44,461 nt of DNA. Origin: Burkholderiaceae bacterium (GTDB lineage: Bacteria > Pseudomonadota > Gammaproteobacteria > Burkholderiales > Burkholderiaceae_E). Below the pieces are notes generated by a model, which saw only the letters and a program-made list of their open reading frames with translations, was not told the DNA's origin and did not search any database. The translations under genes were made by a program, and so were the position numbers. Positions 1 through 44,461 of this stretch are shown piece after piece. The DNA lies in contig JAHBZV010000023.1 in assembly GCA_019635275.1 (NCBI GenBank), positions 1 through 44,461 on the forward strand, in the 5' to 3' direction. Position 1 is the first letter of the stretch; every line of letters starts with the position of its first letter.

Positions 1-320
1 TTGGCGTTGTAGGCCTCGCGCAGCGGCGGCGTGTCGGCGACGCCGTTCAGGTGCCCGACGACGCCCCACGCGCGGCCGAGCCGCTCGGTGGCGTCTTCGA
101 GCGGCTCGACGAAGGCGTCCCAGGTCGTCGGCGTCGCCAGATCGGTGACGGCGGCCAGCGTGGCGCGCGCGTGGGCGAGCAGGTCGTCGATCGCGGGCGT
201 GACCAGCGCCGGGTCGAACTCCGCGAAGCGCGGCAGGCCCGAGAAGTCGAGCAGCGGGTTGGCGGTGACGGCGGTGACAGCGGCGGGAGCAGGGGCTTGC
301 ATCGTCAGGCGTTCGTCCAT
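1..320 (-). CDS. prlC: Oligopeptidase A (M3 metallopeptidase), N-terminal part, cut by window edge
   Basis: Only the first ~106 residues are present; the zinc site (HEXXH) lies outside the window. The visible part has the family opening 'NPLLDFSGLPRF' followed by 'PAIDDLLAHARATL' and 'EPLEDATERLGRAWGVVGHLNGV', typical of PrlC/oligopeptidase A, a cytoplasmic zinc endopeptidase that degrades short peptides, including cleaved signal peptides. Two in-frame ATGs are possible, at 320 and 302. Neither has a clear ribosome binding site, and the longer start is given. The gene lies 52 nt downstream of folD on the same strand, and folD-prlC adjacency is common in betaproteobacteria, so the two are probably co-transcribed. 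Confidence 0.85.
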   Translation of the reverse strand, partial: MDERLTMQAPAPAAVTAVTANPLLDFSGLPRFAEFDPALVTPAIDDLLAHARATLAAVTDLATPTTWDAFVEPLEDATERLGRAWGVVGHLNGVADTPPLREAYNA

Positions 321-372
321 CGGTTCGCTCGGTCGGTTCGTCGCACGCGCGCCGCGCGGCTTGCAGCGTGCC

Positions 373-1224
373 TCATCGGGCCGCGCGCTCGGCCGCCTCG
401 ATCGTGTTCACCAGCAGCATCGCGCGCGTCATCGGGCCGACGCCGCCGGGCACCGGCGTGATCCAGCCCGCGACCTCGCGCGCGCTGTCGAAATCCACGT
501 CGCCGCAGAGCTTGCCGGCGGCGTCTCGGTTCATGCCCACGTCGACGACGATCGCGCCCGGCTTCACCATGTCGCCGGTGATCATCTTCGCGCGGCCGAC
601 GGCCGCGACGAGGATGTCCGCGCGCCGCGTGTGGGCGGCCAGGTCGCGCGTCCTGCTGTGGCAGATGGTGACGGTGGCGTCGGCCTGCAAGAGCAGCATC
701 GCCTGCGGCTTGCCGACGATGTTGCTGCGCCCGACGACGACCGCCTCGGCGCCCTTGAGCGCCGCGCCGGCGTGCTCGAGCATCTTCATCACGCCATAGG
801 GCGTGCACGGCCGGAAGCCGGGTTGCCCGGTCATCAGCGCGCCCGCGCTCGCGACGTGGAAGCCGTCGACGTCCTTGGCGGGCGAGATCGCCTCGATCAC
901 CGCGTGCGCGTCGATCTGCGGCGGCAGCGGCAATTGCACCAGGATGCCGTGCACGGCGGGATCGTCGTTGAGCGCGCGGATGCGCGCGAGCAGCGCCGCC
1001 TGCGTGGTGTCGGCCGGCATGCGGTCGAGCGTCGAGCGGATGCCCGCTTCCTCGCAGTCCTTGACCTTGTTGCGCACGTAGACCGTCGACGCGGGGTCTT
1101 CGCCGACGAGGATGACCGCGAGTCCGGGTGGGCGGCCGCGCGCGGCGAGTGCGGCGGCGCGTTGCGCCATCTCGGCGCGGATCGATTTGGCGAGCGCTGC
1201 GCCATCGAGGATCCTGGCGGTCAT
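373..1224 (-). CDS. folD: Bifunctional methylenetetrahydrofolate dehydrogenase / methenyl-THF cyclohydrolase
   Basis: 283 residues, the usual FolD length. FolD interconverts 5,10-methylene-THF and 10-formyl-THF in the cytoplasm using NADP, supplying one-carbon units for purine and fMet synthesis. Catalytic Tyr49 and Lys53 sit in '[12 protein letters not shown]'; '[13 protein letters not shown]' at about 93-105 holds the conserved Gln; '[12 protein letters not shown]' is the nucleotide-binding loop; '[11 protein letters not shown]' is the C-terminal signature. The open frame runs 30 codons further upstream, but the start was set at 1224 (MTARILDG) because family similarity begins there and the upstream residues are arginine-rich filler. 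It is divergent from the tRNA genes and followed by prlC. Confidence 0.96.
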
Positions 1225-1329
1225 CGGAGCGGTCCGGATCGGGAAGTGGGGAGGTGGCCGCGCGCGCCGCGCGCGGCAACGCCGGCGCGCGCGGGACGCG
1301 ATCGAGTCTAGCACGCGGCCTGACGCGAC

Positions 1330-1359
1330 TTGCGCCTCACCACGGTCGTGTCATATACT
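1330..1359 (+). promoter_or_regulatory. Sigma-70-type promoter for the tRNA pair
   Basis: TTGCGC at 1330-1335 and TATACT at 1354-1359 are separated by 18 bp. The expected transcription start, about 1366, is a few bases upstream of mature tRNA-Ala. Nothing else in the 149-bp folD/tRNA gap matches as well. No strong separate promoter is seen for tRNA-Glu, so a single precursor is likely. Confidence 0.55.
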
Positions 1360-1373
1360 CGCTGGCTCTTCGG

Positions 1374-1449
<76 letters not shown>

Positions 1450-1486
1450 CGTAGAACAGAAGAACAACGAACCGCAGCAACGACGA

Positions 1487-1562
1487 GTCCCGTTCGTCTA
1501 GAGGCCTAGGACACGACCCTTTCACGGTTGTAACAGGGGTTCGAATCCCCTACGGGACGCCA
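1487..1562 (+). tRNA. tRNA-Glu(TTC)
   Basis: 76 nt with encoded CCA. The acceptor GTCCCGT pairs with ACGGGAC, the T arm reads GGGGTTCGAATCCCC, and the anticodon TTC lies at 1521-1523 in a CCTTTCACGG context. It follows tRNA-Ala by 37 nt and probably shares its transcript. The ~220 bp from here to the PEP-CTERM gene contain no further recognisable gene. Confidence 0.97.
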
Positions 1563-1783
1563 AGCGCCAAGGTCACGGCGGCGTTTGGCCACACACCAGC
1601 GATCCGGTCTGTCGGCCGCCTGCGCCGACCGCGCAGTCGGTGGGGCGTTGCGATCCGCATGCACCGAAGCGACATTCGTCGCGTCGGATCGTCGACGATC
1701 ACCATCGGCGGTTGACGGACGTCAACGCACGGTCGCGGTTCGGGCGTAGCGTGACCGGGATCCGTTCGGCTCGAGTTCCACCG

Positions 1784-2587
1784 ATGTCCCGTTTGTTGCG
1801 TCATCTGCGTGCCCACCTGGTCGCCGCCCTGATGGGCGTCGGCCTGGTCGCTCCGGCGCACGCGGTCCTCGAGTTCGAGCCGGGGACGTGCTTCTGGAGC
1901 ACGCTTCGTTACCCGGACCACCTGTACCTGGATTACGCCGGCGGGCCGAGCATGCCGCGGCGCGCCGCGGATCTCGTCCAGTGGGCCGAACTGCTCGACA
2001 CGGACCTGCTGGCGGGCGACGACCCGCAAGGTCCGACATTGAACTCGGGCGTCTCCCACTGCGTCCTGCCGTTCCGCACCTACGGTGCGCTGATCACCCA
2101 TGAGTTCTCGGCGGCCGGACGCATCTTCGCGGCGTTCGTCGACGAGCCGGGGGCGTACCTGTCGATGTTCCTCGACCTCTCGTCACGGATCCTCGACAGC
2201 GCGGGCAACGTCCTCAGCAGCTTCGAGCAGCGCTACGACATCCAGCCTGGCCCCGGTGACGCCGGGGTGGTCGACCTCGACGTCGACTATTCGCCGGCAG
2301 GCAGGCTGCTCTATCCGCACGCCGTCCCGCCCCCGAAACCCGAAGACTATCCCTTCGGCCCGCGCTTCTTCCTCGACTCGACGATCGCTTGGGGATACGT
2401 CTATTCGTCGGGCTATCTGTTCTTCGACTTCGCCGGCGCGTTTCGAGGAGAAACCGGCGACGGACTGGTGCGGGCGTCGATCAGTGAGTTTCCGTACTAC
2501 GTTCCCGAGCCGGGTGTGATCGGCCTGCTCGCGGCGGGTGCAGCGGCTCTGCTGATGGCCGGAGCGCGCGCCCGCGCGGGACGTTAA
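1784..2587 (+). CDS. PEP-CTERM sorting-domain exported protein, function unknown
   Basis: 267 residues. A signal peptide (about 1-27, ending APAHA) starts the protein. The C-terminal 28 residues are a textbook PEP-CTERM signal: 'VPEPG', a hydrophobic stretch (VIGLLAAGAAALLMAG), then the basic end RARAGR. In this system an exosortase (EpsH/XrtA family) cleaves the signal and the protein goes to the envelope or extracellular polymer; no exosortase is in the window. The middle (28-239) is rich in aromatic and acidic residues and resembles nothing I can name. The open frame extends 48 codons upstream, but the ATG at 1784 is the only start that puts a signal peptide at the N-terminus. Monocistronic, followed by a hairpin. 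Confidence 0.85.
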   Translation: MSRLLRHLRAHLVAALMGVGLVAPAHAVLEFEPGTCFWSTLRYPDHLYLDYAGGPSMPRRAADLVQWAELLDTDLLAGDDPQGPTLNSGVSHCVLPFRTYGALITHEFSAAGRIFAAFVDEPGAYLSMFLDLSSRILDSAGNVLSSFEQRYDIQPGPGDAGVVDLDVDYSPAGRLLYPHAVPPPKPEDYPFGPRFFLDSTIAWGYVYSSGYLFFDFAGAFRGETGDGLVRASISEFPYYVPEPGVIGLLAAGAAALLMAGARARAGR

Positions 2588-2624
2588 TCTTCGTTTCAGC
2601 CTCCGCCCGCGATACTCCGTCCGA

Positions 2625-2652
2625 CCCTCTCGTTCGGGCGCGAACGGGAGGG
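2625..2652 (+). terminator. Hairpin after the PEP-CTERM gene (possible terminator)
   Basis: CCCTCTCGTTCG (2625-2636), loop GGCG, and CGAACGGGAGGG (2641-2652) form a 12-bp stem with one G-U pair. No T-run follows, so it is not a classical intrinsic terminator. It lies 37 nt after the stop codon and 26 nt before the efflux operon start, so it separates the two transcription units or sits in the operon leader. Confidence 0.5.
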
Positions 2653-2678
2653 AGACGAAACCCCGGACGAGGATCCAC

Positions 2679-3800
2679 TTGACGCCACCGAATTGCCGCG
2701 GCCGCAGGGCCGCCATCGTCGCCGTGCTGATGACCTTCGCAGTCGCGGCGTCGGCGCAGCCGCCCTCCGTCGAGCGTCGGACGATCGCCGCGCAGCAGGT
2801 CGACGCGCTCGGCATCCGGGTCCAGCCTGCCGACGGCCCGAACGCTGGTTCGCAGGCGCGCTACCCGGCGCAGGTGGTGGTGCCGGTCTCGCGACAACGC
2901 CTGGTGGCCGCGCCGCTGCCGGCGCTGGTCGAGTCGCTGCAGGTCGCGGTCGGCGACGAGGTCCGCGCGGGGCAGGTGCTCGCCGTGCTGCGCAGCACGC
3001 AGGCGAGCGAGTTGCAGCGCGACGTGGCGCAGGCGAACAGCCAGGCCGACCTCGCGAGGCGCAATCTCGAGCGCGACGAGCAGTTGTTCGCCGAAGGCCT
3101 GATCGCGCAGTCGCGGCTCGAAGCAGCGCGCGCGCAGGCCCGCCAGGCGCAGGCCCAGCAGCTCGAGCGGCGCCGCGCGCTCGCGCAGGCCGGGGTCGGC
3201 GCCGACGGAGGCGCCGGGCAGATCACGTTGCGCGCGCCGATCGCGGGCGTGGTGCTCGAGCAGCAGGCCGTCGTCGGGGAACGTGTCGAGCAGGCGGCGC
3301 CGTTGTACCGGATCGCGGCGCTCGATCCGCTGTGGGTCGAGATGCAGGCGCCGGCCACCGACGCCGCGTTGCTCGCGCGCGGCACTGCGGTGCGCATCGA
3401 GGCCGGCCCGAAGGCGGGCCAGCGCGACACGGCCGCAATCGCCGGTCGCGTGATCGCGCTCGGCCAGAGCGTCGACCCGGCGACGCAGACGCTGCTCGTG
3501 CGCGCCGAGGTGCGCGCGCCTGCGGGCGCGCTGCGTCCGGGCCAGACCGTCGTGGCGGTGGTCGAGGTGCCGGGTGTCGCGTCGGTTCGCGTGCCGTCCG
3601 CGGCCGTGGTCGACGAGGGCGGTGCGCCCGTCGTCTTCGTCGAGGAGGTGGCCGGCACGTTCCGACGCGTACCGGTGACGCTTGGCGGCAGCGCCGACGG
3701 GATGGCCACCGTGACGGGCATCGACGCGGGCACCCGCGTGGTCGTGCAGGGGACGGCGGCGCTGAAGTCGATCTTCGCGACGCCCGAGCCCGGAAAGTAG
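2679..3800 (+). CDS. RND efflux periplasmic adaptor subunit (HlyD/CzcB-like)
   Basis: 373 residues. It has a signal peptide (about 1-26, ending AASA), a lipoyl-like half (VESLQVAVGDEVRAGQVLAVL), a long alpha-hairpin rich in Ala/Gln/Arg (about 105-175), a second lipoyl half ('ITLRAPIAGVVLEQQAVVGERV'), a beta-barrel and a membrane-proximal domain. It bridges the inner-membrane pump and the outer-membrane channel in a tripartite metal exporter. The start is a TTG with GAGG about 7 nt upstream; the first in-frame ATG would cut into the signal peptide. It is the first gene of a four-gene operon, 16 nt before the pump gene. No CusF-like or His-rich metal-binding extension is visible, so the substrate cannot be read from this protein. 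Confidence 0.9.
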   Translation: MTPPNCRGRRAAIVAVLMTFAVAASAQPPSVERRTIAAQQVDALGIRVQPADGPNAGSQARYPAQVVVPVSRQRLVAAPLPALVESLQVAVGDEVRAGQVLAVLRSTQASELQRDVAQANSQADLARRNLERDEQLFAEGLIAQSRLEAARAQARQAQAQQLERRRALAQAGVGADGGAGQITLRAPIAGVVLEQQAVVGERVEQAAPLYRIAALDPLWVEMQAPATDAALLARGTAVRIEAGPKAGQRDTAAIAGRVIALGQSVDPATQTLLVRAEVRAPAGALRPGQTVVAVVEVPGVASVRVPSAAVVDEGGAPVVFVEEVAGTFRRVPVTLGGSADGMATVTGIDAGTRVVVQGTAALKSIFATPEPGK

Positions 3801-3816
3801 CGGAGCACCTGCCGCG

Positions 3817-6800
3817 ATGCTCTCCGCGCTGATCTCGTTTTCGCTTCGCCAGCGGTTGCTGGTGCTCGTGCTCGCGGTGATGCTGGTCGCAGCGGGCACC
3901 GTCGCCTATCGCAACCTGCCGATCGACGCCTTTCCCGACGTGTCGACCACGCAGGTCAAGCTGATCCTGAAGGCGCCCGGCATGACGCCGGAAGAAGTCG
4001 AGACGCGGATCACGATGCCGATCGAGCAGGAGCTGCTCGGCATTCCGCGCCAGGTGATGCTGCGCTCGGTGTCCAAGTACGCGCTGGCCGACATCACGCT
4101 CGACTTCGAGGACGGCACTGACGTCTACTGGGCGCGCCAGCAGGTGGGCGAGCGGCTGGCCGGCGCGACGAAAGACCTGCCGCCGAACGCGAGCGGCGGC
4201 CTGGCGCCGATCACGACGCCGCTGGGCGAGATGTACATGTTCACGCTCGAGGGCCCGCAGTCGCTCGACGAGAAGCGCCGCGTGCTCGACTGGGTCGTGC
4301 GTCCGGCGCTGCGCACGCTGCCCGGCGTGGCCGACGTGAACAGCCTGGGCGGCAAGGTGCGCACGTTCGAGGTCGTGCCCGACCCCGTGGCCCTGCTGGC
4401 GCGCGGCGTGACGCTCGCGCAGCTCGAGGAGGCGATCGTCGCCGGCAACCGCAACGACGGCGCGGGGCGGCTGAACAACGGCGAGGAAGCGCTGATCGTG
4501 CGCGCCGAAGGGGCAGTGCGCGAGCTCGACGACCTGCGCCAGACGGTCGTCCGCGCGAGCCACGGCCGCGTGGTGCGGGTCGGCGACGTCGCACAGGTGC
4601 GCACCGGGGCGCTGACGCGCTACGGCGCCGTAACGCGCAATGGCGCCGGCGAGGCGGTCGAGGGGCTGGTCCTCGGCCTGCGCGGCGCCAACGCGCGGCA
4701 GGTGGTTTCGGCGGTGAAGGCGCGGCTGGCCGAGCTCGCACCGTCCCTGCCGGCGGGCATGACGGTGGTGCCGTTCTACGACCGCAGCGGGCTGGTCGAT
4801 CGCGCGGTGAATACGGTCGGCAAGGCGCTGCTCGAGGCGGTGGTGCTGGTGCTGGCGCTGCTGCTGGCGTTCCTGGGCAACCTGCGCGCGGCGATCGTCG
4901 TGGCCTTGATGCTGCCGCTGTCGGCGCTGGGCACCTTCGTGCTGATGCGCCAGTTCGGGCTCTCGGCCAACCTGATGAGCCTGGGCGGCCTGGCGATCGC
5001 GATCGGCATGCTGGTCGACGGTGCGGTGGTGGTGATCGAGAACGTCGAGACGGCGCTGGCCGGCGGCGACAGGGCGCGGCGCGTGCCACTGCTGCACCTC
5101 GTCTATCGGGCGAGCCGCGAGGTGGCGGCGCCGGTCGCCTCGGGCATCGCGATCATCATCATCGTGTTCCTGCCGCTGCTCAGCCTGCAGGGGTTAGAGG
5201 GCAAGCTGTTCGGGCCGGTCGCGCTGACGATCGTGTTCGCGCTGGCGGTCTCGCTGGTGCTGTCGCTGACGCTGGTGCCGGTGCTCGCGTCGTGGCTGCT
5301 GCGTTCGGCGCCGGCGCACGAGCCCTGGCTCGTGCGGCAGCTGGGCCGCGTCTACGACCGCGTGCTCGCGCTGGCGATGGCGCACGAGCGCTGGTTGATC
5401 GGCATTGCGCTCGCGTCGTTCGTCGCCGCGGGGTTCGTCTTCACGCAGCTCGGCAAGTCGTTCATGCCGGTGCTCGACGAGGGCGACATCATCATGCAGC
5501 TCGAGAAGCTGCCGTCGATCGGCCTGGACAACACGGTCGCGCTCGACCTGCGCGTGCAGAAGCGCATCCTCGAACGCGTGCCCGAGGTGAAGAGCATCGT
5601 CGCGCGCAGCGGTTCCGACGAGCTGGGCCTGGACCCGATGGGGTTGAACCAGACCGACACGTTCCTGGTGCTCGCGCCGCGCGAGCAGTGGCGCAACCCC
5701 GACAAGGAGTGGCTGACCGGCGAGCTGCGCAAGGTCATGGAGGATTTCCCCGGGGTCGCGTTCGGCTTCACGCAGCCGATCGACATGCGCGTGTCGGAGA
5801 TGCTCACAGGCGTGCGCGGCGACGTCGCGGTGAAGATCTACGGCCCGGACCTCCTGACGCTCAATCGGCTGGCCACGCAGGTCGAGGCGGTGCTCGCGGC
5901 GTTGCCCGGCGCCACCGACACGCTGACGGTGCGCAACGAGGGCGTGCAGTACCTGCAGGTCGGCATCGACCGCCTGGCCGCCGGCCGCGTCGGACTGAAC
6001 GCCGAGCGCGTGCAGGCCGACCTGCGCCGCTGGGTCGAGGGGCAGCCGATCGGCGTGGTGCACGAGGCCGGGCGTCGCACGCCGATCGTCATTCGCGGCA
6101 GCGAGTCGCTGCGCGCGTCGCCGGCCGAGTTCGAGGCGCTGCGGCTGACGACCGACGCCGGCGCGTCGATTCCGCTGGCCTCGGTGGCGACGCTGCGGCG
6201 CACCGACGGGCCGGTGCGCATCGACCGCGAGCAGGCGCAGCGCTACGCGGTGGTCCAGACCAATGTGCGCGGCCGCGACCTCGTCGGCTTCGTCGACGAT
6301 GCGCGCACAGCGGTGGCCCGGCAGGTCGAGCTGCCGGGCGGCTACACGGTGGCCTGGGGCGGGCAGTTCGAGAACCAGCAGCGCGCCGCGCGCCGACTGT
6401 CGTTCGTGATCCCGGTGGCGCTCGCGCTGATCGCGTTCCTGCTGTTCTCCACCTTCGGCTCGTTGCGGCAGATGCTGCTGGTGATCTCGAACATTCCGCT
6501 GGCGCTGGTGGGGGGCGTGTTCGGGCTGGCAATCGCCGGCGAGTACGTGTCGGTGCCCGCGTCGGTCGGCTTCATCGCGCTGCTGGGCATCGCGGTGCTC
6601 AACGGCGTCGTCATGGTGAGCTATTTCAACCAGCTGCTGGGCCAGGGCGTGCCGCTCGACCGGGCGGTGGTCGAAGGCGCGCGACGCCGGCTGCGCCCGG
6701 TGATGATGACCGCGGCGATCACCGCCGGCGGGCTGGTGCCGCTGCTGTTCGCGACCGGCCCCGGTTCCGAGATCCAGCGGCCGCTCGCGATCGTGGTGAT

Positions 6801-6909
6801 CGGCGGACTGGTTTCGTCGACGGCGCTCACGCTGCTGCTGCTGCCGTTGATGTTCCGGCGCTTCGGCGTTCCGCCGTCGCGCCCGCCCGTTCCGGAGGTC
6901 CAGCCATGA
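3817..6909 (+). CDS. Heavy-metal efflux RND permease, CzcA/CusA family
   Basis: 1030 residues, normal for an HME-RND pump. It is an inner-membrane proton/metal antiporter that exports cations through adaptor and channel. The opening 'LISFSLRQRLLVLVLAVMLVAAGTVAYRNLPIDAFPDVS' is TM1 plus the family signature; 12 TM segments and two periplasmic loops can be traced. The TM4 proton-relay segment reads AIGMLVDGAVVVIENVE: Asp401 and Glu408 match CzcA Asp408 and Glu415, but Ala395 stands where CzcA has Asp402. AIG at this spot resembles Cu/Ag-type CusA, while DGAVVVIEN resembles divalent-cation types, so the substrate is unclear. Its stop overlaps the next start (ATGA). Confidence 0.94.
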   Translation: MLSALISFSLRQRLLVLVLAVMLVAAGTVAYRNLPIDAFPDVSTTQVKLILKAPGMTPEEVETRITMPIEQELLGIPRQVMLRSVSKYALADITLDFEDGTDVYWARQQVGERLAGATKDLPPNASGGLAPITTPLGEMYMFTLEGPQSLDEKRRVLDWVVRPALRTLPGVADVNSLGGKVRTFEVVPDPVALLARGVTLAQLEEAIVAGNRNDGAGRLNNGEEALIVRAEGAVRELDDLRQTVVRASHGRVVRVGDVAQVRTGALTRYGAVTRNGAGEAVEGLVLGLRGANARQVVSAVKARLAELAPSLPAGMTVVPFYDRSGLVDRAVNTVGKALLEAVVLVLALLLAFLGNLRAAIVVALMLPLSALGTFVLMRQFGLSANLMSLGGLAIAIGMLVDGAVVVIENVETALAGGDRARRVPLLHLVYRASREVAAPVASGIAIIIIVFLPLLSLQGLEGKLFGPVALTIVFALAVSLVLSLTLVPVLASWLLRSAPAHEPWLVRQLGRVYDRVLALAMAHERWLIGIALASFVAAGFVFTQLGKSFMPVLDEGDIIMQLEKLPSIGLDNTVALDLRVQKRILERVPEVKSIVARSGSDELGLDPMGLNQTDTFLVLAPREQWRNPDKEWLTGELRKVMEDFPGVAFGFTQPIDMRVSEMLTGVRGDVAVKIYGPDLLTLNRLATQVEAVLAALPGATDTLTVRNEGVQYLQVGIDRLAAGRVGLNAERVQADLRRWVEGQPIGVVHEAGRRTPIVIRGSESLRASPAEFEALRLTTDAGASIPLASVATLRRTDGPVRIDREQAQRYAVVQTNVRGRDLVGFVDDARTAVARQVELPGGYTVAWGGQFENQQRAARRLSFVIPVALALIAFLLFSTFGSLRQMLLVISNIPLALVGGVFGLAIAGEYVSVPASVGFIALLGIAVLNGVVMVSYFNQLLGQGVPLDRAVVEGARRRLRPVMMTAAITAGGLVPLLFATGPGSEIQRPLAIVVIGGLVSSTALTLLLLPLMFRRFGVPPSRPPVPEVQP

Positions 6910-7259
6910 CCGCGCCGACGCCGCTGGTGTGCCTGATCCTGCTGATTCCGACGAGCGTCGAGGATCGCGTCGTCGACTGGCTGCTCGAACGTTCCGACGA
7001 GCGCATCGAGTTCAGCGTCCATCGGGTGGCCGCGCGTGGCCCGCTGGTGAAGCTGGCGGGCGCCGACGAGCGCGTGCAGGGCTTTGCGGAGCGGGTCGAG
7101 GTGAAGCTCATCCTCGAGCGCGAGCTGTGCCTGGCGCTGGTCGACTCGCTGCGCGAGCTGCTGCAGGGCGTCGACGGCGGTTACTGGACGCTGCCGGTCG
7201 AGTGCTTCGACACGTTCGGCCAGCTGTCGGCGCAGGCGATTGCGGGAGGCCAGGCATGA
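6906..7259 (+). CDS. DUF3240 family small protein of the metal-efflux operon
   Basis: 117 residues, no signal peptide or TM segment, so cytoplasmic. 'CLILLIPTSVEDRVVDWLLE' and the 'ELLQGVDGGYWTLPVE' end fit the DUF3240 family, small proteobacterial proteins typically found inside RND metal-efflux operons. Its size and alternation of beta and amphipathic segments resemble a ferredoxin-like/PII-like fold, which would suit a cytoplasmic regulator or chaperone of the pump; that is inference. Translation is coupled at both ends: ATGA overlap with the pump stop and ATGA overlap with the channel start. Confidence 0.8.
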   Translation: MTAPTPLVCLILLIPTSVEDRVVDWLLERSDERIEFSVHRVAARGPLVKLAGADERVQGFAERVEVKLILERELCLALVDSLRELLQGVDGGYWTLPVECFDTFGQLSAQAIAGGQA

Positions 7260-8530
7260 GGCCACGCATGAGGCGCGATCGATCGTGGCGCGCCGTCGCG
7301 CTGGCCGCGATCGGCCTGGCCGTGGCGGCGACCGCGCAGGCGGGCGACGAGGCGCTGCTGCCCGCCGATCGAGAGGTCGCCGCAGTGCTAGCGCGCACCC
7401 CCGCGTGGCGCGCTGCGCGGCAGGCCATCGAGACCGAACGCGAGGCGCGCCGCCAGGGGGTCGTCGGCCCGCAGGAGTGGATCGGCAGCGTCAACGTCGC
7501 GCAGCGCCGGATCCGCGACTCCGCGCTGGGCAACACGCTCGAATGGGAGGCCGGCCTGGACCGGACGCTGCGCCGCCCGGGCAAGCGCGAAGCGGCCGAC
7601 CGGCTCGGCGGCTCGCGCGTCGAACTCGCGCAGGCGATGGGCAGTCTCGCGTGGCGCGAACAGGCGCGCGCGCTGATCGAGCGCTACGGCGCCTGGCTGC
7701 GCGAGCGCGAGTCGGCGCGAGTCTGGCGCGAGCAGGTGGCGCTGCTCGAGGCGCAAGCCGACGCGGTGGCGAAGCGGCAGCGACTCGGCGACGCGGCCCG
7801 GATCGAGCGGATCCAGGTCGATGCGGCGCTCGCGCAGGCGCAGGCGCAGGTCGTGATCGCCGAAGGGCGTGCGCAGGCCGCGCGCGAGGCGCTCGAGCAG
7901 CAGTTCCCGGAGCTGGCGTTTCCGCAGCCTCCGAGCCTGCCCGATCCGCCGGAACCGGCGGCGGACGAAGGCGCGTGGATCGACGCGCAACTCGCGCACG
8001 CGCCCGAGCTGGAGTCGGCGCGCCGCGAGGTGCAGGTCGCCGAGGAGCAGCTCCGCGTCGAACAGCTCGAGCGTCGTCCCGACCCGACGGTCGGGCTGCG
8101 GCTGGGGCAGGCGCGCGACGCCAACGAGCAGGTGGTCGGCGTCGTGCTCAGCATCCCGTTCGGCGGCGAATATCGCGCAGCGGCGGCACGGGCCGCGGCG
8201 TCTCGAGCGACCGCCGCGGCGCTGCGGCGCGACGATGTGCAACGCCGCGCCGCGGTCGAGGCCGGACTGCGCCTGCGCGAAGCGCGGCTTGCGCAGGGCG
8301 GCTGGCAGCGCGCGCGCACCGCGCAGGACAAGCTCGAGCAGGCCGCGCAAGGGCTCGCGCGCGGTTACCAGCTGGGCGAGGGCTCGCTCGCCGACCTGCT
8401 GGCGGCGCGCAGGCTCGCCAACGAGCAGCGGCTGGCGGCGTCGACGTCGGCAGTCGAAGCGTGGGTCGCGCGGTGGCGGCTGCTGCTCGAGTCGGGACGC
8501 TTGTGGGGCGAAGCGGGGACGCCTCAATAG
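7256..8530 (+). CDS. TolC/CzcC-family outer-membrane efflux channel
   Basis: 424 residues with a signal peptide (about 1-29, ending TAQAG). The body consists of two similar halves rich in Ala/Arg/Glu/Gln helices, typical of outer-membrane efflux proteins; 'GVVLSIPFGGEYRA' is a beta-strand boundary motif and 'RGYQLGEGSLADLLAARR' the conserved segment of the second repeat. The ATG at 7256 is chosen because GGGAGG lies 6-7 nt upstream and it overlaps the DUF3240 stop (ATGA); another in-frame ATG lies four codons later. Last gene of the operon. Its stop overlaps by 7 bp the 3' end of the convergent dctM gene. Confidence 0.9.
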   Translation: MRPRMRRDRSWRAVALAAIGLAVAATAQAGDEALLPADREVAAVLARTPAWRAARQAIETEREARRQGVVGPQEWIGSVNVAQRRIRDSALGNTLEWEAGLDRTLRRPGKREAADRLGGSRVELAQAMGSLAWREQARALIERYGAWLRERESARVWREQVALLEAQADAVAKRQRLGDAARIERIQVDAALAQAQAQVVIAEGRAQAAREALEQQFPELAFPQPPSLPDPPEPAADEGAWIDAQLAHAPELESARREVQVAEEQLRVEQLERRPDPTVGLRLGQARDANEQVVGVVLSIPFGGEYRAAAARAAASRATAAALRRDDVQRRAAVEAGLRLREARLAQGGWQRARTAQDKLEQAAQGLARGYQLGEGSLADLLAARRLANEQRLAASTSAVEAWVARWRLLLESGRLWGEAGTPQ

Positions 8531-9804
8531 CCTAGCCAACGGGGCAGCGTGGTCACCACCGCGGGGAACGCGATGCACAGCGCAAGCACCGCGAACTGGA
8601 TCGCGATGAACGGGAGCGCATGCCGCGTCAGGTCGCCAATGCGGATGCCGGCTGCGCTGCTCACGACGAACAGGAGCACCCCCACCGGCGGCGTGAGCAT
8701 TCCGATCACCAGGTTCAGCACGAACAGGAATCCGAAATAGATCGGATCGATGCCGTAGCCCTGGGCGATCGGCGCCAGCAGCGGAACGAGCATGATGTAT
8801 GCGGCATTCGACTCGAGGAACATGCCGGCGATGACCAGCACGACCATGACCAGCAGGATGAACATCGTCGGGTCAGCGGTCACGCCCTGGACCCACGCGG
8901 CCAGGCGCGCGGGGACCATGTCGATCGTCAGCAGGTAGGTCACTGCGGAGGCGAATGCGATCAGCGCTCCGACGACACCGGTGGTCAGCGCCGCCCGGAA
9001 CAGCACGCCGGGCAGGCTCGACAGCTTGACCCGCTTGGTGACGAAGACGCCGATCACGAGCGCGTAGACGACCGCGATCGCCGAACCTTCCGTGGCCGTG
9101 AAAAGGCCACCGACGATTCCGCCGATTACGACCACCGGCATCGCGACCACGATGGCCGATCGGCGCAGCGTTGCGAGGAAGCGCACCAGGCTGAACGCAT
9201 CGCCGGTCGGGGGGAAGTTCTCGCGACGCGCGACCCAGGTGCTCCAGCCCATCATCGCGATCGCCAGGATGATGCCGGGCACCACGCCAGCCATGAACAA
9301 TGCGCCGACCGAAACGCTGGGTCCTGCCATGTAGGCGTAGACGATCATCGCCGCCGATGGCGGGATGATCGGCCCGAGGTTGGCGGCGGCCGCGATCAGG
9401 GCGGCGCCGAAGCCGCGGGAGTAGTATTTCTCGAGCGACGGCAGCATCGTGCTCGTCAGGGCGGTCGCGTCGGCCACTGCGGTGCCGGAGACCGCTGCGA
9501 GCGAGGCTGCCGAGACCACCGTCACATGGGCGAGCCCGCCACGGACGCGCCCTACCAGGCTGTTCGCGAGCGCGATCAGGCGATCCATGATGCCGCCTTC
9601 GACCATCAGTTCGCCCGCAACCATGAAACAGGGGATGGCCAGCAGCGGGAACGCGTTGAGTGCGTACATCATCCGCTGCGGGAAGACCAGCCATTCGACG
9701 TCGCCGACCCACATCGCGGCAAGCGCCGAGAAGCCGAGCGCGAAGGCCAGCGGCATGCCCAGCAGGGCGAGGGCGAAGAAGCCGACGACGACGACCGCCG
9801 TCAC
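8524..9804 (-). CDS. dctM: TRAP transporter large permease subunit (DctM)
   Basis: 426 residues and at least 11 hydrophobic segments, with the family motifs 'FPLLAIPCFMVAGELM', 'ANLGPIIPPSAAMIVYAY', 'TATEGSAIAVVYALVIG' and 'NLVIGMLTPPVGVLLFVV'. It carries the substrate and sodium path of a tripartite ATP-independent periplasmic transporter. The start is GTG at 9804, with GAGGGGG about 6 nt upstream and a GTGA overlap with the dctQ stop. The frame continues upstream but only through dctQ sequence read out of frame. Third gene of dctP-dctQ-dctM, read toward the efflux operon and meeting it tail to tail. Confidence 0.94.
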   Translation of the reverse strand: MTAVVVVGFFALALLGMPLAFALGFSALAAMWVGDVEWLVFPQRMMYALNAFPLLAIPCFMVAGELMVEGGIMDRLIALANSLVGRVRGGLAHVTVVSAASLAAVSGTAVADATALTSTMLPSLEKYYSRGFGAALIAAAANLGPIIPPSAAMIVYAYMAGPSVSVGALFMAGVVPGIILAIAMMGWSTWVARRENFPPTGDAFSLVRFLATLRRSAIVVAMPVVVIGGIVGGLFTATEGSAIAVVYALVIGVFVTKRVKLSSLPGVLFRAALTTGVVGALIAFASAVTYLLTIDMVPARLAAWVQGVTADPTMFILLVMVVLVIAGMFLESNAAYIMLVPLLAPIAQGYGIDPIYFGFLFVLNLVIGMLTPPVGVLLFVVSSAAGIRIGDLTRHALPFIAIQFAVLALCIAFPAVVTTLPRWLGY

Positions 9805-10304
9805 GACCGACCCCCTCGAGCGATCGTCGCCGGCGCGCGCAATGCGAGGGCCATGAGGTGCAGCGCCGAGTGGGCGGCGCCGACGCAGACTGCGACGTAG
9901 AACCACCCGCTGGAGAGATCCAGCGTGGGCATCAGCTGGTCCCAGCTGTCGGCAGCTGCCACCGCCGAGAACCAGCCGACCACGCCCATCAGGACGGCCG
10001 ACGCGAGCGCGATCGCGCGCGCGAGCGTGCGGCGCAGCGGATCGGGAAGTTTCGCGACCAGCAGGTCGATGCCGACGTGGCCAGCTTGCGGCACGCCGTG
10101 CGGAATCGCGAGGAACACGGCCCAGACGAAGCAGAGGCGCGAGAGTTCCTCGGCGAAGTCCATCGACGCGGACAGCGCGTAGCGCAGCGCCACCTGGATC
10201 GATACGACCGAGATCATCGTGGCCATCAGCCCAACGATGGCCCAGCGGCTGAGCTTGTCGACCACGAGCAACGCGGTCGGAGCGGCTCCATCACGCTCGG
10301 CCAT
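9801..10304 (-). CDS. dctQ: TRAP transporter small permease subunit (DctQ)
   Basis: 167 residues with four predicted TM helices (about 19-38, 54-72, 93-113, 132-155) and the DctQ core 'FAEELSRLCFVWAVFLAIPHGVPQAGHVGIDLLV'. It associates with DctM in the inner membrane. The ATG at 10304 lies 16 nt after the dctP stop, and its own stop overlaps the dctM GTG. The order P-Q-M is standard. Confidence 0.93.
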   Translation of the reverse strand: MAERDGAAPTALLVVDKLSRWAIVGLMATMISVVSIQVALRYALSASMDFAEELSRLCFVWAVFLAIPHGVPQAGHVGIDLLVAKLPDPLRRTLARAIALASAVLMGVVGWFSAVAAADSWDQLMPTLDLSSGWFYVAVCVGAAHSALHLMALALRAPATIARGGRS

Positions 10305-10320
10305 CGCGTGATTCCGTCAG

Positions 10321-11340
10321 TCAGTTGGCGGCGCCGGCCAGTGCCGCGTCGACCAACTCGTTGCCGGCCTTCTTGCGGACCGAGTCGACGATTCCGGCGC
10401 TCGCCTTGCGCATCTCGGCACGAAACGCGGGCGAGACCGGATCGAACTGCATGCCGCGCTTGCGCAGGTCTTCGAGGGCTGCCAGATCTTCCTGTGCCGC
10501 CTGCTTGCGCTGGGCGGCCACCGCCTGCGCGGCCGCCTCGCGGACCACCTTCTGAAGCTCGGGCTTCAACGCGTCGAACTTGCGCTTGTTCGCGACGAGA
10601 ACGATGAAGTCGAAGAAGTGGCCCGTGTCGCTGATGTACTTCTGGACCTGGTCGAAGTTGCGGTCACGGATGACGGCGTAGGGATTCTCCTCCGCGTCGA
10701 GCACCCCCTGCTGGAGGGCGGAATAGACTTCCTTGATGTCCATCGTTGTCGGGTTCGCCCCGAGCGCGCGAAACGTCGCGAGATGCGTTTCGTCGGGCTG
10801 CAGGCGGATCTTCAGCCCCTTGAGGTCGGCCAGCGACTTGACCGGGCGAACATTGTTGGTCAGCTGGCGCGCGCCTAGCTCCATGTAGCCGAGCGGCACG
10901 AAGCCCTTGGCAGCGAGCTTGGCGCTGAGCGCGTCGCCGACCTTCCCGTCGATCATCCGGAACGCCTGCTCGCGCGATCCGTTCAGGAACGGGATCGAGA
11001 GCACCGCGAGCTCGGGTACGGTCCGCGACAGGTACGCGGTGGAGATCCAGGTCAGGAACACCGAGCCCGAGCGAACCTGGTCGACGTTTTCCTGCGCGCC
11101 TCCCAACTGCATGGCGGGGAAGACGTCGACCTTGAGCTGCCCGTTCGACGCTTTCTCCACCTGGCTCTCGAACAGCCCCATCGCGACACTGCTCGAATGG
11201 TTTGTCGGGAAATTTCCGACAATCCGCAGCGTATCCTGGGCCCCCGCGGGGGCGGCGGCGCCGAGGCCGAGGCACACGGTGGCGGCTGCGGCCCAGCCGA
11301 TGGTTGCGCGGCGTTGGCGATTGGGCACTTCACGGTTCAT
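10321..11340 (-). CDS. dctP: TRAP transporter substrate-binding protein (DctP family)
   Basis: 339 residues with a signal peptide (about 1-34, ending APAGA). 'LRIVGNFPTNHSSSVAMGLFESQVEKASNGQLKVDVFPAMQLG' and 'DLKGLKIRLQPDETHLATFRALGANPTTMDIKEVYSALQQGVLDAEENPYAVI' are the DctP signatures; Arg159 in 'LKIRLQ' is the conserved carboxylate-binding arginine. It captures an organic anion in the periplasm. GGAGG 8 nt upstream fixes the ATG at 11340. The neighbouring hydantoinase and racemase-family genes suggest a cyclic amide/ureide or derived carbamoyl acid as substrate (inference). It shares with the racemase-family gene a divergent control region carrying three operator-like boxes. Confidence 0.93.
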   Translation of the reverse strand: MNREVPNRQRRATIGWAAAATVCLGLGAAAPAGAQDTLRIVGNFPTNHSSSVAMGLFESQVEKASNGQLKVDVFPAMQLGGAQENVDQVRSGSVFLTWISTAYLSRTVPELAVLSIPFLNGSREQAFRMIDGKVGDALSAKLAAKGFVPLGYMELGARQLTNNVRPVKSLADLKGLKIRLQPDETHLATFRALGANPTTMDIKEVYSALQQGVLDAEENPYAVIRDRNFDQVQKYISDTGHFFDFIVLVANKRKFDALKPELQKVVREAAAQAVAAQRKQAAQEDLAALEDLRKRGMQFDPVSPAFRAEMRKASAGIVDSVRKKAGNELVDAALAGAAN

Positions 11341-11392
11341 CGGTCTGCCTCCATGCTTGCTCGGGCGGTTCGCTGCCGACGGCCCGAAAGAT

Positions 11393-11424
11393 TGTCGACA
11401 AATTGTTCAACAGTCATGTTGACA
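11393..11424. promoter_or_regulatory. Three operator-like boxes at 12-bp spacing (dctP / racemase gene region)
   Basis: TGTCGACA (11393-11400), GTTCAACA (11405-11412) and TGTTGACA (11417-11424) begin exactly 12 bp apart. The first sits in the perfect palindrome TTGTCGACAA. The same 8-bp motif, three times with the same 12-bp period, occurs in front of the hydantoinase/gntR pair, and the third box overlaps a -35 hexamer in both regions. This fits binding of the local GntR/FCD protein to both control regions. The sites are seen; the regulator assignment is inferred. Confidence 0.65.
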
Positions 11425-11447
11425 CAATCTGGGCGAGGATTCATCCT
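11419..11447 (+). promoter_or_regulatory. Promoter of the racemase-family gene
   Basis: A consensus -35 TTGACA (11419-11424) is followed after 17 bp by CATCCT (11442-11447). The -10 is poor, as expected for a regulated promoter, but the same TTGACA-N17-CATCCT occurs in front of the hydantoinase gene. The predicted start near 11454 leaves a 46-nt leader. The -35 lies inside the third operator-like box, so bound regulator would block RNA polymerase. Confidence 0.55.
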
Positions 11448-11499
11448 TTTTTTGCGGGCGCAGGGGCCCGCCCACATCCGACGAGTTCTGGAGCGCCCC

Positions 11500-12252
11500 A
11501 TGCGCCTACTGGTTGTCAATCCCAACATTTCCGAGGACGTCTCCGCGTTGATCGGCGCCGAGGCGGCGCGCGCCGCCTCGGCAGGAACCGAGGTCACGGT
11601 CGCCACTGCGCGATTCGGCATGGCGTACATCGAGACGCGCTTCGAGGCGTTGATCGGCGCCTACGCTGCGGCATGCGCGATTTCGGAACACTACGATGGC
11701 CACGATGCGGTGGTGATCGCCGCTTTCGGCGACCCCGGGATCGCCGGAATTCGCGAATTGCTCGACGTTCCGGTGGTCGGCATGACCGAAGCCGCTCTCG
11801 CCAGCGCATGCCTGCTGGGCAAGCGCTTCTCGGTCGTCGCGATTTCGGGCCGCATCCGGGCCTGGTATCGCGAGTGCGTGGAAGACAACCATCTCGGCAG
11901 CCGCCTCGCAAGCATTCGGGCGCTCGACCAACCGCTGCGGGGGATCGGAACGGTGCAGCAGGATCACGCGGCGCGACTCGAGCAACTGTGCCGCCTGGCA
12001 GTCGACGAGGACGGTGCGGACGTGGTCATCCTTGCCGGCGCGCCGTTGGCTGGGCTCGCGCGAACGCTCCAGGGACGCATTGCGGTGCCGGTGGTCGACG
12101 GCGTATCGAGCGCCGTGCGCCATGCCGAATCGCTCGCGGCCCTGCGCCCGGGTAGCGCGCGCAGCGGCAGCTTCGCGCCGCCCCCCGAGAAGCCCAACGC
12201 CGGGCTGCCACAGGCGCTCTCGGCGATGCTGGCTCGGCGGCGTTCGGGCTGA
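11500..12252 (+). CDS. Asp/Glu/hydantoin racemase-family protein lacking both catalytic cysteines
   Basis: 250 residues. 'RLLVVNPNISEDVSALI' at the N-terminus, 'AFGDPGI' at 75-80 and 'ILAGAPLAG' at 177-185 identify the Asp/Glu/hydantoin racemase superfamily. Active members have Cys in the first motif (CFGDPG) and in the second (ILGCAGM). Here they are Ala75 and Gly180, so two-base racemisation is not possible by the known mechanism. The protein could act as a decarboxylase/isomerase-like relative, a binding protein or a regulator; the sequence does not decide. GGAG upstream supports the ATG at 11500. It faces the hydantoinase gene tail to tail and is divergent from dctP. Confidence 0.8.
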   Translation: MRLLVVNPNISEDVSALIGAEAARAASAGTEVTVATARFGMAYIETRFEALIGAYAAACAISEHYDGHDAVVIAAFGDPGIAGIRELLDVPVVGMTEAALASACLLGKRFSVVAISGRIRAWYRECVEDNHLGSRLASIRALDQPLRGIGTVQQDHAARLEQLCRLAVDEDGADVVILAGAPLAGLARTLQGRIAVPVVDGVSSAVRHAESLAALRPGSARSGSFAPPPEKPNAGLPQALSAMLARRRSG

Positions 12253-12293
12253 AGTGAAGCCACCTCGGCGCAGGTGCCGCGCTCCATCGGCGC

Positions 12294-13718
12294 TCAGCGT
12301 GCTTCGCTCGCGGGCAGAATGCTCGGAGTACCGCAGCGCAGGAACCGGCCACCGCTTCCGGGCGAGAACTGCCGACCGTCCCACACGACTTCACCGCGAA
12401 GCAGCGTGAGGGCGGGCCACGCGCGCAGGCGGCGACCCTCGTACGGGGTGTAGTCGACCGCGTGGTGAAGCAGTTCGTTGGACACGACCACCTCGCGTTC
12501 GTCCCAGACGACCAGATCCGCATCCGACCCGATCGCGATCGTTCCCTTGCGCGGATGCAGGCCGTATGTCCTCGCCGGGGCCGTCGAGGTCAACTCGACG
12601 AAGCGATTGATCGAGATCCTGCCGGCGAGCACGCCCTCGGAGAAGAGCAGCGGAAGCCTGGTCTCGAGTCCGGGAATGCCGTTCGGGATGTGTGGAAAGG
12701 CCACTTCGCGGCCGCCGGGCATCTTTCCCGCAGGATCGTCGAACGAGAACGGTGCGTGATCGGACGAGAACACCGTGAACAGCCCGTCGGACAGGCCGTC
12801 CCAGATGATCTTCTGGTTCGCCTCGTCGCGAGGCGGAGGGCTGCACACGCATTTCGCGCCGCGGTAGTCGTCGTCAATACCGAGGTCGGCCGAAGTCAGG
12901 AACAGGTACTGGGGGCAGGTCTCGGCCAGGATCCGCAGCCCGCGCGATCGCGCCCAACGGATCTGCTCGACTGCTTCGCGCCCCGAGACGTGAACGATCA
13001 GGATCGGAACGTCGACGAGTTCCGACAGCGTGATCGCCCGGTGCGTCGCCTCGCGTTCGACGAGCATCGGTCGCGAGACCGCGTGGTAGCGCGGCGCGAC
13101 GTTTCCGGCCCCGATCAGCCGATCGGCGAGCCAGGCGATGCACTCGGAGTTCTCCGCGTGGATCATCGGCATGGCGCGGTAGCGACGGGCGACATCGAGC
13201 ACATCGAGGATCTGGCGATCGTCGAGCTTGAGGTCGTCGTAGGTCATGTAGATCTTGAACGACGTGTAGCCCTCGGCGATCAGCGCCGGCAGCTCGTCGC
13301 GGAGCACGTGCGGCGACGGGTCGGTGACGATCAGGTGGAATGCGTAGTCGACGTGCGCCTTCGAGCCCGCGCGCCGATGGTAGTCGTCGACCGCCGCGCG
13401 CAACGACTGCCCCTTCTCCTGTGCCGCGAACGGGATGACCGTCGTCGTGCCGCCGCAGGCGGCCGAGCGGGTGCCGCTGTCGAAGCCGTCGGCCATGCGC
13501 ACGGGAGGTGGCATCGGCTGGTCAAGGTGGCAATGGCCGTCGACACCGCCCGGCGTGACGTGGCGCCCTCGGGCATCGATCTCGGTGGCTGCGCCGGGTA
13601 GGTCGCGGCCGAGCATCGTGACGACGCCGCCGCGAATTCCGATGTCGCAGGCGAAGGTGTCGGCGGCCGTCGAGACCAGCGCATTGCGAACGACGAGATC
13701 GAGGACGGTACGGCTCAT
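12294..13718 (-). CDS. Dihydropyrimidinase / D-hydantoinase family amidohydrolase
   Basis: 474 residues. All metal ligands of the cyclic amidohydrolase fold are visible: His62 and His64 in 'GGVDGHCHLDQP', the carboxylated Lys155 in 'SFKIYMTY', His187 in 'MIHAENSE', His243 in 'IVHVSG' and Asp320 in 'FSSDHAPF'. It is a cytoplasmic binuclear zinc enzyme that opens hydantoin or dihydropyrimidine rings to N-carbamoyl acids. No carbamoylase (beta-ureidopropionase or hyuC type) is in the window, so the next step is encoded elsewhere or the substrate differs. The start is set at 13718 (MSRTVLDLVVRN); an ATG at 13775 is in frame but would lie about 12 nt from the predicted transcription start. Divergent from gntR. 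Confidence 0.9.
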   Translation of the reverse strand: MSRTVLDLVVRNALVSTAADTFACDIGIRGGVVTMLGRDLPGAATEIDARGRHVTPGGVDGHCHLDQPMPPPVRMADGFDSGTRSAACGGTTTVIPFAAQEKGQSLRAAVDDYHRRAGSKAHVDYAFHLIVTDPSPHVLRDELPALIAEGYTSFKIYMTYDDLKLDDRQILDVLDVARRYRAMPMIHAENSECIAWLADRLIGAGNVAPRYHAVSRPMLVEREATHRAITLSELVDVPILIVHVSGREAVEQIRWARSRGLRILAETCPQYLFLTSADLGIDDDYRGAKCVCSPPPRDEANQKIIWDGLSDGLFTVFSSDHAPFSFDDPAGKMPGGREVAFPHIPNGIPGLETRLPLLFSEGVLAGRISINRFVELTSTAPARTYGLHPRKGTIAIGSDADLVVWDEREVVVSNELLHHAVDYTPYEGRRLRAWPALTLLRGEVVWDGRQFSPGSGGRFLRCGTPSILPASEAR

Positions 13719-13793
13719 GGGAGAATCCGCTGACTGCTGGGCCGGACGACGGCCGGCTTCCGTCCGGGCCGTCATGGCTGCCGGGGCGAGCGA

Positions 13794-13822
13794 AGGATGC
13801 TCTCGGCGAGCAGGGCTGTCAA
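13794..13822 (-). promoter_or_regulatory. Promoter of the hydantoinase gene
   Basis: On the minus strand, TTGACA (13822-13817) and CATCCT (13799-13794) are 17 bp apart. This is the same hexamer pair and spacing as the racemase-family gene promoter 2.4 kb away. The -35 falls within the first operator-like box. The predicted leader is about 69 nt. Confidence 0.55.
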
Positions 13823-13848
13823 CAATATCGTCGACATTTGCGTTAACA
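13817..13848. promoter_or_regulatory. Three operator-like boxes at 12-bp spacing (hydantoinase / gntR region)
   Basis: TGTCAACA (13817-13824), CGTCGACA (13829-13836) and CGTTAACA (13841-13848) begin exactly 12 bp apart. On the minus strand the box next to the hydantoinase promoter reads TGTTGACA, identical to the promoter-proximal box of the other array. Consensus (T/C)GT(C/T)(G/A)ACA. Probable autoregulatory site of the adjacent GntR/FCD regulator (inference). Confidence 0.65.
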
Positions 13849-13872
13849 TCAACCGTCCACAACGAGACAGCC

Positions 13873-14583
13873 GTGGCCAGCATCGAGAAGAAAACCGAGC
13901 CTCGTCGAGCGCCGAAGCGGGAAGCCTCGGCCGACGAGATCTACGAGCGGATCTACGTCGCGATCCTCGAACATAGACTGAGTCCCGGCTCGAAGCTCGG
14001 AGAGGACCGGCTCGCAACGATCTTCGGGGTGAGCCGGGCGCGGATTCGCGAGGTGCTCGCCCGTCTGGCCTACGAGGGGATCGTGGACCTGTTTCCGCAG
14101 CGCGGCGCGTTCCTCGCCAAGCCCACGGCCGAGCGGGCGCGCAACGTCTTCGAGGCGCGCCGGCTACTCGAGCCGGGCGTCGTCCGGCGCCTGGTCGACG
14201 CCGTCACGGCCGAGAAGCTCGCGAAGCTGCGCGAGCACCAGGATCGTGAGATGGACGCCCGTCGCCGGGACGACAAGCGCTCGGTGATCCGCCTGTCGGG
14301 CGAATTCCACACGCTGCTCGCCGAGCTGGCAGGAAATGCCGTCCTCGCGAAAACGGTGCGCGAGCTGACGACGATCACCTGCCTCGTGATTCTGCTCTAC
14401 GACACTCCGACCTCGGCGGCGTGCCGCGCCGACGAGCATGGGGCGATCATCGACGCGATCGGCAAGCGCGACGCGGCGAGGGCCGAGCGGCTCATGCTGC
14501 AACACCTGGATCACATCGAGAATTCGCTCGACCTCGCGCCCGGCGACGTCGACGTCGATCTCGAGGCGGTCTTTGCGCCCTGA
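13873..14583 (+). CDS. GntR-family transcriptional regulator with FCD domain
   Basis: 236 residues. A winged helix-turn-helix at about 18-82 ('DEIYERIYVAILEHRLSPGSKLGEDRLATIFGVSRARIREVLARLAYEGIV') is followed by an all-helical FCD ligand domain (about 95-220) with 'EARRLLEPGVVRRLV', 'SGEFHTLLAELAGNAVL' and 'DEHGAIIDAI'; the Asp/His positions typical of the FCD metal site are present. Such regulators usually repress catabolic genes until an organic acid binds. The start is a GTG at 13873 with GAGA upstream; the longer open frame runs through the control region. Divergent from the hydantoinase gene and probably controlling it together with the TRAP and racemase-family genes. Confidence 0.88.
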   Translation: MASIEKKTEPRRAPKREASADEIYERIYVAILEHRLSPGSKLGEDRLATIFGVSRARIREVLARLAYEGIVDLFPQRGAFLAKPTAERARNVFEARRLLEPGVVRRLVDAVTAEKLAKLREHQDREMDARRRDDKRSVIRLSGEFHTLLAELAGNAVLAKTVRELTTITCLVILLYDTPTSAACRADEHGAIIDAIGKRDAARAERLMLQHLDHIENSLDLAPGDVDVDLEAVFAP

Positions 14584-14630
14584 GGGAGCCAGCCGCCGGG
14601 AGGGTCCGTGCGGTGGCGCCCATTGAAGGA

Positions 14631-15749
14631 TCAGCCTCGATGACGGGCGCGTGAAGAATCCGCCAAGCGCCGCGTCTTCACCGCCCGGTCCAGCGTCTCG
14701 AGCACCTTTACCGAGTCGTCCCACCCGAGACAGCCGTCGGTAATGCTCTGCCCGTAGGCGAGTTTCGCGGGATCGTCGCTGCCGGGCGTGAATGCCTGCC
14801 GGCCCGCGACGAGGTGGCTCTCGATCATCACGCCCATGACGTGGCGGCTGCCGTCTGCGACCTGGGCAGCGATGTCCGCCGCGACGTCGACCTGCCGCTC
14901 CGGCTGCTTGGCGCTGTTGGCGTGCGAGCAGTCGATCATCAGCGACGGCATGCAGTCGCTCTGCTCGAGCTCTGCGCACGCGGCGGCAACGCTTGCACCA
15001 TCGTAGTTCGGCACGCGACCGCCACGCAGGATCAGGTGGCAGTCGGGGTTGCCGCTGGTGCGCACCATCGCGACGTGGCCGTTCTTGTGGATGCCGAGGA
15101 AGTTGTGCGGGCTGCGCGCCGCGAGGATTGCGTCGATCGCCACGCGCACGTTGCCGTCGGTGCCGTTCTTGAAGCCGATCGGCGCCGATGTGCCCGAGGC
15201 GAGCTCGCGATGCACCTGGCTCTCGGTCGTGCGCGCGCCGATCGCGCCCCAGGCGACGAGGTCGGCCAGGTATTGCGGCGACGTGGTGTCGAGCAGCTCG
15301 CTGCCCGCGGGCACCCCGAGGCGCGCGATGTCGATCAGCAGCGAGCGCGCGATGCGCAGCCCCTCGTTGATGCGGCAGCTCTCGTCGAGGTACGGGTCGT
15401 TGATCAGGCCCTTCCAGCCCACCGTCGTGCGCGGCTTCTCGAAATACACGCGCATCACGACTTCCAGCGTGTCGCGGAAGCGCTCGCGCTGCCCGGCCAG
15501 CCGCTGCGCGTAGTCGAGCGCAGCGCGTGGATCGTGGATCGAGCACGGGCCGATCACCACCAGCAGCCGGTCGTCGCCGCCGCGAACGATGCGGCGAACG
15601 GCGGTGCGGCACTCGCCCACCATGCGCTCGACGCTCGTTCCCTGGATCGGAAAGAAGCGGATCAGGTCTTCGGGAGGCGGCAGGACGACGACCTGCGAGA
15701 CGCGCTCGTCGTCGGTGGTGGAGGTCTTGTCGGGCTCTTCGGGATGCAT
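14631..15749 (-). CDS. 3-deoxy-7-phosphoheptulonate (DAHP) synthase, class I
   Basis: 372 residues. It condenses phosphoenolpyruvate and erythrose-4-phosphate in the first shikimate-pathway step. 'LLVVIGPCSIHDPRAALDYA' carries metal ligand Cys69; 'YFEKPRTTVGWKGLINDP', 'GARTTESQVHRELASG', 'GFKNGTDGNV' and 'MIDCSHANSAK' are the AroF/G/H signatures. The ATG at 15749 shares one base with the stop of the anti-sigma gene (TGATG) and has GAAGG upstream, so it is translationally coupled to the ECF sigma operon, an unusual place for an aromatic-biosynthesis gene. Which amino acid feeds back on it cannot be told from sequence, so no aroF/G/H letter is given. It converges with gntR, 47 bp away. Confidence 0.95.
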   Translation of the reverse strand: MHPEEPDKTSTTDDERVSQVVVLPPPEDLIRFFPIQGTSVERMVGECRTAVRRIVRGGDDRLLVVIGPCSIHDPRAALDYAQRLAGQRERFRDTLEVVMRVYFEKPRTTVGWKGLINDPYLDESCRINEGLRIARSLLIDIARLGVPAGSELLDTTSPQYLADLVAWGAIGARTTESQVHRELASGTSAPIGFKNGTDGNVRVAIDAILAARSPHNFLGIHKNGHVAMVRTSGNPDCHLILRGGRVPNYDGASVAAACAELEQSDCMPSLMIDCSHANSAKQPERQVDVAADIAAQVADGSRHVMGVMIESHLVAGRQAFTPGSDDPAKLAYGQSITDGCLGWDDSVKVLETLDRAVKTRRLADSSRARHRG

Positions 15750-16504
15750 CACGCCTTCACGTAGACCCAGCCCTCTTGCAGGCGCCGCACGACCTCGTCG
15801 AGCGCCGAGCTGGCCTGGCGTACGCCGGGAAGCAATTGAACCGTCGCGCCACGCTCGCGCAGTCGCTCGAGCGTCTGGCCGCAGGCGATGAACGACAGCT
15901 CGGGATAGGCCGCCTGCAGCGCCGCGATGCGCGCCGGATACGGCGATGCGCCGACGCGCAGCAGGTCGATGCCACCGATGTTGGCGACGACCTCGATGGC
16001 CACCGGCCGTCCGGCGGCACGCGCGTCGCGCAGCAATCCCTCGATGCCGTCGAGTGCCGGGCCGAGGTGGGCCTTGTCGGACGAGGCGATGTGAACCAGC
16101 ACGCGGTCGGCCGAGGCCTGTCGCACCGCTTCGAGGTTGCTGCCGACCAGCCCGGCGCGCTGCACCGGGTCGTCCGGTGCGCTCGCCCATGCCAGTGCGC
16201 TCGCGAGGCCGCCCGGCAGCCAGCGATGAGCCTGCCAGCCCACCAGTGCGGCGACGAGCGCCACCGCCAGCAGCGCCGCGGCCGCCGGGCGACGCCGCGG
16301 CGGCTCGGGGGGCGCGAAGCGCGGCGCTGCGTCGCGGTACGCTGCGCGAACCATCTCCTTGACCAGGCGCGTGCGGCAGACCTGGTCGCGCAGGCGCGGA
16401 TCGTTGCCCATTCGCTCGAGCCACTCGGCGCTTTCGCGCGCGTCGAGCTGGCCGTCGACGAAGGCGCTCTGCATCTCGTCGGAGAGGCGCTGCGGCTGGC
16501 TCAT
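15749..16504 (-). CDS. Membrane anti-sigma factor with periplasmic DsrE-like domain
   Basis: 251 residues. Cytoplasmic N-terminus 1-70 ('LSDEMQSAFVDGQLDARESAEWLERMGNDPRLRDQV') resembles RseA/FecR-type anti-sigma domains, without a HxxxCxxC zinc motif. One TM helix spans about 73-95, then a periplasmic domain (about 130-251) resembles the DsrE fold: 'RVLVHIASSD', 'AIEVVANIGGIDLL', 'SFIACGQT' with Cys208, and the end 'LQEGWVYVKA'. The same features occur in the secreted DsrE-like lipoprotein encoded just across the divergent promoter (Cys105, end 'QREGWAYIRP'). The ATG overlaps the sigma factor stop (ATGA). The topology suggests an envelope sensor that holds the sigma factor; the DsrE domain as the signal-receiving part is inference. 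Confidence 0.8.
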   Translation of the reverse strand: MSQPQRLSDEMQSAFVDGQLDARESAEWLERMGNDPRLRDQVCRTRLVKEMVRAAYRDAAPRFAPPEPPRRRPAAAALLAVALVAALVGWQAHRWLPGGLASALAWASAPDDPVQRAGLVGSNLEAVRQASADRVLVHIASSDKAHLGPALDGIEGLLRDARAAGRPVAIEVVANIGGIDLLRVGASPYPARIAALQAAYPELSFIACGQTLERLRERGATVQLLPGVRQASSALDEVVRRLQEGWVYVKA

Positions 16505-17055
16505 CGGCGGCTCCCCAGCGCGATGACCTGCGCGCTAGCGCGTTCGTCGGTGAGCGTGTCGCGCAGCGTCGCGCGCGCGCGGCACAGCCGGCTCATGACC
16601 GTGCCGATCGGAATGCCCAGCGCCAGCGCCACCTCCGCGTAGCTCAGCTCCTCGAGGTCGACCAGCGTGACCACCTGACGCTGGCCGAGCGGCAGCCGCG
16701 CAATTGCGGCGCGTACCCGCGCCACGATCTCGGCCGTCGCACGTTCGTCTTCCGGCGTGGGCGCGGTGCCCGGCATCTCGTCGGCGAGCTCGTCGATGTC
16801 GTCGTGGACCCGCTGGCGCCGCAGGTGGTCGCGAAAGCCGTTGTTCAGGATCGCGAACAGCCATCCCTTGAGCCGCTCGGCGTCGCGCAGTTGCGCGTGG
16901 CGTGACAGCGCCTTGAGCAGCGTCTCCTGGACGAGGTCTTCGGCCAGCGCCCGGTCGTGGCACCATGAAAAGGCGACCCGGTACAGGGCGGGGCGACACG
17001 ACTCGACCTCCTGCCGGAGGGAGGGTGCACCGAAGAGCAGGCTTCTGAGATCCAT
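16501..17055 (-). CDS. ECF-subfamily RNA polymerase sigma factor
   Basis: 184 residues with sigma region 2 ('YRVAFSWCHDRALAEDLVQETLLKAL', about 25-50, and 'LKGWLFAILNNGFRDHLRR') and region 4 ('ARLPLGQRQVVTLVDLEELSYAEVALALGIPIGTVMSRLCRARATL', about 120-165). There is no region 1.1 or 3, as expected for ECF factors. It is first in the sigma / anti-sigma / DAHP synthase operon. A GGAATA-N16-CGTCTA promoter upstream indicates autoregulation. The -10 ends 7 nt before the ATG, so the transcript may be leaderless; no later in-frame ATG with a ribosome site is seen before conserved region 2. Confidence 0.93.
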   Translation of the reverse strand: MDLRSLLFGAPSLRQEVESCRPALYRVAFSWCHDRALAEDLVQETLLKALSRHAQLRDAERLKGWLFAILNNGFRDHLRRQRVHDDIDELADEMPGTAPTPEDERATAEIVARVRAAIARLPLGQRQVVTLVDLEELSYAEVALALGIPIGTVMSRLCRARATLRDTLTDERASAQVIALGSRR

Positions 17056-17062
17056 GTCCGGT

Positions 17063-17090
17063 TAGACGCGCGGGAAGCCGCCAGTATTCC
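17063..17090 (-). promoter_or_regulatory. Probable ECF-type autoregulated promoter of the sigma operon
   Basis: Minus strand: GGAATA (17090-17085), 16-bp spacer, CGTCTA (17068-17063). GGAA in the -35 and CGTC in the -10 are the hallmarks of many ECF sigma promoters. The divergent promoter for the DsrE lipoprotein has the identical -35, identical spacing and a -10 differing at one base. Predicted transcription start 17055-17057, at the ATG itself. Confidence 0.7.
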
Positions 17091-17142
17091 ACCGACGGCC
17101 TCGCGCCGCCACCCGCGGGCGACACCCGGGGGCGGCCGGCAC

Positions 17143-17170
17143 GGAATAAAGGCGCGGCCGCGTGCGTCCA
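17143..17170 (+). promoter_or_regulatory. Probable ECF-type promoter of the DsrE-like lipoprotein gene
   Basis: GGAATA (17143-17148), 16-bp spacer, CGTCCA (17165-17170). It matches the divergent sigma-operon promoter in -35, spacing and five of six -10 bases. The predicted start is near 17177, giving a leader of about 49 nt. This puts the lipoprotein in the regulon of the adjacent sigma factor. Confidence 0.68.
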
Positions 17171-17225
17171 GACAGCGGGAGACAGGCGAGCCATCCGGTC
17201 GCCGCGCCCAACGAGGAGACGACAC

Positions 17226-17666
17226 ATGCAACGCAGATTGGCGCTTGCCCTGGGCGCGGCGATCCTGAGCGGCGCGCTCGGCGCCTGCAGCACCACGGCG
17301 CCCGGGCCTGCCGCCCAGGCCGAGATGAAGAAGGTCGTGTTCCAGGTCAGCGAAGCGGACCCGAAGAACTGGAACCTGGCGCTGAACAACCTGCGCAACG
17401 TCCAGCAGGCGATCGGCAAGGACAAGGTCATGACCGAGCTCGTCGTCTACGGGCCCGGAATCGCGATGCTGAAGGCCGAATCGAAGGTCGAGCCGCGCGT
17501 CACGCAAGCGCTGACCGACGGCGTCAGGGTCGTCGCCTGCGAGAACACCATGCACGCGCAGAAACTCACCAAGGCCGACATGATCCCCGGCATCGGCTAC
17601 GTGCCGGGCGGCGTCGTCGAGCTGATGGAGCGCCAGCGCGAGGGCTGGGCGTACATCCGGCCTTAG
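17226..17666 (+). CDS. DsrE-family lipoprotein
   Basis: 146 residues. A lipoprotein signal peptide ends in LGAC with lipidated Cys21; Ser follows, which favours outer-membrane sorting by the +2 rule. The mature part is a DsrE-like domain: 'KKVVFQVSEADPKNWNLALNNLRNVQQAIG', 'ELVVYGPGIAMLKAE', 'VVACENTM' with conserved Cys105, and 'PGGVVELMERQREGWAYIRP'. DsrE-family proteins carry persulfide on such a cysteine in sulfur-relay systems, but many members are uncharacterised. Its domain is a recognisable relative of the periplasmic half of the anti-sigma factor across the divergent promoter, so it may be a decoy, partner or signal carrier for it (inference). A strong hairpin follows. Confidence 0.85.
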   Translation: MQRRLALALGAAILSGALGACSTTAPGPAAQAEMKKVVFQVSEADPKNWNLALNNLRNVQQAIGKDKVMTELVVYGPGIAMLKAESKVEPRVTQALTDGVRVVACENTMHAQKLTKADMIPGIGYVPGGVVELMERQREGWAYIRP

Positions 17667-17684
17667 GCCACGCGTCGATCGGAC

Positions 17685-17710
17685 CCCGTCCCGGCGCAAG
17701 CCGGGGCGGG
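17685..17710. terminator. Bidirectional hairpin between the DsrE lipoprotein gene and trxC
   Basis: CCCGTCCCGGC (17685-17695), GCAA tetraloop (a GNRA type) and GCCGGGGCGGG (17700-17710): an 11-bp stem with one G-U pair between two convergent genes. No T-run on either side, so termination may need Rho or the hairpin may only stabilise the 3' ends. Confidence 0.6.
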
Positions 17711-17742
17711 TTCGCCCCACGGGGGTCGATTCCTGGGTCGAT

Positions 17743-18171
17743 TCAGGCGCCGATCCAGGCTTCGATCTGCGCGGCAGTCATCGCGCCGGCGCTGCGGCGC
17801 ACTTCGCGCCCGCCCTGGAACAGCGCGATCGTCGGGATGCTGCGGATCGCGTAGCGCTGGCTGAGCCCGGGGTTTGCATCGGTGTCGACCTTCAGGAACT
17901 GCACGCGCCCGGCGAGCTTCCTGGCCGCCTGCTCGAACTGCGGCGCCATCATCCGGCACGGCCCGCACCAGCTGGCCCAGAAGTCGACGACGACCGGCAG
18001 GTCGGTGCGGCGCAGATAGTCCTGGAAGCGCGCGTCGTCCATTTCGACCGGCTTGCCCGGAAAGAGCGCTTGGCCGCAGGCGCCGCAATCGGGGTGCTGG
18101 CCGACCCGCTCGGCAGGCAGGCGGTTGGTCTTGCCGCAATGCGGGCAGACGGCGTGGATCGGGTCGGACAT
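17743..18171 (-). CDS. trxC: Thioredoxin 2 (zinc-binding thioredoxin)
   Basis: 142 residues. The N-terminal zinc ribbon (Cys9-X2-Cys12 and Cys29-X2-Cys32) is followed by a thioredoxin fold with active site WCGPC (Cys69, Cys72), '[25 protein letters not shown]' and the cis-proline in 'SIPT'. It is a cytoplasmic disulfide reductase; E. coli TrxC belongs to the OxyR oxidative-stress regulon. It is convergent with the DsrE-like lipoprotein gene. Whether it belongs functionally to the ECF/DsrE unit is unknown, but the shared redox theme is worth noting. Confidence 0.95.
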
Positions 18172-18277
18172 CGTCGGGGCTCCAGGTCGGGGGCGGCACG
18201 CGGGAACGCCGCGTCGCGCCGGTCTGGCACGACGCCGCCTGGCGTCGACATGGGGCGCGCCGACGCAATCTCAAGAG

Positions 18278-18293
18278 GGGCCTGCACGGGCCC
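18278..18293 (-). other. Short GC hairpin between the SMP-30 gene and trxC
   Basis: GGGCC (18278-18282), six-base loop, GGCCC (18289-18293), lying 29 nt downstream of the SMP-30-family stop codon on the minus strand. It could mark the 3' end of that transcript; there is no T-run. The remaining ~120 bp up to trxC show no other clear signal. Confidence 0.3.
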
Positions 18294-18321
18294 TTCGGCG
18301 ATGAAGGCGCTTTGCGGCGCG

Positions 18322-19251
18322 TCAGGCGTTGAAGTTCAGCCGCAGCCCGGGGATCGCCCAGTCGTCGATGGCCACCAGGCGCCCGCTGCCCGACAGCGTC
18401 ACGAAGAGGGTGCGCAGATCGGGCCCGCCGAAGCAGCGGTTGGTCGTGTACCGGTCGGGCAGCGGCAGGTGCCGGCAGATGCGGCCGTCGGGCGAAACGA
18501 TCGTGAGGCCGCCGTGCAGCAGGGTGGCGACGTACAGGTTGCCCAGCGCATCGACGGCCATCGAGTCGAAGCGCTGGTAGTGGCGGCCCGGCGCCGCGGT
18601 GACGAGGCGGCCGCCGTGCGGCGAGGGCCAGGCGTCCTTGCGCAATCGCCCCGGTGCGGTGACGTCGAACGCCCAGACGCGTGCGCCCTCCGTCTCGGCG
18701 TAGTACAGCGTGGCGCCATCGGGCGACAGCGCGATGCCGTTCGGAGTCATGACCGGACGCGCGGCGGCGACGATCGAGCGGCCGTCGGCGCGGGCGTAGT
18801 ACAGCGCCCCGCGGTCCATGTCGCGCTCGCGAACCTTGCCGAGGTCGGTGAACCAGAAGGCGCCTTCGGCATCGAAGACGAGGTCGTTCGGCCCGCGCAG
18901 CCCGTGGCCGTCGACCTGCTCGTAGAGACGCTCGCTGCGGCCCGTGGCGAGGTCGACGCGCTCGATGCGGCCGGTGTCGTAGTCGTCGGCCTGCGCCACC
19001 GGGCGCACGCAGCCGTCGGCTTCGGTGACCCAGCGAAAGCCGCCGTTGTTGCAGACGTAGACCGCGCCGTCGGGACCGATGGCTGCACCGTTCGGCCCGC
19101 CGCCGAGCTGCGCGACCACCGACACCTTCCCGCCGGGCGAGACCCGCGTCAGCGTGCCGCGCGCGATCTCGACCAGCAGCACCGAGCCGTCGTCCATGGC
19201 AACCGGGCCCTCGGGGAACTGCAGGCCGGATGCGATCTCGCGGATCTTCAT
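18322..19251 (-). CDS. SMP-30/gluconolactonase/LRE family hydrolase
   Basis: 309 residues. The six-bladed propeller pattern of SMP-30 lactonases is visible: 'GLQFPEGPVAMDDGSVLLVEI' (metal-ligand Glu), 'GGGPNGAAIGPDGAVYVCNNGG', 'GPNDLVFDAEGAFWFTDLG' (Asn and Asp), 'TPNGIALSPDGATLYYAET' and 'DSMAVDALGNLYVA'. Members hydrolyse sugar lactones or related esters with one divalent metal; the substrate here is unknown. The start was placed at 19251 (MKIREIASG) because the 67 codons upstream read through the response-regulator gene in another frame. It lies 20 nt after that gene on the same strand, so the two are probably co-transcribed. Confidence 0.85.
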   Translation of the reverse strand: MKIREIASGLQFPEGPVAMDDGSVLLVEIARGTLTRVSPGGKVSVVAQLGGGPNGAAIGPDGAVYVCNNGGFRWVTEADGCVRPVAQADDYDTGRIERVDLATGRSERLYEQVDGHGLRGPNDLVFDAEGAFWFTDLGKVRERDMDRGALYYARADGRSIVAAARPVMTPNGIALSPDGATLYYAETEGARVWAFDVTAPGRLRKDAWPSPHGGRLVTAAPGRHYQRFDSMAVDALGNLYVATLLHGGLTIVSPDGRICRHLPLPDRYTTNRCFGGPDLRTLFVTLSGSGRLVAIDDWAIPGLRLNFNA

Positions 19252-19271
19252 GGCCGCTGCGAATCGTCGGC

Positions 19272-19931
19272 TCAGTCGATCATTCGCAGGCCGAGCCGGC
19301 TCGCGGCGATCACGGCCTGCGTGCGGTTGCGCACGCCGAGCGCGCGCAGCACGGCGCTGACGTGGACCTTCACCGTGCCTTCGGCCAGGTCGAGTTGCCG
19401 GCAGATGAGCTTGTTCGGCAGGCCGCGCAGGATGAGGCGCAGCACGTCGCACTGCCGATCGGTGAGGCCGAGCCCGCGCGGATCGCTGCCGGCGCTGCGC
19501 AGGCGGATCGGCTCGTTGGCGTCGCGACGCGGGTCGATGGCTTCCCGCGGGACGTAGACGTGGCCCGACGCGATCAGCCGCAACGCATGCGTGATGACGT
19601 CGGCATGGTAGGTCTTCGGGATGTAGCCGGCCGCGCCCAGGTCGAGGCAGCGAAGAATGGTCTCGCGGTCGATCTCGGCCGAGAGCACCACCGTCGGCAG
19701 CTGCGGATATTGGGCGCGCAGCGCCTTCAACGCCTCGAAGCCGGCGCTGTCGGGCAGGTTCAGGTCGAGCAGCGTGAAGTCGTAGGCGGTATTCAACGCG
19801 AGCAGCCGACGCGCCTCGGCGAAGCTGGCCGCGAGGTCGATGCGGCTGCCCGGAGCGACCGTGTCCATGGTCATTCGGACAGCGTCGCGCATCAGCGGAT
19901 GGTCGTCGATGATCAGCACGCAGACCGCCAT
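19272..19931 (-). CDS. LuxR/NarL-family response regulator (orphan)
   Basis: 219 residues. Receiver domain 1-120 with acidic pair Asp9-Asp10, phosphoacceptor Asp56 ('FTLLDLNLPDSAG') and Lys106 ('GYIPKT'); LuxR-type HTH at about 153-210 ('LGLTDRQCDVLRLILRGLPNKLICRQLDLAEGTVKVHVSAVLRALGVRNRTQAV'). No histidine kinase is adjacent. GGGAGAG 6 nt upstream supports the ATG at 19931; the frame continues upstream without a plausible start. A good sigma-70 promoter precedes it. Target genes unknown; the downstream lactonase gene is at least in the same transcript. Confidence 0.92.
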   Translation of the reverse strand: MAVCVLIIDDHPLMRDAVRMTMDTVAPGSRIDLAASFAEARRLLALNTAYDFTLLDLNLPDSAGFEALKALRAQYPQLPTVVLSAEIDRETILRCLDLGAAGYIPKTYHADVITHALRLIASGHVYVPREAIDPRRDANEPIRLRSAGSDPRGLGLTDRQCDVLRLILRGLPNKLICRQLDLAEGTVKVHVSAVLRALGVRNRTQAVIAASRLGLRMID

Positions 19932-19968
19932 GATCGCTCTCCCTGGATCGTGTTCTTCGGGACGATCG

Positions 19969-19997
19969 TTTTTACGGGCGCAGCCCGGGCGCGTCAA
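19969..19997 (-). promoter_or_regulatory. Sigma-70 promoter of the response-regulator gene
   Basis: Minus strand TTGACG (19997-19992), 17-bp spacer, TAAAAA (19974-19969). The predicted start near 19962 gives a leader of about 31 nt containing the GGGAGAG ribosome site. The 258-bp gap to modA otherwise holds a 12-bp palindrome GGCCAAATGGCC (20027-20038) of unknown role and the Mo-box. Confidence 0.5.
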
Positions 19998-20111
19998 TAC
20001 GACCGGCGCATGAAATGGGCGCACTCGGCCAAATGGCCTAGCGTCCTGCGCCGGGGGCGCGCGTGCAGCCGACGTGGGCGGGCGCCCCGTTTGCTTCGAA
20101 TCTGCCCGCGA

Positions 20112-20155
20112 TTTGCCGCGCTTGGGAAAGCGCTATATTCTTTGTGTCATAACGC
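20112..20155 (+). promoter_or_regulatory. mod operon promoter with ModE-type Mo-box
   Basis: TTTGCC (20112-20117) and TATATT (20134-20139), 16 bp apart, form a plausible promoter. An imperfect inverted repeat covers its -10: GCGCTATAT (20130-20138), 8-bp centre, TCATAACGC (20147-20155). CG(C/T)TATA...ATAACG resembles the ModE operator (Mo-box), which represses modABC when molybdate is plentiful. A ModE-like gene lies at the end of the operon, which supports the reading. Confidence 0.6.
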
Positions 20156-20189
20156 TTGCCGAACCGCCCTGCGCATCGTCCCGACCGCC

Positions 20190-21020
20190 GTGCCCTTGCC
20201 CGAATTGCTCCGGACTGCATCGCCTGGTCGCCGGCAGGCCGTGGCCGGCGCGCTGGCGATCGTGCTGTCGGGCGCTTGGTGTCGGCCAGCCCGGGCCGGT
20301 GAGGCGGCGGCGATCGCCGCGGCCGCCGACCTGAAGTTCGCGCTGGCGGAAATCGCGCCGCGCTTCCAGGCCGACACCGGTCATGCGCTGAAGCTCACCT
20401 TCGGCTCGTCGGGCAACTTCACGCAGCAGATCGCCCAAGGGGCGCCGTTCGAGCTCTTCCTGTCGGCCGACGAGCAGTACGTGTTCCAGCTCGCCGACGC
20501 GGGCCGGGTTCGCGATCGCGGCACGCTCTATGCGGTGGGGCGCGTGGCGCTGTTCGCGCCGCACCGCTCGCCGCTGCAGGTCGATGCCCGCCTCGAGGGG
20601 TTGCGCCGGGCGCTCGACGCTGGCGAGATCAGGCGCTTCGCGATCGCCAACCCCGAGCATGCACCGTACGGGCGCGCGGCGCGCGCGGCGCTGCGGCACT
20701 CGGGCCTGTGGTCGCGGATCGAGCCGCTGCTGGTGCTCGGCGAGAACGCTTCGCAGGCGCTGCAGTTCGCTGCGTCGGGGTCGAGCCAGGGCGGCATCGT
20801 GCCGCTGTCGCTGTCGAAGGCGCCGCCGGTGGCGGCGCTGGGCCGCTTCGCGACGATTCCGGCCGACTGGCATGCCGGCGAACCCCTGCGGCAGCGGATG
20901 GTGCTGACGCGCCATGCGGGCACGGCGGCGAGGGCGTTCTACGACTACCTGCAGGGTCCGGCGGCGCGGGCGATCCTCGCGCGTTACGGGTTTGCGCTTC
21001 CCGGGGAGCCGTCGCAGTGA
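20190..21020 (+). CDS. modA: Molybdate ABC transporter substrate-binding protein
   Basis: 276 residues. After a signal peptide (ending ARAG) comes the ModA core: 'AAADLKFALAEIAPRFQADTG', 'LTFGSSGNFTQQIAQGAPFELFLSADEQYV' and 'IANPEHAPYGRAARAAL', with the Ser residues that bind the oxyanion. It binds molybdate or tungstate in the periplasm. The start is uncertain: GTG at 20190 is given; GTG at 20241 is also in frame and gives a shorter signal peptide. Neither has a strong ribosome site. First gene of modABC-modE, with GTGA coupling to modB. Confidence 0.9.
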   Translation: MPLPELLRTASPGRRQAVAGALAIVLSGAWCRPARAGEAAAIAAAADLKFALAEIAPRFQADTGHALKLTFGSSGNFTQQIAQGAPFELFLSADEQYVFQLADAGRVRDRGTLYAVGRVALFAPHRSPLQVDARLEGLRRALDAGEIRRFAIANPEHAPYGRAARAALRHSGLWSRIEPLLVLGENASQALQFAASGSSQGGIVPLSLSKAPPVAALGRFATIPADWHAGEPLRQRMVLTRHAGTAARAFYDYLQGPAARAILARYGFALPGEPSQ

Positions 21021-21694
21021 TCGACTGGGCCGCGGTCGTGCTGTCGGTCGAGCTGGCGCTGGCGACGCTGGCGGTGCTGATCCCGCTCGCGCTCCTGACC
21101 GCACGCCGGCTCGCGCAGATGCGCTCGCGCGCCAAGCCGTGGATCGAGGGGCTGCTGGCGCTGCCGCTCGTGCTGCCGCCGACGGTGATCGGCTACTACC
21201 TGCTGGTGGCGATGGGCGCCGGTTCGCCGCTGGGGCGGTGGTTCGAGGCCTTGTCGGGGCACACGCTGGCGTTCAGCTTCCCGGGGCTCGTCGCGGCCTC
21301 GGTGCTGTTCAACGTTCCGTTCGCCGTGCAGCCGATGCAGCGCGCCTTCGAGGCCATTCCGCTGGAGATCCACGAGGCTGCACGCTGTTGCGGACTCGGC
21401 GCCGGGCGGGCGTTGTGGCGGATCGAGTTGCCGTTGGCGTGGCCGGGCATCCTGTCGGCGCTGGTGATGACCTTCGCACACACGCTGGGCGAGTTCGGCG
21501 TCGTGCTGATGGTCGGGGGCAACATCGCGGGCGAGACGCGCACGGTGTCGATCTCGATCTACGACAGTGCGCAGTCGTTCGACCATGCCGCGGCCGGGGC
21601 GATGTCGCTGCTGCTGCTCGCGGTCTCGCTGGTGACGATCGCGGTCAGCTACGGGTTGGGCGGGCGCCCGTCGTGGCGCGGGCGCGCGCCATGA
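21017..21694 (+). CDS. modB: Molybdate ABC transporter permease
   Basis: 225 residues and five TM segments. 'LPLVLPPTVIGYYLLV' is the ModB N-terminal signature and 'EIHEAARCCGLGAGRALWRIELPLAWPGILSALVMTFAHTLGEFGVVLMVGGNI' contains the EAA coupling loop. It forms the inner-membrane channel contacted by ModC. GTG start at 21017 with GGGGAG upstream and overlap with the modA stop; its stop overlaps the modC ATG. Confidence 0.95.
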   Translation: MIDWAAVVLSVELALATLAVLIPLALLTARRLAQMRSRAKPWIEGLLALPLVLPPTVIGYYLLVAMGAGSPLGRWFEALSGHTLAFSFPGLVAASVLFNVPFAVQPMQRAFEAIPLEIHEAARCCGLGAGRALWRIELPLAWPGILSALVMTFAHTLGEFGVVLMVGGNIAGETRTVSISIYDSAQSFDHAAAGAMSLLLLAVSLVTIAVSYGLGGRPSWRGRAP

Positions 21695-22785
21695 GCCTGG
21701 CGCTGGCGCTGCACCACGACGGGCCACCGCTCGAGTTCGTCGCCGAGGTGCCTGCCGGCTGCATCACCGCGCTGGTCGGGCCGTCGGGCAGCGGCAAGAC
21801 CTCGATCCTGCGCGCCGTTGCAGGCTTGCTGCGCGTCAGGCGCGCGCGCATCGCGTTCGGCGACGACGTCTGGGACGACGCACAGCATCATCGCGAGACG
21901 CGAGATCGCCCGATCGGCCTGGTGCCGCAGGGCTACGCGCTGTTCCCGCACCTGACCGTGCAGTCCAACGTCGAAACCGCGCTGCTTCACCTCGATGCCG
22001 CGCGACGCAGGCAGCGCGCGAGCGAGTGCATCGCGCTCGCGCACGTCGCCGGCCTCGAGCGGCGCCGGCCGCACGAGCTCTCGGGCGGCCAGAAGCAGCG
22101 CGTGGCGCTGGCCCGGGCGATCGCGCGCGACCCGAAGGTGCTGCTGCTCGACGAGCCGTTCTCGGCGGTCGACCGCAGCACCCGCAAGCGGCTGTACGTC
22201 GAGCTGCGGCGCCTTCACGCACGGCTCGGCAACACGATCGTGCTGGTCACGCACGATCTCGACGAGGCCGCGCAACTTGCCTCGCACCTGCTGCTGGTGC
22301 GGCACGGCCGCTTGCTGCAGGCCGGGCCGACGACCGAGGTGCTGACGCGTCCGCGTGACGAGGCGGCGGCGCGCCTGCTCGACATCCCCAACGTGTTCGA
22401 CGCGCGGGCCGACGCCGCCCGCGCCGGCGAGCCGCCGCTGCTTCGATGGGGGCCGCACGTGTTGCGCGCGGTGGCGAGCGCGAAGGTGCCGGCCGGCGCG
22501 TCGCTTCGCTGGGCCGTGCTGCCGTCGAACGTGCTGCTCGTGCGCGCCGACAAGCCCAGGCAGCACCTCGAGAACCTCGTCGACGCGACGGTGGACGAAG
22601 TGATCGAACTCGGCGCCGAGGCGCTGGCCTGGCTGCGTCCGCGCGGCCTGCCGGACGAGCGCCTGCAGATGCGCCTGCCGGCGCGCGCGTTGCGTACGCA
22701 CTCGGTGCGTGCGGGCGCCGAGGTCACGGTGTGCCTGCGCGCCGCAGACCTGGTGCTGCTCGAGGCGGAAGGAGATCGCGCGTGA
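21691..22785 (+). CDS. modC: Molybdate ABC transporter ATP-binding protein
   Basis: 364 residues. Walker A GPSGSGKT (30-37), Q-loop 'LVPQGYALFPHLTV' (78-90), signature LSGGQKQR (130-137), Walker B VLLLDEP (150-156) and H-loop 'LVTHD' are intact. A C-terminal TOBE-like domain (about 250-364) ends 'GAEVTVCLRAADLVLLE'. It powers molybdate import. ATGA overlap with modB and GTGA overlap with the ModE-like gene. Confidence 0.95.
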   Translation: MSLALALHHDGPPLEFVAEVPAGCITALVGPSGSGKTSILRAVAGLLRVRRARIAFGDDVWDDAQHHRETRDRPIGLVPQGYALFPHLTVQSNVETALLHLDAARRRQRASECIALAHVAGLERRRPHELSGGQKQRVALARAIARDPKVLLLDEPFSAVDRSTRKRLYVELRRLHARLGNTIVLVTHDLDEAAQLASHLLLVRHGRLLQAGPTTEVLTRPRDEAAARLLDIPNVFDARADAARAGEPPLLRWGPHVLRAVASAKVPAGASLRWAVLPSNVLLVRADKPRQHLENLVDATVDEVIELGAEALAWLRPRGLPDERLQMRLPARALRTHSVRAGAEVTVCLRAADLVLLEAEGDRA

Positions 22786-23168
22786 GTGGCGGAGATCGTG
22801 CCCGTCCGGGGGCAGCCGGACGTGCGAGTGCCGTGGCCGTGATGGCGCGGCCGCGCGTGCAGATCGGCGCGGCGATCGCGCTCGGCCCCGGCAAGATCGA
22901 CCTGTTGCGCGCCGTCGATCGAGAGCGCTCGATCTCCGCCGCGGCGCGCACGATGGGCCTCACGTACAAGCGGGCCTGGCTGCTGATCGATTCGCTGAAC
23001 CAGGGATTCGGTCGTCCGGTGGTCGCCGCGACGGCCGGCGGGCGAGGCGGCGGCGGCGCCGTGCTCACGCTGCTTGGCGAAGCACTCGTGGCGCGATACG
23101 CGGCGCTGGAGTCGCGGCTGGGCGAAGCCTGCGAGGCGGAGTTGCGCGCGTTCGTCGACCTGCCCTGA
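22782..23168 (+). CDS. ModE N-terminal-type winged-helix regulator (no molybdate-binding domain)
   Basis: 128 residues. After about 25 residues comes the ModE/LysR-type winged helix: 'LGPGKIDLLRAVDRERSISAAARTMGLTYKRAWLLIDSLNQGFGRPVV', then a Gly-rich wing and 'LTLLGEALVARYAALE'. E. coli ModE (about 262 residues) has two C-terminal Mop/TOBE domains that bind molybdate; they are absent here, as in other one-domain ModE proteins. How molybdate is sensed is therefore open. The GTG at 22782 is preferred over the ATG at 22842 because AAGGAG lies at proper spacing and it overlaps the modC stop. Likely repressor acting on the Mo-box upstream of modA. Confidence 0.85.
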   Translation: MSGGDRARPGAAGRASAVAVMARPRVQIGAAIALGPGKIDLLRAVDRERSISAAARTMGLTYKRAWLLIDSLNQGFGRPVVAATAGGRGGGGAVLTLLGEALVARYAALESRLGEACEAELRAFVDLP

Positions 23169-23190
23169 ATGCGGCGAGCGCGGCGCAGGG

Positions 23191-23213
23191 CATAATCCGG
23201 GGGCTTTCCCCGG
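23191..23213 (+). promoter_or_regulatory. dusA -10 element and leader hairpin at the ribosome-site position
   Basis: CATAAT (23191-23196) is a good -10. Directly after it CCGGGG (23197-23202), loop GCTTT and CCCCGG (23208-23213) form a perfect 6-bp stem ending 6 nt before the ATG, where a Shine-Dalgarno sequence is expected; none is seen. It may alternatively be the end signal of the mod operon, which stops 22 nt earlier. Confidence 0.45.
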
Positions 23214-23219
23214 CCGACC

Positions 23220-24224
23220 ATGAGTCCACACCGCTTCTGCGTGGCGCCGATGCTCGATCACACCGATCGGCATTGCCGCTACTTCCATCGGCAATTGAGC
23301 CGTCACGCACGGCTATACACCGAGATGGTGACCACCGGCGCGCTGCTGCACGGGCCGCGCGAGCGGCTGCTGCGCTTCGACGAGGCCGAGCATCCGGTCG
23401 CGCTGCAACTGGGCGGCAGCGAGCCGGCAGAGCTCGCGCAGGCGGCTCTCCTCGGCGAGCAGGCCGGCTACGACGAGATCGACCTGAACTGCGGCTGCCC
23501 GAGCGAGCGCGTGCAGCGCGGCTCGTTCGGCGCGTGCCTGATGGCCGAGCCGAGGCTGGTGGCCGACTGCGTGCAGGCGATGCGCGACGCGGTGTCGATT
23601 CCGGTCACGGTCAAGCACCGGATCGGCCTGGACCGGGTCGAGGACTACGGCTTCGTGCGCGACTTCGTCGGGACGGTGTCGCAGGCCGGTTGCGAGGTGT
23701 TCATCGTGCACGCGCGCAACGCCTGGCTGAAGGGGCTGAGCCCGCGCGAGAACCGCACCGTGCCGCCGCTGCGCTACGAGACGGTGGCCCGGCTCAAGCG
23801 CGATTTCCCGAGCCTGACGATCGTGCTCAACGGCGGGCTGCGAGACCATGCGACCTCGATCGCCCAACTGTCGCAGGTCGACGGCGTGATGATCGGCCGC
23901 GAGGCCTGCGACAATCCGTGGATGCTGGCCGAGGTCGACGTGCGCTACTTCGGGCAACCGGCGCCGCACGCCACGCGCGAGGAGGCGGTCGACGCGATGC
24001 GAGGGTACCTGTCGCGCGAGGTCGCGGCCGGCGTGCCGGCGCGCGCCGTGGTGCGGCCGATGATCGGCCTGTTCAACGGATTGCCGGGGGCGCGAAACTG
24101 GCGTCGCGCGCTCAGCGATCCTTCGTTGCTGGAGTCTGCGGGGCCACGGATCCTGGATCGGGCGCTCCAGGCGATGCGCGCGCCGAGCGGCGCACCTCGC
24201 GCACGTACAGAAGAATTCCAGTGA
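23220..24224 (+). CDS. dusA: tRNA-dihydrouridine synthase A
   Basis: 334 residues. FMN enzyme that reduces uridine in the D-loop of tRNA. 'CVAPMLDHTDRHCRYFHRQLS', 'YTEMVTTGALLHG', 'IDLNCGCPSERVQRGSFGACLM' (catalytic Cys93) and 'HARNAWLKGLSPRENRTVPPLRYE' are DusA-specific. Start at 23220 (MSPHRFCVAPMLD). Its last ~37 codons overlap the 3' end of the convergent DUF2069 gene by 113 bp; the C-terminal 'RAPSGAPRARTEEFQ' lies beyond the conserved core. Confidence 0.95.
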   Translation: MSPHRFCVAPMLDHTDRHCRYFHRQLSRHARLYTEMVTTGALLHGPRERLLRFDEAEHPVALQLGGSEPAELAQAALLGEQAGYDEIDLNCGCPSERVQRGSFGACLMAEPRLVADCVQAMRDAVSIPVTVKHRIGLDRVEDYGFVRDFVGTVSQAGCEVFIVHARNAWLKGLSPRENRTVPPLRYETVARLKRDFPSLTIVLNGGLRDHATSIAQLSQVDGVMIGREACDNPWMLAEVDVRYFGQPAPHATREEAVDAMRGYLSREVAAGVPARAVVRPMIGLFNGLPGARNWRRALSDPSLLESAGPRILDRALQAMRAPSGAPRARTEEFQ

Positions 24225-24522
24225 ACGCGAGCGTCGCAAGGCCGATCTCGATGATCGCCAGCGGCACGCTCGGACCGCGATCGGAAGTCGCCCTCACGAG
24301 CCCCTCGGCGAGGTACGCGAGCACCAGCATCGACCACCACTGGTAGGTGCGCACGCGGCCGCGCAACAGCGACGGCAGCGCGAACACGAGGGGCACCACC
24401 TTCAGCGACAATGCCGAGCCGCCCGGGCGCAGCGGCGCCAGCCAGAATTCCCAGGCGAGGCCGAGCGCGATCAGGGCGACGAACGAGGCGACCACGAGGC
24501 GGCGGAGCGCGGCGAGCAACAT
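24112..24522 (-). CDS. DUF2069 family membrane protein
   Basis: 136 residues with three or four TM segments (about 10-28, 40-55, 62-78, 88-108) and the DUF2069 pattern: 'WEFWLAPLRPGGSALSLKVVPLVFALPSLLRGRVRTYQWWSMLVLAYLAEGLVRA'. Inner membrane, function unknown. The C-terminal ~28 residues (Ala/Pro/Ser-rich) are encoded antisense to dusA. A perfect TATAAT lies 8 nt upstream of the ATG, so the mRNA is probably leaderless. Confidence 0.85.
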   Translation of the reverse strand: MLLAALRRLVVASFVALIALGLAWEFWLAPLRPGGSALSLKVVPLVFALPSLLRGRVRTYQWWSMLVLAYLAEGLVRATSDRGPSVPLAIIEIGLATLAFTGILLYVREVRRSARASPGAPDPGSVAPQTPATKDR

Positions 24523-24530
24523 GGTTGCGG

Positions 24531-24538
24531 ATTATAGA
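24531..24538. promoter_or_regulatory. Overlapping divergent -10 elements for DUF2069 and YihY genes
   Basis: Only 24 bp separate the two start codons. TATAAT on the minus strand (24536-24531) and TATAGA on the plus strand (24533-24538) share four base pairs, and each lies exactly 8 nt before its ATG. The -35 regions would fall inside the opposite gene; no clear consensus is seen there. Both transcripts would start at or within about 2 nt of the ATG. Confidence 0.55.
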
Positions 24539-24546
24539 TACGCTCG

Positions 24547-25887
24547 ATGACGATTCCGGATCCACTCGCGAACGAGGTCGATGCGGCGCGCCCCCCGGGC
24601 CGGTCGTTCCTGCAGTCCGTGCTCGCGCTCGCCCGCGCGATGGGCCGTCAGGCTCGCCAGCTGCAACTGCCCCAGGCCGCCGGCAGCCTGGCCTTCCTGT
24701 CGCTGCTGGCGATCGTGCCGATGTTCTCGATCGTCTTCGCGGTAACCACGGCGTCGCCGGCCTTCGGTCGCCTGCGCGAGGCGCTGCAGAAGTTCCTGCT
24801 GTCCAACCTGTTCCCGGCGGCGATCAGCAACACGGTGATCGACCACCTGAACCAGTTCGCGGCGAAGGCCAACGAGCTGTCGCTGATCGGCACGGTGGCG
24901 TTCCTGCTGACCGCCTTCGTCGCGCTGGTCACCATCGAGCGCGCCCTCAACCGGATCTGGGGCGCCGACCGGCCGCGGCCGCTGGCCAACCGGCTGACGC
25001 TGTACTGGATGCTGCTCACGCTCGGGCCACTGTTGCTGGGCGCCTACCTGGCGGTGCACGGCATGGTGGCGACGGCCTGGCTGCGCGGCGCCGACCTGCG
25101 CGAGTTGCGCAGCGTCTGGTTCGTGATCCTGCCCTGGATCACCACGGTCGGCGGCCTGATGCTGCTCTATCGCCTGCTGCCCAGCGCCACGGTGCGCTGG
25201 CGCGAGGCGCTGGCTGGCGCGCTGCTCGCGGCGATGATCTTCGAGCTGCTGCGCAGCCTGCTCGGCTGGTACGTGGCGCGCCTGCCGACCTACACGGTTG
25301 TCTACGGCACCTTCTCGGCGCTCCCGGTGTTCCTGCTGTGGTTGTCGCTCGGATGGATGGCCTTGCTCGCCGGCGCGCTGCTGGCCGCGAATCTTCGATT
25401 CTGGGGACAGCCGGGCGAACCGCACCTGTCGCGCACGCCGGCCGAGCGCTTTCACGACGTGCACGGCGCGCTGCTCGCGATGCGCAGCACGCTCGGCGGC
25501 GACCGCCACGGCGCGCTGCCGGTGCAGCGCCTGGCGCCGATGCTCGATCACGATCCGCAGCGCGCCAGCCAGGCTGCGCTGCTGCTGGCGCGGCTCGGTT
25601 ACGTCACCCGATTTGTCTCGATCGGCGAGCCGGGCGCGTCGCGCGAGGCGCCGGCGACGCGCCGCTCGCAGATGGCGCTGCGGTGGGCCCGGCGCTGGTC
25701 CGCGGCGCGTCCCGACGCCGAGTCGATCTGGTCGGAGCGCTGGGCCTGGGCGGACGATCCGCGCACGATGACGGCGCGCGCGCTGTTCGAGGAGATCTGG
25801 CAGCCGGGCGGCCAGGCGCCGGCCGCGGCGGGGCCGTTCGCGGCACCGTTCCTCGACGAGCCGCTGGTCGACGGCGCGCGGGCCTGA
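24547..25887 (+). CDS. YihY/BrkB family membrane protein
   Basis: 446 residues. The N-terminal ~285 residues contain six TM segments with family features: 'AAGSLAFLSLLAIVPMFSIVFA', 'NELSLIGTVAFLLTAFVALVTIERALNRIW', 'LLPSATVRWREALAGALLAAMIFELLR' and 'YVARLPTYTVVYGTFSALPVFLLWLSLGWMALLAGALLAA'. A soluble C-terminal tail (290-446) resembles the regulatory/winged-helix-like tail of betaproteobacterial members. Formerly called ribonuclease BN, which is now considered wrong; the physiological role is unsettled. Its stop lies one base from the stop of the convergent hydrolase gene. Confidence 0.92.
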   Translation: MTIPDPLANEVDAARPPGRSFLQSVLALARAMGRQARQLQLPQAAGSLAFLSLLAIVPMFSIVFAVTTASPAFGRLREALQKFLLSNLFPAAISNTVIDHLNQFAAKANELSLIGTVAFLLTAFVALVTIERALNRIWGADRPRPLANRLTLYWMLLTLGPLLLGAYLAVHGMVATAWLRGADLRELRSVWFVILPWITTVGGLMLLYRLLPSATVRWREALAGALLAAMIFELLRSLLGWYVARLPTYTVVYGTFSALPVFLLWLSLGWMALLAGALLAANLRFWGQPGEPHLSRTPAERFHDVHGALLAMRSTLGGDRHGALPVQRLAPMLDHDPQRASQAALLLARLGYVTRFVSIGEPGASREAPATRRSQMALRWARRWSAARPDAESIWSERWAWADDPRTMTARALFEEIWQPGGQAPAAAGPFAAPFLDEPLVDGARA

Positions 25888-25888
25888 G

Positions 25889-26743
25889 TCAGCCCCGGCC
25901 GGCGGGGTTTGCAGCGGGCAGCGGCGCGGCGAGGAAGTCGCGCAGCGCCGCGAGCAGCAGGTCGGGTCGCTCGCTCATGATCGAGTGGCCACAGTCGGCG
26001 ATCTCGACCACGCCCGGCGCCGGCAGGCCTGCCGCGGCGGCGCGCGCGCGGCAGCGCTCGAGGAGCTCGCGCGCCTGGCGCGGCGCCGTCATCGAGTCGC
26101 GCTGGGCGAGCACGAACAGCGAAGGGCACGCCAGGGCGTCGGCGGCGTCGAGTCCGCCGCGATAGGCATTGCACGCGGTGAAGTCGGTGAGCAGCACGCC
26201 CGGCCGCTGCCGCTCCATCAGTCGGCGGTTCTGCACGAAGATCGAGAAGCCCGGCCCGGGGGCGCCGGGGCGCGCGTTGATCGTCGAGTGCGACCAGAAG
26301 TTGATCATGTCGAGTGCGCTCGGCTCGTCGTCGCGCGCAGCCTCGAGCAGCGCGTCGGAGACCCTCATCGGGTAGGCGACGGCGACCATCGCGACGCGTT
26401 CGATCCGCTGCGGCGCGCGCGCGGCCGCCTCGAGCGCGACCAGCGATCCCATGCTGTGGCCGACGAGCGAGGCGCGCGCGACGCCCGCTGCATCGAGCAG
26501 CGCGAGCAGCCAGTCGGCGAGCGCTTCGACCGAGCCGATCGCGGCACCGCCGCTGCGCCCGTGCCCCGGCAGGTCGGGCGCCAGGACCGCGAAGCCGTGG
26601 TGCGCGAGGTAGCGCGACTGAAGCGCCCACACGCTGTGGTCGTGCTCGGCGCCGTGGATGAACACGACGACGGGCCGCGACGGGTCGAAGGGGCGGCCGC
26701 CGGAGTAGGCGTAGGCGGGCGTGGCGTTGACGTCGACGAGCAT
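25889..26743 (-). CDS. Alpha/beta-fold hydrolase
   Basis: 284 residues. Oxyanion motif 'FIHGAEHD' (30-31), nucleophile elbow GHSMGS with Ser97, probable acid Asp216 ('VLAQRDSMTA') and catalytic His253 ('ADCGHSIMSE') form a complete triad with a cap domain around 130-190. It lacks a signal peptide, so it is cytoplasmic. Substrate unknown. At 284 residues and with these motifs it is not MetX, although it sits 45 nt downstream of metY on the same strand and may be co-transcribed. Confidence 0.88.
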   Translation of the reverse strand: MLVDVNATPAYAYSGGRPFDPSRPVVVFIHGAEHDHSVWALQSRYLAHHGFAVLAPDLPGHGRSGGAAIGSVEALADWLLALLDAAGVARASLVGHSMGSLVALEAAARAPQRIERVAMVAVAYPMRVSDALLEAARDDEPSALDMINFWSHSTINARPGAPGPGFSIFVQNRRLMERQRPGVLLTDFTACNAYRGGLDAADALACPSLFVLAQRDSMTAPRQARELLERCRARAAAAGLPAPGVVEIADCGHSIMSERPDLLLAALRDFLAAPLPAANPAGRG

Positions 26744-26788
26744 GGGTGGGGAATCGGTTCGCGAGGGTCGCGCCTGGCTTGCGCCGCC

Positions 26789-28093
26789 TCAGGTCCTGGG
26801 GGCGCGCGCGGCGGCCTTGAACGCGGACTCGAGGTCGGCGATCAGGTCGGCAGGGTCTTCCAGGCCGATCGACAGCCGCAGCGTGCCTTCGCCGATGCCT
26901 GCCGCCGCGAGCGCCTGGTCGTCCATCCGGAAATGCGTGGTCGAGGCCGGATGGATCACCAGCGAGCGCGCGTCGCCGACGTTGGCCAGGTGCGAGAACA
27001 GGCGCAGCGCCTCGACGAAGCGGCGCCCGGCGGCACGGTCGCCGTTCAGGTCGAAGCTGAAGACAGCACCGCAGCCGCGCGGCATCAGGCGGCGCGCGAG
27101 CGCGTGGTCGGGGTGGTCGGGCAGGGCCGGGTACGACACCCGCGACACCATCGGGTGCCCCGCGAGGAACTGCGCAATCCGCTCGGCGCTGGCGACGTGG
27201 CGCGCCATGCGCAGCGGCAGCGTCTCGATGCCCTGCAGGATCTGGAACGCGTTCATCGGGCTCAGGCAGGCGCCGAAGTCGCGCAGTCCCTCGCGGCGCG
27301 CCCGCAGCAGGAACGGCGCGACCGTCGACTCCTCGCTGAACACCATGCCGTGGAAGCCCGCGTACGGCTCGGTGAGCTCGGGAAAGCGCCCCGACGCGTC
27401 CCAGTCGAAGCGGCCGATGTCGACCAGCAGGCCGCCGACGACCGTGCCGTGCCCGCACAGGAACTTGGTCGCCGAGTGGTACACCAGGTCGGCGCCGAGT
27501 TCACCGGGGCGGATGAGGTACGGTGTGGTGAAGGTCGAGTCGACCAGCAGCGGAACGCGATGCGCGTGCGCGATCGCGGCGACCGTGGGAATGTCGAGCA
27601 CGTCGAGCCCCGGGTTGCCCAGCGTCTCGCCGAGCAGCAGGCGGGTCTCGGGGCGCAGCGCCGCGCGCCAGGCATCGGGGTTGCGAGGGTCGACGAACGT
27701 GGTCTCGATGCCGAAGCGACGCAGCGTGTAGTCGAGCAGGTTGTGCGAGCCGCCGTAGAGCGCGCGCGAGGCGACGACGTGCGACCCCGCCCCGGCCAGC
27801 GTCGCGATCGCCAGGTGCAGCGCCGCCTGGCCGCTGGCGGTCGCGACCGCACCGACGCCCGCTTCGAGCGCCGCAATGCGCTCCTCGAGCACCGACACGG
27901 TCGGATTGCTGATCCGCGAGTAGACGTGCCCCGACTGCTCCATGTTGAACAGCGACGCCGCATGGTCGGAATCGCGGAACACGAACGCCGTCGACAGGTA
28001 GATCGGCGTTGCGCGCGCGCCGGTCTCGCGGTCGGGCGCGGCACCGGCGTGCAGCGACAGCGTGTCGAAGGCGTAGTAGTCGCGCTGGCTCAT
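26789..28093 (-). CDS. metY: O-acetylhomoserine aminocarboxypropyltransferase (sulfhydrylase)
   Basis: 434 residues. PLP-dependent Cys/Met-metabolism family: 'DTLSLHAG', 'YSRISNPTVSVLEERIAALEAG', 'GNPGLDVLDIP', Asp185 ('LLVDSTFTTPYL') and the PLP lysine Lys210 in 'HSATKFLCGHG'. The length (about 430) and 'TLSLHAGAAPDRETGARATPIY' favour MetY over the shorter MetZ. It makes homocysteine from O-acetylhomoserine and sulfide in the cytoplasm. The start MSQRDYYAFD is fixed by family similarity; the frame continues far upstream without meaning. No SAM riboswitch is recognised in its leader. Confidence 0.93.
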   Translation of the reverse strand: MSQRDYYAFDTLSLHAGAAPDRETGARATPIYLSTAFVFRDSDHAASLFNMEQSGHVYSRISNPTVSVLEERIAALEAGVGAVATASGQAALHLAIATLAGAGSHVVASRALYGGSHNLLDYTLRRFGIETTFVDPRNPDAWRAALRPETRLLLGETLGNPGLDVLDIPTVAAIAHAHRVPLLVDSTFTTPYLIRPGELGADLVYHSATKFLCGHGTVVGGLLVDIGRFDWDASGRFPELTEPYAGFHGMVFSEESTVAPFLLRARREGLRDFGACLSPMNAFQILQGIETLPLRMARHVASAERIAQFLAGHPMVSRVSYPALPDHPDHALARRLMPRGCGAVFSFDLNGDRAAGRRFVEALRLFSHLANVGDARSLVIHPASTTHFRMDDQALAAAGIGEGTLRLSIGLEDPADLIADLESAFKAAARAPRT

Positions 28094-28182
28094 CGGTGCT
28101 CGCTCGGTGAGAGGACGCCCGGCAGGGGCCCTGCACGGGCCACGAGGGCCACCGATCCTAGCATGGCCCTCGGGGGCTGCCG

Positions 28183-28204
28183 CCGGCGCCCGGGCCGGCG
28201 CCGG
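28183..28204. other. GC hairpin in the metY / chemosensory operon gap
   Basis: CCGGCGCC (28183-28190), loop CGGGCC, GGCGCCGG (28197-28204): a perfect 8-bp stem in the 219-bp region between two divergent genes. In a divergent region it is not a terminator; it could be structural. The rest of this gap shows no strong promoter hexamers. Confidence 0.3.
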
Positions 28205-28312
28205 CCGTCGGTCGGCGCGTGGCGGCGGCGGAACACGCACCGGGCCGCGACTTGGGTTCGGGCGCGTCTCAAGCGACAATGACGGGCAACCCACGACCCT
28301 GACGCCACAGCC

Positions 28313-29518
28313 ATGCCCAGCAGACCGGTCTATCGCGTGGCCGCGGCCGGTCTCGATCCGCGCGACGTGCGGCTGATCGAGATCGTCTTCAAGCACAGCC
28401 AGTACAACCGCTTCGAGTTCGTGCTCGAGCAGCGGCTCGTGCCCGAAACCGTCGACCTCCTGATCGTCAACCCGGTCGAGTCCGAGGGGCTGCGTGCGGT
28501 TGCGCGGCTGCGCACGCTCGGTCGCGACGTGCCGGTGATCTCGGCAGTGCCGCGCGGCGTGCCCAGCAGCGCGCGACATGCGATCTCGATCGACCGCCTC
28601 ACCCTGCAATTGCTGCCGATCCTGAACCGGGTGGTCGAGATGGAGATGCTGGCGCCCGATGCGCGGCCGACGGCGGCCATCGGTCCGGCGGCGCCGCTGG
28701 CGGCAGGGCAGGCGGCAGGGCAGGCGGCGGCGCCCGGCGAGGCGGCGCCGCGTACCGAGGGCGTCGATCAGCCGGCGGAGTCGGGTCGACCCCACGCCGA
28801 CCGATCGCGTGCCGACCAGCCGACGCGCGATTTCCTTCGTGAGGCCGGGCGGCTCTCGCGCGAAGGTGACAGCGCTCGCGGCACGGCGGCCGCGCCGGCC
28901 GAGCGGGCGCAACCCGATCAGGCCGCCCAGCCGTCGGCCCACGCCGCGACGCAGTCCGGTGCAGCGGCCGGCTCGAATCTCGTCGCCTTTCCGCTCGTAG
29001 GCGATTCGCCGGCGCCGCAGGTCCGGGTGCTGGTGGTCGACGACAGCCCGACGGTACGCAAGCAGCTGTCGCTGGCCTTCGCGCGCATGCGGGTCGAATG
29101 CGATGCCGTGGGGAGCGCCGCGGAAGCGCTTCAGCGCCTCGGCGAGCATCACTACGACCTGGCGCTGGTCGACGTCGTGATGCCCGACGTCGACGGCTAC
29201 AAGCTCACGCGGCAGATCCGGCGCAAGCACCCGGGCACGCCGGTCATCATCCTCACCAGCCGCTCGTCGCCGTTCGATCTTGCGCGCGGCGCGCTGGCCG
29301 GATGCGGCAGCTACCTGGTCAAGCCGGTGCCCCTCAGGCAACTCGAGGCCGCGATCGTCAAGCAGTTGCGCCGCTCGCTGGCGATCGACGACCTGCGCGG
29401 GCTCATCCGGCTGAGCAGCGACGTGCCGCCTCGGGTGGCGCAGCCGCAGCGGCCGGCAACGGCATCCGCGCGCGACGGCGAGGCCGGCAGGTCGTCGCCG
29501 AGGTCGGCCGGACAGTGA
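28313..29518 (+). CDS. Response regulator with N-terminal pseudo-receiver (PilG-like position)
   Basis: 401 residues. C-terminal receiver (about 237-358): acidic Asp243-Asp244, phosphoacceptor Asp287 ('LALVDVVMPDVDGY'), Thr315 and Lys337 ('YLVKPV'). Residues 5-112 have the alternating pattern of a receiver ('YRVAAAGL', 'RFEFVLEQ', 'VDLLIVNPVES', 'DVPVISAVP') with Asn53 where the phosphoacceptor would be, so a pseudo-receiver is likely. They are joined by an Ala/Pro/Gln-rich linker (113-230). It is the first gene of the chemosensory operon, where ~130-residue PilG normally sits. No output DNA-binding domain. The GTG of the next gene overlaps its stop. Confidence 0.82.
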   Translation: MPSRPVYRVAAAGLDPRDVRLIEIVFKHSQYNRFEFVLEQRLVPETVDLLIVNPVESEGLRAVARLRTLGRDVPVISAVPRGVPSSARHAISIDRLTLQLLPILNRVVEMEMLAPDARPTAAIGPAAPLAAGQAAGQAAAPGEAAPRTEGVDQPAESGRPHADRSRADQPTRDFLREAGRLSREGDSARGTAAAPAERAQPDQAAQPSAHAATQSGAAAGSNLVAFPLVGDSPAPQVRVLVVDDSPTVRKQLSLAFARMRVECDAVGSAAEALQRLGEHHYDLALVDVVMPDVDGYKLTRQIRRKHPGTPVIILTSRSSPFDLARGALAGCGSYLVKPVPLRQLEAAIVKQLRRSLAIDDLRGLIRLSSDVPPRVAQPQRPATASARDGEAGRSSPRSAGQ

Positions 29519-29901
29519 AGACGGGCATGCACGACGACTCCCTCACTGCACTGGTGGTCGACGACCAGGCCACCGCACGCGAGCGCATGACGACCATCCT
29601 CGCCGACGCCGGCTGGCGCGTGAGCACCGCGGGCAGCGCGGCCGAGGCGCTGGAGAAGGCGCGTGCCGAGCGCCCGTCGATCATCTTCATGGACATCGTG
29701 ATGCCGGGCATGGACGGCTATCAGGCGTGCCGCAAGCTCGCGGTCGATCCGCTCACGCGGGCCATCCCGGTGGTGTTCGTTTCGACCAAGTGCCAGCGCG
29801 CCGACCAGGTGTGGGCGCGCATGCAGGGCGGCAAGGCGCTCATCGGCAAGCCGTTCAGCGACGCGCAGGTCCTCGACGCATTGAGGTTCGCGGCCCGATG
29901 A
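29515..29901 (+). CDS. pilH: PilH-like single-domain response regulator
   Basis: 128 residues, receiver only: Asp16-Asp17, phosphoacceptor Asp60 ('IIFMDIVMPGMDGYQACR'), Ser90-Thr91 and Lys112 ('IGKPF'). CheY-like proteins of this kind act on the pilus motors or as phosphate sinks in Pil-Chp systems. GTG at 29515 overlaps the previous stop (GTGA); an ATG four codons on (29527) is an alternative. Its stop overlaps the next ATG. The name rests on operon position as well as sequence. Confidence 0.82.
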   Translation: MKTGMHDDSLTALVVDDQATARERMTTILADAGWRVSTAGSAAEALEKARAERPSIIFMDIVMPGMDGYQACRKLAVDPLTRAIPVVFVSTKCQRADQVWARMQGGKALIGKPFSDAQVLDALRFAAR

Positions 29902-30377
29902 CGCCGCGATCGTCCGACGATGCCGGCGCCGTGCCGTTGCCTGCCGCGCGCTTCGGCGCCCGACTGGGCGGCGTCGGGGTGGCGCTGCCGGTGGGCACTG
30001 CGCTCGAGTTCGTGGCCGACGCCGCGATCTATCCGCTGCCGCTCGCTCCGGCCCGGATCGCCGGCCTGATGCAGTTGCGCGGCCAGCCGCTGGTCGTGCT
30101 CGACCCTTCGACCGAGCCGGCTGCGGCCACGGCGATGCGCCGTCGCGACGTGCTGGTGGTGGGCAAGCCGCCGCAGGCCGCCGCCCTGCTGGTGGACGGG
30201 CCGCCGCAGGCACTTGTCGACGCAAGCTGGCAGCCGGTCGACGAGCGCCTGCCCGATTGCCCGTTCGCGTCCGCGCTCGATGGCGTGGGTCGCGAGCCGG
30301 CACAGCGCGGCGGCCCGGGCGAGGTCTGGTACGAGGCCGATCCCGAGCGCCTGTTCGAGGCGCTGGCGCGGAGCTGA
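29898..30377 (+). CDS. pilI: CheW-like coupling protein (PilI-type)
   Basis: 159 residues. CheW fold pattern: 'RFGARLGGVGVALPVGTALEFVADAAIYPLPLAPARIAGLMQLRGQPLVVLDP', with the conserved RG in 'LRGQPL' and a C-terminal half ending 'EVWYEADPERLFEAL'. It links the MCP and the CheA-type kinase in a membrane array. ATGA overlap with the upstream regulator; 3 nt before the MCP gene. Divergent in sequence from CheW of flagellar systems. Confidence 0.82.
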   Translation: MTPRSSDDAGAVPLPAARFGARLGGVGVALPVGTALEFVADAAIYPLPLAPARIAGLMQLRGQPLVVLDPSTEPAAATAMRRRDVLVVGKPPQAAALLVDGPPQALVDASWQPVDERLPDCPFASALDGVGREPAQRGGPGEVWYEADPERLFEALARS

Positions 30378-30380
30378 CCG

Positions 30381-31772
30381 ATGGCGACCCGATCGTTCGC
30401 TCGACAACTTCGGCTGGGCATCGGCGTGCTCGCGGCGGTTCCGCTCGCCGTGGCCACGATCGCCGCGGCGCTCGCGTGGCTGATCGTGCGAGACGTGCTC
30501 GAGCCGACGCAGGCGCTCTGGATCGTGGCGGTGGTGCTGACGCTGGCTGCCGTGCTCGCGCTCGGCGGCTTCGCTTACGGCCGCCGCCTTGCTCGATCGG
30601 CCAGCGAGCCGATCGAGCGCATCCAGGCGACGCTGGAGGCGCTCGCCGACGGCGACCTCGATGCGCGGGTGCGCTGGCGCGGCGGCGACGAGTTCGCCGG
30701 GCTCGCGGATGCACTGGACCGCCTGCTCGACGATCGCGTCGCGAGCCTGAACCGCACCATCCGGGAAAGCGAGGAACTGAACAACTCGGTGATCGACATC
30801 ATGCAGGCGGTCGGCACGATCGCCTCGACCAAGGACCTCTCGATCCGGGTGCCGGTCACCGAGAACGTCACCGGAGCGATCGCCGACGCGTTGAACCTGC
30901 TCACCGAGGAGACCGGGCGCGTGCTGCGCAACGTCGCGGCGCTGTCGAGCGACGTCGCGCAGGCCACCTTCGCGGTGCGCGGCCAGTCCGACCTGGCGAT
31001 CCAGGCCGCGGCGCGCGAGCAGCGCGAGGTCGGCATGGCCGCGAGCGAGCTGGCGCACGCGGCGCAGGCGCTCGTCACCGTGGCCGATCGCGCGCGCCAG
31101 GTCAACGAGTCGGCCGCCCGCGCCGTGGCCGAGACCAGCGAAGCGGTGCGCGTGGTCGGGGCGACGGTGCAGGGGATCGTGCAGTCGCGCGAACTGATCC
31201 GCGAGACCGAAAAGCGGATCAAGCGGCTCGGCGAACGTTCCCAGGAGATCGGCCAGGTGGTAGGCATCATCCAGGCGATTGCCGAGCGCACCGGCATCCT
31301 GGCGCTCAACGCGTCGATGAAGGCGGCGACCGCCGGCGAGGCGGGACGCAGCTTCGCCGTCGTCGCCGACGAGGTCAGGCGGTTGTCGGAGTCGGCTCGC
31401 GAATCGGCCACGCGGATCTCGCGGCTGGTCAACGCGATCCAGACCGGCACCCACGAGACCGTGCGCGCAATGAACGAGGCGATCACGCAGGTGGTCCAGA
31501 TCAGCCGCATGGCCGACGACGCGGGCCAGGCGATGCGGCGTACGCAGCACGAGACCGAATCGCTGGTGGCCAACGTGCGCGAGATTGCCGCCACCTCCGA
31601 GGAGCAGGCGGGCGCGAGCTCGGCGCTGCAGGCGCGTGCCGACGTGATCCGCGAGGCCAGCGCCGAGACGACGCGCCAGCTGCGCGCGCAGTCGATCGAG
31701 ACGCGGCGGCTGGTCGAGTACGCGCGCTCGCTGGTCGAGGAGGTCAGCGTGTTCAAGGCGCCGAAGGCGTGA
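30381..31772 (+). CDS. pilJ: PilJ-like methyl-accepting chemotaxis protein with minimal periplasmic part
   Basis: 463 residues. Two TM helices (about 13-36 and 46-66) are separated by only about 10 residues, so there is no periplasmic ligand domain; P. aeruginosa PilJ is about 680 residues with one. Then come HAMP-like segments ('SEPIERIQATLEALADGDLDARVRW' and a second around 145-175) and a signalling hairpin with tip 'IAERTGILALNASMKAATAGEAGRSFAVVADEVRRL'. 'ALNASMKAA' resembles PilJ rather than the ALNAAIEAA of flagellar MCPs. No pentapeptide for CheR binding at the C-terminus (ends FKAPKA). Confidence 0.87.
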   Translation: MATRSFARQLRLGIGVLAAVPLAVATIAAALAWLIVRDVLEPTQALWIVAVVLTLAAVLALGGFAYGRRLARSASEPIERIQATLEALADGDLDARVRWRGGDEFAGLADALDRLLDDRVASLNRTIRESEELNNSVIDIMQAVGTIASTKDLSIRVPVTENVTGAIADALNLLTEETGRVLRNVAALSSDVAQATFAVRGQSDLAIQAAAREQREVGMAASELAHAAQALVTVADRARQVNESAARAVAETSEAVRVVGATVQGIVQSRELIRETEKRIKRLGERSQEIGQVVGIIQAIAERTGILALNASMKAATAGEAGRSFAVVADEVRRLSESARESATRISRLVNAIQTGTHETVRAMNEAITQVVQISRMADDAGQAMRRTQHETESLVANVREIAATSEEQAGASSALQARADVIREASAETTRQLRAQSIETRRLVEYARSLVEEVSVFKAPKA

Positions 31773-31788
31773 CCGGGGAGTCCGTGTC

Positions 31789-34700
31789 GTGAGCCCGACC
31801 GGATCCGATGCATCGGCGCGTGGCGCGGCGGCGATGCCCGACGCCCGCCTCGACGCGCTCGACGCGGCAGCGGTCGGGCTGCTCGAGCCGCTGATCCACG
31901 CGACCGACGTCGACGTCGTCGGGCTCGCTTCGGCGCCGGCGGCGGGGCCGGGGGGCGCCGCGCCCGGCGGGACCGGGCCGGGGGCGTCTGCCGGAGGCTG
32001 GCGCATCGGGCTGGCGAGCGCGCTCGATCGCCTGGCCGAGGCCGCGCTGGATCTCGAACTGATCGGCCTGGGCCACGCGGTCGGGCTGCTGCGCGCGCAC
32101 CTGCTCGGCGTCGCGCGGCCGGACGACGTGGCGCTGGAACTCGCGTCGGCCGAGGGATGGGTGTCGGACGCGATCGCCTTCTGCAGCGGGCAACTGCCCG
32201 TCGACGAGGCCCCGAGCCTGATCGAGCGGCTGCGCGACTGGCCGGGTCTGGCCGAGCGAGTGACGCCCGACCTGGTCGCCCCGATCGCGTCACGACTTCG
32301 CCAGGACGCCGAGCGCATCGCGGCAGCGACCATCGTCGCGATGCAGGCGTCCCACGCGGCCGACGATCTGCGCGAACCCCTCGCGACGCCGCCCGAGGAG
32401 GGCCTTGCGCCGATGGCTGCGGGGCTCGGCGGCAGCGAGGCGGCGCCCGAAGCGGCGCCCGAGGCGGCCAAGGCCGCCGCGCTGGCGGTGGGTGCGGACG
32501 AGCTCGCGATGCTCGCAGAGGCCGCCGGGCAGCTCGAGGAGGAGTTCGCGCCGGCGCTCGCCGGGGACGCTGGCGAGGCGGATCGCACCGCGCACGCGGC
32601 GCGAATCGCCGACTCCCTCGAGGCCGGCGCCGACGCGATCGAGCGCTTCGCCAATGCGGTCGGTTACATCGGCCTGGTCGCGGTCTCCGCGGTGCTCGAG
32701 ACGTTCGCGCGCACGCTGCACGCGCTCGCGAGCGAGCCCGCCCGCTTCGACGACCGGCATCGCCGGCTGCTGGCGCAGGTGGCGCCGGCCTGGGTCCGGC
32801 TGTTCCGGGAGCCTTCGCCACAGGCGGCGCGCGAGGCGCTCGGCCCGCTCGGCGATTCGGCCTGGCCGATACCGGCGCACCGCGAGTCGATCGATGCGGC
32901 GCTGGCGCAGTTCGCGTCGCTCGCCACCGTCGCGTCGCGGCGGGTGGCCGCGGCCGAGCAGCCCGTCGACGAGCGCGACCTGTCGCTGCAGATCCCGCTC
33001 GACGCCGATCGAAGCGTGGTCGAAAACCTGCTGCGCGAGTTGCCGGCGCTGTCGGCCGAGTTCTCCTCGTGCATCGACCGCATGGCCTCGGGCTCGGGCG
33101 ATGCGATCGCGTCGGCGCAGCGCGTCGCCCACACGCTGAAGGGATCGGCCAATACGGTGGGCGTGCGCGGCATCGCCGTCCTCACGCACCAGCTCGAGGA
33201 CCTCCTGCAATTGCTCGAGCCCGTCGACGGCGGTCTGTCGGCCGAGTTGATCGACGTGCTCGCCGATGCCGCCGATTGCGTGGCCGAGATGAGCGAATCG
33301 GTGGCCGGGCTGGGGCCGGCGCCCGACGGAGCGCTCGGCGTCCTGCGTCGGGTGCGCGACTGGACCAATCGCCTGCTGCAGGACCCCGCCGCAGCGATCG
33401 CGACGCCCGCCGGGGCTCGGCCGGCGCCCGCAGCGGCGGCCGAACCGGCCGCCGTGGAAGCGTCGCCCGAGGCTGGGAAACCTGTCGCGTCCGCGGTGCC
33501 GACCGCGCCCGCCGAGGCCGTCGAACGGGACGAGAAGGTCGAACGGGTCGAGCACGTCGAGCCTGCCGGGTACGTCGAGCCTGCCGAGGCGGCGCAAGGC
33601 GCGCCCGCGCAGGAGTGGCTGCGCGTGCCGGCCTCGCTGATCGAGCGCCTGCTCGCCTTCGCCAACGAGGCATCGATCCTTCTGTCGCAGGCCCAGGAGC
33701 AGGCGGTCGAGGTCGATCGGGTGCGCGCGACCTTGCGCACCGGGACCGACCAGCTGCAGGACCTCGCCGGCGAGCTCGAGCGGCTGGTCGACGTGCGCGG
33801 CACGGCCCTGAGCGAGCGACGCGCGCGCGAGGACTTCGACGCGCTCGAGCTCGACGAGTACAACGACCTGCACACCGTGTCGCGACGCATCGCCGAGTCG
33901 GGCGCCGACGGGCGGCTGATCGAGCAGCAGCTCGGCGGAAACGTGGCGGCGCTGCGCGATTCGCTGTCGCAGCTCGAGCGCATCCAGGTCGACCTGCGCG
34001 AGGCAGCGCTGCAGACGCGCACCGTGCGCGTCGACACGGTGGTCCCGCGATGGCGGCGCACGGTGCGGCAGGCGGCGCGGATGGCCGGGCACGACGTGAG
34101 CCTGCAGGTCGACGGCGAGGCGACCGAAATCGATGCGCAGCTGCTGCAGTCGATGGTCGAGCCGATCGCCCACCTGCTGCGCAACGCCGTCGACCACGGG
34201 ATCGAGCCGCCTGCCCAGCGGCAGGCGCTCGGCAAGCCGCCGGTGGGACGCATCGTGCTCGCGTTCGCGCGCGACGGCGCAGACCTGGTCGTCGAATGCA
34301 GCGACGACGGGCGCGGCCTCGATCCGCAGGCAGTGCGCGAGCGCGCAACCGCGCTGGGACTGCTCGAGGCCGGCGAGCCCTGCGACGACGCGGCGCTTGC
34401 GCGCTTCGTGCTGATCCCCGGCTTCTCGACGCGCGCGCGCGCCACCCAGCTCTCCGGCCGCGGCATCGGCCTGGACGTCGTCAACCAGGCGGTGCGCGAG
34501 CAACGCGGTGTGCTCGACATCGCTTCGACACCGGGGCAGGGCATGCGCGTGCGATTGCGCGTGCCCGTGCGGCTGGCGGCGGTGCCGGTGATCGTCGTGC
34601 GTTCGCCGTCGCACGTGCTGGCCCTCGAGGTGCGCGACGTCGAGGAGATCCTGACTGCAGACCGGATCTTCGACGACGCCGACGGCGTGCGCCGGTTCCA

Positions 34701-35409
34701 CGGTGCGGCCGGTCCGATCCGGCTGGTCCGGCTCGAGGACGCGCTGGGCCTGCCGGTCGACGCATTCGCGCCGCCGCCGGGCGTCGAACCGGCAGCGCCG
34801 GCGGTGCTGCAGGTGCGGATGCCCGGCGGCGAGCGGGTGGCGATGCTGGTCGCCGAGGCCGGGCAGACGCGCAACGTCGTCGTTCGCCCGCTGGCGTCGT
34901 TCGTGCCGCCGATTCCGGGCGTCGACGGCGCGGCCGTGCTCGGCGACGGCGCGGTCGCGCCGGTCATCGACCTGCCGCAGCTGCTGGCCGCGCGGCAGGA
35001 CGCGCAGGCGGCGCCTGCGCTGGACGCGGCGCGACGCGCCGCGCCGGTGTGCCTGGTCGTCGACGATTCGGTGAGCGTGCGCAGGACGATGGAACTGTTC
35101 GCCCGCGACCTCGGCTACGAGGTCGACAGCGCCGCCGACGGCATCGACGCGCTCGAACGCGTCGCGCGCCGCGTGCCCGCGCTGGTGCTGGTCGACCTCG
35201 AGATGCCGAGGATGAACGGCGTGGAACTCGTGCGCGCCTTGCGCGAGCGGCCGGATACCCGCGCAGTGCCGGTCATCATGATCACTTCGCGCTCGTCCGA
35301 GAAGCACCGGCGGCTCGCCCTCGACGCCGGCGTCGACGTCTTCCTGACCAAGCCGTACACGGAAGACGCGCTCGCCGGCCACATCGCGCAACTCGTGCAC
35401 CGCCGCTGA
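31789..35409 (+). CDS. chpA: ChpA-like hybrid CheA histidine kinase / response regulator
   Basis: 1206 residues. The N-terminal ~400 are Ala/Glu-rich helical, with a degenerate Hpt-like stretch (about 240-330). A canonical Hpt follows with phospho-acceptor His448 ('VAHTLKGSANTVGV'), then an acidic linker (540-600), dimerisation helices and a HATPase with N-box Asn799 ('HLLRNAVDHG'), 'CSDDGRGLD' and 'GRGIGLDVVNQAV'. A CheW-like domain (about 920-1075) and a C-terminal receiver with Asp1136 ('LVLVDLEMPRMNG') complete it. P. aeruginosa ChpA is about twice as long with eight Xpt domains; only one canonical Hpt remains here. GTG start at 31789 with GGGGAG 8 nt upstream. No cheB or cheR homologue adjoins. 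Confidence 0.92.
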   Translation: MSPTGSDASARGAAAMPDARLDALDAAAVGLLEPLIHATDVDVVGLASAPAAGPGGAAPGGTGPGASAGGWRIGLASALDRLAEAALDLELIGLGHAVGLLRAHLLGVARPDDVALELASAEGWVSDAIAFCSGQLPVDEAPSLIERLRDWPGLAERVTPDLVAPIASRLRQDAERIAAATIVAMQASHAADDLREPLATPPEEGLAPMAAGLGGSEAAPEAAPEAAKAAALAVGADELAMLAEAAGQLEEEFAPALAGDAGEADRTAHAARIADSLEAGADAIERFANAVGYIGLVAVSAVLETFARTLHALASEPARFDDRHRRLLAQVAPAWVRLFREPSPQAAREALGPLGDSAWPIPAHRESIDAALAQFASLATVASRRVAAAEQPVDERDLSLQIPLDADRSVVENLLRELPALSAEFSSCIDRMASGSGDAIASAQRVAHTLKGSANTVGVRGIAVLTHQLEDLLQLLEPVDGGLSAELIDVLADAADCVAEMSESVAGLGPAPDGALGVLRRVRDWTNRLLQDPAAAIATPAGARPAPAAAAEPAAVEASPEAGKPVASAVPTAPAEAVERDEKVERVEHVEPAGYVEPAEAAQGAPAQEWLRVPASLIERLLAFANEASILLSQAQEQAVEVDRVRATLRTGTDQLQDLAGELERLVDVRGTALSERRAREDFDALELDEYNDLHTVSRRIAESGADGRLIEQQLGGNVAALRDSLSQLERIQVDLREAALQTRTVRVDTVVPRWRRTVRQAARMAGHDVSLQVDGEATEIDAQLLQSMVEPIAHLLRNAVDHGIEPPAQRQALGKPPVGRIVLAFARDGADLVVECSDDGRGLDPQAVRERATALGLLEAGEPCDDAALARFVLIPGFSTRARATQLSGRGIGLDVVNQAVREQRGVLDIASTPGQGMRVRLRVPVRLAAVPVIVVRSPSHVLALEVRDVEEILTADRIFDDADGVRRFHGAAGPIRLVRLEDALGLPVDAFAPPPGVEPAAPAVLQVRMPGGERVAMLVAEAGQTRNVVVRPLASFVPPIPGVDGAAVLGDGAVAPVIDLPQLLAARQDAQAAPALDAARRAAPVCLVVDDSVSVRRTMELFARDLGYEVDSAADGIDALERVARRVPALVLVDLEMPRMNGVELVRALRERPDTRAVPVIMITSRSSEKHRRLALDAGVDVFLTKPYTEDALAGHIAQLVHRR

Positions 35410-35588
35410 CGGGACCGGCCGCGTGCCGGCCGGCGCAACGGGCCCGGGACGAGGCGCCGCGCGGCGGCGCCCGCGCGGGCGCCGGGGCCGTTCCGGCGGC
35501 CGCCCTTGTCCCGCGCAGCGACGTTGGGATAGCATCGACGCGTGCACCCCGGCCGCCGGGGCCGGACAACGAGTGCGCAGGAGGGGAC
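35410..35588 (+). promoter_or_regulatory. Gap after chpA: GC hairpins and a promoter for the CBS gene
   Basis: Just after chpA, CCGGC-CGCGT-GCCGG forms a short hairpin in a run of GC-rich repeats that may end the operon transcript. Further on, TTGTCC (35506-35511) and TAGCAT (35530-35535), 18 bp apart, make a plausible promoter with a start near 35542 and a leader of about 47 nt to the CBS gene, whose ribosome site is GAGGGG. Confidence 0.4.
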
Positions 35589-36053
35589 ATGCAGGTCAGC
35601 GAAGTGCTTCGGGTGAAGGGCAGCACGCTGTTCACCGTCAACCCGGAAATGATGCTGTCCGACTGCGTGATCACGATGGCCGATCACGACATCGGCTCGC
35701 TGGTCGTGATGGACCGTGGGCGCCTGGCCGGCATGCTGACGTTCCGGGAGATCCTGCGCGTGCTGGCGCGTCGCCAGCTCGAGCACCGGGCGGGTCCGAC
35801 CGGGCCGGTCGCCGAGACGGTGGTGCGCGAAGTGATGAACACCGATCCGTTCGTCGTGTCGCCGGACATGGACGTCAACGAGCTGCGCCGCGTGATGCTC
35901 GAGACGCGGCAGCGCTACCTGCCGGTGATGGACGGACAGACGCTGCTCGGCGTCATCTCGTTCCACGACGTGGCGCGCGCGGTGCTCGAGGAGCAGAGCT
36001 TCGAGAACCGGATGCTCAAGGCCTACATCCGCGACTGGCCCGCCGAAGGCTGA
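35589..36053 (+). CDS. Tandem CBS-domain protein
   Basis: 154 residues: two CBS motifs at about 8-62 ('TVNPEMMLSDCVITMADHDIGSLVVMDRGRLAGMLTFREILRVL') and 82-140 ('VMNTDPFVVSPDMDVNELRRVMLETRQRYLPVMDGQTLLGVISFHDVARAVL'), and nothing else. Such stand-alone pairs bind adenine nucleotides and usually regulate a partner; the partner is not evident. Start ATG at 35589 with GAGGGG upstream; the frame is open far upstream only as a shadow of chpA. It ends 35 nt before surE. Confidence 0.9.
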   Translation: MQVSEVLRVKGSTLFTVNPEMMLSDCVITMADHDIGSLVVMDRGRLAGMLTFREILRVLARRQLEHRAGPTGPVAETVVREVMNTDPFVVSPDMDVNELRRVMLETRQRYLPVMDGQTLLGVISFHDVARAVLEEQSFENRMLKAYIRDWPAEG

Positions 36054-36076
36054 ACGGTGAGCGCAGACGGATTCGA

Positions 36077-36082
36077 TAGAAT
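36077..36082 (+). promoter_or_regulatory. -10 element directly upstream of surE
   Basis: TAGAAT, in the context GATAGAAT, lies 6 nt before the surE ATG, placing the transcription start at or next to the start codon. No Shine-Dalgarno sequence fits in between. No good -35 is seen in the 23 nt after the CBS stop codon. Confidence 0.4.
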
Positions 36083-36088
36083 CCGCGC

Positions 36089-36835
36089 ATGCGCATCCTG
36101 ATCAGCAACGACGACGGCTATTTCTCCCCGGGCATCCAGGCGCTGGCCGAGGTCGCGCGCGAGTTCGGCGACGTCACCGTCGTCGCACCCGAGCGCGATC
36201 GCAGCGGCGCCTCGAACTCGCTGACGCTCGATCGGCCGCTGTCGGTCCGCGTCGCCGCCAGCGGCTTCCTGTACCTGAACGGCACGCCGACCGACTGCGT
36301 GCACATTGCGGTGACGGGGCTGCTCGACCACAAGCCGGACCTGGTGCTCTCGGGCATCAACGACGGCGCGAACATGGGCGACGACACGATCTACTCGGGT
36401 ACCGTCGCCGCGGCGATGGAGGGATACCTGCTCGGCGTGCCGTCGATCGCGTTTTCGCTCGCCAGGCGCGGTCACGAGCACCTCGCCACCGCCTCCAGCG
36501 TCGCGCGCGACCTTCTCGAGCGCCTCACGCGGCAGCCGCTGCAGGGCCCGATGCTGCTCAACGTCAACGTGCCCTCGTGCCCGCTGTCGGAGTTGCGTGG
36601 CGTCCGGGTCACTCGGCTCGGGCGCCGTCATCTCGCCGAGCCGGTCGTGCGCGCGAAGAGCCCGCGCGGCGACACGATCTACTGGATCGGCCCGGCGGGT
36701 GCGGCCAAGGAGGCCGGCCCGGGCACCGATTTCCACGCGGTCGACCAGGGCTGGGCGTCGATCACCCCGCTCGACATCGACCTGACCGCGGCAGCTTCGC
36801 TCGATCCGGTGCGCGGTTGGCTCGAACAGCAATGA
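36089..36835 (+). CDS. surE: 5'/3'-nucleotidase SurE
   Basis: 248 residues. '[19 protein letters not shown]' with metal ligands Asp8 and Asp9, Ser39 ('[13 protein letters not shown]') and Asn91 ('[20 protein letters not shown]') make the full SurE metal site. It dephosphorylates nucleoside 5'- and 3'-monophosphates in the cytoplasm. It heads the surE-pcm-nlpD group, a conserved stationary-phase cluster in proteobacteria. Confidence 0.96.
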
Positions 36836-36884
36836 TCGCGCGCCCGCCGGCGTGCCGCGCCGCTGCCCGGGCGCCGGGCAGGCC

Positions 36885-37625
36885 ATGAGCCGTCGCCCGT
36901 CCTGGCTGCCGGCGCCCCCGCCTGCCGGTGCGCGCACGCGGCGCCCGGTGCTGCCGCAGAATCCGGGCGGGCTCGGGCTCGCCTCCGACCGCGCGCGTGC
37001 CAGCATGATCGAGTCGCTGCGCCGCATCGGCGTGCGCGACGCGCAGGTGCTCGATGCGCTGTCGCAGGTGCCCCGGCACGCGTTCATCGACGCGGCGCTG
37101 GCCAGCCGGGCCTACGAGGACGTGGCGCTGCCCATCGGCCACGGCCAGACGATCTCGAAACCGAGCACGGTTGCGCGGATGATCGAACTGGTCGCGCAGT
37201 CGCTGCCGCCGTCGCGCCGTGCGGCGGCGCAGGTGCTCGAGATCGGTACCGGCTGCGGCTACCAGGCCGCAGTGCTGGCGCGGGTTTTCGGGCAGGTCGT
37301 CTCGGTCGAGCGCGTGCGCGGGCTGCACGAGCAGGCGCGCAACAACCTGCGCGCGATGCGCCTGGCCAACCTCCGGCTGGTCTTCGGTGATGGTCATCTG
37401 GGCGTCGCGCAGGCCGCGCCCTTCGATGCGATCGTGATGGCCGCGGCCGGCGAGGCGATCCCCGACGCGCTGCTCGAGCAGATGCGGGTGGGCGCGCGGC
37501 TGATCGCGCCGATCGGCACGACGCGACAGGCGCTGCACCTCGTCGAGCGCGTCGAGCGCGAGCAGTGGCAGGTCACCGTCCTCGATGCGGTACGATTCGT
37601 ACCATTGCGCACCGGCACCTCCTAG
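36885..37625 (+). CDS. pcm: Protein-L-isoaspartate O-methyltransferase
   Basis: 246 residues. SAM-dependent repair of isoaspartyl residues in aged proteins. '[42 protein letters not shown]' and the SAM loop '[16 protein letters not shown]' are diagnostic; '[34 protein letters not shown]' follows. The N-terminal ~45 residues (Pro/Arg-rich, '[24 protein letters not shown]') are an extension relative to E. coli Pcm. Start ATG at 36885, 49 nt after surE; a GTG at 36852 is also in frame. Confidence 0.94.
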
Positions 37626-37672
37626 TGCCAATGCTCCGCCTACCGAGTGCGCCCCAGCGGCGCGACACAGCC

Positions 37673-38587
37673 ATGGTGAAATCTGTCGAAGGCGTCGGTC
37701 CGGCCGACGCACCGGCGCGCATCGGGGGTCGCAGCGTCGGACTCCTCGTTGCGATCGCCGCGATCCTCGCGGCGTGCGCGAGCTCCCACCCGGCGCCGAT
37801 CGTGCATCGGACGCCCACCACGCGTCCCGCTGCAGCGCCCGCACCGGTGCCGCCGGTCGCGACCCTGCCGGCGCCGGCTCCGGCTCCCGGCGCCGCCGAC
37901 TCGGCGCCGCTCGTGATCGAGACCACGCCGGTGCCGTCGAGTCGCGTCGAGTCGCGCCCGTTGCCCGGTCCGGGCGGGACGATCGCCGCGCCGCCGCCGC
38001 TGCAGTCGTCGAACATGCTCAAGACCGAGCCGATGGCGACCAAGCAGCCGTACTCGGATTCGCTGTTCGAGGAGCTGAAGTCGGCCGCGCCGCCTGCGGG
38101 CGCCACGCCGGGCCCGGTCGCGATTGCGCCGCCCACGGCCCCGGCGCCCGCGGCCGCGCCGACACCGCCGCCTGCGCCGGCAGCGGCTCCAGCCGCGCCG
38201 GCTGCTCCCGGGGCCGCTTCGGCCGGAGACTTCGTCTGGCCGGCCACGGGCCAGGTCGTGCAGGGATTCGCCGAGCCGCGCAGCATGGGGATCACGATCG
38301 CCGGCAAGCCCGGAGACCCGATCGTCGCGGCGGCCGATGGCCGCGTGATCTTCAGCGGGCCGGGGCCGCGCGGCTACGGCAACCTCGTGATCCTCAAGCA
38401 CGCCAACGAGACGCTGTCCGTCTACGGGCACAATCGCACGCTGCTGGTGAAGGAAGGCCAGAACGTCAAGCGCGGCCAGCGCATTGCCGAACTCGGCAGT
38501 TCCGGCGCGGACAGCCCGCAGTTGCGCTTCGAGATCCGCAAGGACGGCAAGCCCGTCGACCCCCGCAAGTACCTGCCGGCGCGCTGA
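37673..38587 (+). CDS. nlpD: NlpD-like lipoprotein with degenerate M23 (LytM) domain
   Basis: 304 residues. Lipoprotein signal ending LAAC (Cys35), an Ala/Pro-rich linker (36-185) with no LysM domain, and a C-terminal LytM domain (about 190-300) 'WPATGQVVQGFAEPRSMGITIAGKPGDPIVAAADGRVIFSG...LRFEIRKDGKPVDPRKYL'. The zinc ligands of active M23 peptidases (HxxxD, HxH) are replaced ('SMGITIAG', 'QLRFEI'), as in NlpD/EnvC activators of cell-separation amidases. Start uncertain: ATG 37673 gives a normal-length signal peptide; ATG 37631 is in frame, 5 nt after pcm. Neither has a strong ribosome site. rpoS, the usual next gene, is absent. Confidence 0.88.
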   Translation: MVKSVEGVGPADAPARIGGRSVGLLVAIAAILAACASSHPAPIVHRTPTTRPAAAPAPVPPVATLPAPAPAPGAADSAPLVIETTPVPSSRVESRPLPGPGGTIAAPPPLQSSNMLKTEPMATKQPYSDSLFEELKSAAPPAGATPGPVAIAPPTAPAPAAAPTPPPAPAAAPAAPAAPGAASAGDFVWPATGQVVQGFAEPRSMGITIAGKPGDPIVAAADGRVIFSGPGPRGYGNLVILKHANETLSVYGHNRTLLVKEGQNVKRGQRIAELGSSGADSPQLRFEIRKDGKPVDPRKYLPAR

Positions 38588-38606
38588 GCGCGACGGGTTT
38601 CCTGCG

Positions 38607-39392
38607 ATGGTTCCCGTCCTGTGCTTCGACATCGAGACCGTGCCCGACGTGGCGGGCCTGCGGGTCATCCACGGGCTGGAAGACACGATCGACGACGCCA
38701 CGGTGGCGGAGCAGGCCTTCGCGCGCCGGCGCGAGCAGACCGGCAGCGATTTCCTGCCGCTGCACCTGCACCGCGTGGTCGCGATCGGCGCGTTGCTGCG
38801 CACCGACGAGGGACTGAAGGTGCGCTGCATCGGCGAGCCGGACACCGACGAGGAGAAGCTCGTCAGGGGCTTCTACCAGCTCGTCGATCGCCACACGCCG
38901 CAGCTCGTGTCGTGGAACGGCGGCGGCTTCGACCTGCAGGTGCTTCAATACCGCGCGCTGGTGCACGGCGTGCAGGCCGCGCGCTACTGGGAGCAGGGCG
39001 ACGAGGACCGCGAGTTCAAGTGGAACAACTACCTCGGCCGCTACCACTCGCGCCATCTCGACCTGATGGACGTGCTGGCGCTGTACACGCCGCGCGCGAA
39101 TGCGCCGCTCGACGAGCTGGCGAAGCTGTGCGGATTCCCGGGCAAGCTCGGCATGGACGGCTCGCAGGTCTGGCCGGCCTACCGTGACGGCCGCCTGCCC
39201 GAGATCCGCGCCTATTGCGAGACCGACGTGGCGAACACCTGGCTGATGTTCTGCAGGTTCCAGCGGATGCGCGGGCTCTGGACGCCCGAGCACTACCGGC
39301 GCGAGGTCGCGCTGCTGCGCGAGACGCTGCAGGGGCAGGCCGGGCAGGCGCCCCATTGGCGCGAGTTCCTGCAAGCGTGGCCGGCGGCGTGA
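38607..39392 (+). CDS. Predicted PolB-like 3'-5' exonuclease
   Basis: 261 residues. DEDD-type nuclease: '[11 protein letters not shown]' (Asp8, Glu10), '[19 protein letters not shown]' (ExoII Asp), '[11 protein letters not shown]' and '[13 protein letters not shown]' (ExoIII). It fits the bacterial family of stand-alone PolB-like exonucleases found beside rlmD in betaproteobacteria. Cytoplasmic; in vivo substrate unknown. ATG at 38607 is 19 nt after nlpD; its stop overlaps the rlmD GTG. Confidence 0.9.
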
Positions 39393-40759
39393 GCGCGGCC
39401 GGCGAGCCGCTGACGCTGGACATCGATTCGCTCGATCTCGAGGCGAACGGCGTCGCGCATCACGAGGGCAAGGTGGTGTTCGTGCGCGGCGCGTTGCCCG
39501 GCGAGCGGGTGCGCGCGACGCTGGTGCGGCGCAAGCCGCGCTTCGACGTGGCGCAGACGGTCGAGGTGCTGCGCGAATCGCCTTCGCGGGTGGTGCCGCG
39601 GTGCCCTCATTTCGGCGTCTGCGGCGGCTGCTCGATGCAGCACCTGGAACCGGGCGCGCAACTGGCGATCAAGCAGCGCGCGCTCGAAGACCAGCTCTGG
39701 CACATCGGCAAGGTGCGACCCGGGTCGATCCTGAGGCCACTCGCCGGCCCGGTCTGGGGCTATCGCTATCGCGCCCGCCTCTCGGTGCGTCACGTGCCGA
39801 AGAAGGGCGGCGTGCTGGTCGGCTTCCACGAGCGCGGATCGAGCTACGTGGCCGACATGCGCGAGTGCCACGTGCTGCCGCCGCGCGTGTCGGACCTGCT
39901 CGTCCCGCTGCGCGAGCTCGTGGGCGGGCTGAGCCTGCGCGAGCGCCTGCCGCAGGTCGAAGTGGCGGTGGGCGAGCACGATGCAGGCCTGCTGGTGGCG
40001 CTGGTGCTGCGCGTGCTCGACGCGCCGGGCGCGCAGGACCGATCGCGCCTGCTGGAGTTCGCGGCCCGCGAGCACGTAGAGCTGTGGCTGCAGCCGAAGG
40101 GGCCGGATTCGATCGAGTTGTTGTGCACCGCCGACGGCCGGCCGGCGGGCAGCGACGGCGATTCGCAGCTCGCGTACCGGCTGCGCGAGTTCGACGTCGC
40201 GATGCCGTTTCGGCCGACCGACTTCACGCAGGTCAACCATCGCATCAACGAGGTGCTGGTTTCGCGCGCGATTCGGCTGCTCGGGCCGCAGCCGGAGGAT
40301 CGGGTCGCCGACCTGTTCTGCGGGCTGGGCAACTTCTCGCTGCCGCTGGCGCGGCGCGCCCGCGAAGTGGTCGGGGTCGAGGGCAGCGAGACGCTGGTGC
40401 GGCGCGCGCAGCACAACGCGCTCCTCAACGGACTGGGCGATCGGACGACGTTCCGCGCCGCGAACCTGTTCGACGAGGGAGCGGCCGGGTTTCGCGCGCT
40501 CGGTCGCTTCGACCGGGTGCTCATCGATCCGCCGCGCGAAGGCGCGCTCGAAGTGGCCAAGGCACTCGCCGCCGACCCCGGCAAGCCGGTGCGGGTGGTC
40601 TACGTGTCGTGCAACCCCGCGACGCTGGCACGCGATGCGGCGATCCTGGTGCACCAGGGCGGGTTTGCGATGACAGCGGCGGGGGCGGTGGACATGTTTC
40701 CGCAGACTTCGCACGTCGAGTCCATGGCGGTGTTCGAGCCGTCCACCGGGTCGGCGTAG
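39389..40759 (+). CDS. rlmD: 23S rRNA (uracil-1939-C5)-methyltransferase
   Basis: 456 residues. An N-terminal TRAM-like domain (1-65) is followed by the 4Fe-4S ligands Cys72, Cys78, Cys81 ('[14 protein letters not shown]') and Cys160 ('MRECHVLP'). Then come the '[13 protein letters not shown]' segment, SAM motif '[16 protein letters not shown]', '[12 protein letters not shown]' and the nucleophile loop '[11 protein letters not shown]'. All RlmD/RumA hallmarks are intact. GTG at 39389 overlaps the exonuclease stop (GTGA). The stop codon lies 3 nt before the long palindrome. Confidence 0.95.
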
Positions 40760-40762
40760 GCG

Positions 40763-40892
40763 GCATTCGGGCGCCGGTGGCGCGGGGCGCGTGCCGGGCC
40801 TGGCCTCGCGGCCGCCGCTTACGGGGGTTCGGCCACGCGCGTAACGCCTCGCGCCGGGCGGGCGCGGCGAGGCCCGGCCCGCTGCGCGGCCC
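40763..40892 (+). repeat. Left arm of the palindrome
   Basis: 130 bp starting GCATTCGGGCGCCGGTGG. Within it a segment begins TTACGGGGG and ends CGCGTAA, so the arm itself contains imperfect TTACG...CGTAA ends. It starts 3 nt after the rlmD stop codon. Confidence 0.88.
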
Positions 40893-41022
40893 ACGACTGC
40901 GGCCCCGCTTCGCGGGGCTTCCCTCGCCCACCTCGCAGGCTTGCACCCGCGGCCGACGGGCGCTGCGCGCCCGACGGCGTCGGGTCCCGCAAGCCTGCTT
41001 TCGGTGGCGCTCGGCTTGTCGA

Positions 41023-41152
41023 GGGCCGCACAGCGGGCCGGGCCTCGCCGCGCCCGCCCGGCGCGAGGCGTTACGCGCGTGGCCGAACCCCCGTAAGCGG
41101 CGGCCGCGAGGCCAGGCCCGGCACGCGCCCCGCGCCACCGGCCCCCGAATGC
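41023..41152 (-). repeat. Right arm of the palindrome (inverted copy)
   Basis: Reverse complement of the left arm at 128 of 130 positions. The pairing ends at 41152, just 2 nt before the terminator hairpin of the BI-1 gene, suggesting that the element lies between the rlmD stop and a pre-existing terminator. Confidence 0.88.
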
Positions 41153-41154
41153 AG

Positions 41155-41177
41155 AAGGCCGCCCGGTGGGCGGCCTT
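41155..41177. terminator. Terminator hairpin downstream of the BI-1 gene
   Basis: AAGGCCGCCC (41155-41164), 3-nt loop, GGGCGGCCTT (41168-41177): a perfect 10-bp stem with short A and T tracts on both sides, 24 nt beyond the BI-1 stop codon on the minus strand. It can work in both directions. Confidence 0.75.
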
Positions 41178-41201
41178 TGATGCGGGAGGGGGTGGAGCGC
41201 G

Positions 41202-41912
41202 TCAGTCGCGGTCGCCGCCCAGGACGCCGAGCAGCATCAGCAGGTTGCTGAACACGTTGTAGATGCTCAGGTAGACCGACAGCGTCGCGCTGACGTAGTT
41301 GGTTTCGCCGCCGTTCACCACGCGCTGCAGGTCGTACAGGATGAAGGCCGAAAAGATCAGCACGGCCAGCGTGGAAATCGTGAGCGCGAGCGCGGGCATC
41401 TGCAGCCAGATGTTGGCGATGGCGGCGACGAACACCACCATGAAGCCGATGAACAGCCACTTGCCCATGCCGCTGAAATCGCGCTTCGAGACGGTTGCGA
41501 CGGTGGCCATGACGGCGAAGATCGCCGCGGTGCCTCCGAATGCGGTCATGATCAGGCTGGCGCCGTTCGAGAAGCCGAGCACCGCGCCGACGAGCCGCGA
41601 CAGCATCAGGCCCATGAAGAAGGTGAAGCCGAGCAGCAGGGCGACGCCGATGCCGCTGTTCTTGAAGCGCTCGATCGCGTAGAAGAAGCCGAACGCGACG
41701 CCGAGGAACACCAGCAGGCCGACGAACGGCGAGCCGGCGAAGAACCGGAAGCCGGTCTGCACGCCGATCCAGGCGCCCAGCACCGTGGGAACCATCGACA
41801 GCGCGAGCAGCCAGTAGGTGTTGCGGAGAACCCGGTTACGGCTGGCGGTCTCGAGGACGCCTCCCGCTGCGCCGAACCCGCGCGTGCCCAGTTGGTTTTG
41901 CTCGTATGCCAT
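41202..41912 (-). CDS. Bax inhibitor-1/YccA family membrane protein
   Basis: 236 residues with seven TM segments and the BI-1 signature: 'RNTYWLLALSMVPTVLGAWIG', 'LMLSRLVGAVLGFSNGASLIMTAFGGTAAIFAVMATVA', 'DFSGMGKWLFIGFMVVFVAAIANIWLQ' and 'AFILYDLQRVVNGGETNYVSATLSVYLSIYNVFSNLLMLLG', which carries the C-terminal Asp pair region of this family. Inner membrane; relatives interact with FtsH or leak calcium. GGAGG 8 nt upstream fixes the ATG at 41912. Confidence 0.94.
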   Translation of the reverse strand: MAYEQNQLGTRGFGAAGGVLETASRNRVLRNTYWLLALSMVPTVLGAWIGVQTGFRFFAGSPFVGLLVFLGVAFGFFYAIERFKNSGIGVALLLGFTFFMGLMLSRLVGAVLGFSNGASLIMTAFGGTAAIFAVMATVATVSKRDFSGMGKWLFIGFMVVFVAAIANIWLQMPALALTISTLAVLIFSAFILYDLQRVVNGGETNYVSATLSVYLSIYNVFSNLLMLLGVLGGDRD

Positions 41913-42297
41913 GCGTGTTGCCTCCAGAAAAGCGGCCAGCGTCGGCCAGTAAGTCTCGACCGGACATGGGGACGAAGGTCTCCCACCGCAACGCCCGGCA
42001 TCATGCCAGCCGGTCGCTGCCCGGTACAGAGCTTTTGTCAGCCGGCTGTGTTAAACTTACAAGTTAACCTGAGTTCTGAGCAGGTTCTGGCCAAGTCCTG
42101 AGAAACTGGCATAATTAAGTGACACAAGTCACTCATTTTGCTGGATATTCCAGGGCGTGACAGTCTGTGACCTGTCTCGTTCGGGGCCGGCGACCCATCG
42201 AACGTCGAGGCCGCGGCCGCCGACCACGACGGGCGGGCGGCGCTTCCCCGGATATCAGTCCAGCGATTTTCACCACTTCCGACCTTCGGGAAACCAA
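41913..42297. promoter_or_regulatory. AT-richer control region between BI-1 and ndk
   Basis: 385 bp without a gene. Toward ndk: CATAAT (42110-42115) is a good -10, giving a leader of about 176 nt; TTGTCA (42035-42040) and TACAAG (42058-42063), 17 bp apart, are a second candidate. Repeats: an imperfect inverted repeat GTTAAACTT-AC-AAGTTAAC (42050-42068), a perfect one AGTGAC-ACAA-GTCACT (42118-42133) at the predicted start, CTGGA-TAT-TCCAG (42141-42153), and GTGAC at 42119, 42157 and 42167. The last two GTGAC copies begin 10 bp apart, one helical turn. No known regulator is matched with confidence. Confidence 0.5.
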
Positions 42298-42723
42298 ATG
42301 GCTGTCGAACGGACTCTCTCCATCATCAAGCCGGATGCCGTCGCCAAGAACGTCATCGGGCAGATCTACTCGCGTTTCGAAGGCGCTGGCCTCAAAGTCA
42401 TCGCCGCGCGGATGATGCATTTGTCCCGCGAGCAGGCGGGGGCTTTCTACGCCGTGCATCGGGAGCGTCCTTTCTTCAAGGACCTGGTCGAGTTCATGAC
42501 CTCCGGACCGGTCATGATCCAGGTGCTCGAAGGCGAGAACGCCATCCAGAAGAACCGCGATCTGATGGGCGCCACCGATCCGAAGAAGGCCGCGCCGGGC
42601 ACGATCCGCGCCGACTTCGCCGACAGCATCGACGCCAATGCGGTGCACGGCTCCGACGGCGCCGAGACGGCGCGCGCCGAAGTGGCGTTCTTCTTCGCGG
42701 CGCTCGACGTCCATTCGCGCTAA
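42298..42723 (+). CDS. ndk: Nucleoside diphosphate kinase
   Basis: 141 residues. '[36 protein letters not shown]', catalytic His117 ('[20 protein letters not shown]') and '[18 protein letters not shown]' are complete. It equilibrates NTP pools in the cytoplasm. The frame continues upstream through the leader, but MAVERTLSI is the family start. ndk-rlmN-pilF is a common betaproteobacterial order. Confidence 0.97.
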
Positions 42724-42753
42724 GCTCGCGGGAGTCCCTGTTCCGGCGGCCCC

Positions 42754-43941
42754 ATGATGAGCGAGATCGTCAACCTGCTCGGGCTGGATGCTGACGGGTT
42801 GGCGCAGCGCTGCGCCGACTGGGGGCAAAAGCCCTTCCGCGCGCGCCAGCTGATGCGCTGGATCCACCAGCGCGGCGAGCACGACTTCCACGCGATGACC
42901 GACCTCGCCCGGGATTTCCGCGAGGTGCTCGAGCGCAGCGCCTGCGTCGCCGCACCGGCGGTCATTGCCGACAACGTGTCGGCCGACGGCACCCGCAAGT
43001 GGCTGCTCGACGTCGGCGCGGGCAACGCGGTCGAGACGGTCTACATCCCCGAGGCCGACCGCGGGACGCTGTGCATCTCCACGCAGGCCGGATGCGCGGT
43101 CAACTGCCTGTTCTGCTCGACCGGCAAGCAGGGTTTCTCGCGCAACCTGGCGGCGCACGAGATCGTCGCGCAGCTGTGGCACGCCAACCGGGCGCTCGGT
43201 GCCGGCGACCCGGCGCAGCGCGCGCGCGGCGAGCGCCCGATCACCAACGTGGTGTTCATGGGGATGGGCGAGCCGCTGCAGAACTACGCGGCGACGCTGA
43301 CCGCGCTGCGCATCATGCTCGACGACAACGCCTACGGGCTGTCGCGGCGGCGGGTCACGGTGTCGACGTCCGGCGTCGTGCCGATGATCGACCGGTTGCG
43401 CGACGACTGCCCGGTGGCGCTGGCGGTCTCGCTGCACGCGCCGGACGACGCACTGCGCGACGAGCTCGTGCCGCTGAACCGCAAGTTCCCGCTGGCCGAG
43501 CTGATGGCGGCGTGCCGTCGCTACCTCGAGCGCGCCCCGCGCGACTTCATCACGTTCGAGTACGTCATGCTCGACGGCGTCAACGACAGCGACCGGCATG
43601 CCGAACGGTTGCTGGCGCTGGTGCGCGACGTGCCGTGCAAGTTCAACCTGATCCCGTTCAATCCGTTTCCGAACTCCGGCCTCCGACGTTCGCCCGCCGA
43701 GCGGATCCGGCGCTTCGCGCAGCGGCTCACGGATGCAGGCATCGTGACGACGATCCGCCGAACCCGCGGCGACGACATCGACGCGGCTTGCGGGCAGCTC
43801 GCGGGCGAGGTGCAGGATCGCACCCGGCTCGGCGAGCGAGCGGCCCGGGCCGCCGGCCGTTCGGTGCCCGTCGGCGACCGGGAAGCGCGTACGACGCGCG
43901 CGGCCGGCAAGCGCGGCAGGCAGCCAGCGGAGGCGCAATGA
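42754..43941 (+). CDS. rlmN: Dual-specificity 23S rRNA/tRNA adenine-C2 methyltransferase
   Basis: 395 residues. Radical-SAM enzyme methylating A2503 of 23S rRNA and A37 of some tRNAs. CxxxCxxC at Cys114, Cys118, Cys121 ('[12 protein letters not shown]'), '[14 protein letters not shown]', '[15 protein letters not shown]' and '[18 protein letters not shown]' with the C-terminal catalytic Cys. The last ~45 residues are a basic Arg/Ala-rich tail beyond the conserved domain. Starts ATGATG at 42754 with GGGAG in the 30-nt gap after ndk. ATGA overlap with the next gene. Confidence 0.96.
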
Positions 43942-44461
43942 AGACGACTGTCACCGGCCAGGCGATCACCGGCCGCAGCCGGGCCCGATGGATCGCAGTG
44001 CTGCTGGCCGGCGCCGCGCTGGTCGGTTGCGCGACCGACGGCAAGCCGCCGGCACCATCCGACAGCCAGGTCGCCGCGGTGATCCCGCAGTCGACCAACG
44101 AGACCGAGCAGAGGCGTCGTGCGCGGATCAGGCTCGAACTGGCCGCGAACTACTACCAGCAGGGCAACTTCAACGTGGCGCTCGACGAGCTGCGTCACGC
44201 GCTCGAGGTCGACCCGGGCTACGCCGCGGCCTACGGCGTGCTCGGCCTGGTCTATCGCGATCTCGGCGATCTCGATCGCGCCGAAGACAGTTTCCAGCGC
44301 GGCCTGCAGCTCGCTCCCGGCGACTCCGACCTGAACAACAACTACGGCTGGTTCCTGTGCCAGACCGGCCGCGAGCGCAAGTCGATCGACTACTTCCTGC
44401 GTGCCCTGAAGGATCCGCTGTACGCGACGCCGGCCAAGCCGCTGCACAACGCCGGCATCTG
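43938..44461 (+). CDS. pilF: PilF/PilW-like TPR lipoprotein for type IV pilus biogenesis, cut by window edge
   Basis: The first 174 residues are present. Lipoprotein signal ending LVGC (Cys31), then TPR repeats: '[83 protein letters not shown]'. This matches PilF/PilW, the outer-membrane pilotin that assembles the PilQ secretin. GGAGG upstream and an ATGA overlap with rlmN fix the start. It supports the view that the Pil-Chp-like operon 9-15 kb away acts on type IV pili. Confidence 0.9.

Follow-up and report, generated by a model that had tools for sequence, protein, structure and literature searches.

Near-perfect palindromes of at least 100 bp are expected to be destroyed by SbcCD. The window, by which we mean the whole 44,461-nt stretch of DNA analysed, holds a 390-bp palindrome, which raises the question of how bacteria retain such structures.

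The palindrome between rlmD and the BI-1 gene

The palindrome, first noticed in a sequence-only reading of the window, is real: its arms (40763–40892 and 41023–41152) pair without gaps at 128 of 130 positions, the two exceptions being positions 40772 and 40885 of the left arm. When the 390-nt stretch was shuffled 200 times with its dinucleotides preserved, the highest inverted match over 130 nt was 69, and an inverted-repeat search of the window returned 135-nt arms at 98% flanking 120 nt. Folded as single-stranded DNA, the 390 nt reached −275.9 kcal/mol (z = −28), a stability equalled by none of 100 shuffles, and the centre formed several hairpins, as had been claimed for it. The same reading had the palindrome filling the gap between two genes, and it does occupy the whole of it, with rlmD (39215–40759, + strand, NCBIfam equivalog) upstream in the orientation of the core described below and the convergent Bax1-I (BI-1/YccA-like) gene (41202–41912, − strand, family match) on the other side. 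The terminator claimed for the BI-1 gene 2 nt past the palindrome stood only in part: a GC-rich hairpin is present, followed on the + strand by no more than TTT, and a terminator scan requiring five T in eight positions found none at the window element.

A conserved core between copy-specific arms

A search of the window's own genome with the whole stretch returned the stretch itself, its inverse and one more place, the latter at 81% over the centre alone. This second class A copy has 133-nt arms that are 96% complementary and a 120-nt centre as in the window copy. The arms of the two copies are unrelated in sequence, and the palindrome is therefore not a pair of inverted copies of one dispersed repeat, as had been proposed; the repeat unit is the centre, and the arms are specific to each copy. 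A dispersed family nevertheless exists, as had been suspected, since the centre recurs in the window's own genome and in relatives. When the own genome and 100 others were searched, 31 of the 101 gave matches, and the strong ones, over the centre, came from the same genus and one other genus (G059). Inspection of about 50 copies showed a conserved core of about 120 nt and arms that differ between copies. In copies not cut by a contig end, the arms were about 31–190 nt long with a GC content of 75–89%; most were near-perfect, and some paired at only about 80–90%. Alignment of the arms of 42 copies, a set that includes one doubtful copy (L069), yielded 3893 paired columns with 265 mismatches and 279 gap columns.

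In the window, the left arm (40763–40896, + strand) is copy-specific, with about 85% GC and no own-genome match at E ≤ 0.001 other than its own inverse. The conserved class A core of 124 nt (40897–41020, + strand, oriented as model R1) was delimited by the second genomic copy, model matches and covariation, and the right arm (41021–41152, + strand), the inverse of the left, by arm alignment. A second class of cores, class B, has the same core base as class A but a different apical domain, AACTCG-hairpin-CTCARACA.

By motif only, the window's own genome yielded two further class-B-like elements (L477:316–342 and L478:1266–1293, on contigs C82 and C83); the arms of the first match at 174 of 203 columns. 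In six other loci (L033, L060, L061, L063, L064 and L071), the contig ends inside or right beside the core. Since contigs stop at cores, draft genomes probably undercount the elements.

Structure of the core

Several helices of the window core could be assigned on the + strand. Side hairpin P2 (GCCCCGC-TTC-GCGGGGC, 40902–40918) has all six of its six helix pairs changed on both sides among the cores. It is followed by a covarying stem, CCACC (40928–40932) with GGTGG (41003–41007), which spans 40928–41007, and by an inner variable stem at 40935–40998, GCAGGCTTGC (40935–40944) with GCAAGCCTGC (40989–40998), in which nine of ten pairs changed on both sides. The conserved ACCCG (40945–40949) and CGGGT (40981–40985), recognised by reading of the cores and by covariation, delimit the segment 40945–40985 and enclose an apical hairpin (40957–40973).

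Both classes covary, which bears out the suggestion of a structured element. Among 39 class A cores, 16 of 30 predicted pairs were changed on both sides. In larger alignments, which were fitted to the models so that their counts lean towards the structures, 70 distinct class A rows had 98.0% of 2058 cells paired and 24 of 30 pairs changing on both sides, and 81 distinct rows of distant class B copies had 89.3% of 2786 cells paired. The covariation score was 0.356 for class A (shuffled 0.101, slid ≤0.054) and 0.579 for distant class B (shuffled 0.147, slid ≤0.069).

Wobble pairs bear on whether the structure acts as RNA or DNA. Within the genus, neither the cores (7 G.T versus 11 A.C) nor the arms of the 42 copies (45 versus 63) had an excess of G.T, as is expected where pairs change by copying. 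The distant copies had 124 G.T against 82 A.C; 55 of these A.C cells came from one non-pairing column pair, without which A.C fell to 27. This excess, in an alignment fitted to the pairing model, speaks for RNA folding on the core strand in the distant copies. The core most likely acts as folded RNA of the core-strand sequence, and we would guess that it serves as a structured transcript or a stable RNA end in gene-end regions.

Distribution of the two core classes

The class A core model gave 99 matches in 13 of the 18 genomes of the genus, the weaker ones being mostly class B on reading. In the family it matched 17 of 74 genomes, including four from other genera. The class B model matched at least 28 of 399 genomes of the order with eight candidates scored per genome. 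Deeper scoring of 18 chosen genomes gave matches at E ≤ 0.05 in 14, 12 of the 18 having been picked as earlier matches; each of those 12 held 4–23 matches. The distant copies inspected had mostly short outer stems, with the exception of L341 (40/41), and hairpins and a purine-rich lead preceded their cores.

In a class-wide sample, the motif was present in 176 of 369 genomes and the reversed control also in many, and only genomes with a large excess over this control were counted (for instance G531, 19 + 18 versus 1 + 0; G570, 14 + 19 versus 1 + 1; G756, 15 + 15 versus 1 + 0). The layout of lead hairpin and core recurred when six loci with the motif in other orders (L429, L434, L435, L436, L480 and L481) were read. 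The class B family is found across the Burkholderiales and, as judged by motif and reading, in other Gammaproteobacteria. One long-armed element (L178:113–167) lies on a contig filed under a Pirellulales MAG and resembles Burkholderiales copies; its placement there may be a binning error.

Arm turnover between species and copying into genes

At sites shared between species, the best local alignment of the two arms within a copy was at 94–100% in all 12 copies. Left arms compared between species were no better than shuffles in five of nine comparisons (phoH G009/G014; locus 1 G000 versus G005 and G000 versus G014; locus 2 minus; locus 3). In the other four they were still recognisable (phoH G005/G009 and G005/G014; locus 1 G005/G014, where 71 of 73 columns match; locus 2 plus), which makes turnover uneven among sites. 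In the three of seven comparisons that could be walked, 71 substitutions affected both arms and 11 a single arm; in the remaining four the paired extent was not walkable and contributed almost no columns. The near identity of the arms had been attributed to recent origin or gene conversion, and a conversion-like homogenisation agrees with these results, as both-arm changes outnumber one-arm changes and the arms stay self-complementary despite their turnover. The arms show the pattern that defines a template-switch (quasipalindrome) tract, in which one arm is copied in inverse from the other and both change jointly.

The copying extends into genes. Between the convergent phoH and PALP genes of G009, G005 and G014 lies an element through which the coding end of phoH has been carried into its unrelated PALP neighbour, over 36 nt in G009, 15 nt in G005 and 8 nt in G014. 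PhoH ended in SRLADFATDAL or a close variant in all 16 genomes inspected, and this conservation identifies phoH as the donor. In G009, PALP ends in SRLADYATDAL, the last 11 residues of PhoH, including a Y that is found in the PhoH of G009 and in no other member of the 16-genome set. The PALP of G005 ends in NRTDAL, the copied part being its last four residues, and in G014 only CGCTCTGA was copied, past the PALP stop. Six PALP relatives elsewhere have other C-termini. Similarly, a GGDEF protein and a flavoprotein flanking L054 (G008) both end in ATA* through 13 shared nucleotides. By rough CDS calls from a codon-score script, the palindrome runs at least 10 nt into a called CDS in 26 of 81 measurable copies, L054 among them.

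Template switching as the probable mechanism

We consider it probable that the palindrome derives from an ancient structured element whose hairpin seeds template switching, and that the arms were lengthened in this genus. The ancient element would be the core, which combines an outer stem with the side hairpin P2 and either a class A or a class B apical domain. In the genus, its outer stem would have been extended to arms of about 30–190 bp. The core hairpin would serve as a foldback point for DNA synthesis, at which the polymerase changes strand across the core and copies one flank in inverted form over its counterpart. Such switching would keep the arms near-identical while altering both jointly, and would let the palindrome spread outward, sometimes into coding ends. 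At inverted repeats, template switching has been described as homogenising arms, changing proteins and maintaining RNA stems (PMC8604942, PMC8794818). The genomes compared document the family itself, its covariation, the copy-specific arms, their joint turnover at several sites and the copying of gene ends; that the copying occurs by replication template switching rather than by another DNA conversion, we infer.

Long arms may be tolerated because canonical SbcD was not detected, which would imply that low SbcCD activity permits them. The sequence-only reading had pointed to SbcCD-type nucleases, and the question was worth asking: an SbcD model gave no match over its cut-off in the 18 genomes of the genus, with weak matches in six. 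A match over the cut-off was also missing in 127 of 150 genomes sampled from the order, so absence of SbcD is insufficient on its own to account for the long arms here and would be permissive at most; we rejected its loss as sole cause.

In its widest form, our reading is a tentative one: a class-wide family of structured RNA/DNA hairpins, absent from Rfam, might spread itself as convergent doublets, and its copies in this genus might drive flank-to-flank copying, directional and repeated, by which a non-coding element would continually rewrite the C-termini of neighbouring proteins. It would link a widespread structured element missing from Rfam to a visible mutational engine, and the orthologous sites of the genus form a natural series that records arm copying and how far it extends into genes. 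With its covarying stems and convergent doublets, the class-wide core is a candidate new RNA family.

Possible mobility and site history

Template switching alone leaves the spread of core types between loci within genomes unexplained, and of the 24 orthologous pairs, 11 consisted of cores that each had, within the same genome, a paralogue closer than the orthologue. A non-autonomous mobile element of MITE or REPIN type is the alternative that fares best, although we regard it as unlikely; some transposase or reverse transcriptase would mobilise the convergent core pair in trans, and the arms would form on insertion. The element is indeed multi-copy, intergenic and patchy, with core types grouped within genomes. 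Among 32 adjacent pairs within 900 bp, 27 were convergent, five had the same direction and none was divergent; the convergent pairs lay between non-convergent genes in 12 cases and convergent genes in 12, with three unknown. Single copies were common besides these doublets.

The rlmD/BI-1 site is itself consistent with mobility. The two genes are adjacent in 16 of the 18 genomes of the genus, and, on reading of the gaps, only the window's genome has a class A element there, while the gap in G002 holds a class-B-like convergent pair. In the close relative G006, the gap after rlmD (L200) contains a short coreless hairpin, similar at its outer ends to the window palindrome and possibly a remnant or the ancestral state. 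From the differing gap contents among relatives it follows that the site gains, loses or exchanges elements. Against a mobile element stand the arms, which differ between copies, with neither a shared terminal repeat nor a target duplication established, and the 24 between-genome orthologous pairs, which indicate long residence. The ORFs in five wider pairs (L413, L115, L048, L391 and L388) resembled ordinary genes by eye, an SDR and ordinary proteins with no transposase recognised, and an autonomous transposon between paired cores was rejected on this basis. Plasmid searches with the element gave no match apart from a weak one to a Streptomyces plasmid, a phage search gave none, and two pattern matches in viral contigs had neither core nor arms; on these searches, we rejected a phage or plasmid origin.

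Pairing selection, gene orientation and assembly

Template switching as the source of the arm identity competes with selection for pairing in a long stem of RNA (or a cruciform), in which ordinary compensatory substitutions would maintain complementarity. The strong covariation of the core and the excess of G.U over A.C in distant copies are what such selection would leave, but the arms and core of the genus lack a wobble excess, and at some sites whole arms of 30–130 columns have been swapped and still pair at 94–100%. Nor would selection for pairing place phoH coding DNA in a neighbour's gene with the conserved PhoH tail as its source, and we judge this explanation improbable.

Slightly less probable still is the view that what lies in the gap is a terminator or mRNA-stabilising hairpin of the ordinary kind that chanced to lengthen. 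We classified 147 copies (67 of 73 and 64 of 96 model matches, and 16 class B), leaving out repeat places in overlapping loci. Among the 135 with called genes on both sides (12 more lacked a neighbour), 50 lay in convergent gaps and only nine between divergent genes; this scarcity, the stop codon that often closely precedes the element and the GC-rich hairpin would suit such a role. In tandem contexts, however, orientation was random (37 co-oriented, 39 opposed), which counts against an obligatory 3'UTR role and weakened an early hint of a strict 3'UTR element. The 39 copies opposed to both tandem genes, the scan without a T-run terminator and the conserved 120-nt core with its covarying internal structure likewise speak against an ordinary hairpin.

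An inverted misjoin during assembly is a very unlikely source of the window palindrome, even though several contigs terminate in or close to a core, because the window arms differ at two positions, the 18 separate assemblies yielded core matches in 13 cases (two of which have 3–4 contigs), arms are present in those inspected, and further genomes of the genus share the arm–core architecture, that of the named strain Zeimonas arvi CC-CFT501 among them.

Comparison with known systems

The arms are copy-specific, whereas MITEs have terminal inverted repeats common to their copies. Integron attC sites carry conserved R'/R'' boxes at their ends and form cassette arrays; in the element the conserved part is the centre. 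REP and REPIN units are palindromes of 20–40 nt with a GTAG/CGTC tag; the unit found here has about 120 nt plus arms, and by-eye inspection of the core ends found no conserved GTAG/CGTC tag. The element does form inverted doublets as REPINs do (27 of 32 adjacent pairs convergent, none divergent). REP/BIME/REPIN palindromes with RAYT transposases, as described in PMC3733652, are likewise intergenic, multi-copy and palindromic with convergent doublets, but the element is much longer, its core bears a side hairpin and its arms are unrelated between copies. Quasipalindrome correction and short template-switch mutations, as described in PMC8794818 and PMC8604942, share with the element the overwriting of one arm by the other, possible coding changes, and stems that are created and kept perfect. 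Unlike those tracts, the element is anchored on a conserved multi-copy structured core, its arms attain about 190 nt and it extends by as much as 36 nt into the coding end of a neighbour. The bacterial stem-loop families of PMC2267715, some of them in bordetellae, are dispersed and intergenic too; the likeness is one of description, and one of these families may be identical with the element. Mitochondrial palindromes of Nematomorpha (PMC6649704) comprise perfect inverted repeats of up to 284 bp that enter coding sequence; they differ in being mitochondrial and inside genes, and the abstract of that paper mentions no shared core. Searches of openly licensed PMC papers on repeat families, toxic small RNAs and template switching brought up no description of the element.

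With Rfam 15 covariance models, the window gave two tRNAs only, and 24 element loci scanned at a relaxed threshold gave nothing above the gathering score on an element. RF02278, a beta-proteobacterial toxic small RNA, was rejected as the element's identity, being absent from the Rfam matches at the loci scanned. A twister-sister match in L101 was also dismissed, as it scored below the gathering score and, where it overlapped the element, lay on the other strand. L352:2285–2654 gave a match resembling the cspA thermoregulator (75.6 bits; gathering score 78). Upstream of the core at L389 (2761–2888, − strand), the lead hairpin consists of TACTTTCTTTTG, a loop and CAAAAGAAAGTA; base pairing between the loop, TTCGCC, and a GGCGA further on would give a possible pseudoknot.
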